In this document: piece after piece, positions 1 through 64,000 of the stretch | Numbering within the stretch: the stretch's first letter is position 1 | Layout of the letters: each line of letters starts with the position of its first letter | From: Fibrobacter sp. UWB2 | GTDB taxonomy: Bacteria; Fibrobacterota; Fibrobacteria; Fibrobacterales; Fibrobacteraceae | DNA length: 64,000 bases | Reading direction: 5' to 3' | NCBI RefSeq assembly: GCF_002210425.1 | Contig: NZ_MWQK01000007.1 | Location: 1 to 64,000 of the forward strand | The notes under the pieces: model-generated | Told to the model about the DNA's origin: nothing | What the model saw: only the letters and a program-made list of their open reading frames with translations | Database searches by the model: none | Made by a program: the position numbers and the translations under genes

Positions 1-51
1 GATCGCCGATGGTACCTGGCCCCCGGGCCCGGGAGAGTAGGTCGCCGCTGG
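1..51 (+). rRNA. rrf: 5S ribosomal RNA, 3' end (partial)
   Basis: The first ~50 bases match the conserved 3' part of bacterial 5S rRNA: CGATGGTA, then a GC-rich helix IV arm, then GAGAGTAGGTCGCCGC. A strong terminator follows at once. The rest of the gene, and presumably the 16S and 23S genes, lie before the window. The exact 3' nucleotide is uncertain by a few bases. Confidence 0.85.
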
Positions 52-57
52 ATTCAC

Positions 58-98
58 GGGCCCCTTGAGGAAATCCTCGAGGGGCCCTTTCTTGTTTT
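58..98 (+). terminator. Terminator of the rRNA operon
   Basis: A 13-14 bp GC-rich stem (GGGCCCCTTGAGGA pairing with TCCTCGAGGGGCCC) is followed by a T-rich tail (TTTCTTGTTTT). It lies directly behind the 5S gene, as expected for the end of an rrn operon. Confidence 0.9.
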
Positions 99-130
99 AT
101 CTCGCCCTAGCGCAGTCCCGCAGGCGGCAC

Positions 131-152
131 TGTCATGCCGGACTCCGTTCCG
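131..152. repeat. Short palindromic element, divergent copy
   Basis: Begins TGTCATGCCGGACTCCG and has a CCGG/CCGG core. It resembles the family better preserved at 11172, 41580 and 53524. The second arm is degenerate. The rest of 99-257 shows no gene. Confidence 0.4.
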
Positions 153-257
153 GGAGGGAATCGGCTTACAAGTCTCGATACAGCATACACATCCCGATGT
201 GAATCGTTAGTAGCGGTTGATTAATGGCTAATGTCTAATTTTGTATATTCCGTACAA

Positions 258-1181
258 ATGACTAGAATTTCCGTATACATCCTGTTCCTCACCCTTTTCC
301 TCCTTGCGGCCTGCGACAGCGACAAGAAGGACTTCGAGACATTGAAAGAGGATGAAATAATCCTCGATATCAACACGGAAGAGTATTCGTTGAATGGAAC
401 GGTTATCGGCAAGACTGCTACCGATATTTCCGCTATTGATGATTTTATTGACAAGCCTCTTCATAAAGAAGTATGCAGGGTAAGGACGAAGTTTCAAGAA
501 GATGCTTTAAGGCGCGGTGAGTCTGGTGACGGGTTTGATTTTGCCAAATTGCATGTAGATGGAAATCTATCTTACGGGGATTTCTATAAAGCGTTCTCTT
601 CAATGTTCTTCTGTGGGTATTCGGTCTTTGATATTGCAATTGGCTCAAATTATAAGGGTGTTTTTAGGTTAAGTATCCCATCAACTAATTATATGTGGTG
701 TGGCCTTGTTATTCTGCGAATGAAAGGTCTAAGATATAAGTATTTGCGTAACCGTCAGAAGTTATCGCTTGCTGAAATGTCAGAGATAGATGTTAAGGAT
801 AGAGAGTGCGTTGAAAATCATGAAACATTGGACTTGTTATTGTCGTTTTATCGTAAAGATGATGGCATCGCCTATGTCGTCAGTTTGAATGAAACGTTTT
901 TCAATAAGGGCAGCCGGTTTGATGGCTATAACTTCTATACATTTAATGACGAAAATGATTTGTGGAAGTTTATTGAAGATGTCCGTTCTAGAGTGGAACG
1001 CCAAACAGAAAAGAAGCCTGAAACAAAACAGGATAGAGTCTTAAGATTACTTATTGATGCCCTGGATGGTCCAAATAAAATAACGCTTGTTTTTGAAAAA
1101 GACGTGCTGATGAAAGATATTGCCCCCATCATCAAAAAACTAAATACTTACGGGTATAGATTTGCATTTGATTTGGATTAA
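258..1181 (+). CDS. Predicted outer-membrane lipoprotein, unknown function
   Basis: About 307 aa. The N-terminus from ATG 258 (MTRISVYILFLTLFLLAAC) is a typical lipoprotein signal with lipobox LAAC, so the mature protein would start at Cys19 and continue DSDKKD. An upstream in-frame ATG at 231 would add nine residues before the signal and is less likely. The remainder is soluble, charged and rich in Lys, Asp and Phe, with no domain I recognise. The gene stands alone, downstream of the rRNA operon terminator. The lipoprotein assignment is seen in sequence; no function can be given. Confidence 0.8.
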   Translation: MTRISVYILFLTLFLLAACDSDKKDFETLKEDEIILDINTEEYSLNGTVIGKTATDISAIDDFIDKPLHKEVCRVRTKFQEDALRRGESGDGFDFAKLHVDGNLSYGDFYKAFSSMFFCGYSVFDIAIGSNYKGVFRLSIPSTNYMWCGLVILRMKGLRYKYLRNRQKLSLAEMSEIDVKDRECVENHETLDLLLSFYRKDDGIAYVVSLNETFFNKGSRFDGYNFYTFNDENDLWKFIEDVRSRVERQTEKKPETKQDRVLRLLIDALDGPNKITLVFEKDVLMKDIAPIIKKLNTYGYRFAFDLD

Positions 1182-1354
1182 AACTGCGCCGTTATGTGGA
1201 CCTGCAATATTTGGACTTTGAATATTCCAATTTACCACATTGATAAACTGTCCAAGGAACTTTCTGTTTTGTAGTTTTTCCTTGTCGCTTATGATTATAC
1301 ATTATTGAACGTAGGCGAGCGATGTTGCATTGCCTAGGGTGTGAGGATAAGAAC

Positions 1355-1462
1355 ATGGAAAACAATGAAGTTGAAATCAAGAAAGTCGGGCCAATTGTCG
1401 AAACCGTATGGGGTGTGTTCCTGCTTGTGGCTAGCTGCGCGCTAATCGTCTTTGCCGCTTAA
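1355..1462 (+). CDS. Small single-pass membrane peptide, 35 aa
   Basis: An ORF of 35 codons starting MENNEVEIKKVG. An acidic, polar N-terminus (~16 aa) is followed by one hydrophobic segment (VWGVFLLVASCALIVFAA) that runs to the C-terminus. GTGAGGA lies 5-11 bases before the ATG and can serve as a ribosome binding site, and a clean terminator follows within 12 bases, which supports a real short transcription unit. I do not recognise the family. It could be a membrane-anchored regulator or a component of a small-protein stress response, but this is speculation. Confidence 0.6.
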   Translation: MENNEVEIKKVGPIVETVWGVFLLVASCALIVFAA

Positions 1463-1473
1463 TCCTTGATTGC

Positions 1474-1519
1474 AAAAAAAGAAAGTCAGTCTGTGTTGGA
1501 GACTGACTTCTTTTTATTT
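1474..1519 (+). terminator. Terminator after the small membrane peptide
   Basis: AGTCAGTC (1484-1491) pairs with GACTGACT (1501-1508), flanked by an A tract upstream and TCTTTTT downstream. It works in both directions and may also terminate the convergent lipoprotein gene that ends at 1518. Confidence 0.85.
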
Positions 1520-2237
1520 AAAATTCCAGATTTCGCCAAGCGCATTCGCTTGCAGGCGGAATATATCGGTTGTTGTAGTACTCCGCGCAACCTGTGGGGT
1601 TTGGAGCCTTTTCGCAAGTCGTATCGCGAATCTCGACGAGCTTGTCGTAGACATCCTTATTCTTTACGGATCTGAATAGCAATGAGTTCTGGAGGCATTC
1701 AAAACAGCATAGTCTGTCATAGACATGCATTGTCTTTTCGATTTTTTCAATCACCTTTGTATCGCCAGTGGCAGAGAAATAGGCCCAGTGGGCATCGATA
1801 TCTTCGCCTTCGCATGTGACCGAGTCCATGAAAAATTCGTGACCTTGAATATACTTGCTTATGCTTTGTTGTGCCGGGAATCCTGTTGGGAAGACTCGCT
1901 GAAAATCTTTCTGTTCTTTTTCATCGAGGTGAGACATGATCCAGTTCTCATCAAGGTAATTGCGGTTCTTTAAACTTATGAGGTTGATTAGAGTAGGGTA
2001 GTAAACTCTTGCGTTTTCCACATTGAGCGTATTTGCTCTAATTATAGCCACGATAAGTTCGTTCGTGTATTCGGGGTTCATCTTGTAAGCTTCACCGATG
2101 AACAGGTCTACAGAATCGGCTAAGGCGGGAGTTAAATCATCCCGCTTAAAATTTTCATTTATTTGGGGGTTGAAAAGAGCACAGCTTGATAGGACTAGAA
2201 TGGCTAGAACAAATGATAGGTATAGTTGCTTTGTCAT
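1518..2237 (-). CDS. Predicted lipoprotein, unknown function
   Basis: 239 aa. Signal sequence MTKQLYLSFVLAILVLSSC with lipobox LSSC, so Cys19 would be lipidated; the mature protein starts ALFNPQ. The body contains eight further Cys residues in its C-terminal half (for example CCFEC near residue 178 and three near the C-terminus), which suggests disulfides in the periplasm or on the cell surface. No known domain recognised. It is transcribed towards the small peptide gene at 1355 and shares its terminator region. It is separated from the upstream helicase gene by a terminator, so it probably has its own promoter. Confidence 0.8.
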   Translation of the reverse strand: MTKQLYLSFVLAILVLSSCALFNPQINENFKRDDLTPALADSVDLFIGEAYKMNPEYTNELIVAIIRANTLNVENARVYYPTLINLISLKNRNYLDENWIMSHLDEKEQKDFQRVFPTGFPAQQSISKYIQGHEFFMDSVTCEGEDIDAHWAYFSATGDTKVIEKIEKTMHVYDRLCCFECLQNSLLFRSVKNKDVYDKLVEIRDTTCEKAPNPTGCAEYYNNRYIPPASECAWRNLEF

Positions 2238-2265
2238 AAATAAACCTTAGTTTGGTTACAATATA

Positions 2266-2297
2266 AACAAAAACGGAGCCCCGAAGGACTCCGTGTA
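2266..2297 (-). terminator. Terminator of the DEAD-box helicase gene
   Basis: ACGGAG/CTCCGT stem around CCCCGAAGGA; read on the minus strand it is followed by TTTTTGTTTATA. It lies 17-48 bases past the helicase stop codon. Confidence 0.8.
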
Positions 2298-2313
2298 TTT
2301 GTTTTTAGAGCTA

Positions 2314-4713
2314 TTAGACTCTTCCGAAGCGGCGTGTCTTGCGGAACGGCTTGTCGCCAAAGCTGCGTTCATCGCGGTCTTTGCGGAAGGGCTTGTCTTC
2401 GAACTTGCCGGGTTTGCGGTCGGCGAATTGGCGTTCGCGGCGGGCCTTGCGGTTTTCGAACGGCTTGTCGCCAAAGCTGCGTTCACCAAGGTCTTTGCGG
2501 AATCCGCCACGGCGTTCATCGTCGTGGAATCCTCCCTTGCGGTCGCGATGGAAACTGCGGCGTTCTTCGCGGCTAGCGTGCGGTCTTGTTCCCGGTGCGG
2601 GGCCCTCGGGCGGTTCGTCGGTCATCACGCGGAAGCGGGCGTCGTTACCGCGGATTGTCATTTCGGACAAAATGTCGAGAACGTCTTGCGGAAGCGTGTT
2701 CGGGAGTTCAACGGTACTGAACTTATCGAACAGCTTGATGCGACCGATATTGCTGCTGTTGATGTTTGCTTCGCCAGCGATTGCACCCACGATGTCTCGC
2801 GGGCTTACGTGGTCGATGCGACCCACGCCAAGGTAGTAACGCAAATAGCCTTCTTCGACGCCGTTCATGCCTTCTTTGCGTTCTTTCCTTAAGCGTTTCT
2901 GTTCTTCGCTATTGAGGCCGAAATCTTCGCTATTGCCGAGGAAGTCTCTGCCTGAGCGGACCTTTTCGCGGCGTTCCTTCGGAGCTTCGAGCGGCGGGAG
3001 GTTCGGGAAGAGCGGCTGCTTTTTCTGGTACATCTTGATGACTGCTGCTGCGATGTCTTCGGCAGTCATTTCGTTGACGGAGCCATCTTCGAGGGCTACG
3101 CCATCCTTCATGTTGCAACCTTCTGCGGCGAGTGCGCGGACGAGTTCCTTGAACTGGTCGAGTTCACCGTAGCTTACGACACTCTTGACTTTAGCCTTGA
3201 ATGCTTCGACGCGCTTTTTGCTAATCTGTTCGGAGGTCGGCATTTCCATCACGTCAATCGGCTGGCGCGTTGCCTTTTCGATAGTCTTGAGCATGCGCTT
3301 TTCGCGCGGCGTGATGAACAAGATGGCGTTACCGCTGCGGCCTGCACGGCCTGTACGGCCAATGCGGTGCACGTAGGATTCGGTGTCGTACGGAATGTCG
3401 TAGTTCACAACGAGTGAAATACGGTCCACGTCAATACCGCGGGCGGCGACGTCTGTTGCGACGACGATATCGAGCTTGCCCATCTTGAGACGGTTGATGG
3501 TGCGTTCGCGCATGGACTGGGCGAGGTCACCGTTGAGCGGAGCCACGTTGAAGCCTCGGCTTTCGAGCTTTTCAGCCACTTCTGTGGTGTTCTGCTTGGT
3601 GCGCACGAAAATGAGCACTCCGTCAAATTCTTCGCCTTCGAGCACGCGTGCGAGCGCTTCGATCTTATTTTCGTTTTTCACGAGCAAGTAGCGCTGGCAA
3701 ATGTTTTCGACCGTGGTCGTCTTGCCTTCGATGCGGGCTTCTTCGTATTCGCCCAAGTGCTGGTCGATAATTTTCTTGACGCTGTCCGGCATGGTGGCGC
3801 TAAAGAGGGCGCGCTGGGCGTCGGCGGGGATTTCCTTGAGGATGGTTTCCACGTCTTCCATAAAGCCCATGTCGAGCATTTCGTCAGCTTCGTCGAGGAC
3901 AATAGCCTTGACCGCTCCGAGAGAAATAGAACCACGCTTGATATGGTCAATCAAACGACCCGGTGTGGCAACGACGATGCTTGCCTTGCGCTTGAGGGCG
4001 CGCAACTGGATAGCGATATCCTGACCGCCATAGACCGGAACAACCGTCACGTTTTGCATCTTGACAGCGTATTGCTGGATGGCATCCGAAACCTGGATCG
4101 CAAGTTCGCGTGTCGGCGTAAGCACGAGCATGGACGTTTCGCGTCCGTTGAAGTTGATACGCGAAAGGAGCGGAAGTGAGAATGCTGCCGTCTTGCCGGT
4201 ACCTGTCTGTGCTGTTCCGAGAAGGTTTGCGCCCTGCAAAAGTGCCGGAATGGCCTTAGCCTGAATGGGCGAGGGCGTTTCGTAGCCGGCGAGCTTGACC
4301 GCTTCAAGAACTTCCGGAGAGAGACCGAGATCGTCGAACGTCACCAAAGATTCATCGCCGACATCTTCTTCGTCTGCGGAGTCTTCATTTAAGGCGGCCG
4401 AATCAGTCGCTGCTGTTGCGTCTTCTGCTTCAGCGGGCTTTTCCTGCTCGCTTGTCATATCGTCATCGTCGATAAATTCGACTTTTTCGCCTTTCTTAAT
4501 TTTGGAGTTTGCTCCGGATTTCAAAACTTCGCCATTGTCGTCAACGACAATGCCGTCCGGATTTGCTGCAAAGAATGCGGCTTCGTCAGCCTGATCTTCG
4601 TCTGCACCGCCTGCGATGGCGTTCAAGAAAGCATCTGCTTCGAGCTGTAATTTGGAGTTGTCGTTATTTTCCGGAACGTCAATTTCCGGGCCGCAAGAAA
4701 TATCTTCTGCCAT
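2314..4713 (-). CDS. deaD: ATP-dependent DEAD-box RNA helicase with DbpA-type RNA-binding domain
   Basis: 799 aa. RNA helicase of the DeaD/CsdA/DbpA group; these unwind rRNA and mRNA duplexes in ribosome assembly and cold adaptation. Motifs in order: Q motif around residues 126-151, Walker A AQTGTGKT (168-175), PTREL (200-204), DEAD (274-277), SAT (305-307), HRIGRTGRAG in the second RecA domain. A DbpA-like RNA-binding domain follows (YYLGVGRIDHVSP...). Two oddities: an acidic ~125-aa N-terminal extension rich in Asp, Glu and Ala, and a basic C-terminal tail of repeated blocks (RSFGDKPF occurs twice, with DKPFRKDRDER between them), also visible as DNA repeats at 2340-2500. Monocistronic, with its own terminator. 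Confidence 0.95.
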   Translation of the reverse strand: MAEDISCGPEIDVPENNDNSKLQLEADAFLNAIAGGADEDQADEAAFFAANPDGIVVDDNGEVLKSGANSKIKKGEKVEFIDDDDMTSEQEKPAEAEDATAATDSAALNEDSADEEDVGDESLVTFDDLGLSPEVLEAVKLAGYETPSPIQAKAIPALLQGANLLGTAQTGTGKTAAFSLPLLSRINFNGRETSMLVLTPTRELAIQVSDAIQQYAVKMQNVTVVPVYGGQDIAIQLRALKRKASIVVATPGRLIDHIKRGSISLGAVKAIVLDEADEMLDMGFMEDVETILKEIPADAQRALFSATMPDSVKKIIDQHLGEYEEARIEGKTTTVENICQRYLLVKNENKIEALARVLEGEEFDGVLIFVRTKQNTTEVAEKLESRGFNVAPLNGDLAQSMRERTINRLKMGKLDIVVATDVAARGIDVDRISLVVNYDIPYDTESYVHRIGRTGRAGRSGNAILFITPREKRMLKTIEKATRQPIDVMEMPTSEQISKKRVEAFKAKVKSVVSYGELDQFKELVRALAAEGCNMKDGVALEDGSVNEMTAEDIAAAVIKMYQKKQPLFPNLPPLEAPKERREKVRSGRDFLGNSEDFGLNSEEQKRLRKERKEGMNGVEEGYLRYYLGVGRIDHVSPRDIVGAIAGEANINSSNIGRIKLFDKFSTVELPNTLPQDVLDILSEMTIRGNDARFRVMTDEPPEGPAPGTRPHASREERRSFHRDRKGGFHDDERRGGFRKDLGERSFGDKPFENRKARRERQFADRKPGKFEDKPFRKDRDERSFGDKPFRKTRRFGRV

Positions 4714-4947
4714 AAGTCACCTTCGGGATCCGTAAACTTCATCTGCAGCACATGCCGCGTCATCACTTTGCTCGAATCGAGCATTCAATAAGCCCCGAAG
4801 TGCACTCGCACTTATAAACCTGAAGTCTGTTGGGTCCCCTTAATTTTGCGCCAAATGTAGAAAATAAAGGTTTGAAATCAAAGGTTTTTAAAAGCGCTGG
4901 TGACGAAGTAATAAAAAAGAATGTTGCGGCCGCGCCGGAAATTTTCA

Positions 4948-4976
4948 TAGACAGTTTAAATGAATTATACTATATT
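4948..4976 (+). promoter_or_regulatory. Promoter of tRNA-Ser(CGA)
   Basis: -35 TAGACA (4948-4953), 17-bp spacer, -10 TATATT (4971-4976); transcription would start just before the tRNA at 4988. The stretch 4714-4947, between the divergent helicase gene and this promoter, shows no gene; it must hold the helicase promoter. Confidence 0.7.
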
Positions 4977-4987
4977 ATGCAAACCTC

Positions 4988-5072
4988 GGAGAGATGCCAG
5001 AGTGGTCGAATGGGCCGGTCTCGAAATCCGGAGTCTGTCACAGGACCGAGGGTTCGAATCCCTCTCTCTCCT
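4988..5072 (+). tRNA. tRNA-Ser (anticodon CGA)
   Basis: Acceptor GGAGAGA (4988-4994) pairs with TCTCTCC (5065-5071); discriminator T5072; CCA not encoded. Anticodon loop CTCGAAA with CGA at 5022-5024, a long variable arm, and T-arm GAGGGTTCGAATCCCTC. Closely resembles E. coli tRNA-Ser(CGA). Reads codon TCG. Confidence 0.95.
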
Positions 5073-5077
5073 TTGAA

Positions 5078-5112
5078 ACGAAAAGCGAAGCCGTAAGGCT
5101 TCGCTTTTTGTT
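5078..5112 (+). terminator. Terminator of tRNA-Ser
   Basis: AAAGCGAAGCC GTAA GGCTTCGCTTT stem-loop followed by TTG and a T run. Confidence 0.9.
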
Positions 5113-5136
5113 TCAAGTGAAATAATAGTGGATGAG

Positions 5137-5253
5137 AACCCTCGCAGAGGGTTCGATTGACCGCGCGAGAGCGAAGCGAACACAGCGCGGTCAAGGATTA
5201 CGGCCTCCGGCCGTAACCCGGAGGGCAACTAGCGAAATGAAATGAGCTAGTTG
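5137..5253. repeat. Four consecutive perfect hairpins downstream of tRNA-Ser
   Basis: AACCCTC/GAGGGTT (5137-5153), TTGACCGCGC/GCGCGGTCAA (5157-5194), TTACGGCC/GGCCGTAA (5198-5216) and CAACTAGC/GCTAGTTG (5226-5253). All stems are perfect and lie 3-9 bases apart. No ORF or known RNA family explains them. They lie beyond the tRNA terminator. Confidence 0.75.
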
Positions 5254-5360
5254 TCCAATCCTTCACTCTCTTTGAGAGAGATAATGCACTTTTCTAGAGT
5301 GTCAGATTGACCTTGTCCAGAGAGAGGACGAGAAGGAACAGAATGTGACCGAACGATCCC

Positions 5361-5376
5361 ATCCCTCTCTCTCCTT
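5361..5376 (+). repeat. Second copy of the tRNA-Ser 3' end (attachment-site-like)
   Basis: ATCCCTCTCTCTCCTT is identical to 5058-5073, which covers the T-stem and acceptor 3' strand of tRNA-Ser. A more diverged copy (AATCCTTCACTCTCTTTGA) lies near 5257. Copies of a tRNA 3' end behind a tRNA gene are typical of integration sites, but no integrase is present in the window. Confidence 0.5.
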
Positions 5377-5542
5377 GAGAGAGAGGTAAATGCTCTCGTA
5401 TTGAGAAAAAATGAGCTCTCCAAGCCCTTAAAAAAAAGTCAAAACACCCATAAATTGGTAATTTTTGGCACTTTTATGGTCGAAAAATGAATTTTTGTAA
5501 TAAAAATGTATTCTTTTCTAAAAAATATGCTATATTTATTTA

Positions 5543-5755
5543 CGTGAACGTATCAGAGGGGAGCTTTGATTTGTTTGCGCAATTCCAAGCGCCCTTCTTA
5601 AGATTTAACGAAATAAACTGAGACAATAGGAACCGTAAAAACGGTTTTGGTGTATTAGGAGTTTATTCAAAAGTCTCTCATTCCAACTCGTAAAATACTG
5701 TCGCCCTCCCATCGAGGGCGACTTCCCGTTTATAGGGCTCACGGGATTTTTATAC
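5543..5755 (+). other. Non-coding stretch with promoter-like start and hairpins; possible small RNA
   Basis: The ~400 bp between 5385 and 5770 carries no credible ORF. TATATT at 5531-5536 is a plausible -10 without a good -35. Downstream lie hairpins AACCGT/ACGGTT (near 5630-5645), GTCGCCCTC/GAGGGCGAC (near 5700-5722) and CCCGT/ACGGG (5727-5750), the last followed by ATTTTTATA as in a terminator. Could be an unrecognised small RNA or decayed sequence. Confidence 0.25.
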
Positions 5756-5771
5756 CCTTTGACGCGGTTAC

Positions 5772-5806
5772 AAAAAAAGAACCCAACTTGCGTTGAGTTC
5801 TTTTTA
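5772..5806 (-). terminator. Second terminator behind the tRNA-Glu array
   Basis: A tract, AGAACCCAAC/GTTGAGTTCT stem, T tract; bidirectional. Preceded on the plus strand by the same GCGCGGTTACAAAAAAAG-like boundary seen before the other terminators of this array. Confidence 0.75.
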
Positions 5807-5825
5807 TACCGCTTGGCGCGGTTAC

Positions 5826-5857
5826 AAAAAAAGTCCAGCTTTCGCTGAACTTTTTTA
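5826..5857 (-). terminator. Terminator of tRNA-Glu copy 1
   Basis: AAAAAAAGT-CCAGC-TTTC-GCTGA-ACTTTTTT stem-loop directly at the 3' end of the tRNA on the minus strand. Confidence 0.8.
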
Positions 5858-5930
5858 TACCCCCAAGCGGTTTCGAACCGCTGTTGCGGGAATGAAAATC
5901 CCGAGTCCTGGGCCACTAGACGATAGGGGC
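5858..5930 (-). tRNA. tRNA-Glu (anticodon TTC), copy 1
   Basis: Minus-strand sequence begins GCCCCTATCGTCTAGTGG. Anticodon stem-loop CGGGA-TTTTCAT-TCCCG gives TTC; T-arm AGCGG-TTCGAAA-CCGCT. Acceptor GCCCCTA pairs with TGGGGGT with G-U pairs at 1-72 and 6-67; discriminator A. CCA not encoded. Identical to copies 2 and 3. Confidence 0.95.
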
Positions 5931-5946
5931 GTTTTGTGTGAGGACA

Positions 5947-5974
5947 AATATAGGATTTTATAGAATAATGTCAA
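5947..5974 (-). promoter_or_regulatory. Promoter of tRNA-Glu copy 1
   Basis: On the minus strand: -35 TTGACA (5974-5969), 16-bp spacer, -10 TATATT (5952-5947). Confidence 0.85.
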
Positions 5975-6049
5975 GGGTGGATGAATAAATTTTTTTTGAG
6001 GGGGCGCGGCTTTTCATAGTCGACTTTTTATACCCTTTGTCGCGGTTAC

Positions 6050-6082
6050 AAAAAAAGACCGACTTTTCAGTCGATCTTTTTT
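6050..6082 (-). terminator. Terminator of tRNA-Glu copy 2
   Basis: A tract, GACCGACT-TTTC-AGTCGATC stem-loop (one internal mismatch), T tract, directly behind the tRNA on the minus strand. Confidence 0.8.
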
Positions 6083-6083
6083 A

Positions 6084-6156
6084 TACCCCCAAGCGGTTTC
6101 GAACCGCTGTTGCGGGAATGAAAATCCCGAGTCCTGGGCCACTAGACGATAGGGGC
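6084..6156 (-). tRNA. tRNA-Glu (anticodon TTC), copy 2
   Basis: Same 73 bases as copy 1, displaced by 226 bp. The only base changes in this array lie outside the tRNA genes. Confidence 0.95.
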
Positions 6157-6172
6157 GTTTTGTGTGAGGACA

Positions 6173-6200
6173 AATATAGGATTTTATAGAATAATGTCAA
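6173..6200 (-). promoter_or_regulatory. Promoter of tRNA-Glu copy 2
   Basis: -35 TTGACA (6200-6195), 16-bp spacer, -10 TATATT (6178-6173); identical to that of copy 1. Confidence 0.85.
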
Positions 6201-6274
6201 GGGTGGATGAATAAATTTTTTTTGAGGGGGCGCGGCTTTTCATAGTCGACTTTTTATACCCTTTGTCGCGGTTA

Positions 6275-6308
6275 CAAAAAAAGACCGACTTTTCAGTCGA
6301 TCTTTTTT
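6275..6308 (-). terminator. Terminator of tRNA-Glu copy 3
   Basis: Same hairpin as at 6050, directly behind the third tRNA on the minus strand. Confidence 0.8.
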
Positions 6309-6309
6309 A

Positions 6310-6382
6310 TACCCCCAAGCGGTTTCGAACCGCTGTTGCGGGAATGAAAATCCCGAGTCCTGGGCCACTAGACGATAGGGGC
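6310..6382 (-). tRNA. tRNA-Glu (anticodon TTC), copy 3
   Basis: Same 73 bases as copies 1 and 2. Its upstream flank differs (the repeat ends near 6390), so this may be the ancestral copy. Confidence 0.95.
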
Positions 6383-6397
6383 GTTTTGTGTGCGCCA

Positions 6398-6425
6398 AAT
6401 ATAGATGTTTATAGAAAATTGTCAA
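6398..6425 (-). promoter_or_regulatory. Promoter of tRNA-Glu copy 3
   Basis: -35 TTGACA (6425-6420), 16-bp spacer, -10 TATATT (6403-6398). The spacer sequence differs from copies 1 and 2 but the hexamers are kept. It overlaps the first in-frame ATG (6405) of the divergent ABC gene, an argument against that start. Confidence 0.85.
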
Positions 6426-6458
6426 GGGTTTTTGTTTGAATTTTTTATTTTTTCTCTC

Positions 6459-8024
6459 GTGAATCTGAAAAAAAAGCTAAAAAGGATACTTTGGCGAGGC
6501 GTTTTACGCTTTTTGCCGGTGGCTTTGCTTGCGAGTGCCGCCGATGCGGCGTTGCTTTGGGGCATTCGTTCGTTCATGGGGATCCTCCAGGGCGAGGCTG
6601 TTTTCTCGCTTACGCTATGGCTTGTGCTGATGGTTGTCCTCACGGCGCTCCGTTTTGCTTTTTTTGCCTGGAAGTTGAACATTTCCGAAAAATGGCTTTT
6701 TGGCGCAGGATCCTTGGTGATGGGGTGGTTCCTGCATACGCTCCGTTCGCTTTCGCCGCGTGTGTTCCATACACCTGAGGGTGATTTGAAAGTCGAGACG
6801 GCGTATGAATCGACGATAGTCTTGCAATCAAATGGCGGCGTGTTTTTCCAGGCGGTGCAGGCGATTCTCCAGCTCCTAGTCTTTTTGCCGGTGCTGTTCT
6901 ACATTTCATGGCCGTTGACTTTGTTCTTGTTTGTGGTTGTTGTTCCGCTTGTGGGCTGGATGCAGCGCCGTCTGCATAAGATGGGCCCTGCCGAAGAACA
7001 TATTCTTACGGAACGTTCGAATTTTCGCAGTTCGCTTTATCTTGCCCGGAAACTTTTCCGCCGTTGGAGTTCTCGTTTTGAACGCAAGGATATTTCGAAC
7101 GACTTAATGTCTCAGGTTCGCAGTCTCAGGGAAGATGGCCTTTCTGTCTCGCTCCGCAAAGGCGTGCTTTCTCTTGTTACGGAGAGCGTTTCGGTCTTGG
7201 CGATGGTCTTTGTGCTTGCGTTCTGTGCGCTTTTGATTTCGAAGGGCTGGATGGACGGAACGGGGCTTGTGCTTTACTGTTCGGCAGTTCTCCTTTGTTA
7301 CAAACCCGTGAAAGAATGTGCTCGTGTAATGCCGCAGGCCCGCTCTGCGATGAGCGCTCTCCGTGTTTTGGAAAAGTTCGAAGCTTTGCCTTCGAAAAAG
7401 TCGGATTCCAGTTCTGTCAAAAAAACGTTTGTTCCGGATTCAGATTACATGCAAATTGCGCACGGAGATTTTGCGTACGAAGGGGCGTTCGAAACGCTCT
7501 TTAGCAATTTTTCGCTTTGCTGGAATACAAAAAAACCTGTACTTGTTCGTGGTCGAAATGGCGTGGGCAAATCGACACTGTTGCGCTTGATTGCTGGGCT
7601 TGAGGAATGGGACTATGGTGAAATTACAAGTAACATTCCTCTGAAAAACAATGTGTTTTTTGTGGCGCAAGATTTGGAATTGCCTCCCCTTCACTTGTTA
7701 GAAAAACTCCTTGCGCAAACGAAATTTGCGGCTGTCGCGGAATTTGCTCGTGCGGCCCGTGTTGATAAAATTATTGCCAAGGAAGGAATGTCGGGTGGCG
7801 AACGCGCTCGTGTCGCTTTGGCTTGGGCTTTGGCTTCGGATAGCTCGATGGTTTTGCTTGACGAACCTTTTGCATCGGTGGCGCTTGCTGACCGCGAACC
7901 GCTTTTGACGGCGTTCCTTGATACGGCGGAACTTTTGCACAAGTGGGTGGTGCTCGTGAGCCATGATGTGCTTTCCCGTGAACTTGAACAACGTTTTAAC
8001 GTTTTGGAGATGGACCATGCCTAG
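6459..8024 (+). CDS. ABC exporter, fused membrane and ATP-binding domains
   Basis: About 521 aa from GTG 6459 (VNLKKKLKRILWRG). An in-frame ATG at 6405 lies inside the tRNA-Glu promoter, so the later GTG is preferred. The first ~290 residues hold hydrophobic segments of an exporter-type membrane domain; the C-terminal ~190 form one nucleotide-binding domain with Walker A GRNGVGKST, Q-loop VAQD, signature MSGGERARVAL, Walker B MVLLDEPF and H-loop VLVSHD. All ATPase motifs are intact. The next two genes overlap its end (methyltransferase-like protein, Kdo transferase), so a role in envelope lipid or LPS export is a reasonable inference. The membrane domain is too divergent for a substrate to be named; not a clear MsbA. 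Confidence 0.88.
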   Translation: MNLKKKLKRILWRGVLRFLPVALLASAADAALLWGIRSFMGILQGEAVFSLTLWLVLMVVLTALRFAFFAWKLNISEKWLFGAGSLVMGWFLHTLRSLSPRVFHTPEGDLKVETAYESTIVLQSNGGVFFQAVQAILQLLVFLPVLFYISWPLTLFLFVVVVPLVGWMQRRLHKMGPAEEHILTERSNFRSSLYLARKLFRRWSSRFERKDISNDLMSQVRSLREDGLSVSLRKGVLSLVTESVSVLAMVFVLAFCALLISKGWMDGTGLVLYCSAVLLCYKPVKECARVMPQARSAMSALRVLEKFEALPSKKSDSSSVKKTFVPDSDYMQIAHGDFAYEGAFETLFSNFSLCWNTKKPVLVRGRNGVGKSTLLRLIAGLEEWDYGEITSNIPLKNNVFFVAQDLELPPLHLLEKLLAQTKFAAVAEFARAARVDKIIAKEGMSGGERARVALAWALASDSSMVLLDEPFASVALADREPLLTAFLDTAELLHKWVVLVSHDVLSRELEQRFNVLEMDHA

Positions 8025-8631
8025 TGCAAAAAACGGGCTCGCTGCACGCCTGTATCGCTTTCGCGGGTACATCTTGGGTTTAATCGCCATTGCCCTAGTT
8101 ATAACCCCGCCTTGCGTTTTTTCTACTGAAATAAGGTCGGGCGTTTTAATAGCCATCACGCTTTACGTTGTAAGTGCTTTTTTACGGGTACAGTCGCGCC
8201 GCTTTATTGGTGAGCATACTCGTGGTCACGTCCATGCGGCAGATGCGCTTGTGACTTGCGGCCCTTACGCTTCCGTTCGCCATCCGCTTTACGTTTCCAA
8301 TACCGGCTTTGCGCTGGGGCTTGCGTTTTTCCATCTGGGCGTTTCGCTTTGGGTGGTCCCGTTTATGCTCGTTGTTGTTGCGTTTGAAATTGCGCTTTCG
8401 CGAATCGAGGACCGCTTTCTGGAAAAGACTTTTGGCGATGTCTGGCGTGCATGGGCGGCAAAGACTCCAGCATTTTTCCCACGTTTGGGCGGTACTGCTT
8501 GTGGTTCAAGCCGCGTTCCTGCGCAAAGGACCTTTTGGCAGGCGTTTTTTGCCGATTCGTCTTCGTGGCTATGGCTCTTGTTTTGTAATTTATTACTGGT
8601 ATTAAGAAAAGTGGCGGTTTTCTATGTTTAA
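8017..8631 (+). CDS. Isoprenylcysteine carboxyl methyltransferase-like / phospholipid methyltransferase-like membrane protein
   Basis: 204 aa from ATG 8017, which overlaps the ABC gene stop by 8 bases and has GGAGA upstream. Hydrophobic helices around residues 15-35, 40-55 and 100-130. The segment CGPYASVRHPLYVSN (near residue 80) is the signature of the ICMT/PEMT family, SAM-dependent methyltransferases of membrane lipids or isoprenoids; the later R-I-E-D-R-F-L-E segment, about 50 residues on, matches the conserved acidic end of the fold. The ~35 C-terminal residues after FFPRLGG are unusual and hydrophobic. The substrate is unknown; its place between an exporter and Kdo transferase suggests envelope lipid modification. 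Confidence 0.8.
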   Translation: MPSAKNGLAARLYRFRGYILGLIAIALVITPPCVFSTEIRSGVLIAITLYVVSAFLRVQSRRFIGEHTRGHVHAADALVTCGPYASVRHPLYVSNTGFALGLAFFHLGVSLWVVPFMLVVVAFEIALSRIEDRFLEKTFGDVWRAWAAKTPAFFPRLGGTACGSSRVPAQRTFWQAFFADSSSWLWLLFCNLLLVLRKVAVFYV

Positions 8632-9802
8632 GGTGTTAGACGTTGCGCGCAAGGCTCTCGGCTCTGTGGCCGAAGTTGCTGCTAAAGTGCCTGTGATAGA
8701 AAATAAGTACCACGTGAATGAGCGCTTGCGCGGTCCGTGGCCTAAGGGACCGTTCCTTTGGATGCATGGCGCGAGTCTTGGCGAATGCAAGATGCTCCTG
8801 AATTTGGCAAAGTTTATTCAGGAAGATTTGCCGGACTGTCCGCGGATTTTGATTACGGCTCAGAAGGTTGAGGTCGTTTCGTTTATCAAAGAATCGGGCG
8901 TAAATGTGACGACGTGCATTGCCCCTGCGGATACGCCTGTGACGATGAAGTCCTTTATTTCTGCGGTTAAGCCTCTTGGACTCATCCTTGCGGAAAATGA
9001 ATTTTGGCCGGGCTATCTTTCTTCGATCCAGCGGATTTCGACAAGGCCTTCTGTGGCTGTTGTTTCGGGACGCTTTTACCGTGCCATCCCCGGAATTGAT
9101 TTTTCGGCGGTGGGCTATGCGAGCATGCAGACGGGCTCGGATCTTTCTCGTTTTATGAGTGTCGCTGCCCGTGCAAATATTTCGCGGGTGATGATCGGTG
9201 GCGATTGGAAACTTTTGCCATGGGTGCGCTCTGGCAAGTCTGTGACCGCCCCTGAAAATCCGACGGTCGATACGGTGTTTGTCTCGATGCACATCCAGGA
9301 ATGGGCGGGGCTCAACCAGATGATCCTTTCGTCGATTAAGTGTCAGGAATCGGTGGTGCTTGTGCCGCGTCGCTTGTCTGAAGTGGCGGGGTTCCGCAAG
9401 GCGTTGCATGACCAGGAGCTTATCGTGGTGGATTGGCCGCTTGTGCAAAAGGGCGCTGTTTCGCTTGTAAGTGAATTTGGCAAGACAAAGGAAATTTTTG
9501 CAGTTTCCAAGTCGGCTGTAATTGGTGGTTCGTTTGCGCGTGGCCTTGGCGTCCATGATTTCTGGGAACCGCTCCAGCGTGGCGTGGCAACGTGCGTGGG
9601 ACCTTATGCGGCCGGGCAGAAGGAAACGGTGACAACGCTTGTCCGTGAAGGCGTCATTGCTCAGTTGCAATCGGTGTCGGAATATTCAAGGCGCAACAAG
9701 CCCGATGTTCGTTTGGTACAGACGTTCCTTGCTCACGAAAGTGCGAAGATTAGTGATTCTTATCAGCAACTGCTTGAATTTTTGAAGAATTTGTTAAAGT
9801 AA
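8624..9802 (+). CDS. waaA: 3-deoxy-D-manno-octulosonic acid (Kdo) transferase
   Basis: 392 aa, GT30 family. Transfers Kdo from CMP-Kdo to lipid A precursor at the inner membrane. LWMHGASLGE (near residues 44-53) is the conserved N-terminal signature of the family with its catalytic Glu, and LILAENEFWPGYLSS near 120-135 matches the second acidic motif (usually ExElWPN). Later GGSFARGLGVHDFWEP corresponds to the CMP-Kdo binding segment (usually GGSL.. GGHN..EP, here with changed residues). Shorter than the usual ~420 aa; the usual N-terminal membrane anchor is weak here. Overlaps the previous gene by 8 bases and is followed 12 bases later by ispH, so it is part of one operon. Confidence 0.88.
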   Translation: MFKVLDVARKALGSVAEVAAKVPVIENKYHVNERLRGPWPKGPFLWMHGASLGECKMLLNLAKFIQEDLPDCPRILITAQKVEVVSFIKESGVNVTTCIAPADTPVTMKSFISAVKPLGLILAENEFWPGYLSSIQRISTRPSVAVVSGRFYRAIPGIDFSAVGYASMQTGSDLSRFMSVAARANISRVMIGGDWKLLPWVRSGKSVTAPENPTVDTVFVSMHIQEWAGLNQMILSSIKCQESVVLVPRRLSEVAGFRKALHDQELIVVDWPLVQKGAVSLVSEFGKTKEIFAVSKSAVIGGSFARGLGVHDFWEPLQRGVATCVGPYAAGQKETVTTLVREGVIAQLQSVSEYSRRNKPDVRLVQTFLAHESAKISDSYQQLLEFLKNLLK

Positions 9803-9814
9803 ATTAGGTGGATT

Positions 9815-10747
9815 ATGAAAAAACTCGTTTTGGCTACGCCCCGTGGATTCTGTGCTGGCGTTGACCGTGCCATCCATGTGGTTGAAAAGGCTGTCGAAAA
9901 GTTCGGTACGCCCATATATGTACGCCATGAAATTGTGCACAACAAGTTTGTTGTGGAAACCCTCAAGAGCAAGGGTGTGGTCTTTGTCGACGAGCTCGAC
10001 CAGGTCCCGGAAGGCTCCGTGGTGATTTTTTCGGCTCATGGGGTTGCTGAACGCATTTATGAAGATGCCAAGGCCCGTAACTTGCAGGTACTTGATGCAA
10101 GCTGCCCGCTGGTGCTCAAGGTGCATTTCAGTGCCAAGCGCCATTACAATGCGGGTCGCCATATCATCTTGATTGGCCATGCGGGCCATGCCGAAGTGGA
10201 AGGCACGCTTGGACAGCTCCCGGAAGGCGCAATCACGCTTATCAGGAACGAGAAAGACGCAGAGACTGTCGAGGTCCCTGCAGGCAAGGAACTTGCCTAC
10301 ATCACGCAGACAACGCTCTCTGTGGCCGAAACGCGCAAGATTATCGAGGCCCTCAAGCGCCGCTTCCCGAATATCATTGGCCCGGATGCGGGTGACCTTT
10401 GCTATGCGACGGGTAACCGCCAGGCGGCGGTTCTCGAACTTTGCTCCGAGGTCGACATGCTTTTGGTGGTCGGTGCCAAGAATTCTTCGAATTCCTCGCG
10501 TTTGATGGAACTTGGACTTGAACAGGGACTCCCGAGCCACCTGATTGCAGACGTGAATGACCTCGATCCAGCCTGGTTTGACGGGATTAATACGGTCGGC
10601 CTCTCGAGTGGGGCGAGCGCACCTGAAGTGCTGGTTCAGGGTGTCGTGGACTGGTTAAAAGAAAAATTTGGCCCGATTGAAGTGAAAAATCTTGTAAAAT
10701 TAGTCGAAAATACGAAGTTTAACTTGCCAAAAGCATTGCAAGATTAA
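9815..10747 (+). CDS. ispH: 4-hydroxy-3-methylbut-2-enyl diphosphate reductase
   Basis: 310 aa. Last step of the MEP pathway: [4Fe-4S] enzyme that reduces HMBPP to IPP and DMAPP. The N-terminus LATPRGFCAGVDRAI carries the first cluster Cys (about residue 13); further conserved parts are SAHGV (Cys-free), DASCPLV (second Cys, near residue 97), QTTLS and the third Cys in DLCYATGNRQAA (about residue 196), then SSNSSRL, the substrate-binding Ser-Asn segment. Full length. Follows waaA after 12 bases, consistent with supply of isoprenoid precursors to the same envelope operon. Confidence 0.97.
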   Translation: MKKLVLATPRGFCAGVDRAIHVVEKAVEKFGTPIYVRHEIVHNKFVVETLKSKGVVFVDELDQVPEGSVVIFSAHGVAERIYEDAKARNLQVLDASCPLVLKVHFSAKRHYNAGRHIILIGHAGHAEVEGTLGQLPEGAITLIRNEKDAETVEVPAGKELAYITQTTLSVAETRKIIEALKRRFPNIIGPDAGDLCYATGNRQAAVLELCSEVDMLLVVGAKNSSNSSRLMELGLEQGLPSHLIADVNDLDPAWFDGINTVGLSSGASAPEVLVQGVVDWLKEKFGPIEVKNLVKLVENTKFNLPKALQD

Positions 10748-10755
10748 CTTTAGCC

Positions 10756-10784
10756 TTGACAGTTCCAAAATTTTTAGCTAAAAT
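10756..10784 (+). promoter_or_regulatory. Promoter of rpmB
   Basis: -35 TTGACA (10756-10761), 17-bp spacer, -10 TAAAAT (10779-10784). Lies between the ispH stop and rpmB; AACGGAG precedes the rpmB ATG. Confidence 0.8.
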
Positions 10785-10814
10785 TGGTGCCTGTAAAAAC
10801 AACGGAGTTTTAAT

Positions 10815-11036
10815 ATGAGCCGCATTTGTGAAGTCACCGGCAAGGCCGGTCTCGTGGGCAACATGGTTTCCCACTCTAACCGTAAGAAGTTGATGAAGCA
10901 GCTTCCGAACCTCCAGAAGAAGCGCTTCTACATTCCTGAAGAAGACCGCTGGGTGACGCTCCGCGTTAGCGCCGCTGGTCTCCGCACGATCAACAAGCTT
11001 GGCATCCAGGCTGTTGCTCAGGAACTCGGAATCTAA
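10815..11036 (+). CDS. rpmB: 50S ribosomal protein L28
   Basis: 73 aa, the usual L28 length. Starts MSRICEVTGKAGLVGN and continues NMVSHSNRKK, typical of L28. It lacks the CXXC pairs of zinc-binding L28 forms (only one Cys). Monocistronic: own promoter upstream and hairpin terminator downstream. Confidence 0.96.
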   Translation: MSRICEVTGKAGLVGNMVSHSNRKKLMKQLPNLQKKRFYIPEEDRWVTLRVSAAGLRTINKLGIQAVAQELGI

Positions 11037-11062
11037 TTTCTTAGATTAAAAAGTTTAGCAAA

Positions 11063-11092
11063 AACCGCTATGTGATACATGGCGGTCTTTTG
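11063..11092 (+). terminator. Terminator of rpmB
   Basis: ACCGCTATGT GAT ACATGGCGGT stem (one G-T pair) followed by CTTTTGTG. Confidence 0.8.
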
Positions 11093-11130
11093 TGTATTTT
11101 GACAATTGCGGCTTGCGCGATAAATGCTAC

Positions 11131-11158
11131 AAAAATGCCCCGGTGCTGTGACCGGGGC
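11131..11158 (-). terminator. Terminator of the exonuclease operon
   Basis: GCCCCGGT (11137-11144) pairs with ACCGGGGC (11151-11158); on the minus strand followed by ATTTTTG. Serves the DnaQ-like gene that ends at 11216. Confidence 0.75.
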
Positions 11159-11171
11159 TGATTTTGTAAAT

Positions 11172-11201
11172 GGAGATTCCCGCTCGGAGGCGGGAATGAC
11201 A
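11172..11201. repeat. Short palindromic element, TCATTCCCG family
   Basis: On the minus strand reads TGTCATTCCCG-CCTCCGAG-CGGGAATCTCC. Same sequence as at 41580 and 53524, in opposite orientation. Intergenic. Confidence 0.85.
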
Positions 11202-11215
11202 AGAGGGGTTTTCGA

Positions 11216-11863
11216 CTACTTGCGGATGAACTGCGGGACGCCTTTGTACTTCGCCATGGCCTGCATGATGCTACCCATTTCCCATTCCTTTTCCTTGAGG
11301 CGGCGACGGAGGAGGGCGACGAACACTTCCATGAGCATTTCGCAGTCGTACACGGAGCGGTGCATCTTTTCTTCATCGATGGTCATCGAAATTTCACCGC
11401 GCTTCATGAACATATTTGCCATAAAACCGAGCTTGTGGTTCGCAAGTTCCGGCATGATGGTCTTGGAAATGGCAAGGCTATCGACAACGGGATTCCCTGG
11501 CGTAAACTGCGGGTTCTGTTCGTAGGCGGTGCGCAAGAAGCTGGCGTCGAAGTTTGCGTTGTGAGCGAGCAAGATGGAGCCCGGGCCGCAGAATGCGGTG
11601 AACTGCTTGAGGGCTTCGCCGACCGGCGGTGCGTTTTCGACCATCTTATCGGTAATGTGGTTCACGTTCGTTGCTTCGGCGGGGATGAGCATGTTGGGCT
11701 TTACGAGCGTGTCAAATTCCGAGATGAGTTTCGGCACGACGCGTCCGTTTTTCACTTCTACAGTGAACTTTACGGCGCCAATTTCAATGATTTCGTCTTT
11801 ACGGTTGACAAGACCAGTCGTTTCTAAGTCGAATGCGACAAATTTTGGAGGTAATGCGATCAC
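11216..11863 (-). CDS. DnaQ-like 3'-5' exonuclease (DEDDh family)
   Basis: 215 aa. Exo I VAFDLETTGL (near residues 8-17, catalytic D-x-E), Exo II with LLAHNANFDASFL (near 100-112, Asp), Exo III H-x-x-x-x-D as HRSVYDCEML (near 168-177). This is the fold of the DNA polymerase III epsilon subunit, but the gene is free-standing and not fused to dnaE. Its start overlaps the stop of the upstream acyltransferase gene by 4 bases, so the two are co-transcribed. A second paralogue lies at 52914. Confidence 0.9.
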   Translation of the reverse strand: MIALPPKFVAFDLETTGLVNRKDEIIEIGAVKFTVEVKNGRVVPKLISEFDTLVKPNMLIPAEATNVNHITDKMVENAPPVGEALKQFTAFCGPGSILLAHNANFDASFLRTAYEQNPQFTPGNPVVDSLAISKTIMPELANHKLGFMANMFMKRGEISMTIDEEKMHRSVYDCEMLMEVFVALLRRRLKEKEWEMGSIMQAMAKYKGVPQFIRK

Positions 11864-12405
11864 GGCTGTGTTTCCTTATTTTGAATATTTTCGGGCAAAA
11901 GATACTTAATTTCGATGTCAATTGCTGTCAAAGGGAGCGGAATAATGAAATTATCCCATCCGTTTAAGCGAAAATGCTTGCCATACTTGATGCAAAAAAG
12001 CCAAAGGGGCTGGCCGCTAGCCTTGGATAGCCAAAGTGAACCCGGTTTTACTTGGAGGGCGGGGCCGTGCGGGCCGTCGAGCGCCATGCCGACAAAACGG
12101 TTGTTCTTGAGCGACTTGAGCAGGTGGCGGACGTTTGTGGCGCCGTGCGTGTCAGAACCGCGGGTGACTTCGTAATGGAGCTGTTTCGCTGCCTGGGCGA
12201 AAAACTCGCCGTCGCTCGATTCCGAGACGAGGATGTGGACGTTCTTGTCCTTGAAGGCGGCGGTACTTGCGAGCAGGTCCTTGTGCCATAGACCCAAGAT
12301 GCCCGGTCGAAAGTCGTCGGGCACGCGCAGGCGAATGCGGAGGCTCCTCATCCAGAGGGCGCCAAGCGTCGCAAGTAGTTTGGTCTTAATCGAGGGCTGT
12401 TTCAC
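11860..12405 (-). CDS. DUF374 lysophospholipid acyltransferase-like protein
   Basis: 181 aa. Matches the DUF374 family, related to LpxL/PlsC acyltransferases: GLWHKDLL (near residue 38) carries the catalytic-type His, VSESSDGEFFAQAAKQL follows, and ALDGPHGPALQVKPG (near 115-130) is the family hallmark, next to SLWLSKASGQPLW. Acts presumably at the cytoplasmic membrane on lipid A or glycerolipid. No cleavable signal. First gene of a two-gene operon with the exonuclease; no obvious functional link. Confidence 0.85.
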   Translation of the reverse strand: MKQPSIKTKLLATLGALWMRSLRIRLRVPDDFRPGILGLWHKDLLASTAAFKDKNVHILVSESSDGEFFAQAAKQLHYEVTRGSDTHGATNVRHLLKSLKNNRFVGMALDGPHGPALQVKPGSLWLSKASGQPLWLFCIKYGKHFRLNGWDNFIIPLPLTAIDIEIKYLLPENIQNKETQP

Positions 12406-12479
12406 GCGTAAAAAATAGGTAATGGAGGGGGTCTAAACAATGAAAATGAAATTTTTTTGACTTTTTTTACTTTGCCCCC

Positions 12480-12508
12480 TTGTATAAGTTCAAATAAATA
12501 CTTATATT
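12480..12508 (+). promoter_or_regulatory. Promoter of tRNA-Cys
   Basis: -35 TTGTAT (12480-12485), 17-bp spacer, -10 TATATT (12503-12508). Confidence 0.7.
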
Positions 12509-12522
12509 GCGTCTGCAATTAT

Positions 12523-12595
12523 GGCGACGTACCCAAGTTGGTAAGGGGCGAGTCTGCAAAACTCTTATTCGGCGGTTCGAGTCCGCCCGTTGCCT
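12523..12595 (+). tRNA. tRNA-Cys (anticodon GCA)
   Basis: Acceptor GGCGACG pairs with CGTTGCC (one G-U pair), discriminator T as usual for tRNA-Cys. Anticodon stem-loop GAGT-CTGCAAA-ACTC with GCA at 12556-12558. T-arm GGCGG-TTCGAGT-CCGCC. CCA not encoded. Confidence 0.95.
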
Positions 12596-12597
12596 CT

Positions 12598-12634
12598 CAA
12601 AAGACCTTTCGTGAAAGCGAAAGGTCTTTTTGTT
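12598..12634 (+). terminator. Terminator of tRNA-Cys
   Basis: AAAAGACCTTTCG..CGAAAGGTCTTTT long stem ending in a T tract; bidirectional. Confidence 0.9.
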
Positions 12635-12724
12635 TAGTTTTTTGGTTTTCGCGAGGATTGCGGAGGTGGTGCGCGCGCACTTGTAAAAAAAATGCCCGCG
12701 CACTTGTTGTGGCGGGCTGAAAAC

Positions 12725-13375
12725 TTATTCTGCCGGAGGCGGCGGAAGTGGGTTCTTGCGGGGGCGTCCACGTGGGCGCTTGACCGGCATTTCTGCAGCG
12801 GCTTCCGGATGGAGCGCCTTGTTTTTTGCCATAAGCGCTTCGCGGATCTTCTTTGCACGTTCTTCGATGCGCTGGCGGGCGAGGTCTGCGGCAGACACGA
12901 TGACTGTCTTTGGCTTGTCGCCAGGCTTTGCGCCGAACGAGCCCTTGAGGACGCGGCCTGAAGGCGGCTTGGGCGGTTCCGAGATGACGCTCGTGAGCAC
13001 GCGCTTGGGCGCTGCTGCGGGGGCGGCCTTTTCGATAATCTTCTTGACTTCGGCGTCTTCGACCTTTGGTGCGGCGTTCTTCGCGATTTTCTTTAAGATG
13101 CTGTTGATTTCGGCATCGCTTTCGGCTTCGCGCTGCTTCGGGTTTTCCGGCTTGTTGTACTTTGCCACGAGCGAATTGAACTTGGCGTTTTCGCTCTGTT
13201 CCTTGAGTCTTTGACGCTCGCGCTTGGACGGGCGCTTGGCCCCGTTGTGCTTTTTACCGATAAATTTTTTCTCTTTGCTTTCCGAGTTGCGAATGATTTC
13301 TTCGTCGGAAAGACCACGCAGTTCGGGCGGAACTTCAGTGATTTGAAGAGCCTCTTTTCTAGTGGAATCTGTCAT
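12725..13375 (-). CDS. Basic, probably disordered protein with AT-hook
   Basis: 216 aa, very rich in Lys, Ala, Glu and Pro. No globular domain seen. A Lys/Arg-rich block (KKFIGKKHNGAKRPSKRERQ) lies near residues 36-56, with a helical charged stretch to about 125. The C-terminus PVKRPRGRPRKNPLPPPPAE contains a textbook AT-hook (RGRPRK), a minor-groove binder of AT-rich DNA. A nucleoid-associated or DNA-compacting role is an inference from that motif only. Single gene, divergent from the AlkD-like gene. Confidence 0.75.
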   Translation of the reverse strand: MTDSTRKEALQITEVPPELRGLSDEEIIRNSESKEKKFIGKKHNGAKRPSKRERQRLKEQSENAKFNSLVAKYNKPENPKQREAESDAEINSILKKIAKNAAPKVEDAEVKKIIEKAAPAAAPKRVLTSVISEPPKPPSGRVLKGSFGAKPGDKPKTVIVSAADLARQRIEERAKKIREALMAKNKALHPEAAAEMPVKRPRGRPRKNPLPPPPAE

Positions 13376-13525
13376 GATTTCTGGGTCTTTAAGCGGTTTT
13401 TAGCTTTGTCAAGGTTTTTTTTGCACTTTTTTTGCAAAAAATCTGAGAAAAATTTAAAAAAATTTGAAAAAAATGCTTGTCAAGGTCTAGAAAAAAAATT
13501 CTTTATGGACTATTTTTGGAGTACA

Positions 13526-14188
13526 ATGCTTCGGTTTACACAAGAAATATCTCTCGCTTTGCGCTCTATCGCTAATGAAGAAGAAGCGCATGAAATGTCT
13601 AAGAAGGCTAGGGAGCAATTTGAATTTCTCGGAATCAGATTGGTTCCCCGTCGTGAAGTCACGTACCCGATTTTCGACAAGTACCCGCCAAAGGACGGGG
13701 ACGAGCTCGTATCGAGGGTCGAGGACATGTGGGCACAGCCGTATAGGGAATTCCAGTACGCAGCTTGTGACTACCTGTTCCGCCATCGCGTGCTTCTCGG
13801 TGGCCAGCATTTGAACTTTTTGAAAAAGCTCATCAAGACCAGAGCTTGGCGCGACACGGTCGACACCCTTGCTTCTTGCGTCTTGGGTGACTTGGCGCTC
13901 CGCTTACCGGCGCTGCGTACAAAGATTGCCTCTTGGATCCGCGACCCGAACATCTGGGTCCGCCGCAGTGCGATCATCTTCCAGGTGCAGTACAAGGACC
14001 GCACGGACTGGCCGCTCTTGCGTCAGTTCTGCCTCACTTGCGCTAAGGACGATGACTATTACATCCGCAATGGCATTGGTCGTGCGCTTTCTGAATACGC
14101 ACGCATCAACCCGACGGAAGTCCGCCGTTTTGTGCAGGATAACGCATTCGCCGAACAGACCGCTCAGGAAATCCTCCGCCTCATTTAA
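13526..14188 (+). CDS. AlkD-like DNA alkylation repair protein (HEAT-like repeats)
   Basis: About 220 aa from ATG 13526 (MLRFTQEISLALRSI), with GGAG at 13518-13521; the reading frame is open further upstream to 13211, but that part overlaps the divergent gene's start and is A/T-rich, not coding. The body is all alpha-helical HEAT-like repeats with WDTVDTLAS-type helices, LGDLALRLP, and IASWIRDPNIWVRRSAIIFQ, the hallmark of AlkC/AlkD glycosylases, which excise N3- and N7-alkylpurines. The D-x-x-x-R-N-G-I-G-R-A-L segment near the end fits as well. Followed by its own terminator. Confidence 0.85.
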   Translation: MLRFTQEISLALRSIANEEEAHEMSKKAREQFEFLGIRLVPRREVTYPIFDKYPPKDGDELVSRVEDMWAQPYREFQYAACDYLFRHRVLLGGQHLNFLKKLIKTRAWRDTVDTLASCVLGDLALRLPALRTKIASWIRDPNIWVRRSAIIFQVQYKDRTDWPLLRQFCLTCAKDDDYYIRNGIGRALSEYARINPTEVRRFVQDNAFAEQTAQEILRLI

Positions 14189-14223
14189 GTGGGACGTTGG
14201 CGGGCTGTGCGAAGCCCCCGCTT

Positions 14224-14255
14224 TTAAAGACTCTCGAAAGAGGGTCTTTTTTTAT
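14224..14255 (+). terminator. Terminator of the AlkD-like gene
   Basis: AAAGACTCTC GAAA GAGGGTCTTT stem (one T-G step) followed by TTTTATTT. It abuts the stop codon of the convergent small gene at 14252. Confidence 0.85.
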
Positions 14256-14398
14256 TTGCTTTTCTTTTCGGCTTTTCCCTTTTCTTTTAGCGGAAAGCTG
14301 AATTTGCCTTGAAGAACGCAACCTTTTGCCCCCGGGTCACATTCCTGTTTGCGTTTTTCGCAAAACGTTTCGTTGAGGTATTTACATTCCCAGCTCAT
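14252..14398 (-). CDS. Small Cys-rich protein, 48 aa
   Basis: Reads MSWECKYLNETFCEKRKQEC and continues DPGAKGCVLQGKFSFPL, then a Lys-rich tail. Four Cys at residues 5, 13, 20 and 27, spaced 7, 6 and 6 residues apart, suggest a small zinc or iron-sulfur knuckle in the cytoplasm. AAGGAG lies 7 bases before the ATG, an excellent ribosome binding site. The gene is below usual length cut-offs. I have an impression of similar short MSWEC-type proteins in other Gram-negative groups but cannot verify it. Function unknown. Confidence 0.75.
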   Translation of the reverse strand: MSWECKYLNETFCEKRKQECDPGAKGCVLQGKFSFPLKEKGKAEKKSK

Positions 14399-14504
14399 AA
14401 GAATCTCCTTCTTGAAAGAGGTGGTTGTGCTTGTGGCACTTTTATTAATCTAATCAAAAAGGGGGCGGATAAGCCTATAATTTTGAGCTGAAAATAGTCT
14501 ATTT

Positions 14505-14542
14505 AAAACGAAATCGCGGCTCTCGTTTGGAAAGTCGCGATT
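14505..14542 (-). terminator. Terminator of mqnC
   Basis: AATCGCG (14512-14518) pairs with CGCGATT (14536-14542); on the minus strand followed by TCGTTTTAAA. Confidence 0.7.
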
Positions 14543-14548
14543 CTTGCG

Positions 14549-15583
14549 TTAGTCAAAGTTGAGGGATCGGCGGTAGGGGGTGAATCCTGCGTTTTTGATG
14601 AAATTTTCGGCTTGCTCGATGGTCGTGAGCCCGTGGTTTTGGAGCACGTTCTCTTCGATGACGATGCTGTTGATGTCGTCGGCGCCGGCGTGCAGCCCAA
14701 GTTCCCCGAGAGAAAGTCCCATGCCAAGGAGCGAAACTTCGATGTGCGGGACGTTGTCGAGGTACAGGCGGCTGAGCGCGAGCAACTTGATGTATTCATC
14801 GCCGCGTACATGGCGAATAGGGAACTTGTCGGTCTGCGGCTGGAACGTCCACACGACAAAGCTCTTGAATCCGCCCGCGATGTCCTGCGTTTTGCGCACG
14901 TATTCCAAATGTTCTATGACTTCTTCGGCGGTTTCGGCACTGCCAATGACGATGTTCGCGCTACCGGGGAGGCCTTTTTTGTGGCAGGCGGCAAGCGTGT
15001 CGCACCACTTTTGCGCGGGGAGCTTCTTGGGGCTCAAGATTTGACGCATGCGGTCAGAGAGAATCTCGGCGCCTGCGCCCGGAACGGAGCTGAGACCTGC
15101 ATCCTTGAAAATGTCAAGCAGTTCGTCAAGCGTTATGTTGTTGAATTCCGCAATGCGGACAAGTTCAACCGGCGAGAATCCGCGCACCTTGACGCCCAAT
15201 TCTTGCGTGAGCATCTTGAGGACATCGGTGTAATAGCTGAGAGGAATTTCCTTGTTGACGCCACCTTGCAGAAAAATCTGGTCGGCGCCTTTGGCTTTGG
15301 CCTCGAGCGTCTTTTGACGGATTTCGTCTAAACTCAAAATGTACGCTTCGGGGTGCTTTGCGGGGCGACAAAAACTGCAAAAACTGCAAGTCACTTCGCA
15401 GACGTTCGTGTAGTTCACAATGCGGAACGCCGTGTAACCGACGCGGTTCCCGGGGAGTTTTGCTTGGCGCACGGTATCGGCCGCTTCGACGACTTCTGTC
15501 CACGGCACGTTTTTCAGGATTTCGAGCCCTTCGGCTGGCGTGAGTCGCTCTTGTGCGATAGCTTTGTTTAACAAGGAATTCAT
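14549..15583 (-). CDS. mqnC: Cyclic dehypoxanthinyl futalosine synthase (radical SAM)
   Basis: 344 aa. Radical-SAM enzyme of the futalosine route to menaquinone; converts dehypoxanthine futalosine to its cyclic form. NYTNVCEVTCSFCSFCR carries the CxxxCxxC cluster motif (near residues 62-69). VPGAGAEIL, GFKSFVVWTFQPQTDK, LALSRLYLDNVPHIEVS, and the IEENVLQNHG segment near the C-terminus fit MqnC better than MqnE, though CofH-like or MqnE proteins share much of this. A menaquinone route fits a fumarate-respiring anaerobe that makes succinate. No other mqn gene in the window. Confidence 0.85.
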   Translation of the reverse strand: MNSLLNKAIAQERLTPAEGLEILKNVPWTEVVEAADTVRQAKLPGNRVGYTAFRIVNYTNVCEVTCSFCSFCRPAKHPEAYILSLDEIRQKTLEAKAKGADQIFLQGGVNKEIPLSYYTDVLKMLTQELGVKVRGFSPVELVRIAEFNNITLDELLDIFKDAGLSSVPGAGAEILSDRMRQILSPKKLPAQKWCDTLAACHKKGLPGSANIVIGSAETAEEVIEHLEYVRKTQDIAGGFKSFVVWTFQPQTDKFPIRHVRGDEYIKLLALSRLYLDNVPHIEVSLLGMGLSLGELGLHAGADDINSIVIEENVLQNHGLTTIEQAENFIKNAGFTPYRRSLNFD

Positions 15584-15690
15584 TGGTTAAATAATAGAAA
15601 AAATAAACCTCATACCTCAAAGGCTCGAAGAGCCGACCTCACACCCCATGCCCTGTTGACTAATTGTCCACGAAACCGCTTCTTTGCTAT

Positions 15691-15719
15691 GTGATAACGT
15701 TCACATTTGGGGATATATT
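15691..15719 (+). promoter_or_regulatory. Possible promoter of the esterase gene
   Basis: -10 TATATT (15714-15719) with a weak -35 GTGATA 17 bp upstream. It would give a leader of about 150 nt containing three small hairpins (AACACTGGTGTGTT, GGTTTTGTGAAACC, and a CCACGC/GTGTGG stem), 15745-15792. No riboswitch recognised. Confidence 0.35.
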
Positions 15720-15876
15720 ATAGTTGGGTTAAGTTAGGAAGAACACTGGTGTGTTCATGCTTGGTTTTGTGAAACCACGCTGTTGTGTGGCGTATCTCCT
15801 TGCGTGTATCAAATCAGTTTGGAGGACTTGTCCCTTCGGGATAAAGAGTTAGGAATGATACTAAAGGAGAACAGGT

Positions 15877-17325
15877 ATGAATCATCTCAGTTTGAAGTGT
15901 GCTGCAATGGCGCTTGCTTTTGCGGCATCTGCACAGGCCTTTACCGTTACGGGTAAGGTTAGCGACGAAAGCGGCAAGGCTATCGAAAAAGCCTCCGTAG
16001 AACTTCTTAAAAACGCACTCAAGACAACGACCGATTCCAAGGGCGAATTCAAGCTCTTCAAGGAAGATTCGACGATTGGCATCCATGCGGTTGCACGCCC
16101 GATGCTCGGCTACGTGAGCGTGATGAACGGCGTTTTGTCTTATTCCCAGAGCACAAATGAACCGGTGCGCATTCAGGTTTTTGATGCTGTAGGTTCCCGC
16201 GTCTTGAACGAAACCGTTTATGGCACGGGCACGCTTGACATGCAGTCTATCGTGAAAGCCCAGGGCTCTTATTTTGCACGCGTGAGCGTCGGTAGCGCTA
16301 AAAGCAATTTCCGCTTTACATCCAATGGCAATTACGGGATTTCGTTTGGCGAAGCTGTGGCTCGCGGCCTCAAGAAAGAAGATGCTGGCGATGAACTGCG
16401 CGTAATTGCAACGGATTATGATACGCTTACGGTTGCGCTCAGTAACTTGGACACAAACGTTACTCTCAAGCTCAAAAAGACGGTCAAGCAGCCGGAATAC
16501 GCTTACGGTTGGGGCCTCAAGAATGATCCTGTGCCGACACGTGGTTGCGGCAAGGATACGAAGCTTGACTACAAGTATCGTGGTGATAAGCCGTATATCG
16601 AATTCAAGTGGAGCAAGGGCTCTCGTACAGTGCGTCTTGACATCCCGAAGAACTACGACAAGAATAAACCGTACAAACTCATTTTCGGTATGCAGTGCAT
16701 GGGCGGCTGGGCCGGTGGCGTGCAGGATGAAGGCTACTATGGCCTGAAACCGCTCGATACGGAAAATACCGCTATCTTCGTCGCTCCGGAAGGCAATGGA
16801 AACCAGGCCCCGTGGGGTCAGGATGACTACACGCTCTTCGATGAACTCCTTGCATACCTCGAAGGCAACTTCTGCATTGACTCTTCTCGCGTGTTCTCGA
16901 CCGGCTTTAGCTACGGCTCCATGTTCTCTAACGGACTTTCTTGGAACCATCAGGACGTGCTCCGCGCTGTTGCCGTGTACGAAACCGCTGAACGCAATAT
17001 TTGGCTCCCGCAGCGCAAGAAGATGGGCATTGGCTGGATGGGCGTGCTCGGCTTGCAGGACAATCTCTGCACTCCGGCAATGGGTCGCTCTGCTCGCGAT
17101 ATCATCTTGGAACTCAACTCCGAAGGTGGCAAGGCCAAGAACGAGCGTGCTCAGGAATACGGTGGCAACGGTCCGCACGTTTGCTATGACTACACGACTG
17201 TCGAAGAACGCTTCCCAGTTCGCTGGTGCACGCAGAACGGCGGCCACATTTGGGACCACAAGGATCCGGGTTCGAACCAGTCTTGGGTACCGAAGACCAC
17301 TTGGGATTTCTTCAATAAGTTCTAA
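15877..17325 (+). CDS. Secreted carbohydrate esterase, feruloyl/acetylxylan esterase type
   Basis: 482 aa. Signal peptide MNHLSLKCAAMALAFAASAQA. Then a ~70-aa carboxypeptidase-regulatory-like (CarboxypepD) beta domain (VTGKVSDESGKAIEKASVEL), and a ~60-aa module resembling the Fibrobacter C-terminal sorting domain in the middle (IQVFDAVGSRVLNETVYGTG). The catalytic half (from ~210) is an alpha/beta hydrolase of the CE1 type: nucleophile in GFSYGSMFS (Ser near 350) and His in GGHIWDHKDP near the end. It probably removes feruloyl or acetyl groups from hemicellulose. AAAGGAG precedes the start. Placement of a sorting-like module internally is unusual. Confidence 0.88.
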   Translation: MNHLSLKCAAMALAFAASAQAFTVTGKVSDESGKAIEKASVELLKNALKTTTDSKGEFKLFKEDSTIGIHAVARPMLGYVSVMNGVLSYSQSTNEPVRIQVFDAVGSRVLNETVYGTGTLDMQSIVKAQGSYFARVSVGSAKSNFRFTSNGNYGISFGEAVARGLKKEDAGDELRVIATDYDTLTVALSNLDTNVTLKLKKTVKQPEYAYGWGLKNDPVPTRGCGKDTKLDYKYRGDKPYIEFKWSKGSRTVRLDIPKNYDKNKPYKLIFGMQCMGGWAGGVQDEGYYGLKPLDTENTAIFVAPEGNGNQAPWGQDDYTLFDELLAYLEGNFCIDSSRVFSTGFSYGSMFSNGLSWNHQDVLRAVAVYETAERNIWLPQRKKMGIGWMGVLGLQDNLCTPAMGRSARDIILELNSEGGKAKNERAQEYGGNGPHVCYDYTTVEERFPVRWCTQNGGHIWDHKDPGSNQSWVPKTTWDFFNKF

Positions 17326-17349
17326 TATCTAAGATTCTTTCCTCCTCAC

Positions 17350-17384
17350 TTAGAAGCTCCCGGTTTCGGCCGGGAGTTTTTTTG
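17350..17384 (+). terminator. Terminator of the esterase gene
   Basis: AAGCTCCCGG TTTC GGCCGGGAGTT stem followed by TTTTTTTG. Confidence 0.9.
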
Positions 17385-17413
17385 TATTTTGTTAAAAATT
17401 GAATTGGATAAAA

Positions 17414-18829
17414 ATGAAAAAATCGCTGAAAATTCTGCTAATTGTTGCTGCCTCGTTTTTACTTGTCGTAGCATTTTACGGCTATCACTTGTTCCGAGCG
17501 ATTTCCTTGGATCCGGGCGTTTACTTGTCGGGGGATGGATCTGGTGGCCCGGAAAGTGCACTGAGTATGTTGTCTTTTTCACAGAATTTACCGAAGGGGA
17601 TTGTTTGCGGGACGTTGCCAAGTCATTTGAGGGCTGAATATTTGGAACCGCTGGATTATTTGGAAACTGGGGCTGCTGCGGAATATTTTTTCAAGACGTA
17701 TGGTATCAATGAAAAATGCATAGAGTCTAAATTCTCCCAACGATACGAAAAAGATTCGCTAGAAGGGGAACTTCGTTCAAAGTGGGGCGAGGGAACTGTA
17801 ATTACCCGATATGTAAAAGAAGATAGTTGCTTCCGACTTTCAAAAGAGATTAAGGCGGAAGCTGCGGATTCTGTTGTTTCGTTGAAAACTGACCTTTCCG
17901 GGGACTCAAGTTTGTATGTGGGTAAGCGCAAGAATGGAATCGTGACGGAATGTGTTGCTTGCAAGTGGCATGACGGACGTTGTGACGAGGTGATTAGTGA
18001 AGATAAAATGGAGCTGGATCCAGTTTCTGGAAAATTGCTTGGTTATGCATCCAAGACACGCGAAACTTATGTCGAAGGATCCTTGTATGTAGGCAATGAA
18101 TTTTATGCGGATAAAATGTTGTTTGATAGCTTGCAGCGCCTCGTTGAGTATGAATATGGTGATCGGGTTTTTCATTATGAATATTCCTCGAACGATACGA
18201 CAAATTACAGCGTGAATATTCTAGACAAGTCGGGGCGCAAGGTCGGTTTTTACAAGAGAAAGCTCAAGGAAAATCGTGAAACGGTTCGATATGGAACGGA
18301 CCGCTATGAAGAGGAGATTAATCGTTATTTCGAGAATGGAAAACTGACCAAGGAAACCTCGAAAAAATTTGATTTTTACAAGTCCGTGATGTCCCGTGTA
18401 AAGCTGTTTAATCCAGCGGGCGACGAGGTGCTAGATTCCACTTTTTATGAAGAAACTTTTTTACCGGGGCTGCGTATGGATTCTTACGCAGGAATCATTA
18501 AACGGGAATATGGTGAAAATGGGAAACTCAAGAATTATGTGCAATTCGAGGAACGCTTTGTCAGGCCGTTTTCGTTCATATTTTTCCCGCCGCTGTCAGA
18601 ATCGAGAAAAGAGGTCGTAAGGTTTGTGTTTGCTTACGATGATGCTGGTCAGTTACTTTCGATAACAGATGCAAGCGAAGATGAAAATTGGGCATTGAGG
18701 GCTGGGTTGCCTGCCATGCGGCGAGTCGTTTTCTCTAAAGGCAAGTTTGAAAATTTTGAAGAATGCAAGGAACCGTACGATCCCCTTAAGCGATTGAAAC
18801 CGAAACGCCGCGCCTCGAAGCAAGAATAA
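17414..18829 (+). CDS. Membrane-anchored protein of unknown function
   Basis: About 471 aa from ATG 17414 (MKKSLKILLIVAASFLL); an alternative TTG at 17399 would add five residues. One N-terminal hydrophobic segment (residues ~5-25) acts as anchor or uncleaved signal, with the rest periplasmic. From residue ~190 on, the protein consists of strand-like stretches with recurring G-K-L, Y-E-Y-G and F-D motifs, reminiscent of toxin_YwqK or RHS-type beta repeats (LFDSLQRLVEYEYGD, INRYFENGKLTKETSK, IKREYGENGKLKNYVQ). That similarity is weak and gives no function. Monocistronic between a terminator and the next gene. Confidence 0.75.
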   Translation: MKKSLKILLIVAASFLLVVAFYGYHLFRAISLDPGVYLSGDGSGGPESALSMLSFSQNLPKGIVCGTLPSHLRAEYLEPLDYLETGAAAEYFFKTYGINEKCIESKFSQRYEKDSLEGELRSKWGEGTVITRYVKEDSCFRLSKEIKAEAADSVVSLKTDLSGDSSLYVGKRKNGIVTECVACKWHDGRCDEVISEDKMELDPVSGKLLGYASKTRETYVEGSLYVGNEFYADKMLFDSLQRLVEYEYGDRVFHYEYSSNDTTNYSVNILDKSGRKVGFYKRKLKENRETVRYGTDRYEEEINRYFENGKLTKETSKKFDFYKSVMSRVKLFNPAGDEVLDSTFYEETFLPGLRMDSYAGIIKREYGENGKLKNYVQFEERFVRPFSFIFFPPLSESRKEVVRFVFAYDDAGQLLSITDASEDENWALRAGLPAMRRVVFSKGKFENFEECKEPYDPLKRLKPKRRASKQE

Positions 18830-18858
18830 TTATCCTCGCTTTTTCTATCTTTGGGCGC

Positions 18859-20247
18859 ATGGAATTCAAGCGCTTTGAAGCTCTGATCGAGATGTTTCCG
18901 CAGGTGCAGATTTTTAGCACCGAGGGCGAAGATCTTGACCGAGTCATTACTCATTTTTTGAATCAACGTGAAAATGTCTCCACGATGTCGGAGGCTATGC
19001 AACGTAAAATCCAGCAGGCGTTGGCCCCGTTCTTCCAGCAGCGTTTTATCAGCTTGCACGATGCGGAAGCTCCGCTGGTGCGCAACCTGCTTTTGGACAA
19101 GAAGTTCTTTTTGCAGACGGACCGCTACATTGACGATATGGCGTGGCCGCTGACCGATCCGGAAAAGCTTGGCGAGGCTTTGAACATCGCTGACCTTGCT
19201 GAAGGAATTCTTGACCGCAAGTTGTTGAGCCTTTCGAACGGCGAATTGCGCCGAGTGCTCTTGGCCCGCATGTGGATGGAAAAGCCGGAATGGGTTTATT
19301 TTAATGACTTGTTTGGCGGACTTGATCCGGAGTACCGTGCGCATTTGGCGGGCTGTGTGGCTGACCTCGCAAAACGTCCGGGATTGAAAGTCGTGGTGCG
19401 CCTTGCTCGCGAAGATGAACTGCTCCCGGAAATTCCGGCGTTTGTTTATGCAGACAAGACGTTCACGCAGTATGCGGGTGAACTCCCGAAAGCTGCTGCT
19501 ACCCCGAAGTTCAAAAAAGCGGAACTCAAGGATTACGAGATTGTCGATCTTCGTGGTGCGAAGGATCCTGTCGATTCTGGCGCGGAGATTCTCTTCGACC
19601 TTAAGCACGTGAATGTCCGCTTTGGCGATACGGATGTGCTCAAGAATTTGAACTGGACGGTTCGCAAGGGTGAACATTGGGCAGTGATGGGCGAGAACGG
19701 AGCTGGCAAGAGTACGCTCCTCGGCATGCTTACCGCTGACCATCCGCAGATTTACAACAACGACATTACGCTCCTCGGTGAACGTCCGGGACATGGCCTC
19801 AACATTTGGGACCACAAGGCAAAACTCGGATTCTTCTCGCCAGAAATGGCTCTCCAGTACCGCGAAGATTTGAGCCTTCTGGATGTGCTTTGCACAGGAT
19901 TTACACCGAACCTCTGCCGCGCTGAAAACATCACGTGGGAAGAAAAGGCAAAGGCTCGCGAATGGCTCACCTACTTGGGCTTTGAAGATACGTCGATTTC
20001 TATCCGTAAGATTTCGCCGATTGACAAGCGCCTGGTGCTGATGGCCCGTGCCGCAATCCGCCCGCCGAAAGTTCTTTTGCTCGACGAACCGACGCAAGGT
20101 CTCAAGGGTGAGTATCGCGAAAAGCTGTTCCACCTGTTGCAATTGCTTTCGACGGAAACGACAATCATCATGGTCAGCCATTACGAAGAGGAATGGCCTC
20201 CTTGCATGACGCACCTCCTTAGAATGCCGAAATTCTCTTTGAATTAG
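18859..20247 (+). CDS. ModF-like ATPase with two ABC domains, first one lacking Walker A
   Basis: 462 aa. Resembles ModF/PhrA-type ABC proteins without membrane domain. The N-terminal ABC half (1-~210) has no P-loop but keeps a signature-like LLSLSNGELRRVLLAR and a Walker B-like WVYFNDLFGGLD. The C-terminal half has a full Walker A (GENGAGKST, near 279-287) and Walker B (VLLLDEPTQGL), but its signature is degenerate (ISPIDKRLVLMARA instead of LSGGQ). Each half thus supplies what the other lacks, enough for one composite ATP site. The protein is shorter than ModF (~490 aa). Role unknown; ModF has been tied to molybdate, but no modABC genes are near. Followed 23 bases later by crcB. Confidence 0.85.
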   Translation: MEFKRFEALIEMFPQVQIFSTEGEDLDRVITHFLNQRENVSTMSEAMQRKIQQALAPFFQQRFISLHDAEAPLVRNLLLDKKFFLQTDRYIDDMAWPLTDPEKLGEALNIADLAEGILDRKLLSLSNGELRRVLLARMWMEKPEWVYFNDLFGGLDPEYRAHLAGCVADLAKRPGLKVVVRLAREDELLPEIPAFVYADKTFTQYAGELPKAAATPKFKKAELKDYEIVDLRGAKDPVDSGAEILFDLKHVNVRFGDTDVLKNLNWTVRKGEHWAVMGENGAGKSTLLGMLTADHPQIYNNDITLLGERPGHGLNIWDHKAKLGFFSPEMALQYREDLSLLDVLCTGFTPNLCRAENITWEEKAKAREWLTYLGFEDTSISIRKISPIDKRLVLMARAAIRPPKVLLLDEPTQGLKGEYREKLFHLLQLLSTETTIIMVSHYEEEWPPCMTHLLRMPKFSLN

Positions 20248-20269
20248 ACGTACACAAGAAGGTCCCGAA

Positions 20270-20626
20270 ATGAATTTCTTATTCGTTGCTCTTGGCGGTG
20301 CTCTCGGTAGCGTGTTGCGCTACTTCATGTCGCTTGTGATTCCGAAGGTCGCTGGGTTTCCGTGGCCGACCTTTGTCGCAAACATCTTGGGCTGCCTTTG
20401 CATCGGGATTTTTTCGGGACTGTTCCTCAAGTGCGATAGCCTCTCGCCAAACCTCAAGCTTTTTTTGGTAACGGGCTTTTGCGGTGGTTTTACGACGTTT
20501 AGCACTTTTGCCAATGAAAACTTGGCGCTTTTGCAAAGTGGAAAAATCGGGATGTTCATAGCTTACGCGCTAGCAAGCTTTGTGCTTGGCGTTGCCGCCT
20601 GCGCTTTCGGAATTTATAAATTATAA
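20270..20626 (+). CDS. crcB: Fluoride ion channel CrcB/Fluc
   Basis: 118 aa, four hydrophobic helices. Family motifs: GGALGSVLRY near the start, PTFVANILGC (with the Asn in helix 2), and GFCGGFTTFSTF (helix 3, the fluoride pathway with its sodium-binding break). Works as a dual-topology dimer in the inner membrane to expel fluoride. No fluoride riboswitch is visible upstream; it follows the ModF-like gene after 23 bases, so it is probably operonic. Confidence 0.95.
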   Translation: MNFLFVALGGALGSVLRYFMSLVIPKVAGFPWPTFVANILGCLCIGIFSGLFLKCDSLSPNLKLFLVTGFCGGFTTFSTFANENLALLQSGKIGMFIAYALASFVLGVAACAFGIYKL

Positions 20627-20652
20627 GAACTAATAAACCTAATACCTAGCCT

Positions 20653-21780
20653 ATGCAATTGAATGAGCAAAATATTTTAAGTGCCTTGCGCGCGGTCCAG
20701 GATCCGGACTTGCACAAGAATATTGTAGAACTAAACTTTGTTCAAAACCTGAAAATTGAAGGCACGAAGGTTTCCTTTGATTTGCGCCTCACGACTCCGG
20801 CATGCCCGATTCGTGACCGCTTCAAGGACCAGTGTATCACCATCGTGAAAAGCCTTGGCGCCACCGAAGTCGAAGTGACGCTCACTTCTTCGCAGGGTCG
20901 CGTAGGCGATGACAATTCTGCTGCTAAGGCTCCGCAGAATTCGCATATTGGCGAAGTGGCGCATGTGGTTGCTGTGGCTAGTGGCAAGGGCGGTGTCGGT
21001 AAATCGACCGTGACGGCGAACCTCGCCATGGCGCTCAGCCTTTCTGGCGCTCGCGTAGGTATTCTCGATGCTGACATTTACGGCCCCTCTATGGGTCTCA
21101 TGTTTGGGATAGACAAGGCTCCTGAAGTTTTTGAAGACAATACGATTGCGCCTGTCGAAGCTAAGGGTGGCATCAGCATTGTCTCGATGTGCATGTTCGC
21201 GGATTCCGACAAGGCGACCATCTGGCGCGGACCGATGGTTTCGCAGATGATCCAGCACTTCATCCACCATGTGCGCTGGGGCAAGCTTGACTACCTCCTT
21301 GTGGACTTTCCTCCTGGAACGGGCGACATCCAGCTTACGCTCACGCAGAACTGCCCGATGGCAGGTGCGGTCGTCGTGACGACTCCGCAGCAGGTGGCTC
21401 TCGCTGACTGCCAGAAGGGAATTGCCATGTTTGATAACGTGGGCGTCCCGGTGATTGGCATTGTCGAGAACATGAGCTACTTCATTTGTGATGAATGCGG
21501 CAAGCACCACAACATTTTCCCTGCCGGTGGCGGTCAGAAAATTGCCGAAAAGTGGGGTGTGCCGCTTATCGGTAAAGTTCCGATGGAACCTGCCGTTGCC
21601 GATTGCGGTGACAGTGGTACTCCGGCCGTGCTCCGCTACCCGAACTCCGAATCGGCGAAGGTCTTTATGGATGCTGCCGAAAAAATGGTCCGCACGCTTT
21701 CTGTGTTTGAATCCGAAGGCGATGGAGTCCTTAAAAACTTCAATTACGATTTTGAACAACTGCCGGTGGAGGAAGTATGA
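20653..21780 (+). CDS. mrp: Mrp/ApbC-type iron-sulfur cluster carrier ATPase
   Basis: 375 aa. N-terminal MIP18 (DUF59) domain (1-~85: VQDPDLHKNIVELNFV...TTPACPIRD), then a deviant Walker A P-loop VASGKGGVGKST (near 114-121), the MRP signature VDFPPGTGDIQLTL and the Cys pair in ICDECGKHH (CxxC) that holds a bridging [4Fe-4S] cluster between subunits. It assembles and delivers Fe-S clusters in the cytoplasm. The stop overlaps the start of the DUF971 gene by 4 bases (ATGA), a common pairing. Confidence 0.95.
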   Translation: MQLNEQNILSALRAVQDPDLHKNIVELNFVQNLKIEGTKVSFDLRLTTPACPIRDRFKDQCITIVKSLGATEVEVTLTSSQGRVGDDNSAAKAPQNSHIGEVAHVVAVASGKGGVGKSTVTANLAMALSLSGARVGILDADIYGPSMGLMFGIDKAPEVFEDNTIAPVEAKGGISIVSMCMFADSDKATIWRGPMVSQMIQHFIHHVRWGKLDYLLVDFPPGTGDIQLTLTQNCPMAGAVVVTTPQQVALADCQKGIAMFDNVGVPVIGIVENMSYFICDECGKHHNIFPAGGGQKIAEKWGVPLIGKVPMEPAVADCGDSGTPAVLRYPNSESAKVFMDAAEKMVRTLSVFESEGDGVLKNFNYDFEQLPVEEV

Positions 21781-22073
21781 TCCAGCCAAAGAAAGTATTC
21801 AGGACAAAAGAGGGTAAGCTCGGCTTTGAATGGAACGACGGTAGCCGAGGCGCCTGTGATGCCCGTACACTCCGCTTAGCTTGTCCGTGCGCACTTTGTG
21901 TGGATGAACATACCGGTGAAAAACTCCTCGATGATTCGACAGTTCCCTTGGATGTAAAGCTTGAACATATCCAGTCTATTGGCCGTTATGCCGTGGGTCT
22001 TTCTTTTAGTGATGGTCATCGTTCGGGAATTTACCCATACGATAAACTTAAGGAATTGACGAAATCCGCATAA
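21777..22073 (+). CDS. DUF971 (GBBH-like N-terminal domain) protein
   Basis: 98 aa. The whole protein is a DUF971 domain, as in the N-terminus of gamma-butyrobetaine hydroxylase. It carries LACPCALCVDE, a C-x-C-x-x-C cluster that may bind zinc or an Fe-S cluster, and SIGRYAVGLSFSDGHRSGIYPYDKL, typical of the family. Translationally coupled to mrp; in many bacteria the two lie side by side, so a link with Fe-S delivery is a sensible guess, not a proven role. Confidence 0.9.
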   Translation: MIQPKKVFRTKEGKLGFEWNDGSRGACDARTLRLACPCALCVDEHTGEKLLDDSTVPLDVKLEHIQSIGRYAVGLSFSDGHRSGIYPYDKLKELTKSA

Positions 22074-22130
22074 TAAACCATATTTGAATGAGTCTAAGAC
22101 GGTTTGTCCAAGACAAGAAGGTGTTGTTTT

Positions 22131-22979
22131 ATGAGTGATTTTAACGAAGCTCTTTATTTTCGTGACTTGAATAGGTATCCTACGCTGACTCCACAGGAGG
22201 AATCGGCGCTGTTGAAAATTATCAAGAACGGTGAAACCGAAGAAATTCGAAAGTCTGCCTTGCAGCGCCTTATTCGCGGTAACCTCCGATTTGTGGTGAG
22301 CGTTGCTCGCAAGTACCAGGGTCGAGGTCTTTCCCTTTTGGACCTTATCAATGAAGGTAATCTCGGTCTTTTCAAGGCGGCTAAACGCTTTGACATGGAC
22401 AAGGACGTGAAGTTCATCAGCTATGCCGTGTGGTGGATCCGTCAGTCTATCCAGAAGGCTTTGTTCGAACAGGTGGGCGCAGTCCGCATTCCGCCTAACA
22501 AGCTTGCCTTGGTGAACCGCTTCAAGCGCGCCTTGATGCAGAACGGCGGTGACTACGACAAGACCATCTCGATGGAAGAATTTGCTCCTTACGAACGCGA
22601 TATCGTTGAAGTCATGGAAAAGATTGTCGATATCTCGCTCGATGCTCCGATTGGCGATGATGCCGGTGTCTCCAGTGCCGATTCCGTGAGTACGCTTATG
22701 GACGTGCTCGGCAGCGATGGCAACCAGGACGAGGACATGGAACGCGAAGAGCGCAAGAAGCTCATCCAGGAAACACTTTCGTCACTCCCGCAGCGCGAAG
22801 AAGAAATCCTCCGTATGTTCTACGGCCTCGATACGGTCGAAGACACGACGCTCAAGGACATCGGCGAAGACTTGAAGCTCAGCCGTGAACGCGTCCGCCA
22901 GATCAAGAACAAGACTTTGCGTCGCTTGCAGAAGAGCAAGGAACACAAAGAAAAACTGGCCGACTTCCTGGAAATCTAA
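22131..22979 (+). CDS. RNA polymerase sigma-70 family factor (RpoD/SigA-like, short form)
   Basis: 282 aa from ATG 22131 (MSDFNEALYFRDLNRYP), with AAGGTG 8 bases upstream. Regions: 1.2 (ALYFRDLNRYPTLTPQEE), 2 with LIRGNLRFVVSVARKYQGRG, LLDLINEGNLGL and the -10 recognition helix KFISYAVWWIRQSIQ, 3 (VRIPPNKLALVNRFKR), 4.2 with SRERVRQIKNKTLRRLQ. It lacks the long region 1.1 and non-conserved insert of E. coli RpoD and so resembles the short primary or group 2 sigma factors. It is unclear if it is the housekeeping sigma. The following TPR gene starts 12 bases later. Confidence 0.92.
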   Translation: MSDFNEALYFRDLNRYPTLTPQEESALLKIIKNGETEEIRKSALQRLIRGNLRFVVSVARKYQGRGLSLLDLINEGNLGLFKAAKRFDMDKDVKFISYAVWWIRQSIQKALFEQVGAVRIPPNKLALVNRFKRALMQNGGDYDKTISMEEFAPYERDIVEVMEKIVDISLDAPIGDDAGVSSADSVSTLMDVLGSDGNQDEDMEREERKKLIQETLSSLPQREEEILRMFYGLDTVEDTTLKDIGEDLKLSRERVRQIKNKTLRRLQKSKEHKEKLADFLEI

Positions 22980-22990
22980 TTGGAACTCTA

Positions 22991-24712
22991 ATGTCGAATC
23001 CTTCATCTGCGCCTCGTACTGCCGCGTACCTCTTTCTGATTTTTTTCTTTGGGGCGCTGCTTGCGTATGGCGGATTCAAGCTTTATAACAAATATGGACC
23101 GTCCAAGACGGTCGTAGGGGAAATCCCGTTCGGGCTCGAAGCGGGGACCTCTGTGCCGAATGGCGATGCACCGAATTTCAAGGCCGATGTCGAGAGGCTT
23201 CCGGTGCAGGCTCAGGCTGAATTTCGCCGTGCAGGCGAACTCTCGCGTAGCGGGGCGACCAAGGCTGCTTACGAAATTTACGACGCGCTTGTGCTTTTGT
23301 ACCCGAATGTGGATGCCGCAGTCTGGGGCGAAGTCAATACTTTATTCCACATGGATTCCGTAACGGAAGTGATGCGTGACCGCGCTGAACTCTTGATCGG
23401 GCGCCTCATGGCGCGTTACCCGAATACGGGCATCAGCTTTTACCTGGACAGCCGTAAGTCGCTCCTTGCAGGGAACTTGACTGTAGCCGTTGAACTTGCA
23501 AAGATGGCAAGCTCGCGTGCTCCAGCCATTTATGAAATCAGACTTTGGTATGCGGAACTCCTGCTCAAGAATTCGAACATGAAGGACGCTGCAAACGAAT
23601 GCCGTGCCGCTATCAGCCTTTCTTCGGGTGACTCGCAGCGTGCGTTTGAGCTCTTGGCGAAAGTCTACCATGACGATGGCGTTTTGGACAGCGCCGCTCT
23701 TGTCGTCGATTACGCCTTGACGCAGTTCCCGCTCTCTTCGGATCTGATGCTTTTGCGCGGTTACCTGGCCGAATACAATGGCAAGTTTGACGTTGCCGAA
23801 AAGACGTACCAGCGCATTCTTGCTTTCCGTCCTGATTTTGAAAAGGCCCGCCGCGCGATGGCGACGATTGGCGAAAAAAACGCTCCCGGAAAGAACGGCC
23901 ATTATGCGGGCTCCTCTCGTGACCGCGCCCAGGTCGCTTGCGACATTCTCGCTCCGCTGGTGGAACGTTATCCTGAAAACTTGCCGCTCCGCGAAGCTTT
24001 GGGAACCGCTTATACCAAGGCCCACATGTTTGACATGGCCCGCCGCGAGTTCAACTACATCCTCAAGAACGACCCTGATTACCCGGATATCAAGTCTCGT
24101 TTGAACGAGCTTGAACAAGTGCGCAGGGTTGCAATCGAGGAATACAACAACGGCCTTACGGCGAACCTGAACCGCGCCGTTGATAGCCTCCGCGGATCAT
24201 TGATGCCCGAAAAGAAACATGACTTTTCGACCAAATTAGGACATTATCTTGTTCGTTACGGAGCTTCTTCGCAGGAATTCTTTAGAAAGTATTCTATGGC
24301 CAATTTTAAACAAGTGAAGCGCTTTGTATGGCAGGAATCTTTCTATGAAAATCCATACCAGCACACGTATACGGTTGTTTTTGATTCGTTGAACCGCTTT
24401 AAGGAAGTGCATGTGGTCGTTTTTGATTCCGCTTCGAACTCGAACCACCTTGGAGTTGCTCCTGAAATCTTTACGCGACTCCTGAAGCAGAATTCCCGCA
24501 TCTCTGGTATCAGCAACAATACGGGTGAAACCGATTGCGGTGATGGCACTATCATGGATGCTGCTGTCTGGGAAACTCGCGACAACTTCGAAATTTTGGC
24601 TCGCATCGTCGGAAAACCGGCTGAAGTGCGCATGGTTCGTCTTGATCGCAACACTTTGCCGCCTTCAGGCCTGAAACTTTGCGATTATCTGCCTCTTCTT
24701 ATGGAATTTTAG
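22991..24712 (+). CDS. Membrane-anchored TPR protein
   Basis: 573 aa. One N-terminal transmembrane helix (AAYLFLIFFFGALLAYGGF, residues ~10-28), then a periplasmic part with several tetratricopeptide repeats between ~70 and ~400 (for example VYHDDGVLDSAALVVDYALTQFP, YNGKFDVAEKTYQRILAFRPDFEKARRAM, AHMFDMARREFNYILKNDPDYPD). The last ~170 residues (MPEKKHDFSTKLGHYLV...) are a separate, unrecognised domain. It follows the sigma gene by 12 bases and precedes a second TPR protein, a lipoprotein. A scaffold for envelope complexes is the likely kind of role. Confidence 0.85.
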   Translation: MSNPSSAPRTAAYLFLIFFFGALLAYGGFKLYNKYGPSKTVVGEIPFGLEAGTSVPNGDAPNFKADVERLPVQAQAEFRRAGELSRSGATKAAYEIYDALVLLYPNVDAAVWGEVNTLFHMDSVTEVMRDRAELLIGRLMARYPNTGISFYLDSRKSLLAGNLTVAVELAKMASSRAPAIYEIRLWYAELLLKNSNMKDAANECRAAISLSSGDSQRAFELLAKVYHDDGVLDSAALVVDYALTQFPLSSDLMLLRGYLAEYNGKFDVAEKTYQRILAFRPDFEKARRAMATIGEKNAPGKNGHYAGSSRDRAQVACDILAPLVERYPENLPLREALGTAYTKAHMFDMARREFNYILKNDPDYPDIKSRLNELEQVRRVAIEEYNNGLTANLNRAVDSLRGSLMPEKKHDFSTKLGHYLVRYGASSQEFFRKYSMANFKQVKRFVWQESFYENPYQHTYTVVFDSLNRFKEVHVVVFDSASNSNHLGVAPEIFTRLLKQNSRISGISNNTGETDCGDGTIMDAAVWETRDNFEILARIVGKPAEVRMVRLDRNTLPPSGLKLCDYLPLLMEF

Positions 24713-24738
24713 CTCGTAAATATCTATTTTATAGCTAT

Positions 24739-26655
24739 ATGTTCCGTGGTCGTTTATTAGCTCTGGTTTTGTTCGCTGCATTGTTGGAAGGTTGCACCTG
24801 CTGCGCCTACCTGAATCACATGTTCAATGCAGAACGCCTCTATGACGAAGCGACCGAACTGCGCACCGCACGCCTGGACAGCGTCCCTGACGAAACCCAG
24901 TCTTATGCAAGCGGCGAAGAAGCGCAGAAATACGAGAAAATCATCGAAAAGGGCTCCCGTGTATTGGAACGCTTCCCGAAAAACAAGAAGCGCACTGCCG
25001 AAGCCGTTTTCCTCATTGCTGAATCTTACAGGCACAAGGCCGACTGGCCCAAGGCAATCACCAAGTACGACGAATACGAACGCTACTTTGCCGATAACGA
25101 TTCCATGCGTGCCGTGGAATACCAGCGTGCTTACTGCCTTTACCGCAACCAGGAATTCAACATCAGCCGCTTTGCGCTGGAACCGGTAATAGCCGATAAA
25201 AATCACCCTTACTATTTCCAGGGACTCAATCTTCTTTCGCTTCTGGATGAAAAGTCCGAGGCTCCGGAACAGGCTATTGCATCGCTTGAGGCTGTACTTG
25301 CCGATACGAGTGGAACCCCGTACATGAAGGGCAAGGCTCATTTCCGTTTGGCTGGGCTTTACTTCAAGATGGAACAGTGGGAAAAGGCCCACCACCATTA
25401 CAATGCCAAGGAAATTGAAAACCTGAACGATCGTGAACGCCAGACGGCGGGCGAGCAGTCGGCGGAATGCCTTGTGAACACGAAGGAATACCTCAAGGCA
25501 GCGGATGAATACAAGGCTCTTTACAAGGTCGAGGCTTACGAAAAACAGCGCCCGTTATATCTGGTCCGCATTGCTGAAACAACGCTTTTGGCGGGTCGCA
25601 AGGCCGATGCCTACGTGATTTTCAATAAGGTCAATACGGAGTATCCGAAGACGGAATCCTCTTCTCGCAGTTACTTCAACATGGGCGACTACGAACAGAC
25701 CAAGACTTTGAATTATGAACTTGCGATGTCCTATTACGATAGCAGCTACATTGCGAGGTCTATCAGCGAGTATGGTCAAAAGGCTCGTGAACGCCGTACT
25801 GCCTTGAAACGCCTTGTTTCGATGCGTAGCCGCAATGAGGATATTCTCCAGAGCAAGGATTCCATTCCCAACATGAAGTCGTTCTTTGCAAATGAATTTA
25901 TGATTGCGGAACTCTTCTTGCTCAAGCTTTCCGAAGCGGACAGCGCCGTGGCAAGACTTACAAACGTGATTGAAAAGTCCGACGATACGGCAAGCGTCAT
26001 GCGAGCCTCGTATGCAAGGGCGTTTATCTACGATGAATTTTTGCATGACCCGGACACGGCTGAGGACCTTTACAGGGAAATCATCGAGAAGTATCCGAAT
26101 ACCGATTACGCCAAGCAGGCGCAGGCAAACCTCGGCATGAATGTCACGATGAAGACTAAGGAAGATGAAGCCCATGATCGCTACATGGCGGCTGAAAGCT
26201 TGTGGACGGTCGCTTCTGAAATGCCGGTGAGCAAGATGGATCAGGTGGATTCCGCTTATGCAACTGCATTTGTCGCATTTGATAGCGTCTACAAGGACTA
26301 TCCGCAGACGCAGTCGGGCGTGCAGGCGCTTTACATGAAGGCTATTTACTTCCAGATGACTCCGGAACGGTTGGATAGCGCCATTGCGATTTACCGTGAA
26401 CTCCGCGATAAGCATGGCCAGACTCCGTGGGGCAAGCGTGCCGCCTATGTGCTCAATACGCGCCTTACGACAACCGATGACGACTTGGCGAAGCTTCGCA
26501 AACGTACCGCGCAGACGATTGAAAATTTGAACAAGAATTCTGCCAAGTATTATGAAGCCTTGAATGCCAAGCCCGAAGAGAAAAAGGCTGAAATTATAAA
26601 TAAAGAAGACGAAATTCTCGAGAATACGTACAACAGCATGTACGACTTTGAATAG
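24739..26655 (+). CDS. TPR-rich lipoprotein
   Basis: About 638 aa from ATG 24739 (MFRGRLLALVLFAALLEGC), a lipoprotein signal with lipobox LEGC; an upstream in-frame start at 24679 would overlap the previous gene and spoil the signal. At least ten TPR-like units follow through to ~590 (VFLIAESYRHKADWPKAITKYDEYE, RLAGLYFKMEQWEKAHHHYNAKE, ARAFIYDEFLHDPDTAEDLYREI). Similar in design to outer-membrane TPR lipoproteins such as BamD/CpoB, but longer; the C-terminus is a charged coiled segment. Probably co-transcribed with the preceding TPR gene and rlpA (6 bases on). Confidence 0.87.
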   Translation: MFRGRLLALVLFAALLEGCTCCAYLNHMFNAERLYDEATELRTARLDSVPDETQSYASGEEAQKYEKIIEKGSRVLERFPKNKKRTAEAVFLIAESYRHKADWPKAITKYDEYERYFADNDSMRAVEYQRAYCLYRNQEFNISRFALEPVIADKNHPYYFQGLNLLSLLDEKSEAPEQAIASLEAVLADTSGTPYMKGKAHFRLAGLYFKMEQWEKAHHHYNAKEIENLNDRERQTAGEQSAECLVNTKEYLKAADEYKALYKVEAYEKQRPLYLVRIAETTLLAGRKADAYVIFNKVNTEYPKTESSSRSYFNMGDYEQTKTLNYELAMSYYDSSYIARSISEYGQKARERRTALKRLVSMRSRNEDILQSKDSIPNMKSFFANEFMIAELFLLKLSEADSAVARLTNVIEKSDDTASVMRASYARAFIYDEFLHDPDTAEDLYREIIEKYPNTDYAKQAQANLGMNVTMKTKEDEAHDRYMAAESLWTVASEMPVSKMDQVDSAYATAFVAFDSVYKDYPQTQSGVQALYMKAIYFQMTPERLDSAIAIYRELRDKHGQTPWGKRAAYVLNTRLTTTDDDLAKLRKRTAQTIENLNKNSAKYYEALNAKPEEKKAEIINKEDEILENTYNSMYDFE

Positions 26656-26660
26656 GTTGT

Positions 26661-27086
26661 ATGGCTTATCGTTTTTGGTTGGTGTTTGTTCTTGGGGTCC
26701 TACTTGCTTGTTCGGGATGCTCAGGTTCTACACATCGCAAGGGTTACACCCGCGTTACGAAATCGTCCCGCGTCCAGAAAAAGGCTGAAATAGGCTATAC
26801 GTTTACGGGAGACGCAAGTTATTACGGTAAGGGGTTTGATGGCAAAAAGACCGCTAGTGGCGAAATTTTTGACCGCGATGACTTTACCTGTGCGCATAGG
26901 ACGCTCCCGTTTGGCACAAAACTCAAGGTGACCCGCATAAAGACGGGCGCCTCTGTCATTGTGCGTGTGAATGACCGCGGACCGTATGCCAAGAAGCGCG
27001 TGCTCGATTTGAGCGAAGCGGCTGGCAAAAAGCTTGGGCTAGACAAAGCTGGTCATGCCCAGGTCAAGGCCGTTGTTGTAGAATAG
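26661..27086 (+). CDS. rlpA: RlpA-like lipoprotein (double-psi beta-barrel)
   Basis: 141 aa. Lipoprotein signal with Cys in LLACSGCSG (lipobox ambiguous, Cys17 or Cys20). Then a double-psi beta-barrel RlpA domain: GDASYYGKGFDGKKTASGE, ACAHRTLPFGT-type segment (here TCAHRTLPFGTKLKV) and VRVNDRGPYAKKRVLDLSEAA. The Asp and His of the RlpA active site are kept. RlpA proteins are septal-ring lytic transglycosylases for glycan lacking stem peptides. No SPOR domain, unlike E. coli RlpA. Last gene of the TPR operon. Confidence 0.92.
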   Translation: MAYRFWLVFVLGVLLACSGCSGSTHRKGYTRVTKSSRVQKKAEIGYTFTGDASYYGKGFDGKKTASGEIFDRDDFTCAHRTLPFGTKLKVTRIKTGASVIVRVNDRGPYAKKRVLDLSEAAGKKLGLDKAGHAQVKAVVVE

Positions 27087-27113
27087 TTGTTGCGAGCGTA
27101 AATGCCGCGACTT

Positions 27114-27150
27114 GTCATGCCTGCCTCTGAGCAGGCATCACCTTTTTTTT
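27114..27150 (+). terminator. Palindromic element acting as terminator after rlpA
   Basis: TGTCATGCCTGC-CTCTGA-GCAGGCATCACC, a member of the palindrome family, is followed by eight T. It is thus a ready-made intrinsic terminator for the TPR-rlpA operon. Confidence 0.75.
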
Positions 27151-27236
27151 ACGACATTTCTTAAAATGTCATCTTCTGACATCTTGTGATTCTATATTAG
27201 TGCTCGTAAGAACACTAAACGCCAAAAGGTGAATAT

Positions 27237-27458
27237 ATGAATCGCAAAGTTGTTAAAGTGAATAAGCATGTAGTCGAAATTCCGGAACAGTCTCCGTGGG
27301 ATTCCGGCTTTTCCATTTTCAAGCGTCGCATTGGGGAACTGATGCAGTTGAGCGGTAACGATGACAGCGCCATCGATGATGATGACTTGATTCCGTATTA
27401 TCGCATGGGTGAAAGCGAAACGTTTGTGCTCTCCGCCCTCGGCTGCACTGGATACTAA
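27237..27458 (+). CDS. Small acidic protein of unknown function, 73 aa
   Basis: Starts MNRKVVKVNKHVVEIPEQ, with AAAAGGTGA before the ATG. The N-terminal third is basic, the middle acidic (GNDDSAIDDDD), and the C-terminus ends in LSALGCTGY with a single Cys. No signal peptide. A TATATT at 27193-27198 would be a suitable -10. I do not recognise the family; its size and end (a Cys near the C-terminus with acidic leader) are compatible with a short regulatory protein or a precursor peptide, but nothing nearby processes peptides. Confidence 0.7.
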   Translation: MNRKVVKVNKHVVEIPEQSPWDSGFSIFKRRIGELMQLSGNDDSAIDDDDLIPYYRMGESETFVLSALGCTGY

Positions 27459-27489
27459 AAACGCGGCAAGTGCCGCGCGCATTATGACA

Positions 27490-27518
27490 TGTCATTCCCC
27501 ACTTGATGGGGAATCTCC
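27490..27518. repeat. Short palindromic element, CATTCCCC variant
   Basis: TGTCATTCCCCA-CTTGAT-GGGGAATCTCC. It lies between convergent genes, after a GCGGCA/TGCCGC hairpin at 27463-27476. Confidence 0.8.
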
Positions 27519-27528
27519 AATGTTGTCG

Positions 27529-28509
27529 CTACTTTGCTTTATAACTCACGAAGCGGACATTGTTGCAGAAATCCTTGTGGATTCCCGTGAATTCCAACCA
27601 CGGATACTTCTCGGCTTCGGCCTTGAGCATTTCGCCTTGTTCCGACCCGATTTCAAGCAAAATAGATGCTCCCGGCTTGAGTTTGCCTTCGGTCTGCTGT
27701 AAAAGCTTGCGGACAAGGTCAAGACCGTCTGCACCGCCAAACAAGGCGAGTGCAGGATCGTACTTCGCAACTTCGGGCTGGAGCTTGTCTTTTTCGCTGT
27801 CCGGAATGTAGGGGAGGTTTGCAATCAGGCAGTCGATTTTAGCAGTAGCGTCGCCGGCGACGTTTGCGATAACGTCTGCGGTCACTGCGTTCAGCAAGTC
27901 GCCCTGAGCGAAGTTCAATGTGCTTGCTGCATTTGCGGAACTTGCCGAGGATGCCGAAGCGGTGGAATCGGTCGAAGATGCGGCGCTTTCCGCGTCGGGA
28001 TTACTAGCGAGGTCGTTTGCTTCAGCATTTGTACGTGCAAGTGCAAGAGCGTCTTCGGAAACGTCTGTTGCCAAGACTTTGGCGCCTGCAATTTCTTTAG
28101 CACAAGCAATCGAGATGGCGCCTGTGCCTGTGCCGATTTCGACGATGAACGGCTTTTCGATGCCTTTGAGACTGTCCGATGCCATGTCTACGAGCGATTC
28201 CGTTTCCGGGCGCGGGATAAGCGCACGGCGGTCGCACTTGATGATGAAACCGCGGAAGCTTGTATCGCCGATGATGTGCTGCAGCGGCTCACGCGTTGCA
28301 CGGCGTGCAACCATCGTGCGAAGCACGTCCAGCTCTGCTGGCGTGAGCGGCTTTTCGAAGTTCAGGTACAAGTCCATGCGGTTCTTCATCTTGAGACCGT
28401 AACTGATGATGTACTCGGCATCGAGACGTGCATCAGGAATGCCCTTCTTTTCGAAGAAGACCTTGGTGCGGTTCAGAATTTCAAGAACTGTCATCTGCGG
28501 CTGTGGCAT
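27529..28509 (-). CDS. prmC: Release factor glutamine methyltransferase
   Basis: 326 aa. Methylates the Gln of the GGQ motif in release factors with SAM. VEIGTGTGAISIACA (near residues 120-134) is SAM motif I; ANLPYIPDSE stands where the catalytic NPPY motif is found (here NLPY, a Pro-to-Leu change also known from PrmC relatives). An unusual Ala/Ser-rich low-complexity insert of about 30 residues (ASNPDAESAASSTDSTASAS...) lies between the SAM-binding strands near 165-195, probably an external loop. Directly follows prfA (20 bases), the natural partner. Confidence 0.93.
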   Translation of the reverse strand: MPQPQMTVLEILNRTKVFFEKKGIPDARLDAEYIISYGLKMKNRMDLYLNFEKPLTPAELDVLRTMVARRATREPLQHIIGDTSFRGFIIKCDRRALIPRPETESLVDMASDSLKGIEKPFIVEIGTGTGAISIACAKEIAGAKVLATDVSEDALALARTNAEANDLASNPDAESAASSTDSTASASSASSANAASTLNFAQGDLLNAVTADVIANVAGDATAKIDCLIANLPYIPDSEKDKLQPEVAKYDPALALFGGADGLDLVRKLLQQTEGKLKPGASILLEIGSEQGEMLKAEAEKYPWLEFTGIHKDFCNNVRFVSYKAK

Positions 28510-28529
28510 TGGACTTACCTCACGACCCC

Positions 28530-29597
28530 TTACGCGTTGAACTTTCCGAGCTTTTCCTGGGCGTTTGCCATCTGGAGACCGTTGATGATTTCATCGAGAT
28601 CGCCTGTGACAACCTTGTCCAAGTTGTAAACGGTGAGGCCAATGCGGTGGTCCGTCACGCGGTTCTGCGGATAGTTGTAAGTGCGGATCTTGGCAGAACG
28701 GTCACCTGTACCCACGAGGGCCTTGCGGTTTGCCGCTTCTTCCTTTTCCTTCTTGGCGATGACGGCGTCAAGAATCTTGGAACGCAACATTTCCATAGCG
28801 TGGAGTCTGTTCTGCAACTGGCTACGTTCGGTCTGGCAACTCACCACCACACCCGTCGGGATATGCGTCAAACGCACGGCGGAGTCCGTCTTGTTGATGT
28901 ACTGACCGCCAGCGCCCGAAGAACGGTAGGTGTCCATGTGGATGTCTGCTTCGCGAATTTCCACGTCGACTTCTTCAGCTTCCGGGAGGATTGCGACTGT
29001 AGCTGCAGACGTATGCACGCGGCCCTGCGTTTCCGTTTCCGGCACGCGCTGCACTCGGTGAACGCCACTTTCGAACTTGAGCGTTCCATAGACGCTGTCG
29101 CCTTCGATGAACACGCGGATTTCCTTGTAGCCACCCACCGTGCCTTCGCTCAAGTCCTGGATGGTCATCTTCCAGCCCATCTTGTCGCAGTAGCCGCGAT
29201 ACATGCGGAACAGGTCGCCTGCGAAAAGTGCGGATTCGTCACCACCCGTACCGCCGCGGATTTCGAGCGTTGCGTTACGGTAGTCCCACGGATCCTTCGG
29301 CACCATCAAAATCTGGAGTTCGTCCGTCACTTCGGGGAGCTTCTTTTCGATCTCCGAAATTTCGGCCTTGGCCATCGCGACCATTTCCGGGTCGGAATCG
29401 CCGAGGGCGGCCTTGTATTCGTCAAGGTCGTCCATCATCTGCAGGTATTCCTTGGCCTTCAAAACAGCCTTTTCGATACCCTTGTACTGCTTGTGAATCT
29501 TGTTGTAACGAGCCTGGTCACCGAGAACATCCGGATTGCCGAGTTCCGATTCCAGTTCTTCGTACTTTTCAATGAGTTTTTTAGCTTTATCTTTCAT
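28530..29597 (-). CDS. prfA: Peptide chain release factor 1
   Basis: 355 aa from ATG 29597 (MKDKAKKLIEKYEEL); an upstream in-frame ATG at 29639 would add 14 unusual residues. Catalytic GAGGQYINKT with GGQ (near residue 229), target of PrmC, and the RF1-type stretch RVPETETQGRVHTSAATV. The Lys-Thr-Asp after GGQ and C-terminal HRIGLTVYNLDKV are typical. Recognises UAA and UAG. Operon with prmC. Confidence 0.95.
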   Translation of the reverse strand: MKDKAKKLIEKYEELESELGNPDVLGDQARYNKIHKQYKGIEKAVLKAKEYLQMMDDLDEYKAALGDSDPEMVAMAKAEISEIEKKLPEVTDELQILMVPKDPWDYRNATLEIRGGTGGDESALFAGDLFRMYRGYCDKMGWKMTIQDLSEGTVGGYKEIRVFIEGDSVYGTLKFESGVHRVQRVPETETQGRVHTSAATVAILPEAEEVDVEIREADIHMDTYRSSGAGGQYINKTDSAVRLTHIPTGVVVSCQTERSQLQNRLHAMEMLRSKILDAVIAKKEKEEAANRKALVGTGDRSAKIRTYNYPQNRVTDHRIGLTVYNLDKVVTGDLDEIINGLQMANAQEKLGKFNA

Positions 29598-29884
29598 CGT
29601 GCGCAAATTTAGTAAAAGGCGAACGCTGCGGCAAAACAACTTGTTGTTTTGACATTGCTGAGCCGAACTAAATGCGCTCCAAAGGAGCGCAAAGATAGAA
29701 AAGTGAGCAAGGCGAGTAAAGTGCGAAATTTTATTTTAGCATTTTTGAGCTGTGGCTCGACTGTATTTAATTTGCGAATCTTTGTCAAATCGGAGTATTG
29801 CAGCCTTTTGCGGGCTGGCTTTTTTATATATTAGTGTTCTATGGAGCCTAGCGATTTGCTTGGGCTACTAACAAGGAATTTGAG

Positions 29885-30970
29885 ATGAAGTTTGGAGTCT
29901 TGGCCGGAGTTGCCGCTATTTTGGGTTGTTGTGTAGGATGTACGGAACATGCTTCGAATCCTGTTCAGGCAACGCCTTATGGTGATGTCGAATCTTCGTC
30001 TTCGCTCGAGGGAGGGTCTTCTCCCGACTTGAGAACTCAAGTTTCGTCATCTTCGAGTGTCAAGCAAAATAACGTAGAGAGCTCGTCTTCTCGCAAAGCC
30101 ACTAGTTCCTCCTCTCGTATGTCGCAGGACAAAATTGAGAGCTCTTCTTCGCGCACATCGCAAAGCAACGTAGTAAGTTCCTCTTCTCGTGACGGTTCCT
30201 CGTCAAGTCGCGCTACAAACTCGTCGAGTTCCAGTGTTGATGACAAATCCTACAGCTTGTATGGCGGAGCTTCGTATAAAAGAGTGAATGTGGTTGCTTC
30301 CAATGCCGATGAATTGGAATGTGACGACAAAACGAAAATTGAAAATTTGAAAGGCTTTGACGTTGCGTACGAATTTAATTCGCCCTATGACTTGGGACGT
30401 GATTATCTTGGCGACAACAACGCATACCAGGACAATAAGGTGTCGGCGATATCGGCAGAATGTGGAAGCATTGTTTTCGATGGGTCCAATGGTTTGCATA
30501 TCCCTTTAAGTGAAACTTTTGAAAGTAGCAGCTTTGTTGTCGAAGTGCGTTTTATGCCGACTAAAGCCGGAAACATGGCGAATATCTTTGTTGCTGAACC
30601 TCCGGGAAGTAACAAGGATGGCTGGCAGTTGCGTTTGGATGGTTCTGATATTTATTTCCATATTCGCGATGTCGAAATTCGTGATACTTGGGAAGAGATG
30701 AAGGTTGGCGCCGTTTCCATGGATGAATGGCATGTTGTTCGCATTCGGTTCTTCCCGACAATGTCAGCTGTAACGAAAAAGACGGTTTACTCGTTGAACG
30801 TCGCTCTTGATGGCAAAACGCGTATTGCAACAGAAATCAAGAGCAAGATGGATATTGAATATGGCCTTGGTATTGGCTATGATTCCATGTATCAGGATTT
30901 GCATGCTAGACGATTCTTTACCGGGAAAATAGATTACATCCGGTATGGAAGGATGGCCGAAGGCAAGTAA
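29885..30970 (+). CDS. Lipoprotein with Ser-rich linker and LamG-like domain
   Basis: 361 aa. Signal MKFGVLAGVAAILGCCVGC with lipobox; several Cys at the end of the signal make the modified Cys ambiguous. Residues ~35-120 form a low-complexity linker of SSSS blocks separated by short acidic or basic pieces, typical of Fibrobacter surface proteins. The C-terminal ~220 residues look like a LamG/concanavalin-like sandwich (SIVFDGSNGLHIPLSETFE, SFVVEVRFMPTKAGNMANIF, WHVVRIRFFP, FTGKIDYIRYGRM), which binds glycans or proteins. Probably a surface carbohydrate-binding protein. A hairpin (CAGCC/GGCTG) with T run lies upstream at 29800-29826. Confidence 0.85.
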   Translation: MKFGVLAGVAAILGCCVGCTEHASNPVQATPYGDVESSSSLEGGSSPDLRTQVSSSSSVKQNNVESSSSRKATSSSSRMSQDKIESSSSRTSQSNVVSSSSRDGSSSSRATNSSSSSVDDKSYSLYGGASYKRVNVVASNADELECDDKTKIENLKGFDVAYEFNSPYDLGRDYLGDNNAYQDNKVSAISAECGSIVFDGSNGLHIPLSETFESSSFVVEVRFMPTKAGNMANIFVAEPPGSNKDGWQLRLDGSDIYFHIRDVEIRDTWEEMKVGAVSMDEWHVVRIRFFPTMSAVTKKTVYSLNVALDGKTRIATEIKSKMDIEYGLGIGYDSMYQDLHARRFFTGKIDYIRYGRMAEGK

Positions 30971-30975
30971 TTGCA

Positions 30976-31770
30976 ATGACGCCTATCGGTACATTCTACG
31001 GTGATGCTGTTTACAAGTATGATGCTCCTCGCCAGGGGCGTCTTTTTGCAGGGCATCCGGGCCGTATTGAACTGCAACCGGGAATGAATTTCGAGACGGC
31101 GCTTCGCGACTTGGATGGCTTTGAACGCATCTGGGTGATTTTTCTGTTTCACGAGAACGAGGGCTGGCGTCCGACAACGCGCCCGCCTGTACCGCCCAAG
31201 GGCAAAGATCGTGTGGGAACTTTCGCAAGCCGCAGTCCTTACCGCCCAAATCCGATTGGGCTTAGTTGCGTGAGGCTCCTGAAAGTCGAAGGGCTCACGT
31301 TATACGTTGATGAGGCTGACTTGCTGAATGGAACGCCCGTACTCGATATCAAACCGTACATCCCGATGGCTGATGCCTTCCCCGACGCAAAAGCAGGTTG
31401 GGTCGAAGAGCAAGTGGGGGAGTTGTGGACCGTCGAAAAGGCTCCCGAGTTTTCCGAACAAAATCACTGGATTGCTGAGCATAGTGCTTTTGACCTGGAA
31501 AGCTTTGCACAGGTGCAACTTTCTCGCGGAAATTTCTCCAAGGATGTCTTTGACAGTTCCCGCCGCCGTTTGACGGTTGACGAAAATGCAAAAACGGGCG
31601 TACTTGCCTATCGCACGTTCCGCATCCATTTTAGCTATGATGAATTGGCACGCAAGGTTTTGCTTTTACGTGTTTCAAGTGGCTACTCGGCCGATGATTT
31701 AGCTCTCGGAGCCGAAGACAAGTACGGTGACAAACAACTTCACCGCGACTTTCTCAAAAATTTTCAATAG
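30976..31770 (+). CDS. trmO: tRNA (adenine-N6)-methyltransferase TrmO (TsaA family)
   Basis: 264 aa. The YaeB/TrmO family methylates N6-threonylcarbamoyladenosine 37 in tRNA-Thr(GGU) with SAM. Family motifs: MTPIGTFYGD (start), LRDLDGFERIWVIFLFHEN, TFASRSPYRPNPIGLS (near 76-91) and DIKPYIPMADAFP. A C-terminal ~70-residue domain follows as in E. coli TrmO. Starts 6 bases after the LamG lipoprotein stop, and ends 5 bases from a convergent gene. Confidence 0.94.
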   Translation: MTPIGTFYGDAVYKYDAPRQGRLFAGHPGRIELQPGMNFETALRDLDGFERIWVIFLFHENEGWRPTTRPPVPPKGKDRVGTFASRSPYRPNPIGLSCVRLLKVEGLTLYVDEADLLNGTPVLDIKPYIPMADAFPDAKAGWVEEQVGELWTVEKAPEFSEQNHWIAEHSAFDLESFAQVQLSRGNFSKDVFDSSRRRLTVDENAKTGVLAYRTFRIHFSYDELARKVLLLRVSSGYSADDLALGAEDKYGDKQLHRDFLKNFQ

Positions 31771-31774
31771 GCGA

Positions 31775-32875
31775 TTACACTTTTGTTCCGCGTAACTCAC
31801 GGATAAATCCCGTATCTACACCATTTACAAGCAAGTTTGTGATGGCTTCGTCGCTACCCATTTTGCTTTTGTCTGTGATATTGCGTCCGAAAGTCTTGTG
31901 CCAGTCGAAACTGTCAGGTACAAGCTTGTCTGAAACGGGCCACGGCTTGATGAACCCTGGCGGGAGGAGCTTGTAAAGCTTGCTCGAATCAATGCTGATG
32001 TCGCCGACGCGTGGGGGCATGGGGCCGCCTTCGATTCGCGGCACGCCATGGAGAAGTTCGGCGGGGTAGCCGCCGACGGCGTTCACGATTTGCCCGACGT
32101 TGTAAAGCGAAACGCGACGCGGTCCGCCGCAGTTGTAAATGCCTGCGGGGAATTTATGTTCAAGAATGTATTGCACAGTGCGGCAAAGGTCTGGGCCTGA
32201 AAGCGGATTGCGGTATTCGTCGGTGAACAAGGTCGCCGGGCGTCCAGGGCGGAAACGGTACGTAATCCAGTCGATGGCGCCGGCGCATCCGCCGGGAGCA
32301 TAATCCATCGGGAGTGGCACGCGGAGAATTACCGCGTCTGGCTTGATGGCGGTAATCGCATCTTCGGCTTCGGCCTGGTGTTTGCCGTAATTGTGGATGG
32401 GGTCTTTCGGATCGGTTTCAACGTACGGGCGGTTTGGCTTTGTCTTTTCGTCACCGCTGAATACCATGTCGGCGGAAATGCGGATGAGTGTTGCGTTGTA
32501 ACGGGACGCAAACGTGGCGGCATCAACGCCTTGACTGTAATTCAAAAGTCGACTGCGGGCGGGGTCACATTCACAGGCTTTCAGCGCACAGTTTCCGCTG
32601 GCGTCAATGACGGTGCCAAAGCGGAATTTCTCGAAAAGTTCGCCCAAGCGTTCCGTTTCTTCGGCATCGATTCCATAAACGTTGTCGCCAAAAACGCACG
32701 GGTGCTTGATAGGGCGAACGCCGATAACGCCCGGCGCATTTGATGCTTTGGAAGGCGCATTCCCGGAAACGGTCACGCTGCCGTACAGTTTGTTGAAATG
32801 CCTAAAAAGTGCAAAGCCGGGAACGCCATTCAGCCCGAGAATTAAAATCGGGAGGCGGATTGCGATAATTTCCAC
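31775..32875 (-). CDS. RmlD-like NAD(P)-dependent sugar-nucleotide reductase/epimerase
   Basis: 366 aa. Extended SDR fold: LILGLNGVPGFALF near the start as the glycine-rich nucleotide-binding loop (here G-x-x-G-x-x-G), Ser-Ala-Asp-Met-Val-Phe-Ser near residue 155 and YGKHQAEAEDAI (Tyr-x-x-x-Lys type, near 186-190: YGKHQ) as the active-site segment. Similar to dTDP-4-dehydrorhamnose reductase, but the insert-rich sequence (KHPCVFGDNVYGIDAEETERLG) leaves the substrate open. Overlaps the upstream Nudix gene by 34 bases, suggesting translational coupling. Confidence 0.82.
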   Translation of the reverse strand: MEIIAIRLPILILGLNGVPGFALFRHFNKLYGSVTVSGNAPSKASNAPGVIGVRPIKHPCVFGDNVYGIDAEETERLGELFEKFRFGTVIDASGNCALKACECDPARSRLLNYSQGVDAATFASRYNATLIRISADMVFSGDEKTKPNRPYVETDPKDPIHNYGKHQAEAEDAITAIKPDAVILRVPLPMDYAPGGCAGAIDWITYRFRPGRPATLFTDEYRNPLSGPDLCRTVQYILEHKFPAGIYNCGGPRRVSLYNVGQIVNAVGGYPAELLHGVPRIEGGPMPPRVGDISIDSSKLYKLLPPGFIKPWPVSDKLVPDSFDWHKTFGRNITDKSKMGSDEAITNLLVNGVDTGFIRELRGTKV

Positions 32876-33477
32876 TTGAAATAGCCTGCGATTTGAAGCG
32901 GGTGATTGAACGTGCCGTCGGCAACTTTTGCCTGGAATTCTTCGTCCGTGTACAGGAACGTTTCGATGTCTTCCGTATCGTCAAAGCTCGTTTTGCCCAA
33001 GCGTTCCACGCCGTCGATAAACACCACATGGAACTTCCCACGATGCCTATCTGGATTCACCGGAAACGCCCCGATGTATGTTACAGCGCTATTCGTCATC
33101 CTGAGCGAAGCGAAGGATCCAGTAAAGTCTCCGTTTGATTTGTCATGCCCGCCACTGAGCGGGCATCTCCCTTCTTCGAGGCAATAACCGCATTCTTCTT
33201 GTAGTTCTCTGACGGCTGCCTTTTCCGGCGTCTCGCCTTTGTCTATAATCCCCGCCGGGAACTCGAGTGCAATCTTACCTGTCCCGTGGCGGTACTGTTC
33301 CGTCATGACCCACTTGCCTTCTGTGGTGCGAGCAAGAATCAAAACCCAGTCGGGTTGCCATAACGTATAAAAATCATCGATGACCTTGCCGTTCGGCAGT
33401 TCGCAAGTTTCCTTTGCGACCTTCAACCACGGCGCATCCACCAAAAATTCCGAACTCAACAATTTCCACGGTTTCAT
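32842..33477 (-). CDS. Nudix hydrolase, ADP-ribose pyrophosphatase type, with repeat-derived insert
   Basis: About 211 aa from ATG 33477 (MKPWKLLSSEFL); the frame is open to 33549 but without need. Nudix box G-x5-E-x7-RELQEE-x-G read as GIIDKGETPEKAAVRELQEE (near 74-93) is complete, so hydrolase activity is expected; the FPAG preceding it fits ADP-ribose or sugar-nucleotide pyrophosphatases. Just after the box, residues ~102-128 (CPLSGGHDKSNGDFTGSFAS...) are encoded by two palindromic elements at 33141-33170 and 33095-33122. Family members usually pass straight from EECGY to a short strand (here resuming AVTYIGAFPVNPD). Frame is kept, so the protein is presumably functional with an extra loop. 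Confidence 0.9.
   Translation of the reverse strand: MKPWKLLSSEFLVDAPWLKVAKETCELPNGKVIDDFYTLWQPDWVLILARTTEGKWVMTEQYRHGTGKIALEFPAGIIDKGETPEKAAVRELQEECGYCLEEGRCPLSGGHDKSNGDFTGSFASLRMTNSAVTYIGAFPVNPDRHRGKFHVVFIDGVERLGKTSFDDTEDIETFLYTDEEFQAKVADGTFNHPLQIAGYFKWKLSQSASRF
33095..33122. repeat. GTCATCCTGAGCG-type palindromic element inside the Nudix gene
   Basis: GTCATCCTGAGCGAAGCG followed by AAGGATCC; same family as the element in gluQ at 51847. In frame, encoding GSFASLRMT on the minus strand. Confidence 0.8.
33141..33170. repeat. TGTCATGCCCGC palindromic element inside the Nudix gene
   Basis: TGTCATGCCCGC-CACTGA-GCGGGCATCTCC; in frame, encoding about CPLSGGHDK on the minus strand. Confidence 0.85.
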
Positions 33478-33660
33478 GATGCGAAATTTAGAAAAAGCGT
33501 TGTCACCCCGCACTTGTTGCGGGGGCGCCTTACTCGGTTCCAATCTCATCTCTGATTCATCTGTATTTACTAGTGATTCATTAAATTTTTAAAATTTTCG
33601 AAATTTACTAAATTTGCGTATTTCTGCAAAAAAATCGAAATTTTTGTATCATTTTGTCTA

Positions 33661-33689
33661 TTGTAGGCTACTGACAAATGAGGTATATT
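33661..33689 (+). promoter_or_regulatory. Promoter of the TIGR02147-lipoprotein operon
   Basis: -35 TTGTAG (33661-33666), 17-bp spacer, -10 TATATT (33684-33689). Leader of about 16 nt with AAGGAGG, then ATG 33712. Confidence 0.75.
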
Positions 33690-33711
33690 TGTGTCTGTAA
33701 GGAGGTTAAAC

Positions 33712-34527
33712 ATGAAACCGATAACAGAATATCAAGATTACCGAAAGTACATGCTTGATTATTTTGACTGGCGAAAAAGAAGTTCTGCGTTCTCGTGGCG
33801 TGAATTTTCTAAACTCGCCGGGTTTGCGTCGCCATCGTACTTGAAACTTGTATGTGATGGCAAGAGCTCGCTGAGCCGTGTGGGCGTCCCGCTTGTGGCT
33901 GCTGCGATGGGCCTGAATGAATTTGAGCAGGAGTATTTCAAGTTCATGGTCGAATTCACGAACGCCAAAGATGATGATAAGAAAAAAGATGCGTTCCTCA
34001 AAATGAAGGGACTTGCAAACGAACAGCGTGCTAGAGTGTTGGATGCGGATGCGTTTGACTATTACGAATCGGCGGTGAATTCTGTTGTTCGTGAACTTGC
34101 TCCATTGATGCCTGGTGCGCTCCCTGGTGAAATCGCTAAGAAAATCAAACATACGTTTACGGCGCAACAGGTCCGTGATTCATTAAAGCTTTTGGTGAAA
34201 CTTGATTTGCTCAAGGCGCTTGGTGAAAATGTCTACGAACAGACGGACAAAATCATTACGGGTTCAGGTGAAGCGCTTAAGCTTGCGCTCCGCTCCATGA
34301 ATGGTCAGATGATAGACCTTGCCCGCGAAGCTATCGAAAAAATTGCTCCGGGTGAACGCAACATCTCGGGCGTGACCATCGGAGTCGATGAAACAGCCAT
34401 GAAGCGAATCTCCGAAGAGGTGAACCGCTTCCGCAAACAAGTTATCGCCATCGCTGGCGGATCCAAAAAAATCAACCAAGTTTATCGTTTAAATTTACAG
34501 CTTTTCCCGCTGACGGAAAAAGTGTAG
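33712..34527 (+). CDS. TIGR02147 family protein, putative regulator
   Basis: 271 aa from ATG 33712 (MKPITEYQDYRKYMLDY), with a perfect AAGGAGG five bases upstream. TIGR02147 is a paralogous family best known from Fibrobacter succinogenes; features here are the start EYQDYRKYMLDYFDWRK, an N-terminal helix-turn-helix-like FSWREFSKLAGFASPSYLKLVCDGKSSLS, and a C-terminal part SGVTIGVDETAMKRISEEVNRFRKQV. The HTH makes a DNA-binding role likely but not proven. Forms an operon with the lipoprotein 12 bases downstream. A second member begins at 63226. Confidence 0.9.
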   Translation: MKPITEYQDYRKYMLDYFDWRKRSSAFSWREFSKLAGFASPSYLKLVCDGKSSLSRVGVPLVAAAMGLNEFEQEYFKFMVEFTNAKDDDKKKDAFLKMKGLANEQRARVLDADAFDYYESAVNSVVRELAPLMPGALPGEIAKKIKHTFTAQQVRDSLKLLVKLDLLKALGENVYEQTDKIITGSGEALKLALRSMNGQMIDLAREAIEKIAPGERNISGVTIGVDETAMKRISEEVNRFRKQVIAIAGGSKKINQVYRLNLQLFPLTEKV

Positions 34528-34539
34528 GGAGGAAACATT

Positions 34540-35433
34540 ATGAACTTCAAAAAATTCATTCCGCTTTCGTTCACTGCGTTGAGCGTGATGGGGGCCTTTA
34601 CCGCTTGTTCCGATAATAAAGTGGTGGGGGCTGATGAACAAACAAACACGATGGCTGAAACAATATTAAATAAAGATGTACAACGCGTAATGGTGGCTAA
34701 GTTGAATGAAGCGCCTAAATCTAATGCTGCTACTACAATTGTTCTGGATCGTGATAGTTCTTTGAAGCTAGTTACTTTAGAAACGTTCGATGGTGATGAA
34801 ATTTATAATAATGCAAAAAATCAAATGATTAATATGGACTCTATTGATACTGCGTATGAAAATGCAGAAGGATGGAGTTATTATCAATTTAGAGATGGAG
34901 TTAGGAGTTATTATAAGGGTGACCGCTTTTATTCTATGCGGGATGAAAATGGTGTACTGCATGGACCGATTGCGATGAGCCAAAGTGTTTTTGAATATTC
35001 AATTTTTGAATATTCGAATACCATTGGCTGCGCGAATGAAAATAAATGGCTTAGACTTGATGATGAAATATATGACTTTGGCGACCATTATGCATTTACT
35101 GTATATCCTGGTTATGAGTTAGTTCATATGCAACTCCGTACAAGAGATTCTCTTATGATGGCTCAATTCATAGAGGATTGTATTGCCGCAGATGGAAAAA
35201 TAGAAAAAGAAGGATCGGGGATTTTTGCTAATGGGTCCGAATCCGTTACTCATCTTTATCCAAGGTTGAATTGCTCTTTGAAAAGAGACAATCTCTATAA
35301 GGATCCTTATTGGGAAAAGTACGCGTCGTTTATTGTCAATAGTTGCAGGTCCGATATTGAGTCAAGCGATCACATTCCCGTCGTACCATGTCCTGAAAAT
35401 AAGTGCACTGGAGTCGGAGTTGAATACTATTAA
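34540..35433 (+). CDS. Lipoprotein, unknown function, paired with TIGR02147 regulator
   Basis: 297 aa. Signal MNFKKFIPLSFTALSVMGAFTAC with lipobox FTAC. The mature protein is rich in Asp, Glu, Asn and Tyr, AT-richer than its neighbours, with no domain I know (TIVLDRDSSLKLVTLETFDGDEIYNNA...). Four Cys near the C-terminus may form disulfides. It follows the TIGR02147 gene by 12 bases, with GGAGG before the ATG. TIGR02147 regulators and exported proteins side by side are common in Fibrobacter as far as I recall; a pair in which the regulator controls its lipoprotein is a hypothesis. Confidence 0.82.
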   Translation: MNFKKFIPLSFTALSVMGAFTACSDNKVVGADEQTNTMAETILNKDVQRVMVAKLNEAPKSNAATTIVLDRDSSLKLVTLETFDGDEIYNNAKNQMINMDSIDTAYENAEGWSYYQFRDGVRSYYKGDRFYSMRDENGVLHGPIAMSQSVFEYSIFEYSNTIGCANENKWLRLDDEIYDFGDHYAFTVYPGYELVHMQLRTRDSLMMAQFIEDCIAADGKIEKEGSGIFANGSESVTHLYPRLNCSLKRDNLYKDPYWEKYASFIVNSCRSDIESSDHIPVVPCPENKCTGVGVEYY

Positions 35434-35471
35434 TGGTTTCTAATAAATCCCATATCTCCTGAAATAGAGTA

Positions 35472-35500
35472 AGCTCCCGCTCCATGAGCGGGAGCTATTT
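35472..35500 (+). terminator. Terminator of the TIGR02147-lipoprotein operon
   Basis: AGCTCCCGCTC CAT GAGCGGGAGCT perfect 11-bp stem followed by ATTTATGTTT. Confidence 0.8.
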
Positions 35501-35526
35501 ATGTTTACCCAATCAACTCAAACAAG

Positions 35527-35552
35527 AAGCCCGCTCCAATCGGAGCGGGCTT
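35527..35552 (-). terminator. Terminator of the deacetylase gene
   Basis: AAGCCCGCTCC/GGAGCGGGCTT perfect 11-bp stem, loop of four; followed on the minus strand by CTTGTTTG. The T tail is weak. Confidence 0.7.
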
Positions 35553-35578
35553 TCCCTAAACCACAAACTTTTTTAGAA

Positions 35579-36898
35579 CTACTTGATGTTTACGGCCTTG
35601 GCTTTGTTGCCGATTCTCACGACATACATGCCCTTTGCGCCGGTGTAAACTTTCTGTTCGAAGCCGAGGCCTTTGGTTGTGCGGACAACGTTACCGAGGC
35701 TGTTGAATACGGTAATGCTCAAGCCCTGTGCGCCCTGAACGGTGATATAGCCGCTTGCGTCTACGTATGCAGCGAGGTGGCGACCGTCAAATGCTTGCGT
35801 CGGGAGAGCTGTTGTGCTGCTCGAAGATCCGGCGACTTCGCTAGAACTGGACTGCGGCGGTTCTGCGCTGCTAGAAGATTCTGGGGCTGCGTCGGCGTTC
35901 TTCACGACAATCTTGCCTGCGTTCGGGACTGCATCAAAGTAAATGTAACCGCCGTCGACCTTGGATTCGAGCTTTGCGCCATCCTGCGTGACTTCGACCT
36001 TCTTCCAGTCGCTCTTTACGCGAATAGAAAGCGGATAATCGTACTTGGAAATGTTGTCTGCGATGCTGTGCTTGAGTTCAAAAGCCATCGTGTTTGCAGC
36101 CCCACCGTCCTGCGGTTCGATTTTAGAGGCCTTGCGTTCTTTGAGGTACATAGCGACATGGCCCATCGGGGCAACCCAGATGTCCTTATCGTTCTGCTGG
36201 GCCCACTTGAGGGCGCCATCGATGGCGTTGATATCCGTCGGCGAGTAGTTGGCGTTGCCGTTTTGCTTGCCCTGGAAACCATGGGTGAGGAATGCAGCCC
36301 AGCCGTTGCTCTGGATGACTTTCTGCATTCTGCCGGTAAAGTCATTCGTGCTCTTGAGCTGGCCTTCGGCACCGGTCATGGTGGCAGGAACCTGAGCCCA
36401 GTTGGAGGGACCGTCCTTGCCCATTTCGTCGTTCATGCCCTTCCAGCTACCGTTGCAGATACGGCCCACGATGTAGTTCTGCTTGACGGCGCTTTCGTTA
36501 GGCACGTTGCAGTTCGGGTAGGCGACCGTGATGATGCCGTATTTCTGCGTGATATGGTTTTCGATGCTCTTTTTCGAAGATGCTTCTTCGCCACTCATGT
36601 TATTGCCGTGGCTATTGCTGTGGCTTGCGATTTCGTGCCCTTCGTCGGCCAGGCCCTGGAATCCGCTCCAGTTGGGGTTCCAGTTCACCACCACGTTGAA
36701 GGTAGCCTTGTAGCCATACTTCTTGAACATCGGACCAGCATCGGTCACGTGGCTCGGTGCGCCATCGTCAAATGTAAAGGAGGCTGCACCCTTGCGGAAA
36801 CCCGACCAGGTTGCGATTTCTGCATCCTGCGCGAATGCGGCGCCTGCTGCGAACATTCCAACTGCGACAGAGGCAATAGAAATTTTTTTGTAGTTCAT
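35579..36898 (-). CDS. Secreted polysaccharide deacetylase (CE4 type) with C-terminal sorting-like domain
   Basis: About 439 aa from ATG 36898 (MNYKKISIASVAVGMFAAGAAFA, signal peptide); the frame is open to 37006 but that part is not signal-like. NodB/CE4 features: SFTFDDGAPSH with the metal- and base-forming D-D (near residue 42) and EIASHSNSHG with the metal H-x-x-x-H (near 88-92). Metal-dependent deacetylation of xylan, chitin or peptidoglycan fragments; xylan fits this organism. After ~340 comes a Ser-rich linker (ESSSSAEPPQSSSSEVAGSS) and a ~70-aa C-terminal beta domain (ITVQGAQGLSITVFNSLGNV...GMYVVRIGNKAKAVNIK), similar to type IX secretion sorting domains. Confidence 0.9.
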   Translation of the reverse strand: MNYKKISIASVAVGMFAAGAAFAQDAEIATWSGFRKGAASFTFDDGAPSHVTDAGPMFKKYGYKATFNVVVNWNPNWSGFQGLADEGHEIASHSNSHGNNMSGEEASSKKSIENHITQKYGIITVAYPNCNVPNESAVKQNYIVGRICNGSWKGMNDEMGKDGPSNWAQVPATMTGAEGQLKSTNDFTGRMQKVIQSNGWAAFLTHGFQGKQNGNANYSPTDINAIDGALKWAQQNDKDIWVAPMGHVAMYLKERKASKIEPQDGGAANTMAFELKHSIADNISKYDYPLSIRVKSDWKKVEVTQDGAKLESKVDGGYIYFDAVPNAGKIVVKNADAAPESSSSAEPPQSSSSEVAGSSSSTTALPTQAFDGRHLAAYVDASGYITVQGAQGLSITVFNSLGNVVRTTKGLGFEQKVYTGAKGMYVVRIGNKAKAVNIK

Positions 36899-37043
36899 TA
36901 TCCACACCTTGTTAATAGTATTATGCGAAAATAATTTACCCCCATATATAAAGAACCGTCCCACGTTAAATTTCTTTTTGTTGTATAGTAATGCAACAGT
37001 AGGCATTCTTTCGTCTCTCGTCTAAAAACCTATATTTCCCTAT

Positions 37044-38195
37044 ATGAACCTGCAATCTATTCTCTCCTCTGTTCTGGACGAAGTTTACGAAAAAAATGAA
37101 TACCCCGCACTTGCGGCGCTTGAAAGCGAATGGACACATACCCGTCCGTTCGATGGCCTCCGCGTGCTGGTGGCAACCCCGATTTACCGCAACACCATGA
37201 CCGAATACCGCGCTCTTGTGGCGGGCGGAGCCGACCTTCTCGTGGGTTTTTCGGAATTTAACGACCCCGATGTCGTGGACTTTATGAGGGAATGGGGTGT
37301 ACCCGTCGTAACGCCTGCCGAAATGCTCGAAGCCGAATCTCGTGGCGAGTTTGTGGACTTGGTGCTCGACTGTGCGGGGCCTTTTGCTGTACTCCACCCG
37401 AAAATTGGCTTTGTGGAACTCACGCGTTCGGGTGTACACTATTATAAAGATGCCGAAAAACCGGTTTACGTCGCCGATAGCGGTATCGTCAAGCGGATCG
37501 AAACCTCCCTGGGTACAGGCGATGGCTATTTCCGCGGTCTCGAAAAATTGGGCCTTGGAGGCGATTTCGAAGGCAAGAAGTTATTGGTTTTTGGTAGTGG
37601 TAAAGTCGGTTCGGGGATTGCGCTCCAGGGCGTTCGCCGTGGCTGCAATGTGACCGTCGTGACGGACTTGAAACGCGGGCAGTCCCAACCCGCAGCTCCC
37701 GAAACAATGCCCGCAGGCGATTTTTCAGCGGTTTTAGAGCAAAATGGCGTGGATGTTGTCGACTGCCATGACTATGCGACTGTCGCCTCCTTGGTTGAAA
37801 ATTCCGATTTTGTTGTGACAGCGACGGGTGTCAAAAATGCCCTTGCTGCCCCGGAATTGGCTCCTGCTCTTCTCTCGACCAAAGCAATTCTTGCCAATAT
37901 GGGTGTCGAAGATGAATACGGCGAGGCTGTTCCCACGGAAAAAGTGCTCAATGATAAAGGCCCGCTGAACTTCATTCTCGAAGAACCTACGCACTTAAAG
38001 TACATCGATACGTCGCTTGCGCTCCATGCCGCCCTTGCCGAACGCTTGGTTCAAGAAACCGCGACTCTCGAAGATGGTCTCCATTTCCCGCCGCAAGAAA
38101 TTGAACAGCGCTTGCTCACTATTGCTATCCAAAATGGCGTCATTGGCCCTGAAATTTGCAGCATGCTTGGTGGCATTCCCACCGAAATGGACTAG
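37044..38195 (+). CDS. S-adenosylhomocysteine hydrolase-like NAD-binding protein
   Basis: 383 aa. The central part is a Rossmann domain of the AdoHcyase type: KKLLVFGSGKVGSGIALQGVRRGCNVTVVTDL (G-x-G-x-x-G, near residue 185-192) and later DFVVTATGVKNALAAPELAPALL, close to SAHH's DIFVTATGN. The N-terminal ~130 residues match the SAHH layout loosely (PIYRNTMTEYRALVAGGADLLV), but the residues that bind adenosine in true SAHH are not recognisable. Not expected to be the canonical enzyme; more likely a paralogue with other substrate. The Cys-His enzyme gene follows within 8 bases, so the two probably act together. Confidence 0.75.
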   Translation: MNLQSILSSVLDEVYEKNEYPALAALESEWTHTRPFDGLRVLVATPIYRNTMTEYRALVAGGADLLVGFSEFNDPDVVDFMREWGVPVVTPAEMLEAESRGEFVDLVLDCAGPFAVLHPKIGFVELTRSGVHYYKDAEKPVYVADSGIVKRIETSLGTGDGYFRGLEKLGLGGDFEGKKLLVFGSGKVGSGIALQGVRRGCNVTVVTDLKRGQSQPAAPETMPAGDFSAVLEQNGVDVVDCHDYATVASLVENSDFVVTATGVKNALAAPELAPALLSTKAILANMGVEDEYGEAVPTEKVLNDKGPLNFILEEPTHLKYIDTSLALHAALAERLVQETATLEDGLHFPPQEIEQRLLTIAIQNGVIGPEICSMLGGIPTEMD

Positions 38196-38203
38196 GTGCG
38201 ACA

Positions 38204-39112
38204 ATGACCCCCGAGAACATGAAAAAGGTCGTCGATCTCTGCAACCAGATTTCGAACATCACCTACGAGAACTTGACGAAAATCATCCGTCTGGAACAGA
38301 CGGGGAGCGCCACCGGCGCCCGCAAGCTTGACGATAGCGACCAGAATGATATCGATTCCTGGATGGGCGGGGGCACCTGCTTCAGCATGACGTGGCACCT
38401 GTACCAGACGCTCACGGATATGGGTTTCAAGCCGCGTCTTGTGATGGGACATAAGCGCAAGGAACGCAACATCCACTGCGCCCTCATCTTGCCCGATCCC
38501 GATTCTAAAGTCACTCTGGAGGCACATAGTGCCGATAGAGCCCATAATGGATCCTATCGGTCGTTACACTCCCTCCAGGATGACAAAAGCAACCTTTTTT
38601 CCCGGTCTGTCTCCCCGGCCTCCGTGCCGGGGTCGGTTCTCTCGTCTAATTCATACCTTCTCGACCCCGGTTACTTGATTTTTGATCCGCTTCAGATGCC
38701 GCTCCCGCAGCCGTTCGGCACTGGCGAAGCTTTTTTCCCGCTTTCCCCGAACTGCGTGCGTCTCGTGCGCCCGACGCTCGAATCGATGGAACTCTGGACA
38801 GGTGGCGCAGGCGCGCCAATGAAGCTCCGCTTCGAGTACCCCGTCGAAGGCGTCTCTGTCGAAGAATTCAAGCACCACTGGAACGAGAGTTTCTACCGCG
38901 AAATGATGACCTACCCGGTCTTGAACCGCCTTGACCGCGAAAAGGGCATTCAGTATTACTACCAGAAGGGAAACCTCGTCGTTCGCAGCAGCACTGGCTC
39001 GCAAATGAAGCGCATTGAGCCCGCCGATCGCGTGCAGACCCTCAGCGATATCTTCAAGCTGTCGCCCGCTATCATCGAGCAGGCCCTCCAGATTCTTGAG
39101 AAAAAGCACTAG
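38204..39112 (+). CDS. Arylamine N-acetyltransferase/transglutaminase-like Cys protease-fold protein with repeat insert
   Basis: 302 aa from ATG 38204. MGGGTCFSMTWHLYQTLTDMGFKPRLVMG (Cys near 61) followed by ERNIHCALIL (His near 90) and YLLDPGYLIFDPLQ (Asp near 152) gives the Cys-His-Asp order of arylamine N-acetyltransferases and transglutaminases. Between His and Asp, residues ~110-148 are encoded by a Ser-rich foreign-looking stretch that contains two palindrome-like pieces (38568-38586 and 38610-38633). C-terminal ~130 residues form a separate beta-rich domain. Starts 8 bases after the SAHH-like gene. Acyl transfer is a guess. Confidence 0.72.
   Translation: MTPENMKKVVDLCNQISNITYENLTKIIRLEQTGSATGARKLDDSDQNDIDSWMGGGTCFSMTWHLYQTLTDMGFKPRLVMGHKRKERNIHCALILPDPDSKVTLEAHSADRAHNGSYRSLHSLQDDKSNLFSRSVSPASVPGSVLSSNSYLLDPGYLIFDPLQMPLPQPFGTGEAFFPLSPNCVRLVRPTLESMELWTGGAGAPMKLRFEYPVEGVSVEEFKHHWNESFYREMMTYPVLNRLDREKGIQYYYQKGNLVVRSSTGSQMKRIEPADRVQTLSDIFKLSPAIIEQALQILEKKH
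38568..38640. repeat. Palindrome-type elements inside the Cys-His enzyme gene
   Basis: CACTCCCTCCAGGATGACAAA, close to the GGATGAC end of the GTCATCC family, and CCCCGGC-CTCCGT-GCCGGGG, a perfect hairpin. Encoded in frame between the His and Asp of the likely triad. Confidence 0.55.
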
Positions 39113-39141
39113 AAGGCGTTTTTCTTATCTAAATTAAAAGC

Positions 39142-39170
39142 TTGGCAATTGCCCCCAAATTTTCTATCTT
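39142..39170 (+). promoter_or_regulatory. Promoter of the MATE transporter gene
   Basis: -35 TTGGCA (39142-39147), 17-bp spacer, -10 TATCTT (39165-39170). Leader of about 105 nt before ATG 39283. Confidence 0.65.
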
Positions 39171-39282
39171 TGCGCGCGAAAAACGAGGTTTTTGCGACGT
39201 TTTCCGCATTTTGCGGTTATTTTGAGCGGCTCCGCGCATCTAGTCCAACCATTTGCGTCTTGCGGGCCTCACGGGTGTGTTT

Positions 39283-40677
39283 ATGGAAGATGTAATAAAC
39301 AATAAAAAACTTAACGCGATGGGGACGTCTAGCATCCCGAAGATTGTCTTGCAGTTTTCGGTCCCGGCTATTATCAGTATGCTCGTCGAAGCGCTCTACA
39401 ACATCGTGGACCGCTATTTCGTGGGTCAGGGCGTCGGTAGCCTTGGTATCGGCGGCATCACCATCTGCTTTCCGATTGCCCTTTTCATTATGGCGATGTC
39501 CATGATGGTTGGCGTGGGTGGCAACACGCTTTTTGCCATCCGCCTCGGCGAACGCAAGTACCAGCAGGCGGCCATTATCCTCAACAACTCCTTTGTATTG
39601 CTCATCATTATGGCGGTGAGCTCCTTTACGCTCGGCCAGATTTTCATGGAACCGCTCCTCAAGCTCTTTGGCGCAAGTGACCAGCTTTTGCCTGTGGCGT
39701 CTAGCTACATGCGCATCATCTTGTGCGGTGCGATTTTCCAGACGATTGTCCCCGGCATGAACCACTTTATCCGCAGCATGGGCCACCCGAAAACGGCCAT
39801 GACCCGCGTGATGATTGGCGCCGGCAGTAACGTGATTCTAGACTGGCTTTTCATCATGAAGTTCAATTGGGGTATCGAGGGCGCTGCCTGGGCGACCGTC
39901 TTGAGCCAGTTCATCGGCGGCCTTGCCGTGATGCAGTTCTTCGTGAAAAAGACGACGCCTATCAAGGTCAACCGCCGTTACATGAAGCTCCGCCTCCCGT
40001 ATGTGCGCAAAATCTTCATTCTTGGCCTTCCGCCGAGCATTATGCAGATTAGCAACAGCCTTGTGAACGCTATTTTGGCCCGCAGCCTCACTTCGTATGG
40101 CACACGCGACTTGCCGATAGTGAACGGTATGACGGGTGGAGACCAGGCTATTGCTGCATTCGGGATCCTGATGAGTATCGTCTCCATGATTGTTTTGCCG
40201 CTCATGGGTTTTGTGACGGGCTCTCAACCGATTATCGGGTACAATTACGGTGCCAAGTACAACAACCGTGTGCGCGATACTGTCAAGTTCACCATGCTTT
40301 ATGCAATTGCGTTCATCGTGGTTGCATGGCTACTCGTGATGACGAATACGCTTGCCTTTGTGAAGCCGTTTGTCCCGAACGACCAGAATATGCAACAGCT
40401 CACGTGCAAAGCACTCCGCACCTTCATTTGCATGATGCCGTTTGTACCGCTAGGTATGGTGTCGGGTAACTTTTTCCAGGGAACGGGCAAAGCCTGGCGT
40501 TCGATGTTCCTGAACGCTTGCCGTCAGCTCATTTTGCTGATTCCGTTCCTGTTTATTATGCCACGTTTCTTCGGGCTTCGTGGCGTGTTCATGGCACAGC
40601 CCATTGCAGACTTTGTGACGGCCGTTATCGCCATCATCATGCTCCGCGCTGAACTCAAGAACATCCCGCGCATTTAA
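39283..40677 (+). CDS. MATE family multidrug efflux transporter
   Basis: 464 aa from ATG 39283 (MEDVINNKKLNAMGTSS); a TTG at 39253 is in frame but less likely. Twelve hydrophobic helices in two halves; typical MATE parts are PKIVLQFSVPAIISMLVEALYNIVDRYFVGQGVG in helix 1-2, MMVGVGGNTLFAIRLGERK, the PGMNHFIRSMGHPK loop, and LPLMGFVTGSQPIIGYNYGAK in the second half. Drug/cation antiport driven by H+ or Na+ in the inner membrane. Single gene with its own promoter; convergent with the FHA-GGDEF gene. Confidence 0.93.
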   Translation: MEDVINNKKLNAMGTSSIPKIVLQFSVPAIISMLVEALYNIVDRYFVGQGVGSLGIGGITICFPIALFIMAMSMMVGVGGNTLFAIRLGERKYQQAAIILNNSFVLLIIMAVSSFTLGQIFMEPLLKLFGASDQLLPVASSYMRIILCGAIFQTIVPGMNHFIRSMGHPKTAMTRVMIGAGSNVILDWLFIMKFNWGIEGAAWATVLSQFIGGLAVMQFFVKKTTPIKVNRRYMKLRLPYVRKIFILGLPPSIMQISNSLVNAILARSLTSYGTRDLPIVNGMTGGDQAIAAFGILMSIVSMIVLPLMGFVTGSQPIIGYNYGAKYNNRVRDTVKFTMLYAIAFIVVAWLLVMTNTLAFVKPFVPNDQNMQQLTCKALRTFICMMPFVPLGMVSGNFFQGTGKAWRSMFLNACRQLILLIPFLFIMPRFFGLRGVFMAQPIADFVTAVIAIIMLRAELKNIPRI

Positions 40678-40699
40678 GGCGCGGCGCTTCTCGCCGAAT

Positions 40700-41515
40700 T
40701 TACCCTGCAGTATTGAGCAGTCCATCGCTTTCGGCGATGAGCTCGTTCATCTGCGTGACTTCGGCGCCCTGGCGTGACACAAGCCCAATGGAAATCGTCA
40801 CCGGGATTCTCGAATCCATCCACGAGAATATGTGGCGCTCGATTGCCATGCGCAACTTCTCGGCGCGCTTCTTGGCGTCTTCGGGCGAAATCCCGTTCAT
40901 GAGGAGCAGGAACTTTTCTCCGTTATTGCGTGCGAGCAAGTCAGAATCGCGCTTCTCGTCGTTCAAGAGCCTTGCGACTTCCTTTAAAATCAAGTCGCCG
41001 CACAGCTCTCCATAAGATTCCGTCAATCGATTGAATTCATCCACGCGAATCATCGCTACATGGATAAACGCTCCCTCGCGGCGAGCGCATGCAAGTTCTC
41101 CTGCAGAACGGTCCATGAACGCCTGGTGGTTCAGAATCCCTGTCAGCTCATCCATCGTCGCCGCTTCGTACAACTCGCGGCTAAAAGCCTCTTCGCTTGG
41201 ATCCTTGTAGGCGACCTTCAACACAATCTTCCCTATCTGGAGCCTGTTGTCCGAATCGAGAATTTGCTTATTTATATAGTTGCCGTCCACGAACGTGCCG
41301 TTTGTGCTGCCGAGGTCTTCGACAGTCACGCTTTGGCCGTCGAACGTGAGCGCGCAGTGTCTACGGCTCACCAGCTCGTCTTCAAAGCGGATGTCGGCAT
41401 CTTGTCCGCGACCGAGCACCACGGTCCCCAATTCGAGCGGGAGCTCCGCGAATTCGCTTTGCGGGTACAGCACAATCAAGTGCGGATGAACGGTCATCGG
41501 TTTTAAAATTTCCAT
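40700..41515 (-). CDS. FHA domain protein with degenerate GGDEF domain
   Basis: 271 aa from ATG 41515 (MEILKPMTVHPHLIVL), AAGGGA upstream; longer in-frame start at 41566. FHA domain at ~8-95: LGRGQDADIRFEDELVSRRHCAL and DLGSTNGTFVDG are complete, so phospho-Thr peptide binding is expected. GGDEF-type domain at ~105-271: DELTGILNHQAFMDR start, but the active-site loop reads RNNGEKFLLL where GG(D/E)EF stands, and the substrate segment RVDEFNRLTESYGELCGD has lost part of DxxFKxxND. Probably inactive as diguanylate cyclase and used as GTP or c-di-GMP sensor or as a fold only. Confidence 0.88.
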   Translation of the reverse strand: MEILKPMTVHPHLIVLYPQSEFAELPLELGTVVLGRGQDADIRFEDELVSRRHCALTFDGQSVTVEDLGSTNGTFVDGNYINKQILDSDNRLQIGKIVLKVAYKDPSEEAFSRELYEAATMDELTGILNHQAFMDRSAGELACARREGAFIHVAMIRVDEFNRLTESYGELCGDLILKEVARLLNDEKRDSDLLARNNGEKFLLLMNGISPEDAKKRAEKLRMAIERHIFSWMDSRIPVTISIGLVSRQGAEVTQMNELIAESDGLLNTAG

Positions 41516-41579
41516 AAAATCCCTTGTAAATCCCGACCCAAATATAGGACCTTTTGCAAAAGTCATTTCGATTTTTGCA

Positions 41580-41609
41580 TGTCATTCCCGCCTCCGAGCG
41601 GGAATCTCC
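41580..41609. repeat. Short palindromic element, TCATTCCCG family
   Basis: TGTCATTCCCG-CCTCCGAG-CGGGAATCTCC; the best-preserved form. Lies in the intergenic 41516-41893, which otherwise holds AT-rich leader sequence with TTGTAAAA/TTTACATA-like repeats, the promoter of the slime protein gene being not clearly readable. Confidence 0.9.
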
Positions 41610-41893
41610 CTTCTAAACTGCGTTACGCTTTAATTTCATGATACGCCTATGATACAATTGAAATCACACTCTCTGTAAAAGTTGCATTTACATAGGCTCT
41701 TTTGTAAAATTGCAATTACAAACAATGTTGAAAGTTTGTGAATTAGTCTGTGGATTTCCTTACATAAATTTTTTTTCACAATGATTTACAAGAAAAAATT
41801 CCCTTTTTTGGTTTAAAAAAGTAGATTTCAGTCGGTGTAGTATATCGAGGAGGCTGGTCTTCTTGATGTTCTGCGTGGTCGGAGAGAACCGAA

Positions 41894-44800
41894 ATGGATA
41901 AAAAAACAATGAAGAACAGAATCAAATCCTTTAAATTGTGGGTGTTGAGCTGTGCTATGCTCATTGCCGGTGTTCAAAGTGCATCGGCATCATTGACCGG
42001 GTGTGAGGGAACCGTTTATCTAAAGTTGCCTGATAGTTGGACTGCCGCTTATTCTGCTGCCGGTGGCCAGTTTGTGGCTTTTTCAAAGAGTACGACGTAT
42101 ACCGGTTGGTACGAAATTAGCTCTACCAAAATCGGTGGTACGAACGGAGCTACAGAATTCTTTATCTCGAAGGCTCTGAATGACTATGGCCAGCAGGGTG
42201 GTATTACCAAGACCACTATTGGCGCCAATGTCCAGTTTGATCAGGGTAAGGGCTTCTCTTGCGCCGATTTCGGTACAAAGACGAACGAACTCTGGATTCA
42301 GCCTGATTTCTCGGATCCGACCAAGCCGTTAGTTCAGGGTGAACCGCCTGACGTCAAGTATTTCTATGTGTTCTTGCCGGATGACAAGATTTGGAAGAGC
42401 TCCGATCCTATCATTGTCGAAAATGGTAAAGAACGTAAGATGAACATTGACGAAAACTGCGGCTGGTACTACAGACGCTATGTCAATGAATCTCTCCCGA
42501 CCGAAGTCATTATCCGTCGTGATGATGATACCGAACTCAAGTATGCTATCGGTATGGATGGCGAAGCCGCTTATAACAACGGCGATGCAGCTACTCCGAT
42601 TGACTTGGAAGGCATGTTTGATAACTTTAAGTCGGATGCAACCTTTGCTGGCTCTCTCTTCTTTGTCGCTGACGAAAAGAAGGCTGCCGCACTTCCGAGT
42701 GATTTTGCTGGTTGGTATGTCGACAGACCGGATATTCACGGTAACTGCTCTTACAGCCTCGCTGCTATTATTTACGATACTGACGCTAGCTTGCATCCGG
42801 CATTCTCTTGCTACTCTGCCGGTGGTGAAGGTTGCCAGACTGGTGCTCAGGGTGTTGATCAGATGACTGCTGTTACCGCAATTAACGCTTGTATCGGTGT
42901 TACGACAGGCCTTGTGGAAAGCACCTTGGATAAGGCTACCAAGAAGCCGAAGCTCACGACGAAGGGTAAAAAGTGCTTCCTTGATGATAAATACTTCAAT
43001 CAGATGTTCAACTACACCGCTGGTGTGAACGAATTGACTTGCTTTGATATGCCGTTTAGCCGTGCAACAGATGGCAAATGGGAATTCAATTCCGATGACT
43101 ATGTCAGTCCGGGGCTGAAGATTGAAGTTCCGGGTGGTTTCTACCCGGCAGAAGCTACGGACGCCCTCAAGCTTGAAGAAGCTAAGGCTGGCCAGACTCC
43201 GGTTCCGGCTGCCCGTACCAAGCGTTGGGCTCAGGGTCCTGCTTACTATGGTGCCGCTCTCCGCGCCATTGATCCGGCTACGGAAATGCCTGTTCTTGAC
43301 GTCTATTGCAATGGCCCAGGTTGGAAAAAGGGCTTTGATTGTGAAGGTGTATTTGGTGATGGTGGCGAAACTGAAACCCGCATTCGTGACGACCTGGGAC
43401 TTACAAATGCTGATCTGATTATTGGTTGGGACGATGCTAATAGCGCTCCTGAAGGTTGGCCTCTTTTCCTCCCCAATTCTGAAACTAAGGCAACTGCAAC
43501 TGCTACATCTAAGTCTTCACGTTGGGAATCTAAGGAAGGTGTTGCTTCTGGCAATGGTGGCCGTAACCAGCACTTCTGCTTCGAATCTCACGCTAACTTC
43601 CGTTTCAAGCCGGGTCTGAAGTTCAACTTCCGCGGTGACGACGACATTTGGGTCTTTATTGATAACAAGCTTGCTGTGGACCTTGGTGGTACTCACCTTG
43701 CAGCTCCGGGCTATGTGGACTTGGATACGTTCATGCCGAACGCCAAGACCGACTCTACCTACGATATCGATATCTTCTTCTGCGACCGCCGTACGACGAT
43801 GAGTAACGTCCGTATCAAGACGAACATGTTCATCGAACAGAATACGGGTATTGAATACGAAGGCTTGCAGAACCTTGAACAGTGGAAGCTCACTGGCGAT
43901 AACGAATTCGAACTTTGCTTTACCCAGTCCGGTGCCGGTAACTGCGCTGCCCAGGTGGGTGCCGCAAACACAAAGGCCTGCGGTGATGCCATTAAGGCCG
44001 CCGGTCATACCATTGCTTACCAGTTCACCAGAAATGATCCGACTGGCTCTGCTCCTGGTTCCGTGATTGTTTCTGAAGAACAATTCGCCGATAATCCGGT
44101 TCAGCTCGAAGGCATTATCGACGTGACGAACCCGGGTAAGCCGGTTATCAACGAAAAGAAGTTGATGGAAAGCCTTTCTCAGGGTACGTACTATCTGCGC
44201 ATTAGGATTGATACCGAAATTGCAACGATGTCCTGGACCATCAAGGGTAGCGTTGGTCTTACTTCTCGTAACGCTGTCGTTGAAGCTGATGGCAAGACTG
44301 GTCCGGAAATCCCGTTTGTCTCTAGCGCTATGGCTTCGGACAACAAGACTACTGCTGACGGCATGATTCGCCTCCTCGTCGCTCCGATTGTGGATCCGTG
44401 CGCAGGCAATGCAACTTGCACGACTCCGCTCAAGTTGAACCCGTCTGTCGGTGACGAATACTCCTTGGTATCCACTAATACAAAGGCTATCATTTACAAG
44501 ATGGTCAATGGCGAGCTTGTGGATATCGGTAGCAAGACTCAGAAGATTGGCTCAAGTGGTGTCGATACCATTTACGTCACGGTTCCGTTCACTGAATTCG
44601 AACTCAGCGATGTTGAAAAGGTGACTGTCTATGTCAAGCAGAGCTCTCTCAAGGCTGAACTCACCTTCTTCACTCCGAAGATTGTGTTTGTGACCTCCGC
44701 GACCTCCTTGGATCAGCCCGATATGACCAAGGACCTCGAAAAGATGAAGAGTGAAATGGTAGACTTCTACATCCTCGCCCTTGACCAGAACAACAATCCG

Positions 44801-46549
44801 TGCACGACCTGCAGCTTTGATTTGAACCGTGGTTCTCAGACTTCTCCGGGTCTCAAGATTGTTACTACCGCCGATGGCTCTCTCCCGCGTGTCGAAAATG
44901 GCCGTGCAACGATTACCGTCTATTCTGAACTCACGTACGAACGTGGTGGTACGAATGGTGTTGCCTCCCTCCACTTGACGGGTGCGGCTCCGAATTTGAT
45001 GTCTGCCCTCTATCCGAACTTGATCTTTAGCGAACCGCCGGTACCGCTGCCGAAGTTTGCTGATATCTTTGACGTCCATGGTGCGATTCCGGCTTCTGCA
45101 ATGAATATTCCGAGCCCGTACTTTAGCGCTCAGAACGAATACCTCGATGGTATCGCAGACTCCATTGTCATCTACTACGGTCGTGAATTCCACAAGGACT
45201 CCCTCCCGGGTAAGATTGCAATCTTCTGGGAAGATGACACTAAGGATTCTGTGCTCTTTGAAGGTGCCGAAATTGCCGCTGGTGCTTATTGCGGTGTCGC
45301 TGCTGGTGCATCTGCTGACACCTTGTGCGCTCCGAAGATCACTCTCGGTGGCAAGAAGCTCTCCAAGAAGGTGAAGACCGATGGTATTGGTAAGATTAAG
45401 TCCTGGGCTACATTCATGGCCCGTGGCCAGGTTGTGACGAAGGATTACTCTTGCTCGATTTACGATCGTATTGCTCCGATTATCATCGGTGCTAGAGCAA
45501 CTAACGAAGTTATCGGTGGTATCGAATATATGCGTCTGAAGATTACATTCTCCGAAAAGATTGCTAAGACGACCGAAGGTATCGCTGCTGGTAACGACGT
45601 GTTCTCCTTCTACATCAACAATAGCAAGACTCCTGATTTTGCCGAAACGCTCCCGCTTGCTGTGACATCCTCTGTTCCGGATCAGGCTGCGGATAAGACC
45701 GTGTCCTTGCTCTACTCCAAGAGTGGCGTGTTCCCGCAGTCCGGTGACTACATCCACTTCAGAAGTCTCGCCGGTGTCGGCCTTGTGACGGACCAGTCTG
45801 ATTACGCCGCTGCTCTTGATGCTGCTACCCATCGCCCGGCAGATGACGTTAACTTCAAATGGAACGTTGCTCCTGGCTACGATCCGGCTGGTTCTGGCCG
45901 CCTCCCGTCTCCGTGGGCTCTCGTCGAAGGTGAAGTGAAGGCCTACGCTGCTAGAATCGTTCCGCCGGCAATGGGTGGCATCCCGAAGACTCCGAGCGAA
46001 ACGGCAGCTCTCGAACCGTTCGAAATCTTTGCCTATGACGCAACCAAGACTGAAGATGATTTCAGAAATGAAATCCTCGCTGGTCAGGGTGAATTCGCTA
46101 ACTACGCATTTATCCCGCACGGTTGGTTTGTCAAGAGCGATTTGGGTTCCTTGATTGAATCTGATACAACATTTGTTAATGCCAACAAGAAGAACGTGTT
46201 CTTCGACTACGATCTCCGCTTCTTCACGAACTTGGGCTCTCATGTGGCTAGCCTCAAGGGTCGTATCTACTGCGATGACGACGAAAACATGGCTCGCAAC
46301 AAAAAGTACTACTTCGGCGGCGCCGGTCACAACTGCGTTGAAAACCGTAAAAACTTCTTCATCGTGTGGAACATGAAGTCTGATAAGAACCGCCTCGTTG
46401 GTACGGGTGCTTACATCTCCAAGCTCAATTCCTATGTTCAGCTTGATAACTTCGGTAAGAAGAACAAGATTGAAAAGACTGAAGTTTGGGGTGTCCGCCA
46501 CACCGCTAAGACTCCGGGTAGCTACCCGACGATTAAGGTTGGTCAGTAA
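41894..46549 (+). CDS. Fibro-slime domain secreted protein (adhesion-type)
   Basis: 1551 aa. Signal peptide MDKKTMKNRIKSFKLWVLSC... ending near ASA (residue ~33). Residues ~560-650 form the fibro-slime domain (TIGR02148): FNFRGDDDIWVFIDNKLAVDLGGTH, then IDIFFCDRRTTMSNVRI, resembling PA14-type lectins with an Asp-Asp-Asp cluster that may bind Ca2+. Twenty or so Cys in the N-terminal half suggest disulfides. Three to four Ig-like beta domains follow to ~1250 and a C-terminal domain after. Fibro-slime proteins of F. succinogenes are known as cellulose-induced outer-membrane proteins thought to help adhesion. GGAGAG precedes the start; own terminator follows. Confidence 0.93.
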   Translation: MDKKTMKNRIKSFKLWVLSCAMLIAGVQSASASLTGCEGTVYLKLPDSWTAAYSAAGGQFVAFSKSTTYTGWYEISSTKIGGTNGATEFFISKALNDYGQQGGITKTTIGANVQFDQGKGFSCADFGTKTNELWIQPDFSDPTKPLVQGEPPDVKYFYVFLPDDKIWKSSDPIIVENGKERKMNIDENCGWYYRRYVNESLPTEVIIRRDDDTELKYAIGMDGEAAYNNGDAATPIDLEGMFDNFKSDATFAGSLFFVADEKKAAALPSDFAGWYVDRPDIHGNCSYSLAAIIYDTDASLHPAFSCYSAGGEGCQTGAQGVDQMTAVTAINACIGVTTGLVESTLDKATKKPKLTTKGKKCFLDDKYFNQMFNYTAGVNELTCFDMPFSRATDGKWEFNSDDYVSPGLKIEVPGGFYPAEATDALKLEEAKAGQTPVPAARTKRWAQGPAYYGAALRAIDPATEMPVLDVYCNGPGWKKGFDCEGVFGDGGETETRIRDDLGLTNADLIIGWDDANSAPEGWPLFLPNSETKATATATSKSSRWESKEGVASGNGGRNQHFCFESHANFRFKPGLKFNFRGDDDIWVFIDNKLAVDLGGTHLAAPGYVDLDTFMPNAKTDSTYDIDIFFCDRRTTMSNVRIKTNMFIEQNTGIEYEGLQNLEQWKLTGDNEFELCFTQSGAGNCAAQVGAANTKACGDAIKAAGHTIAYQFTRNDPTGSAPGSVIVSEEQFADNPVQLEGIIDVTNPGKPVINEKKLMESLSQGTYYLRIRIDTEIATMSWTIKGSVGLTSRNAVVEADGKTGPEIPFVSSAMASDNKTTADGMIRLLVAPIVDPCAGNATCTTPLKLNPSVGDEYSLVSTNTKAIIYKMVNGELVDIGSKTQKIGSSGVDTIYVTVPFTEFELSDVEKVTVYVKQSSLKAELTFFTPKIVFVTSATSLDQPDMTKDLEKMKSEMVDFYILALDQNNNPCTTCSFDLNRGSQTSPGLKIVTTADGSLPRVENGRATITVYSELTYERGGTNGVASLHLTGAAPNLMSALYPNLIFSEPPVPLPKFADIFDVHGAIPASAMNIPSPYFSAQNEYLDGIADSIVIYYGREFHKDSLPGKIAIFWEDDTKDSVLFEGAEIAAGAYCGVAAGASADTLCAPKITLGGKKLSKKVKTDGIGKIKSWATFMARGQVVTKDYSCSIYDRIAPIIIGARATNEVIGGIEYMRLKITFSEKIAKTTEGIAAGNDVFSFYINNSKTPDFAETLPLAVTSSVPDQAADKTVSLLYSKSGVFPQSGDYIHFRSLAGVGLVTDQSDYAAALDAATHRPADDVNFKWNVAPGYDPAGSGRLPSPWALVEGEVKAYAARIVPPAMGGIPKTPSETAALEPFEIFAYDATKTEDDFRNEILAGQGEFANYAFIPHGWFVKSDLGSLIESDTTFVNANKKNVFFDYDLRFFTNLGSHVASLKGRIYCDDDENMARNKKYYFGGAGHNCVENRKNFFIVWNMKSDKNRLVGTGAYISKLNSYVQLDNFGKKNKIEKTEVWGVRHTAKTPGSYPTIKVGQ

Positions 46550-46568
46550 TCGGCTCCTGTAGAATTTG

Positions 46569-46597
46569 AAAAGCCTCCCTTCGGGGAGGCTTTTTCT
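46569..46597 (+). terminator. Terminator of the fibro-slime gene
   Basis: AAGCCTCCC TTC GGGGAGGCTT stem followed by TTTC. Confidence 0.88.
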
Positions 46598-46608
46598 ATA
46601 TTTATTAT

Positions 46609-47010
46609 ATGCGAAAGATTTTAATTGCACTTTCTTTATGCGCTATGGCTTGGGCCGGATCGCCAACTGATTTGGATTCTCTTTTCCGCGGTAACGAGTA
46701 CAAGCCGACGCTCAGCGCTTCTCTCCGCGATACGACAAGCAACTCTGCAGTGCCCGCAAAGGTTACGGGCAAGAACGATAAGGCTGATGGATTCTTCATG
46801 CTCCAGTTCGAAGCTGTCGGTGATTTTGACGCCGCTCAGCGCCGCAAGGCCCAGCTTTCTGCAAGCACGGGTTACACCATCCAGGTGGTGTTCGATCCTC
46901 CGTTCTACAAGCTTCGCGGCGGTGGATGGACAAAGCGCAAGGTCGCCGAAGACAAGGCTCGCGAACTCTCCGCATACAACATCAACGCCTTCGTCGTCAA
47001 GCTTCGATAA
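46609..47010 (+). CDS. Exported SPOR-domain protein
   Basis: 133 aa. Signal peptide MRKILIALSLCAMAWAG. C-terminal ~75 residues form a SPOR domain (FMLQFEAVGDFDAAQRRKAQLSASTGYTIQVVFDPPFYKLRGGGWTKRKVAEDKA): a ferredoxin-like RNP fold that binds denuded glycan strands at the division septum. It starts 12 bases after the slime gene terminator, so it probably needs its own promoter (TATATT at 46597-46602, without a good -35). Confidence 0.9.
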   Translation: MRKILIALSLCAMAWAGSPTDLDSLFRGNEYKPTLSASLRDTTSNSAVPAKVTGKNDKADGFFMLQFEAVGDFDAAQRRKAQLSASTGYTIQVVFDPPFYKLRGGGWTKRKVAEDKARELSAYNINAFVVKLR

Positions 47011-47059
47011 GCGCGTATAAAAGCGTTAAACGCACAAAGAGCAGGCTTCGCCTGCTCTT

Positions 47060-47084
47060 TGTCATTCCACTTCGTGGCATGACA
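47060..47084. repeat. Palindromic element, TCATTCCAC variant
   Basis: TGTCATTCCAC-TTC-GTGGCATGACA, preceded by a GCAGGCTTCGCCTGC hairpin (47041). Part of a cluster of four elements in 47040-47212. Confidence 0.7.
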
Positions 47085-47100
47085 GCTGCGGCTCGGCAAT

Positions 47101-47122
47101 AAGAATGAGTATACTCATTCTT
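47101..47122. repeat. Perfect 22-bp palindrome
   Basis: AAGAATGAGTA is followed at once by its exact reverse complement TACTCATTCTT, with no loop. This is operator-like symmetry rather than a hairpin. No gene start is within 100 bp. Confidence 0.85.
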
Positions 47123-47139
47123 GCTGCACTCGCCTTGCA

Positions 47140-47169
47140 TGTCATTCCCGGCTCCGACCGGGAATCTCC
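47140..47169. repeat. Short palindromic element, TCATTCCCG family
   Basis: TGTCATTCCCG-GCTCCGAC-CGGGAATCTCC. Forms a pair with the element at 47183. Confidence 0.85.
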
Positions 47170-47182
47170 ATCTCGTATAAAA

Positions 47183-47211
47183 GGAGATGCCCCATCAAGT
47201 GGGGCATGACA
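47183..47211. repeat. Short palindromic element, GGGGCATGAC variant, inverted
   Basis: GGAGATGCCCCA-TCAAG-TGGGGCATGACA, the reverse orientation of the family. Lies downstream of the large minus-strand gene and could end its transcript. Confidence 0.8.
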
Positions 47212-47232
47212 TTAAGATGAAACCTCCGTCTA

Positions 47233-50200
47233 TTACATCACGCCGAGGGTTTGCTTGATGCTGTGGGCGTCGTTTAGGAGGGCGCGTTCTTCGGGCGGCA
47301 CGTAGGCCATCTTGCGTTCGCTGTCGGGCCTCTTGGAGCGGTCGCGCAGCACGATGCTCTTGTTTGTGCGCGAGTAGAAGAACGGTCCGGTTTTCACGAA
47401 CTGCTTCTGGTGCAGCGCCTGCTTGATGGCTTCGCTTAATATGGCGCTAGTCTTTGCGTTCTGCTCGGCGTTGTGCAGTTCCAGAATCCTTTGCAACAGG
47501 AGCTCTCCGTGAATTGGGGACTCGCTATCCACGTAGAACTTGAGCTCTTCAATGAGATTTTCCACTGGGATTTCTGCAATCGGCTTGTTGCTTGCGTTGG
47601 CGGGGTGCTTCACGCTGTACGGTTCGACTTTTAGAGAACTATCCTGTTCTGCATCGTCGAGCGGGATTTCTTCTTGCGGTGGCGGTGCGACACTCTGTTC
47701 AATTGCAATCGTTGTGATGAGATTTTCTTTCTCGTCTGCGTTGGAAATGTTCCAAAGCGGGAGCCACATGTTGAGGACCTTCCAGCCGAGTCTCGAAAGT
47801 GCGTTCGGGCGCGTGTATTCGCGGTCTTCGACCGATTCCTTGTAAGGGGCACAATTGCAGTCGCACTCGATGACGGCGAGCGAACGCTTGCTATTGTTGG
47901 CGTCAATGACGACTGGACCTACAGGAATGTTGCCTGTGGCGATGCAATCCTTAAAGGTTATTGATTCCTTTATGAAAACGTCTTTAATTTGTGCGTCAAG
48001 AACGGATTCCGGGGTGTCAATATGGGATGTTCCAATTTCGGAACTCTTGAGAGAACGGACCCATTCCTGGAACAGATTGGGCTTCACGCTTGCGAGCTTT
48101 TCTGCATCTTCGCTCGTCATGAACAAACATAGGCTTTGCTTGGCGAGTGTTGTGCAAATCGAGAGCTTGCGGTTCTCGGCGATGCCTGAAGCCTTGTCGA
48201 TGTCGGGGCATGCAAAAATGACATCACGGTACAAGTCTACGGCACGTTCTGCAGTCTTTATGTAGAATTTGTTTGTCAAATTCCCTTGCGTAAAGAACTT
48301 TGCGATGCTTGAGGCATTCGCCGCTTTTGAACCTTTTTCTAAAAGTTCATGAATGGCAATTTCAATTTCATTGCAGAGCGCTTGGCTCGAGGCTACAATT
48401 CCAAGCGATTGGCTTGGATTCTTTGTGGCGTGCTGTATGGCCTTTTCGGCAATGGAATGCACTTTGTCGTGAACGATTTTCAGCGTTTGCAGTTTGCTTG
48501 TAGGTGAAACTGAATTCGGGAACTGCGAAATTTCGTTGTTGTAAATTTTGCTGTTTGCAAAAGCGAATAGCGACGGGTCTGCGTATTGTGCTGTATAGCC
48601 AATGACTCGTGTCGGGATTCCCTTGCGGAGCGCTGCCGAAAGAACGTTGTCCTTAAAGAAAATCGACGGCGATGAAATTTCCATGTTGCAAGCATCCGAC
48701 GGGAGCATCTCGAGCGTGGGAGCGCACGGATTTCCAAAGAGGATGACCTTCTTTGTTTTTAGAATTCCGGGCATGGCTTCGGCGATGGTCATACAGTCTG
48801 CATCGAGGAATAGCGTAACGTCAGACGGCTCGAAGTTGGAATCGTAAGTCTCTGACAACGTGACAATTTGCAAGCTTGCGGGATCCTTTTCGGCGCACTC
48901 GTGAACGGTACGGAAGTTTGCGTTGCTGAACTGGTCCAACAGCGTTCTGTATTGCTTGCCTTGTTGCTTTCTGTTTCTTGCAGACGGACTGAAAAGTTCC
49001 GGGCACTCGGCGGTTGCGGCCTGCATCTGGCGATTTGTCCAGGCACGTGCAAATGCCATGGCGAGTTCCTTGTTCGCATTCTTGGTATCGCTTACGAATT
49101 GCGCAAGATTCTCGCACGGCGAATCGCTGATGTTTTCCATGTGCTCGCGGATTTGCAAATAAACGTCTTGAGCGCTCCAATGCGTTGACCAGAGCCCGAT
49201 TTTATCGAGCCATTGGTCGATGTTTTGCGTTTCTAGGGACGGACTCAGATTGAGGGCTTTGCTTATGCTCTGGAGTGTTTTTTGGAGTTCTTCAAAACTT
49301 GTCTGAATGTTGTCCAAACTTTCGACGAGCGGTCTGAACAGATGCCATTTGGCTAGCAGCTGGAGCAGATAATCGTGCTGGTCGCTTTCCTTGATGCGGG
49401 CACGGAATACATAGTAATGGCGGATTTTGTCTGCAAGGTCTTTCCAGTCGGTCTTTTCATATTTCCAGTCCCTGCCGAACAGACGTGCGGCGAGAACGGA
49501 AGAATCCTTGTACTTGCGCCTGTATTCCTGAATTTCGATAAGTTTGTCGGCCTGCTCGATGAGCATGTCATCGGAGGTGATGCTCTTGGGATCCTTGAAA
49601 AGGCTGAGAAGTATTCGCTTGGGCCTGCGGTAATGATCCGAGAGCGCCTTGAGCGCAGAACTCAGGCTGCTTTCAAATTCTTTGCGGGCAGCAAGGATGT
49701 TGGCGTCGATGGCTTCGTCGGTGAAAATGTCGGAACCTTTGCGACGATAACTTGACCAGCGTGCACCTGCATTCGGTAAGTCATTTAGGTCATCCTGGTA
49801 GGCAATCCAGCCGTTGGAATGGAGATCCCAGTCTTCAAAGCCGGGCATTTCGCTATCGAAGTTTTTCTTGAATACGCTAACCAAAGCGAGCGCATCCGAA
49901 ATCTTGAAACCGTTAGTGTAGAGCTTGGACTTGTTTACGCTTTCGATAAACGGCTTGACTGTTTCAATCAAATTTTTTGCACATTCCAGGTCTTCGCCAA
50001 TTTGGCTCTTGCGTTCTTGCGAAACGGCGGGCAGCGTGATTCCTTGGAGTGCGTTGAAAACCTGGACCCCGTTCTCGTTAAAGAACAGCTGCGCCAGTTG
50101 TTCAAGGCTTGATTGCATGGACTTGAACTTTTTATAGCGCACATCTTCGATATTCTTGAAAAGGTCACTTGCAAACTTTGTCTTAACTGGCCTTAAATTT

Positions 50201-51318
50201 GCAATTTCGTCAAGCAGTTCTGTGAGCTTCACACCACTTGGCTTGAGCGGAAAATTGACTGCATCGTAGTACGAGACGAGCTTTGCTCGGGTTTCGCTCA
50301 ATTGCGTTTTTACGGTATCGCGTTCTGGCCCTTGGAACGAACGGAATGGCGGTTTCCATGCGTTTTCGAAGTTGTATTTGGTGATGGCACGACGGCTTAC
50401 AACGCAGACTTTTTTCTTTTGTTCGATGAGGTCTGCAACGATATTGACGGCGGCTTTGGATTTTTCGCTCCCGGGGAGCGTTTGTATGGCATATGCAGAA
50501 ACGTTTGCATCAAGAGCGTCGATAACGGCCTTGTTCGTTTGAGAATCGGTCGTGTACGGGAAGTAATGATCTGCAGGCGTAAAAACGTGGTCGTAGGGGA
50601 GTTCTTCGAAAAACGATGGCTTGGGCAAGAACCCGTCATTGCCAATCGTTGCAATGAAAAACTCGTTGTTTGCGGCCTTGGCGGTTGTCCAGCATTCACT
50701 TGTCAGCTTTTTTTGAAGACCGATTCTGTTTGTGCTGTAAAAGGTGATGCAATAGCCGTTACGGGTAAACTTCCAATCCGTTTTCGGGGCAATCTTTTTC
50801 TCGAGGGCATCAAAGAATTTTTGGATGGCAAAAGTCCCGTTTTTCCAGAAATCCGTGGCCATGGGAAACTTGATGCTTTTGTCGAGTGTCGGGAGTGCAA
50901 TATTTTCGATGGGGGCGCGTGCAGAAATGGCGACGGTGTCGTTTTCTGCGTTGTATGTAAGCGGGATGAGGATGGCGGGCGCGAGGCTCTTTTCGCCCCA
51001 CTTGATAAAGCCCGTTGCCATATACAAATCCTGGTTGCAAAAGTCTTCTGCTTTGGACTTGAGGACCTTGCGGAATTTGTCTAGGTCGGCCGCTTGTTTT
51101 GCTTCGTCATATTTTGCGGATACGGGGAAGAACTGCGCAAGTGCACGCGGTTTAGCCTCGGTTTGCCAAGATTCGAAAAACTGGTCCCCGTTGCCTAAAA
51201 GCAGTGGAGACTGAAATTTATTCTTTTGCGAAAAGCTGAGCAAACGGTCTTTGCTATCAAAGACTGCTGCCTCTTCGCGGATTTTTTCAATGGTTGCGGA
51301 CACGGACGTTGATGCCAT
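47233..51318 (-). CDS. DUF4011/Vsr-type large helicase homologue with broken ATPase motifs
   Basis: 1361 aa. N-terminus (~1-200) carries a DUF4011-like stretch (DRLLSFSQKNKFQSPLLL). At 255-300 the Q-motif-like TTDSQTNKAVIDALDAN precedes TLPGSEKSKAAVNIVADL, where SF1 helicases have GPPGTGKS: a Gly is Glu. Motif II reads TLFLDADCMTIAEAMP (near 838; DE is DA), motif III GNPCAP (near 861; expected GDPxQL), motif VI LSICTTLAKQSL (near 1056; expected VAxTRAR), so the Arg finger is gone. Then a Vsr-like nuclease (MTES_1575 type) at ~1148-1187: IECDCNCAPYKESVEDREY...LGWKVLNMWLPLW, and a DUF3320-like tail (~1240-1320). The frame is long and clean, so the gene is selected for something other than ATP hydrolysis. 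Architecture recalls DUF4011-helicase-Vsr defence proteins. Confidence 0.8.
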   Translation of the reverse strand: MASTSVSATIEKIREEAAVFDSKDRLLSFSQKNKFQSPLLLGNGDQFFESWQTEAKPRALAQFFPVSAKYDEAKQAADLDKFRKVLKSKAEDFCNQDLYMATGFIKWGEKSLAPAILIPLTYNAENDTVAISARAPIENIALPTLDKSIKFPMATDFWKNGTFAIQKFFDALEKKIAPKTDWKFTRNGYCITFYSTNRIGLQKKLTSECWTTAKAANNEFFIATIGNDGFLPKPSFFEELPYDHVFTPADHYFPYTTDSQTNKAVIDALDANVSAYAIQTLPGSEKSKAAVNIVADLIEQKKKVCVVSRRAITKYNFENAWKPPFRSFQGPERDTVKTQLSETRAKLVSYYDAVNFPLKPSGVKLTELLDEIANLRPVKTKFASDLFKNIEDVRYKKFKSMQSSLEQLAQLFFNENGVQVFNALQGITLPAVSQERKSQIGEDLECAKNLIETVKPFIESVNKSKLYTNGFKISDALALVSVFKKNFDSEMPGFEDWDLHSNGWIAYQDDLNDLPNAGARWSSYRRKGSDIFTDEAIDANILAARKEFESSLSSALKALSDHYRRPKRILLSLFKDPKSITSDDMLIEQADKLIEIQEYRRKYKDSSVLAARLFGRDWKYEKTDWKDLADKIRHYYVFRARIKESDQHDYLLQLLAKWHLFRPLVESLDNIQTSFEELQKTLQSISKALNLSPSLETQNIDQWLDKIGLWSTHWSAQDVYLQIREHMENISDSPCENLAQFVSDTKNANKELAMAFARAWTNRQMQAATAECPELFSPSARNRKQQGKQYRTLLDQFSNANFRTVHECAEKDPASLQIVTLSETYDSNFEPSDVTLFLDADCMTIAEAMPGILKTKKVILFGNPCAPTLEMLPSDACNMEISSPSIFFKDNVLSAALRKGIPTRVIGYTAQYADPSLFAFANSKIYNNEISQFPNSVSPTSKLQTLKIVHDKVHSIAEKAIQHATKNPSQSLGIVASSQALCNEIEIAIHELLEKGSKAANASSIAKFFTQGNLTNKFYIKTAERAVDLYRDVIFACPDIDKASGIAENRKLSICTTLAKQSLCLFMTSEDAEKLASVKPNLFQEWVRSLKSSEIGTSHIDTPESVLDAQIKDVFIKESITFKDCIATGNIPVGPVVIDANNSKRSLAVIECDCNCAPYKESVEDREYTRPNALSRLGWKVLNMWLPLWNISNADEKENLITTIAIEQSVAPPPQEEIPLDDAEQDSSLKVEPYSVKHPANASNKPIAEIPVENLIEELKFYVDSESPIHGELLLQRILELHNAEQNAKTSAILSEAIKQALHQKQFVKTGPFFYSRTNKSIVLRDRSKRPDSERKMAYVPPEERALLNDAHSIKQTLGVM

Positions 51319-51353
51319 GTCTCGAATATAAATTTTTTTTAACCTAATTGTCG

Positions 51354-52250
51354 TTAAAGTTGATCCATAATTATGGATATCGCGTCAACGAGGGCGATGG
51401 GAGCGTCGCTTTCTGTGAGGTGGGCCTTGTGGCAGACGCGGCCAAAAAGCATTTCGGGCGTAATGCCGGCTTCTTTGTCTTGGCGCAGGCTGTGGGCGAG
51501 TTCGCGCTTGGAAAGCTTCTTGTTGTTTGCATCGACGATGAGCGGGTGGTGCAAGTAGACAGGGCGTTCTGTGCGGCCTAGCGCTTCCATGAGCGCAATC
51601 TGGCGGGCGGTGGAATTGCGGATATCCTCGCCCCGGACAATGTGCGTGATTTGCTCGTCGATGTCATCGACACAGACGGCGAACTGGTATGTCCATTGGT
51701 TGTCGCGGTCGCGGATGGGGAAGTCCCCGCATTGGAGTTTCGGGTTTTCGTGAAAGTCCCCTAGACGCAGGTCGTGCCAATCGATGAATTTATTCGGAAC
51801 GATAAAACGGAGGTTATGCGGAGCAGAATTGCTATTCAAGACTTCACTGGGTCCTTCGCTTTCGCTCAGGATGACAAGATTTTTGCATTTGCCCTGATAA
51901 ACGATTTCACCGGTTTCGCTTTGTGGGTTTTCGGCGAGGAGCTGTTTGCGGCTGCAATAGCACGGGTAAACTAACGATTTTTCTTTTAACTTTTGGAGGG
52001 CGGCTTCGTAGACTTGTCCGCGTGCACTTTGTATGCTCTCGGAATCGTATTTAAACCCAAGCCAAGCCAAATCTTCTCGGATGCCAGCAATATAGGCGGG
52101 TCGTGCGCGACTTTGATCATGGTCTTCGATTCGCAAGTGGATCTTTAAGTTCCATTTTTTTGCCGCTGCCCACACATAAAGTGCCGAAAGCAAATGGCCT
52201 TCGTGAAGGTATCCTGTGGGGCTTGGTGCAAATCGAATTTTTCCGGACAT
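51354..52250 (-). CDS. gluQ: Glutamyl-Q tRNA(Asp) synthetase, with repeat-derived insert
   Basis: 298 aa. Activates Glu and attaches it to queuosine 34 of tRNA-Asp. HIGH-type GYLHEGHL (residues 13-20) and KMSKS-type KLSKR are present; zinc ligands fit C97, C99, Y118 and C122. No anticodon-binding domain, as in E. coli GluQ. Residues ~125-135 (LVILSESEGPS) are encoded by the palindromic element at 51847-51876, close behind the zinc-site Cys122. The frame continues undisturbed afterwards (PHNLRFIVPNKFIDWHD). Lies 36 bases upstream of the large helicase-like gene, in the same direction, possibly co-transcribed. Confidence 0.93.
   Translation of the reverse strand: MSGKIRFAPSPTGYLHEGHLLSALYVWAAAKKWNLKIHLRIEDHDQSRARPAYIAGIREDLAWLGFKYDSESIQSARGQVYEAALQKLKEKSLVYPCYCSRKQLLAENPQSETGEIVYQGKCKNLVILSESEGPSEVLNSNSAPHNLRFIVPNKFIDWHDLRLGDFHENPKLQCGDFPIRDRDNQWTYQFAVCVDDIDEQITHIVRGEDIRNSTARQIALMEALGRTERPVYLHHPLIVDANNKKLSKRELAHSLRQDKEAGITPEMLFGRVCHKAHLTESDAPIALVDAISIIMDQL
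51847..51876. repeat. GTCATCC-type palindromic element inside gluQ
   Basis: CTGGGTCCTTCGCTTTCGCT then CAGGATGAC; reverse orientation of the element at 33095. In frame. Confidence 0.8.
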
Positions 52251-52412
52251 GGTGCAAATTTAGGTTTCGGTACAAATATAAGTTGTAAAAAATGTTACTT
52301 AACACACATTTTTTTTATGAAAATTCATAAATATTTTGTTTTTTTCGTTAAAATCGTTTTTGTTATATATATTAATTGCAGGTAAAGGGATGATTATAAA
52401 AACGGAGTACTT

Positions 52413-52907
52413 ATGGGTGGAATGAGTCTTTCTAGGGCCTGCACGGCTCTTTTCTTTGCGTTAGTTGCAAATTCATTTGCTGGTGATGTGCGTGAGAGCG
52501 CCATTCCCGAAGATGCTAGGTTCAACGTGATGGTCGAGTACGAAACGCCGGATCTTGTGCGCAAGAACGTGCGACTGGCCATGGAGGCGGAATACGCCAC
52601 GGAACAAGAAATCCTCGACAGCCTGAAGACCGTTCCGAAGGGTGGATACATCTATTTCCAGGTCAAGACCTCGCAAATCAAGAAAGGAACGCCCCGCAAG
52701 CTGACATATTCGCTTTATGATGGCGGCAAGAAACCTATATTTAAGAAAACAGCTTACGATACCGAAGCGGTTCCGAGTGAGCAGAACGGTGTTTCTAACT
52801 TGCTCGTCATTCCTGTTTATGGGCAACCCAAGTCCAACGTCATGTTGGCTCGAGTCGAGGCCCGTGACGGGATGGAGACGCTCGATATCGATATCCCCGT
52901 TAGGTAA
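52413..52907 (+). CDS. Exported protein of unknown function
   Basis: 164 aa. Signal peptide MGGMSLSRACTALFFALVANSFA, then a compact all-beta-looking domain: RFNVMVEYETPDLVRKNVRLAMEAEY, GGYIYFQVKTSQIKKGTPRKL, KLTYSLYDGGKKPIFKKTAYDTEA, NLLVIPVYGQPKSNVMLARVEA. No Cys in the mature part. Immunoglobulin-like folding is possible, no family recognised. CGGAG precedes the start. TATATT at 52368-52373 may be the -10. The exonuclease gene follows 6 bases later, so they share a transcript. Confidence 0.75.
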   Translation: MGGMSLSRACTALFFALVANSFAGDVRESAIPEDARFNVMVEYETPDLVRKNVRLAMEAEYATEQEILDSLKTVPKGGYIYFQVKTSQIKKGTPRKLTYSLYDGGKKPIFKKTAYDTEAVPSEQNGVSNLLVIPVYGQPKSNVMLARVEARDGMETLDIDIPVR

Positions 52908-52913
52908 TTTGCA

Positions 52914-53480
52914 TTGCTAAAATTTGCGGTAGTCGATCTCGAAACGACCGGCGGACATGGTGAAGATAATCGAATAATGGAAATCGGAATCGCCCTGATG
53001 GACGGTTCCGAAATTGTTGAAACGTACCACGCGCTTGTAGACCCAGGAAAGCCGATAACGCCGTTTGTGCGAGAGCTTACGGGCATCACCGACGAGATGG
53101 TTAGTGGACAACCGCAATTTGGCGTGATTGCTGAGCATGTGGCTGCTTTATTGCAAGACCGCATTTTTGTAGCGCACAACGTTCAGTTCGACTGCAAGTA
53201 CATGACTGCAGAACTGAAGCGTTGCTGTATTAAGTTTAACCCTGCGAGACTTTGTACGGTAAAGCTTTCGCGGCGTGTGTTCCCGGGGCAACCGAGCTAC
53301 AGTTTGCACAAACTCACGGAATCGCTAGGGCTCCCTGATTTTAACCATCACCGTGCTTTGGACGATACGCTTGCGGCGGCTGCCATTTTGAGGTCTGCGC
53401 TGGAGAAGGTCGGAGAGGCGGGTGTGATGAAGAACGTCGTGAATATTTCCGTCGCCAAGAAACAGGCTTTTAGTAAGTAG
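52914..53480 (+). CDS. DnaQ-like 3'-5' exonuclease (DEDDh family), second paralogue
   Basis: 188 aa from a TTG start at 52914 (read MLKFAVVDLETTGGHG). Exo I VVDLETTGG, Exo II FVAHNVQFDCKYM (near 84-96), Exo III HHRALDDTLAAAAIL (near 141-155) with His and Asp in place, so an active nuclease is expected. Closest in look to DNA polymerase III epsilon or its RNase T-like relatives. It differs from the paralogue at 11216 in length and inserts. Six bases behind the exported protein gene. Confidence 0.88.
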   Translation: MLKFAVVDLETTGGHGEDNRIMEIGIALMDGSEIVETYHALVDPGKPITPFVRELTGITDEMVSGQPQFGVIAEHVAALLQDRIFVAHNVQFDCKYMTAELKRCCIKFNPARLCTVKLSRRVFPGQPSYSLHKLTESLGLPDFNHHRALDDTLAAAAILRSALEKVGEAGVMKNVVNISVAKKQAFSK

Positions 53481-53523
53481 TCATTTGTCAATAGTCATTG
53501 GTCATTAGTCAATAATCTTGATT

Positions 53524-53553
53524 TGTCATTCCCGCCTCCGAGCGGGAATCTCC
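53524..53553. repeat. Short palindromic element, TCATTCCCG family
   Basis: TGTCATTCCCG-CCTCCGAG-CGGGAATCTCC, identical to that at 41580. Confidence 0.9.
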
Positions 53554-53570
53554 ATTTTATAGAACTAGAA

Positions 53571-53599
53571 GGAGAAACCCTATCAAGTAGGGCTTGACA
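53571..53599. repeat. Short palindromic element, inverted, GGGCTTGACA variant
   Basis: GGAGAAACCCTA-TCAAG-TAGGGCTTGACA: the same frame as 47183 with substitutions. Together with 53524 it makes a head-to-head pair between convergent genes, as at 47140/47183. Confidence 0.7.
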
Positions 53600-53628
53600 A
53601 AATGTGTTCGCGCACGACTCGCGGAATT

Positions 53629-54969
53629 CTATAACTTCAAAATTCCGGCTTTGTATTTCAGCTTTAGGATGCGGGCAGCGGATTCTTCGATGCGCTTCTT
53701 GTATTTTGAACTTTTGTCTGAAAGTTCCATCATGATGTTGAGCATGTCCTTGGCTTTGGACGTGTAAGAAATCATGAGGATGTCGTTACCCGCGTCAATG
53801 ATGGCGGTGACGAGGCGCTTGAAGTCTTTGTCCGGGTAGGTCTTGCGAGGAGAAATTTGCGTTTTGCCGCTGGCCCAGGCGCGAAGCGAGGTGCCCCAGA
53901 GGTCGTCGGTAAGCATGACCATGTCTGGGGAGTTCTTGCGGGCCATCTTGACGATGTTGGCGTCAAAGACGGCGGGACGGCTAGAGATGCGCAAAAAGTG
54001 GACACTCGACATCATCGTGACGGGTATGTCTTTGGAGAGCGTCTTGAAAAAGCTTATGTTCTGCTCGATTTTTTCCTTGGGCGAGGCGCTGATGGCGATT
54101 TGCAAATCGCTGTTAGTCCAGGCGTCATAACCGGGGAAGTGCTTTGAAACGCAGATGACGCCGTTATCGCGCATGCCGTGAACGAATGCTCTTATTTTGT
54201 AAGCGTTTGTCGTGTCGTTGCCCCACGAGCGTCGGCTTTCCTCCATGAATGAATTGGTGCCGCGGTGGTCCTTGGACGGGTCCAAAACGGGAGCTAAGTT
54301 CATGTTAATTCTGATATCCTTGAGTGCGCGTCCAATTTTTTTTGCAAGTGTGCGAATTTGCGTGGTGTCCATACGGCGCATTTCAAGGGCGCTGGGGGTG
54401 TGTCGCCAATTGTCGGAAAATGATGCCAAACGGTTGACGATGCCGCCTTCTTGGTCAAGTGCCGTGAAAAGAGGAATCTTCAAGTTCCTGTCGATTTCGT
54501 CCATTCGTTCTTTGTAATTGTTGAAACTGCGGAGGTGCTTGCCTGTGATGAGAACGCCGCCGAGCTCGTTTTCGATCACGAATTGCGGCGAGGTGAGGAA
54601 CACCATGATCATTTGGCCCGCTTTTTGGCGCATGGACATGGAATTCCACAAAGGCATGAGCTCATCGGGCAAGTTGTACGGATTCGGCTTAACTTTTGCG
54701 GATGGCTTGATTACAGTCGTGTCTTTTACAAGGGACGCGGACGAGCTGGAGGTCGCGAGATTTGTCGAGTCTTTTGCGAGATTCGCGGAAGAACTGCTCA
54801 CGGCAGGTGTCATCTGTCGTACGCTAGACGAAGACGGCATGACGCACATCGAAACTTCGGAAGAACTCGACTCCGGTATATACCGGTCGATTTGATAATC
54901 TTGCGCAAAGACTAAGTTTGCAGAAAAAGCTGCGAAAAAAGCTAGTGTAAGTAAGTGTCTTAAAGGCAT
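53629..54969 (-). CDS. Secreted glycoside hydrolase family 3-like protein
   Basis: 446 aa. Signal peptide MPLRHLLTLAFFAAFSANLVFA, then a ~80-aa linker with SSSS blocks, then a GH3 N-terminal barrel (~100-440): FTALDQEGGIVNRLASF, INMNLAPVLDPSKD, SKHFPGYDAW, and MLTDDLWGTSL, where the first Asp is in the position of the nucleophile. The closest family relatives are NagZ-type beta-N-acetylglucosaminidases, whose KHFPGHGxxxxDSH loop supplies a His acid/base; here the loop reads KHFPGYDAWTNSD, without that His. Either it uses another acid or has lost activity. No GH3 C-terminal domain. Confidence 0.87.
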   Translation of the reverse strand: MPLRHLLTLAFFAAFSANLVFAQDYQIDRYIPESSSSEVSMCVMPSSSSVRQMTPAVSSSSANLAKDSTNLATSSSSASLVKDTTVIKPSAKVKPNPYNLPDELMPLWNSMSMRQKAGQMIMVFLTSPQFVIENELGGVLITGKHLRSFNNYKERMDEIDRNLKIPLFTALDQEGGIVNRLASFSDNWRHTPSALEMRRMDTTQIRTLAKKIGRALKDIRINMNLAPVLDPSKDHRGTNSFMEESRRSWGNDTTNAYKIRAFVHGMRDNGVICVSKHFPGYDAWTNSDLQIAISASPKEKIEQNISFFKTLSKDIPVTMMSSVHFLRISSRPAVFDANIVKMARKNSPDMVMLTDDLWGTSLRAWASGKTQISPRKTYPDKDFKRLVTAIIDAGNDILMISYTSKAKDMLNIMMELSDKSSKYKKRIEESAARILKLKYKAGILKL

Positions 54970-54999
54970 GGAAAAATGAATGAGAGTGTTCTGTGGAAT

Positions 55000-55029
55000 G
55001 GAGGTGCCCGCTCTGTGGCGGGCATGACA
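55000..55029. repeat. Short palindromic element, GGGCATGACA variant
   Basis: GGAGGTGCCCGC-TCTGTG-GCGGGCATGACA. Between the GH3-like gene and topB. Confidence 0.8.
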
Positions 55030-55049
55030 GCATTGATACTGGCTCCTAA

Positions 55050-57572
55050 TTACTCTTCACTCTTTTTCTTCGCTCCGAATCGGCGGGGCTTGAATTCACG
55101 CGGCGGGAAATTGAACTTGAGCTTGCCCTTCACGAGCGTGAGGTACGCGTCGAACAGGCGGCGAGTCTTATTGCTGCGGAATCCCTTGATAAGCGAAGTC
55201 TTTTCGCCGGCGAGCAATTTCTTGATGTCATCAAGCGGAATTTCCTTGCCGAGGAGAATCTTCGGGAGCGAAAGCCCGCTTGGTTCCTTCTTCACGTAGC
55301 TTTCGGAGACGTAGCCCGTGAGCGTTTCATAGACGTCGGAGCCGTCTACCGGAGACTTGCCGATAACTTCACCGAGCTCGATTTCTTCGGGCTTTTCTTC
55401 AAAGACAAATTCAACTTTGTTCTGGTCATTGATGATGAGGCCTGCTGAAAATTCAGCGCCCTTCTTGCTGCGGAAACCTGTGAGCGGTCCAATCTTGCGC
55501 TTGGTCAAGAGCTCTACGATTTCACTTTCGGACAAGTGCTTGCCGCCCACAATTTTGCGGATGACGATGCCATCTTCGGTGGTGTAGCGGCTGACCGTTT
55601 CGAAAACTTTCTTGCCGTTCACGGGGCTGAAGCTTGCTTCGTCAGTCGTGCTTTCTTCCTTGAATCCCTTGATGTTCTTCACCATCGTCTTTGTCATTTC
55701 GACGATGCCGTTCATGAACGCTTCGCGAGATTCCTTGCCCTTCGAGATGAGGTCCATCTTGTATTCCCATTCGCCGGTAAGTTCCGGGCTGGTGAGGGCT
55801 TCGCAGTTCATGGCGGAGAGGACTTTGATGAGGTCGAATGCCTTTGCTGTCGGGATCATTTCCTTGCCGTCGCGGACAACGTACTTGTCGCTCACGAGCT
55901 TTTCTATGATGGCGGCGCGTGTGGCAGGCGTTCCGAGACCGCGTTCCTTCATGGCGTCACGCAGTTCGTCGTCTTCCACGAGCTTACCTGCACTTTCCAT
56001 CATCGACAAAAGCGTACTTTCGGTGTAGTGTGCTGGCGGCTTGGTAAAGTCTTCCTTCGATTCAATTGCAAGCGTCTTGGCGGTGTTGCCGTTCAGCTTT
56101 GGAATGTTCGATTCTTCGTCGGATTCCTTGCCGTAAATCGCCTTGAAGCCCGGGTCCACGAGAATCTTGCCTTCGGTGATGAAGGTCTCGTTTTCGACGG
56201 TTGTGATGCGGGTCGTGTTCAAGTACTGCGCTGGCGGGAAGAACACCGCGATAAAGCGCTGGCAAATCATCGTGTAGATTTTTTCTTCGGCTTCGGAGAG
56301 TCCCTTCGGCACGACGCCTGTCGGGATGATGGCGAAGTGGTCCGAAATCTTCGAGTTGTCAAAGACCTTCGGCGTGCGCTTCACGTAGTTCTTGTCCAAA
56401 GCCTCTTGAGCGAACTTGGCGAGCGGACCTTCAATCTTGCCGAGGGTGGCTTTCACCGGAGCGACGTAATCTTCGGGCAAGCAACGGCTGTCGGTACGCG
56501 GGTATGTGGTTGCCTTGTAATGTTCGTAAAGCGATTGTGCGATGGAAAGCGTTGTCTTGGCGCTGAATCCAAAGCGGTTGTTCGCTTCGCGCTGGAGCGT
56601 GGTGAGGTCATAGAGCTGGCCGCACTTCTGCTGGCTCGGGGCTGTGGTCTCTTCGATGGAGCCTGTTTTGCCCTTGCACTTGGCGAGAATTTCCTGAGCG
56701 CGGGCTTCGTCAAAAATCTGCTTGACGCGGTCTTTGTTGTTTTCTTTATCGACGGTGAACCACTTGCCTTGGTAACCGGCTCCGGAGTTGTCGAACGAGG
56801 CTTCAATGGTCCAGAACTTTTGCGGCACAAAGCGGTTGCGTTCTTCTTCGCGCTTCACGATAATGGCAAGCGTCGGGGTCTGCACGCGTCCGCACGGCGT
56901 AATCTGGAACCCGCCCATAGAGCTGTTGTAGGCGGTGAGGCCACGGCTGCCGTTCATGCCTACGAGCCAGTCGGCTTCGCTACGGCAGAGGGCGGCGTTT
57001 CTCAAGTTGACCATGTCTTCTTCGGTACGGAGGTGTTCAAAGGCATCCTTGATGGCGGCAGGCGTCATGCTCTGCATCCAAAGTCTCTTGAACGTCTTGC
57101 CCTTGAAGTTCCCCTTGAGGATGTAGTCCACGATGTAATAGAAAATCAGTTCACCTTCGCGGCCCGCATCGCACGCGTTTATAATCGTCGTCACGTCCTT
57201 GCGCTTGATGAGCTTGCCGAGGGCGGAAAGATGGGCTTTAGTGGTCGGGAGGGCAACGAGCGGGAACTTTTCGGGGAGCATGGGGAGCGTCTTCATGTCC
57301 CATGCCTTGTAGCGTTCGTCAATATCCTTCGGGTCGGCGATACCAACGAGGTGACCGATCGCATGGCTTACGATGGTCGTGTCGCTTTCATAATAGGCGG
57401 TTTCTTTCTTGAAGGACTTTGCACCGAGCACTTTGACGAGGTCGGCTGCCACGCTAGGTTTTTCCGCGATGATGAGCGTCTTACCTTCGATGGCCGCTTT
57501 TGCCGTTTTGGTGGCGGTCTTCTTTGTAGTGGTTTTAGTTGTCGCCTTAGTTGTTGTTTTAGTCGTTGCCAT
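55050..57572 (-). CDS. topB: DNA topoisomerase III (type IA)
   Basis: 840 aa from ATG 57572, two bases behind the stop of the glycosyltransferase; a GTG at 57584 is also in frame. N-terminal Thr/Lys-rich tail (MATTKTTTKATTKTTTKKTA) of ~27 aa, probably disordered. Toprim domain with IIAEKPSVA and DAGREGELI (D-x-x-x-E type metal site), catalytic Tyr in TTYPRTDSRCLPED. Cuts one strand and passes another; decatenates. Two C-terminal repeat-like domains (Topo_C_Rpt type: VFETVSRYTTEDGI..., VYETLTGYVSESYV...), each with a GFRS(N/K)K signature. These replace the Zn fingers of TopA. Coupled to the glycosyltransferase gene. Confidence 0.95.
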   Translation of the reverse strand: MATTKTTTKATTKTTTKKTATKTAKAAIEGKTLIIAEKPSVAADLVKVLGAKSFKKETAYYESDTTIVSHAIGHLVGIADPKDIDERYKAWDMKTLPMLPEKFPLVALPTTKAHLSALGKLIKRKDVTTIINACDAGREGELIFYYIVDYILKGNFKGKTFKRLWMQSMTPAAIKDAFEHLRTEEDMVNLRNAALCRSEADWLVGMNGSRGLTAYNSSMGGFQITPCGRVQTPTLAIIVKREEERNRFVPQKFWTIEASFDNSGAGYQGKWFTVDKENNKDRVKQIFDEARAQEILAKCKGKTGSIEETTAPSQQKCGQLYDLTTLQREANNRFGFSAKTTLSIAQSLYEHYKATTYPRTDSRCLPEDYVAPVKATLGKIEGPLAKFAQEALDKNYVKRTPKVFDNSKISDHFAIIPTGVVPKGLSEAEEKIYTMICQRFIAVFFPPAQYLNTTRITTVENETFITEGKILVDPGFKAIYGKESDEESNIPKLNGNTAKTLAIESKEDFTKPPAHYTESTLLSMMESAGKLVEDDELRDAMKERGLGTPATRAAIIEKLVSDKYVVRDGKEMIPTAKAFDLIKVLSAMNCEALTSPELTGEWEYKMDLISKGKESREAFMNGIVEMTKTMVKNIKGFKEESTTDEASFSPVNGKKVFETVSRYTTEDGIVIRKIVGGKHLSESEIVELLTKRKIGPLTGFRSKKGAEFSAGLIINDQNKVEFVFEEKPEEIELGEVIGKSPVDGSDVYETLTGYVSESYVKKEPSGLSLPKILLGKEIPLDDIKKLLAGEKTSLIKGFRSNKTRRLFDAYLTLVKGKLKFNFPPREFKPRRFGAKKKSEE

Positions 57573-57574
57573 TT

Positions 57575-58705
57575 TTATTTCCACTTAAAACGTCCGAACA
57601 GTCCGAACAGTACGGCCAGTACGGTAAAGGGGGCGTGGATGAACTCAACCGGGATGCACCACTTGAGGAGGTGTTCCTGCTTGAATATTTTGAGCCCGCG
57701 AATAATGAGAACCATGTCGCCTACGCTCTTGCACAAGAACGCTATCAATGTGGCGACGAAAATTTTGAAACTGAAAATCGAGAATGCTGCGGTGATGCAG
57801 AGCATGGTAAGAAACAGGAACACCATCGAGAGCACAAAGACGATTTTTGGGGTATAGTAGATGGTCTTTGATGCCCAGCGTTTGCGCTGTTCCCAGAGGG
57901 CCTTGAGTGTTTCCTTGCCGCTTGTGGTGACGAACGTGGCGGGCGTGATGCAGTAGCGCATGGCCCATGGACGGTCGGCTGCCAGTTTTTGCATCAGGAG
58001 GTCGTCGTCTCCGCTCTGGATCTTGATGACGCCCGTAAAGCCGTTCACGCTCTGGAAGAAACTCTTGCGGTAGGCGAGGTTGTTGCCAGTGCTTGTGAGC
58101 GGGAGGTGCATGGCGAGGCCTGCTGTGCCTGCGATGCGGTAAATCAGCGTTTCGACCGCCTGCATGCAGATGATGAACGGCGAACTCTTGTCGGTCGGAA
58201 TGTACGAATGCCCGGCGACAAGTTCAATCCCCGGTTCAAATTCCTTGACGAGGTACTTGATCCAGGACGGCTGCACGATGCAGTCGGCGTCTGTGAGGCA
58301 GAGAATTTCACCGTTGCAGGCGTCAATGAGCTTCGAAAGAGCCTGCTTTTTAGGGCTCACGCCTTCGGGGATGGAATCAATCGTGAGCACATGGAGGCGT
58401 TCAAACTTTGCTTCGTATTCCGCGAGAATCTTCGGGGTGTCGTCCGTGGAGCGGTCATCGGCTACCCAGACCTCCCATTCGCCCTCGTAATCTTGCGAGA
58501 GGACGGAATCGAGCGTTTCGCGGATGCCTTCGGATTCGTTACGGGCCGCAATCAGGATGCTCACCTTCGGGAGCGGTTCTGGGTCGGCAAAGCCTTCGCG
58601 CACTCGTCCGAGCGCACGGTAGAACCGCACTTCTAACCCGAGATAGAAGATGGCGAGTATTGCCAAAAGCCCGATGGCTATGTATGTCAAAACCGTAAGG
58701 AACAT
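57575..58705 (-). CDS. Membrane glycosyltransferase, family 2
   Basis: 376 aa. N-terminal transmembrane helix (LTYIAIGLLAILAIFYLGL), then a GT-A domain: VSILIAARNESEGI, WVADDRSTDDTP, CLTDADCIVQPSW (DxD type), GDDDLLMQK and EQRKRWASK (Q-x-x-R-W motif of processive GT2 enzymes). C-terminal half has three to four helices in the membrane. Similar to enzymes that make exopolysaccharide or glycolipid; product unknown. Read before topB in one transcript, which is functionally unexpected and probably accidental. Confidence 0.9.
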   Translation of the reverse strand: MFLTVLTYIAIGLLAILAIFYLGLEVRFYRALGRVREGFADPEPLPKVSILIAARNESEGIRETLDSVLSQDYEGEWEVWVADDRSTDDTPKILAEYEAKFERLHVLTIDSIPEGVSPKKQALSKLIDACNGEILCLTDADCIVQPSWIKYLVKEFEPGIELVAGHSYIPTDKSSPFIICMQAVETLIYRIAGTAGLAMHLPLTSTGNNLAYRKSFFQSVNGFTGVIKIQSGDDDLLMQKLAADRPWAMRYCITPATFVTTSGKETLKALWEQRKRWASKTIYYTPKIVFVLSMVFLFLTMLCITAAFSIFSFKIFVATLIAFLCKSVGDMVLIIRGLKIFKQEHLLKWCIPVEFIHAPFTVLAVLFGLFGRFKWK

Positions 58706-58833
58706 TGTTCTTCGGCAAAATGTAATAAGGTTTTTTTGAAAGTTTAAAACGCACTCTTAAAATCGCGGGGCATTTTTGCGTATATAATATAATAGTAAGT
58801 AACGAAGTGCTGAACGCGTGGGCAGTGACAGCT

Positions 58834-60504
58834 TTATTTTCTCGCGGAAAGTTTTGGCCAGGAATCTTCGGGCTTTTGATTGAGGTAGGTGAGGCGAGTC
58901 CAGGAATCGTCGCGGAATGCGCTACCGAGCATGAGCTCGTCTATTTTCCCGTTGAATCCGCCGATTTTAAAGTCTGCAAGTTTACGGTTGCCATCCCAAT
59001 CGCTGCGGGTTTCTTCGGCTTCGATTTTTGTGCCATTAATAAAGTAATTTGTTTGTGGTATGGAGTGCTTGCTGAATGCGATGAAAATCCATTTGCCTGC
59101 TTCAATTCCTTCAGTGCCGGATGCCCACGTTTGTTTATAACTTACGGTGTCCGTGGCGCTTTCTTCGCCTGCTTTTTCGGTGGCAACGTGGTAGAATTCT
59201 ACGACAAAGCCTTGGTCGGGATTGTAACGGAGAGCGTATTCATCAGCTTTTTCAAAGATGGTCTGTTGCTTTAGCGATTCAAGATTGACCCACAGCGAGA
59301 AACAGAATTGCTTGCCGTCAAAGGACAAATTAACCTTGCGAGATGAGTCTATCTTGGCGGAGTTTGTCGCGGTGATTGATGTTGTCGCGTCTAGCGTAAT
59401 GGATGTGCCGAGTACACCGTCTGCGTTGCGGTTTTCGACCGTTTCGGTTCCCGTTTCTGTGGCGGTTAGCGATCCGTCGAAATAGCCCTTTTCGGCATCG
59501 TCCTTGATATCGGTTCCGCTATCAAAATGGTACACGAGCGAATAGCTGCGGTTGGTCGGGAATACGTCGTGAGCGTAACCTGATTCAAGTGCGTTGTTGA
59601 ATGAAAGTTCGAGTGAGTCAGAGACGTTTAATGAATCCACGCTTACCCAGAAAATGGCTTCTTTTGCGTCAAAGACTGAATTTACGATCGGGAGCTTTTT
59701 GCTGCGTTTGCCATCTTTTGAAATGCGTACAACTTCCCAGCGGCCTTGCAAGCGAGCGAGTGTATCGATGTCGCTGTTTTCTGCGGTCAGGCGGAGCGCA
59801 AGCGGAATGTCGCTCACAAAAGACGAGAGCGTGTCTTCGCCTTCGGGGAGTGCAAGCGGGGCGACGAACGTGTATTCGATGTGGGGATAGTTGACGAGCG
59901 TCTGGACGGTCGTGTCTGATTTGACGAAGACATCCCCGTAATCCAACGTGTCGTTTTCTATATAAATTCTGAGACCGAGCGTGTCGGTGGGCAAGCTGTC
60001 GATAATGGCCTTTTGCGCGTGAACGATCACTTTGCGTAAGATGGTCGTTCCTGGGATTGTGACCATGGCGGACGTGCCGTCTTCAATGAGGCTGTTGAAC
60101 GCGATTTCGACAGAGCCTGGAGCGCGGAGCGTATCGCTAATGGCGATGGAATCGTCTTCGGTAACGTTTACGTTCTGTACGAGGAACCGCTTGCCGGATT
60201 CTTCGTGGAATGCTTCGACGGCGTAAGTGCCTGCAGGGATGGAATCGAGGCTGTAGTAGCCTGTGGAATCTGTTTCCGTGGAGTAGGCGGCGGGGAGCTC
60301 GCCTGAGGCTGCGTCAAAGTCGCTAGGGACGCAATGCACGCGTGCGAATGCGGCGGGATTGCCGTTATCCAAAAGGAAAATACCGGCGAGTTCCGGAGAA
60401 CCCGTCTCGGCGCTGTTGCCTGCAATATGGCTGTCGGAGGAGCAACCTCCAAAAATTGCGGCGGACGCAATCGAAACAGCCAATATGTTTTTGCAGAACT
60501 TCAT
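58834..60504 (-). CDS. Lipoprotein with CarboxypepD-like and LamG-like domains
   Basis: About 556 aa from ATG 60504 (MKFCKNILAVSIASAAIFGGC; lipobox FGGC); an ATG at 60513 would add three residues. After the signal, a carboxypeptidase regulatory-like domain (residues ~38-110: GIFLLDNGNPAAFARVHC...YYSLDSIPAGTYAVEA), then a ~200-aa beta-rich middle with a DUF2341-like part (FWVSVDSLNVSDSLELSFNNA), then a LamG concanavalin-like domain at the end (SLVYHFDSGTDIKDDAEKGYFDG, FCFSLWVNLESLKQQTIFEK, GKIDELMLGSAFRDDSW). Typical Fibrobacter surface lipoprotein for binding polysaccharide or other cell-surface partners. Downstream of the pectate lyase in the same direction. Confidence 0.85.
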   Translation of the reverse strand: MKFCKNILAVSIASAAIFGGCSSDSHIAGNSAETGSPELAGIFLLDNGNPAAFARVHCVPSDFDAASGELPAAYSTETDSTGYYSLDSIPAGTYAVEAFHEESGKRFLVQNVNVTEDDSIAISDTLRAPGSVEIAFNSLIEDGTSAMVTIPGTTILRKVIVHAQKAIIDSLPTDTLGLRIYIENDTLDYGDVFVKSDTTVQTLVNYPHIEYTFVAPLALPEGEDTLSSFVSDIPLALRLTAENSDIDTLARLQGRWEVVRISKDGKRSKKLPIVNSVFDAKEAIFWVSVDSLNVSDSLELSFNNALESGYAHDVFPTNRSYSLVYHFDSGTDIKDDAEKGYFDGSLTATETGTETVENRNADGVLGTSITLDATTSITATNSAKIDSSRKVNLSFDGKQFCFSLWVNLESLKQQTIFEKADEYALRYNPDQGFVVEFYHVATEKAGEESATDTVSYKQTWASGTEGIEAGKWIFIAFSKHSIPQTNYFINGTKIEAEETRSDWDGNRKLADFKIGGFNGKIDELMLGSAFRDDSWTRLTYLNQKPEDSWPKLSARK

Positions 60505-60565
60505 TGATACCAATATATATAAGATTTGCTAAAAGCGGGAGGGCTATTAATCGCTATAGTAATCG

Positions 60566-62941
60566 TTATTGGATATAGTGGCGTAATGTTTTGCCTGTTT
60601 TGGAGTATTCTATCACGATGACGTGTGCGGCGGGCATCTTGGTGGGCTTGCTGTTGCCGGAGTACAGCGGGCGTCCTTGAATGTCAAAGATGCGGTAGAA
60701 GCCTGCTTCGGCTTCGGTCGCGCGCTGCATGGGGGAGGCGATGCCGATGGTTCCGCTGCTCGATTCTGCTGTGATTGCTGAACTGCTGGATTCCGCGACG
60801 CTCGATGAAGAAACTTCGCTAGAGCTAGATTCCGCGACCGCAGAGCTGCTTGCGGGAGCCGCACTGGAACTAGATTCTGCCGCGCCTTCGACGGTGAACG
60901 TCACGTATTCAGACATCCACGTGAGTCCGGAATTGTCCGTCACGACGGCGACTGCGGAATGTGTGCCTGCGGCGAGATTCTTGGCGGTAACCTGGTACGG
61001 CGCGGCGGTTGATGTTCCGACGAGCGTGTTGCCGACGTAGAATGCAACGCTTTTCACGGAGCCGTCGTTATCCTTGGCGTCGGCTTTTAAGGTCACGTCT
61101 GCGCTTGCTGTGATTTTTGCGCCAGCGGCAGGTGCGGTGAGCGTTACGCTTGCAGCCTTGTTGCTTTGACCGAAGCCCTGGTTGTATTCGGGCATTTTGC
61201 CGTAGCGTCCGCCGACGCCCGAGAGGTTCGGAATTTCTTTCGGGAGGTCTGCGACATTGCGCTTTTCAAAACTGTAGCTCGGGTTGAATGTTTCGGCTTG
61301 CGGAACTCCGCTTTTCACGGTGCCATTGTAGCGGTGTTGTTGCTTGGTGCCGTTCCCGAACGTAACTCCGCTAAAGTAAACGTAGCCGTTATCGCCCCAT
61401 TCGGCCAAATAGCCTTGGCCGTTGTCGATATAGCTATTCTCGTAGCGCACGTAGGCCTTCGCATTTGCGCTGTGACCATTCGCCCCCGCTACAAAGAAGC
61501 GGTTGTAATCTACATACTGGTTGTACAGATGCACCTGCGAGCCGTTGTTTTCACCGGTGACTTTCGGGACGCGACCGTAAGTGTTGTGCCAGTAGTTGTT
61601 GGCGTAAGTTAAATGGGCGTCTTCAACGAGAGCCATGTAAGGGTCGGTACCCCAGCAGTTGTATTCGTTGGCTCCGTCAAAATCGAGATAACTGATGGTG
61701 GCGTTGTCGACAAATTCCATATCCATGCCATCGGAAATCCATTTGTAGCTGATATGGTCGGCCCAGAATTTGTTTACGTGTTTGCTGGCGGTGCCTACGG
61801 TTTCAAGGCCGTCGCCGCCTTCGATCAAGTGCGGGTTCACATCGTAAATCGCGAGGTTGCGGTAGATGTGGTTCCCTGAACCTTCGTTACTGCGCACGGC
61901 GATGGATGCTCCGCGGAGATTTGCGCCACGGCCCATGCCCACGAGACTCTTGTTCGGCTTGGTGGTAATCCAGTTGCTCCACGCCTGCAGATTTTCGCTT
62001 TCTTGCACAATCTGCACGCCGGCTTCGGTGAGGTCGCTGCAGCTGTTCGCCTTGAAAGTGATGCGGTAGAACGTGTTGGTCTTGCCGGTCACGCGATTCT
62101 TTTCGGTACATGTCGTCTTGCACCAGGTGCGGCCTTTGCTTTTGGCTTCGGTAACGGCGTTGCGGAATTGCCTAAAGTCGTAAGTGCCTTCGGGCACAAG
62201 GATTGTCACTGCATCGTTGCTCTGCAAGTACTTGCGGATGCTTGCGGAATCGCTTGCAATGACGACTTTGCCTGCGTCGCCACCTGTTGTGGTGACACCG
62301 AAGCCCTCGGCTTTCACGTTGAAAGTGAAAAGTAAAACTGCTGTCGGGTCGGATTCATCGCTTGTCCAAATCCATTTCGCTTGTGTGTTTGCGGCGAAAT
62401 TTTCGAGCGCACCGCCACTCGGGAGCTTGTTGTTTGCGTAAGAAAGCGTTGTGGCGCCACCCCATTGCGAGAGGTCGCGGCCCTTGTTTTTCCAGGAGTT
62501 GTTGCTGACAACGGGCTTTGACTTCCAGCCACTGCCGGAATAGTAAGATTTGTCGAGGTCGTCAATTTGCACGAGAACGCCCGGGGCGCCTTTGCCGTTC
62601 ACGCTCACGACAGAAATTGCGTTTTCGCCAGGCAAGAAAGTCATCGGGATAAAGCGCACTCGGCCTGCCTGGTTATCTTCGGCGAGGAGTGAACCGTTGT
62701 GGTAGAGCCTGTAACCGCCATCGGCGACAATCCAAATGCCGGGACCATTCCCTGCATTGTAAGTGGCGGCAATCAGCTGCGAACCGACTTTGTCGCCACC
62801 GCCGTAAGCGGCGTCGGACGGGAGCGTAACGACTTCAGAGGTTTGAATTTTTGCAGCCGCATCTGCCGCGTGTACTGCGGAAATTCCGAAAATTGAGACA
62901 ACGCTTGCAAGCGCTATTTGACCAAAACCTTTCATACCCAT
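60566..62941 (-). CDS. Secreted pectate lyase (PL1 type) with Ig-like domain and C-terminal sorting-like domain
   Basis: 791 aa. Signal MGMKGFGQIALASVVSIFGISAVHA (ATG at 62935 also possible). A lectin-like N-terminal ~170 residues (VADGGYRLYHNGSLLAEDN) is followed by a PL1 right-handed beta-helix at ~215-560: LVGMGRGANLRG, SYKWISDGMDMEFVDNATISYLDFDG, TYGRVPKVTG (the catalytic-type Arg). Bacterial Ig-like domain ~615-700, Ser-rich linker (AESSSSAAPASSSAV...), and a short C-terminal Fibrobacter-type sorting-like domain (FRIFDIQGRPLYSG-like). Cleaves polygalacturonate by beta-elimination with Ca2+. A structured region lies in its upstream 280 bp. Confidence 0.92.
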   Translation of the reverse strand: MGMKGFGQIALASVVSIFGISAVHAADAAAKIQTSEVVTLPSDAAYGGGDKVGSQLIAATYNAGNGPGIWIVADGGYRLYHNGSLLAEDNQAGRVRFIPMTFLPGENAISVVSVNGKGAPGVLVQIDDLDKSYYSGSGWKSKPVVSNNSWKNKGRDLSQWGGATTLSYANNKLPSGGALENFAANTQAKWIWTSDESDPTAVLLFTFNVKAEGFGVTTTGGDAGKVVIASDSASIRKYLQSNDAVTILVPEGTYDFRQFRNAVTEAKSKGRTWCKTTCTEKNRVTGKTNTFYRITFKANSCSDLTEAGVQIVQESENLQAWSNWITTKPNKSLVGMGRGANLRGASIAVRSNEGSGNHIYRNLAIYDVNPHLIEGGDGLETVGTASKHVNKFWADHISYKWISDGMDMEFVDNATISYLDFDGANEYNCWGTDPYMALVEDAHLTYANNYWHNTYGRVPKVTGENNGSQVHLYNQYVDYNRFFVAGANGHSANAKAYVRYENSYIDNGQGYLAEWGDNGYVYFSGVTFGNGTKQQHRYNGTVKSGVPQAETFNPSYSFEKRNVADLPKEIPNLSGVGGRYGKMPEYNQGFGQSNKAASVTLTAPAAGAKITASADVTLKADAKDNDGSVKSVAFYVGNTLVGTSTAAPYQVTAKNLAAGTHSAVAVVTDNSGLTWMSEYVTFTVEGAAESSSSAAPASSSAVAESSSSEVSSSSVAESSSSAITAESSSGTIGIASPMQRATEAEAGFYRIFDIQGRPLYSGNSKPTKMPAAHVIVIEYSKTGKTLRHYIQ

Positions 62942-63003
62942 TGTTCCTCACTTTTTTGCGATTACCCAACTTTTGGCTTGTTCCATCCCTTTATAGCAAT
63001 TAA

Positions 63004-63092
63004 GCCAGGCGTTACGGGCTGGCGTTTGAAGCCCGTATTGGGGGTGATGGAAGACCGCAAGGCGGGCTGCAATTAGGGGGATTATTCCCCCA
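63004..63092. other. Structured, possibly switchable leader between the pectate lyase and TIGR02147 genes
   Basis: ACGGGCT (63014-63020) pairs with AGCCCGT (63030-63036); GCCAG (63004-63008) pairs with CTGGC (63019-63023), and the two share 63019-63020, so they exclude each other. Further stems: ACCGC/GCGGG-like (63055-63066) and GGGGGATTATTCCCCC (~63077-63092). No known riboswitch consensus matched. If transcribed on the minus strand it would lie in the pectate lyase leader. Confidence 0.4.
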
Positions 63093-63164
63093 TACCCATA
63101 ATCTAAATCTTGCGGCGCGCACTTCAAAGCGCTTTTCTCGTGAAAGCTGATTTCTCGTTGTTTC

Positions 63165-63194
63165 TGGACAACGCTAAAGTCGCTTTTTTATACT
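63165..63194 (+). promoter_or_regulatory. Possible promoter of the second TIGR02147 gene
   Basis: -35 TGGACA (63165-63170), 18-bp spacer, -10 TATACT (63189-63194). Start of the gene at 63226. Confidence 0.45.
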
Positions 63195-63225
63195 CCGCAA
63201 AACATAATTTTCTTACATTTATGGC

Positions 63226-64000
63226 ATGGGCGAAAAGAAACTAGGGAAAAAAATCTTCGAATACCTGGACTACCGGGAGTTTTTGAAGGATTATTATAGC
63301 GCAAAGAAGGAGGCGAACCCTGCCTTTTCGCTCCGCGTTTTCTCGGATAAAATCGGGTTCAAGGCCAAAGATTTCATCAGTCGCGTGATGAACGGTGACA
63401 AGAATCTTTCGAGCGCGAGCATCCCGAAAGTGGCTTCTGGGCTGCGCCTGGGTAAGCACGAGACCGAGTTTTTTATTGGGCTTGTGAAGTTCAATCAGGC
63501 GGAAACGATGGACGAGCGCAATGCTGCGTTTGAAGAAATGCAGGCGGCGCTCAAGGTGGTGCGCTTTTCCGAGAAACAGCATATTCTCGGGCATGCGCAG
63601 TACATGGTGTATTCGCATTGGCGGCACCTGATTATCCGCAGCCTTATCGGCATGTTCGGTTTTGACGGCGATTACGAAGCGCTTGCGAAAATGGTCCACC
63701 CGCATGTGACGGCGGACGAGGCAAAAAAATCGGTCAAGTTGCTCGAAGACTGTGAACTTATCAAGAAAGGGGATGACGGCAAATACGTGCTCACCGAGAG
63801 CGCGATTAGCACGGGGGACCGCACGTCAAAACTTGCGCTGCGCGGTTTCCACCAGCATTGTCTAAAGCTTGCTGCGGATTCTATTGATCGCGACCCGCCG
63901 GGCTCTCGTCATGTTTCTGGGCTTACGCTAGGCATTAGCCAGGAAGGTTACGAACGCATCGTGGAGCGCATCAACGCCTTCCGCAAGGAAATTGCGCTCA
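63226..64000 (+). CDS. TIGR02147 family protein, putative regulator (partial, runs off the window)
   Basis: 258 codons to the end of the window without stop. From ATG 63226: MGEKKLGKKIFEYLDYREFL; an ATG five bases earlier (63221) is in another frame and stops after seven codons. Shared with the gene at 33712: the Y-(L/R)-D-Y-R start, an FSLRVFSDKIGFKAKDFISRVMNGDKNLS segment in the HTH-like place, and the C-terminal HVSGLTLGISQEGYERIVERINAFRKEI. Only the last few residues are missing by comparison with its paralogue. Diverges from the pectate lyase gene, with the structured region between; it may act on one of its neighbours. Confidence 0.88.
   Translation, partial: MGEKKLGKKIFEYLDYREFLKDYYSAKKEANPAFSLRVFSDKIGFKAKDFISRVMNGDKNLSSASIPKVASGLRLGKHETEFFIGLVKFNQAETMDERNAAFEEMQAALKVVRFSEKQHILGHAQYMVYSHWRHLIIRSLIGMFGFDGDYEALAKMVHPHVTADEAKKSVKLLEDCELIKKGDDGKYVLTESAISTGDRTSKLALRGFHQHCLKLAADSIDRDPPGSRHVSGLTLGISQEGYERIVERINAFRKEIAL

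What the first reader, a model, noticed from the sequence alone, without database searches (positions are those of the whole stretch)
47233..51318. A 1361-aa DUF4011-type helicase homologue with every ATPase motif broken but a Vsr-like nuclease region kept
The alignment of landmarks to SF1 DUF4011 helicases is clear by eye: the Q-type segment before the P-loop, the position of motifs II, III and VI, the Vsr-like (MTES_1575) region and the DUF3320-like tail are all in order. Yet Walker A reads LPGSEKS (a Gly is Glu), motif II has DA instead of DE, motif III GNPCAP instead of GDPxQL, and motif VI has TTLAKQ instead of the Arg-finger TRAR. The ORF is 4 kb without a stop or frameshift, so it is not a decaying gene. 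A pseudo-helicase scaffold joined to a nuclease, in a family recalled from anti-phage defence (DUF4011-helicase-Vsr), would be a new way of using the fold: perhaps DNA sensing without translocation. This is the best candidate for an undescribed system here.
Basis: partly seen in the sequence, partly recalled or inferred. Interest (0 to 1): 0.85.

Follow-up and report, generated by a model that had tools for sequence, protein, structure and literature searches.

The report
Family-wide dead helicase–nuclease core gene
Fibrobacter bacteria and their relatives nearly all carry, at the same chromosomal spot, a giant protein descended from a phage-defence helicase–nuclease in which both the motor and the cutting site have been destroyed yet the rest is kept under selection, so the fold seems to have been recruited as a non-enzymatic nucleic-acid-binding part.

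Summary
Confirmed, and broader than reported. The ORF (minus strand, 1361 aa) is a full-length homologue of DUF4011–SF1 helicase–Vsr–DUF3320 proteins (profile–profile: 1322 columns, E 1e-96). It is not a lone decayed copy. An orthologue lies in 78 of 80 Fibrobacter genomes and in 15 genomes of six other genera of the family, and in none outside the family. The neighbourhood is conserved and dN/dS is about 0.1. Across 91 distinct orthologues not one has an intact Walker A, motif II, V or VI, whereas 11 of 11 relatives on plasmids or in accessory loci have all of them. So it is a double pseudoenzyme, and a lineage-wide core gene rather than a mobile defence gene. Best guess: an ATP-independent nucleic-acid-binding scaffold, working as RecC's dead domains do, in genome maintenance (mechanism inferred; about 50%). 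It is not a stand-in for RecC, which the genome also has.

The parts
47233..51318 (-). whole ORF, 1361 aa, double pseudoenzyme of the DUF4011-SF1 helicase-Vsr-DUF3320 type
51324..51330 (-). TATATTC element 5 nt before the ATG, behind an A-rich tract: probable own, leaderless-type promoter, conserved in all genera read
50932..51123 (-). DUF4011-like N-terminal region (residues 66-129)
   Evidence: Pfam E 0.0025; genome search 22.8 bits with neighbours, cut-off 22.2
50458..50481 (-). broken Walker A, TLPGSEKS (residues 280-287), canonical GPPGTGKS
49423..49836 (-). best conserved helical insert of the helicase core (residues 495-632), shared with intact relatives
48793..48807 (-). broken motif II, LDADC (residues 838-842), canonical DEASQ
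48718..48735 (-). altered motif III, GNPCAP (residues 862-867), canonical GDxxQLP
48223..48246 (-). broken motif V, RAVDLYRD (residues 1025-1032), canonical NVQGDERD; R-D kept
48139..48162 (-). broken motif VI, SICTTLAK (residues 1053-1060), canonical NVLISRAK; Arg finger -> Leu
47692..48006 (-). Vsr/PD-(D/E)xK-fold domain (residues 1105-1209), fold kept
   Evidence: Pfam MTES_1575 2.7e-7; model pLDDT 74, Vsr Z 8.5, I-Bth0305I Z 10.0
47917..47919 (-). Gly1134 in place of the catalytic Asp of the nuclease (IDLA)
   Evidence: D in 11/11 outgroups, never D in the family
47860..47868 (-). E1151-x-D1153, the part of the nuclease site still invariant
47365..47586 (-). DUF3320-type C-terminal tail, predicted winged helix (residues 1245-1318)
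51354..52250 (-). upstream neighbour GluQRS (context; 35-bp gap)
52914..53480 (+). DnaQ-like 3'-5' exonuclease (conserved neighbour, context)
55050..57584 (-). DNA topoisomerase III TopB (conserved neighbour, context)

Best explanation
The gene is a vertically inherited, lineage-wide pseudoenzyme. An ancestor within the Fibrobacteraceae took in a DUF4011-helicase-Vsr protein of the phage-defence type. It lost every residue set needed for ATP hydrolysis and for DNA cutting, but kept the fold, the helical insert and the winged-helix tail. It then fixed the gene at one chromosomal locus, under its own promoter. The dead RecA-like lobes, the dead Vsr fold and the winged helix most likely act together as an ATP-independent nucleic-acid-binding scaffold or sensor, probably in genome maintenance. 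That is how RecC's dead helicase and nuclease domains work, or the Deinococcus PriA pseudohelicase. Shown here: homology, loss of both sets of catalytic residues, conservation, purifying selection, synteny, and the Vsr and winged-helix folds (as a model). Inferred: nucleic-acid binding, the scaffold role and the pathway.
For: Full-length homology to intact relatives, 1322 columns, E 1.4e-96. 0/91 orthologues keep the Walker A last Gly, the motif II DE, the motif V QG pair or the motif VI Arg, against 11/11 intact outgroups; catalytic nuclease Asp 0/91 against 11/11. 78/80 Fibrobacter genomes plus 15 genomes of six other genera carry it. Each genus with more than one row is one clade and the degenerate set is one clade apart from the intact ones (SH-aLRT 100). 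Same gene order across genera. dN/dS 0.07-0.12. Old structural positions (PG282-283, G862, R1031-D1032, E1151, D1153, W1179, W1185) remain invariant while the ATP-site positions drift. The tail residues shared with intact enzymes are kept and the tail models as a winged helix. Precedents: RecC's inactivated nuclease domain that guides ssDNA (PMC1185551); D. radiodurans PriA, no ATPase but DNA binding kept (PMC4504706).
Against: No binding data. The protein is slightly acidic overall in most orthologues, though the intact relatives are too. The helicase core could not be modelled (pLDDT 35 with the 5 rows allowed). A segment next to motif Ia (ELHSNKANK), likely DNA-contacting in the ancestor, is deleted, so DNA binding need not resemble that of the ancestor. 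No partner is identified. Four genera and one g24 genome lack the gene, so it is not indispensable.
Confidence: 0.5

Rival explanations
1. It is still a defence protein: a catalytically dead sensor or decoy that binds phage or foreign DNA (or phage inhibitors of its active cousins) and works with an effector encoded elsewhere.
For: Closest profiles are all defence proteins: PDC-S37 1.4e-98, ProA 4e-55, Hhe. Intact relatives sit on plasmids, viral contigs and in some cases near other defence genes. The gene lies in a valley of low nucleotide identity between near-identical flanks and its dS is several-fold that of TopB or the DnaQ-like gene, as for fast-evolving genes.
Against: One fixed locus among housekeeping genes in seven genera, one copy, no defence neighbours; single-origin, genus-by-genus vertical tree; low dN/dS; no intact DUF4011 partner in the own genome.
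Confidence: 0.2
2. The dead Vsr fold binds RNA, like RAP domains of FASTK proteins, and the protein acts in tRNA or ribosome biology, fitting its place behind GluQRS.
For: Structural second look ranks mitoribosomal RAP-type chains and FASTKD4 (Z 8.3-9.9) beside Vsr; FASTKD4 is a Vsr-like protein reported to lack nuclease activity (PMC11879112); GluQRS is next door in nearly all genomes.
Against: G160 (g20) keeps the gene but has lost GluQRS, g16 has GluQRS but no such gene, and the gene has its own promoter-like element, so the pairing is not functional by necessity. The RAP hits reflect the shared fold only.
Confidence: 0.15
3. It is an active enzyme with rewired active sites (lone Walker Lys, LDAD motif, ExD nuclease pair).
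For: K286 kept in 72/91; D839, E1151 and D1153 invariant or nearly so; g24 keeps a GKT in a shifted loop.
Against: The Lys is W, A, L, G, N, V or R in 19/91. No orthologue has a P-loop spacing, an Asp-Glu pair, an Arg finger or a PD Asp; canonical P-loop pattern absent at this place in all 91.
Confidence: 0.08
4. It is a gene caught in decay.
For: All catalytic motifs broken; two draft genomes show a stop (G027) or a split frame (G116).
Against: About 90 intact long ORFs down to 39% identity within the genus, dN/dS about 0.1, conserved promoter element and synteny.
Confidence: 0.02

Closest known systems
PDC-S37 (PADLOC candidate) / plasmid DUF3320-DUF4011 helicase-Vsr proteins (e.g. WP_111068318.1, Azospirillum)
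   Same: Same domain order and full-length homology
   Different: Those have intact P-loop, DE, QGDERD, SRAK and FEE/IDLA/ECDG/YHSS sites, are 1540-1990 aa and mobile; this is shorter, dead in both sites and fixed at one locus
Hhe and ProA anti-phage proteins
   Same: Weak homology over the helicase core and Vsr region
   Different: 43 and 187 bits against curated cut-offs of 2000 and 1500; catalytic residues absent
RecC of RecBCD
   Same: Works-like analogue: an SF1-helicase-like and PD-(D/E)xK-like protein with both sites dead, used as a DNA-binding scaffold (dead nuclease domain: PMC1185551; dead helicase lobes: own knowledge)
   Different: Independent origin from another SF1/nuclease family; the own genome also encodes recC-recB-recD
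Deinococcus radiodurans PriA pseudohelicase
   Same: Lineage-wide loss of helicase motifs with the protein kept (PMC4504706)
   Different: Different helicase family, no nuclease domain
FASTKD4 / RAP domains
   Same: Vsr-like fold without nuclease activity (PMC11879112)
   Different: Eukaryotic organellar RNA-binding proteins, no helicase lobes

Membership tests
DUF4011-helicase-Vsr (PDC-S37-like) superfamily, by descent | Full-length homology in the same domain order | tested here: met
   PDC-S37 1.4e-98; hhalign 1322 columns, E 1.4e-96
DUF4011-helicase-Vsr (PDC-S37-like) superfamily, as an enzyme | Walker A GPPGTGK[ST] and motif II DEASQ | tested here: not met
   0/91 orthologues against 11/11 outgroups
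DUF4011-helicase-Vsr (PDC-S37-like) superfamily, as an enzyme | Motif V QGDERD and motif VI Arg | tested here: not met
   Q lost in all; Arg is Leu in 81 and His in 9 of 90
MTES_1575/Vsr nuclease | Vsr-like fold | tested here: met
   Model pLDDT 74; Vsr 1cw0 Z 8.5, rmsd 3.3, 98 aligned; I-Bth0305I Z 10.0, rmsd 3.0, 94 aligned; Pfam 31 bits, under the 38.2 cut-off
MTES_1575/Vsr nuclease | Catalytic Asp (IDLA) and His (YHSS) | tested here: not met
   Asp never present (Gly in 77/91); His in 1/91
MTES_1575/Vsr nuclease | E-x-D of the core strand | tested here: met
   E1151 and D1153 in 90/90
Hhe anti-phage protein | NCBIfam NF042953 curated cut-off 2000 bits | tested here: not met
   43.4 bits
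ProA anti-phage protein | NCBIfam NF058533 curated cut-off 1500 bits | tested here: not met
   187 bits
Anti-phage defence system (mobile) | Patchy distribution in defence islands or mobile elements | tested here: not met
   Core gene at one syntenic locus
Anti-phage defence system | Protects against phage | not testable with these tools
   needs plating assays
RecC | Member of PF04257/TIGR01450, in an operon with recB and recD | tested here: not met
   P0001 has no such hit; the genome's recC is elsewhere, L161

The most novel reading that the evidence does not exclude
A second, independently evolved RecC-like protein: a defence helicase-nuclease stripped of both activities and turned into a core nucleic-acid scaffold of a whole bacterial family.
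Probability: 0.35. Interest if true: 0.75.

Novelty: new variant of a known kind. Interest (0 to 1): 0.6.

Why it matters
Domestication of phage-defence enzymes into core cell functions is often proposed and seldom seen with both catalytic sites erased and the whole 1360-aa architecture kept. Here the same double loss is fixed across seven genera, so the replaced function can be tested directly with one deletion. It also warns that DUF4011/Vsr annotations in Fibrobacter should not be read as helicase, nuclease or defence gene.

Tried and rejected
(1) Lone decayed copy: rejected, 93 genomes carry it. (2) Retained nuclease: rejected at active-site level. (3) Stand-in for a missing RecC/AddB: PF12705 gave no hit in the own genome, but recC-recB-recD were then found, RecB has the GFIDLLF...DWKS nuclease motif, and RecC is also found in most genomes without this gene; rejected. 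(4) Functional pair with GluQRS: decoupled in G160 and G095. (5) Full-core AlphaFold (residues 205-1361, 5 rows): pLDDT 35, not used. (6) Phage and IMG/VR relatives of the pseudo branch: none with the family profile; one distant tblastn hit in 'phages'; four intact relatives in viral contigs. (7) PDB by sequence: nothing. (8) Fold families absent from the VIA list are not taken as evidence. (9) Papers: only three of the held papers mention DUF4011, none names PDC-S37.
Full report
OBSERVATION. The ORF at 47233-51318 lies on the minus strand, codes for 1361 aa and has no stop. Profile searches find MTES_1575 (Vsr-like REase) at 1118-1204 with E 2.7e-7, weak DUF4011 and DUF3320, PADLOC PDC-S37 at 1.4e-98 and Hhe at 1.6e-14, and NCBIfam ProA at 4e-55 and Hhe at 8e-12, both far under their cut-offs. 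A profile of the family aligned to a profile of intact plasmid-borne and accessory relatives over 1322 columns (residues 2-1346), probability 100, E 1.4e-96. The identification is therefore not in doubt.

NOT A DECAYED COPY. A search of 61 relatives and then 168 genomes of the phylum found an orthologue in 78 of 80 Fibrobacter genomes (the two misses are 65% and 71% complete) and in genera g18, g19, g20, g22, g23 and g24 of the same family (15 genomes). It is missing from g15, g16, g17 and g21, from one of three g24 genomes, and from everything outside the family. Nearly all are full-length open frames; a stop (G027) and a split frame (G116) occur in two drafts. Pairwise identity among the 37 Fibrobacter orthologues first collected falls to 39%. 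dN/dS by Nei-Gojobori is 0.07-0.12 for close pairs, with dS near or above 1 for most, so it is approximate. The gene tree (quick method, LG+G4, with long branches noted by the program) has each multi-row genus as one clade and the degenerate proteins on one side of a fully supported branch.

MOTIFS. Reading columns located on an intact relative in an alignment of 91 distinct orthologues and 11 intact proteins: the Walker A last Gly is E, D, A, S, Q, F, N or L and never G, against G in 11/11. The Walker Lys survives in 72/91 but is W, A, G, L, R, V or N in the rest. Motif II never shows DE; in the gapless profile alignment DEASQ has become LDAD or LDAE (or close variants), with D839 invariant. 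Motif V has lost Q and E in all (the Gly survives in 15) but keeps R-D. The motif VI Arg is Leu (81) or His (9). No canonical P-loop exists at that place in any of the 91. A segment with ELHSNKANK after motif Ia is deleted family-wide. The position of breakage is the same in all genera, so the loss most simply predates their split.

THE NUCLEASE IS DEAD TOO. Outgroups read SPFEE...FxIDLAI...GIECDGAxYHSS...RDRDRLRQ. In the family the IDLA Asp is Gly (77), Gln, Ser, Cys, Glu, Leu or Ala and never Asp. The helix Glu pair is not conserved, the His is Arg or Pro or another residue (His in 1/91), and the RD of RDRD is ED. E1151, D1153, W1179 and W1185 remain in all. The Vsr pair D51/H69 is the active site of the E. 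coli enzyme (as described in PMC11879112); both apparent equivalents are gone. These Z values are moderate, but several independent Vsr-type entries stand at the top. The fold was kept and the blade removed.

LOCUS. The order TopB - NagZ - (DnaQ-like exonuclease and a small protein on the other strand) - GluQRS - this gene - SPOR protein - fibro-slime protein is conserved through Fibrobacter and largely through the other genera. GluQRS is not an obligate partner: G160 has lost it and kept the gene, and G095 (g16) has GluQRS without the gene. In all orthologues inspected an A-rich tract and TATATT stand a few bases before the ATG. The pattern is ten times commoner than its reversed control in this genome (32 against 3) and stands before other window genes, so it looks like an ordinary leaderless-type promoter of these bacteria: the gene is probably transcribed on its own. 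No other DUF4011 protein is in the own genome.

MECHANISM. Shown: descent from a helicase-nuclease, double catalytic loss, conservation and purifying selection, Vsr and winged-helix folds in a model. Inferred: a nucleic-acid-binding scaffold or sensor working without ATP. The nearest working analogue is RecC, whose nuclease-like domain is inactivated and guides single-stranded DNA (PMC1185551); Deinococcus PriA shows a lineage-wide pseudohelicase that still binds DNA (PMC4504706). It does not replace RecC: recC-recB-recD lie together elsewhere in the genome and RecC is also found in most genomes without this gene. An RNA role is a rival because the Vsr fold without catalysis is used in RAP domains. 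A residual defence role is a rival because all close relatives are defence-type and the gene diverges fast at silent sites.

VERDICT. Observation confirmed; interpretation half right (dead helicase yes, live nuclease no, defence system unsupported). A double pseudoenzyme fixed across a bacterial family: a new variant of a known kind, interest 0.6.

Noticed in passing
window 51316-51333 (-); also before 37044 (+), 46609 (+), 258 (+), 60504 (-): A-rich tract plus TATATT[C] a few bases before the ATG, ten-fold enriched over the reversed pattern in the whole genome (32 vs 3): a likely leaderless-type promoter signature of Fibrobacter, conserved across the family before the gene studied.
   Followed up: partly
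window 42000-50500: Valley of nucleotide identity (about 0.55-0.80) over the fibro-slime gene and the pseudo-helicase between flanks of about 0.90-0.97; silent divergence of the pseudo-helicase is several times that of TopB or the DnaQ-like gene. Recombination or faster mutation not distinguished.
   Followed up: partly
window 41894-46549 (+): 1551-aa protein with a fibro-slime/PA14 domain, at the same place in most genomes but only about 30-57% identical even between close relatives, dN/dS 0.3-0.4: a fast-changing probable surface protein.
   Followed up: no
window 5858-6382 (-): Three tRNA-Glu(ttc) genes in tandem, starts 226 bp apart.
   Followed up: no
L041, L042, L093, L094 (four Fibrobacter genomes): Rare accessory DUF4011 helicase genes with intact GPPGTGK[ST]/DEASQ motifs, phylogenetically separate from the core pseudo copy.
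   Followed up: partly
L161:5543-9400 (G000 RecB): RecB is missed by the PF12705 nuclease model but has the GFIDLLF...DWKS motif; a sensitivity gap of the model, not a lost nuclease.
   Followed up: yes
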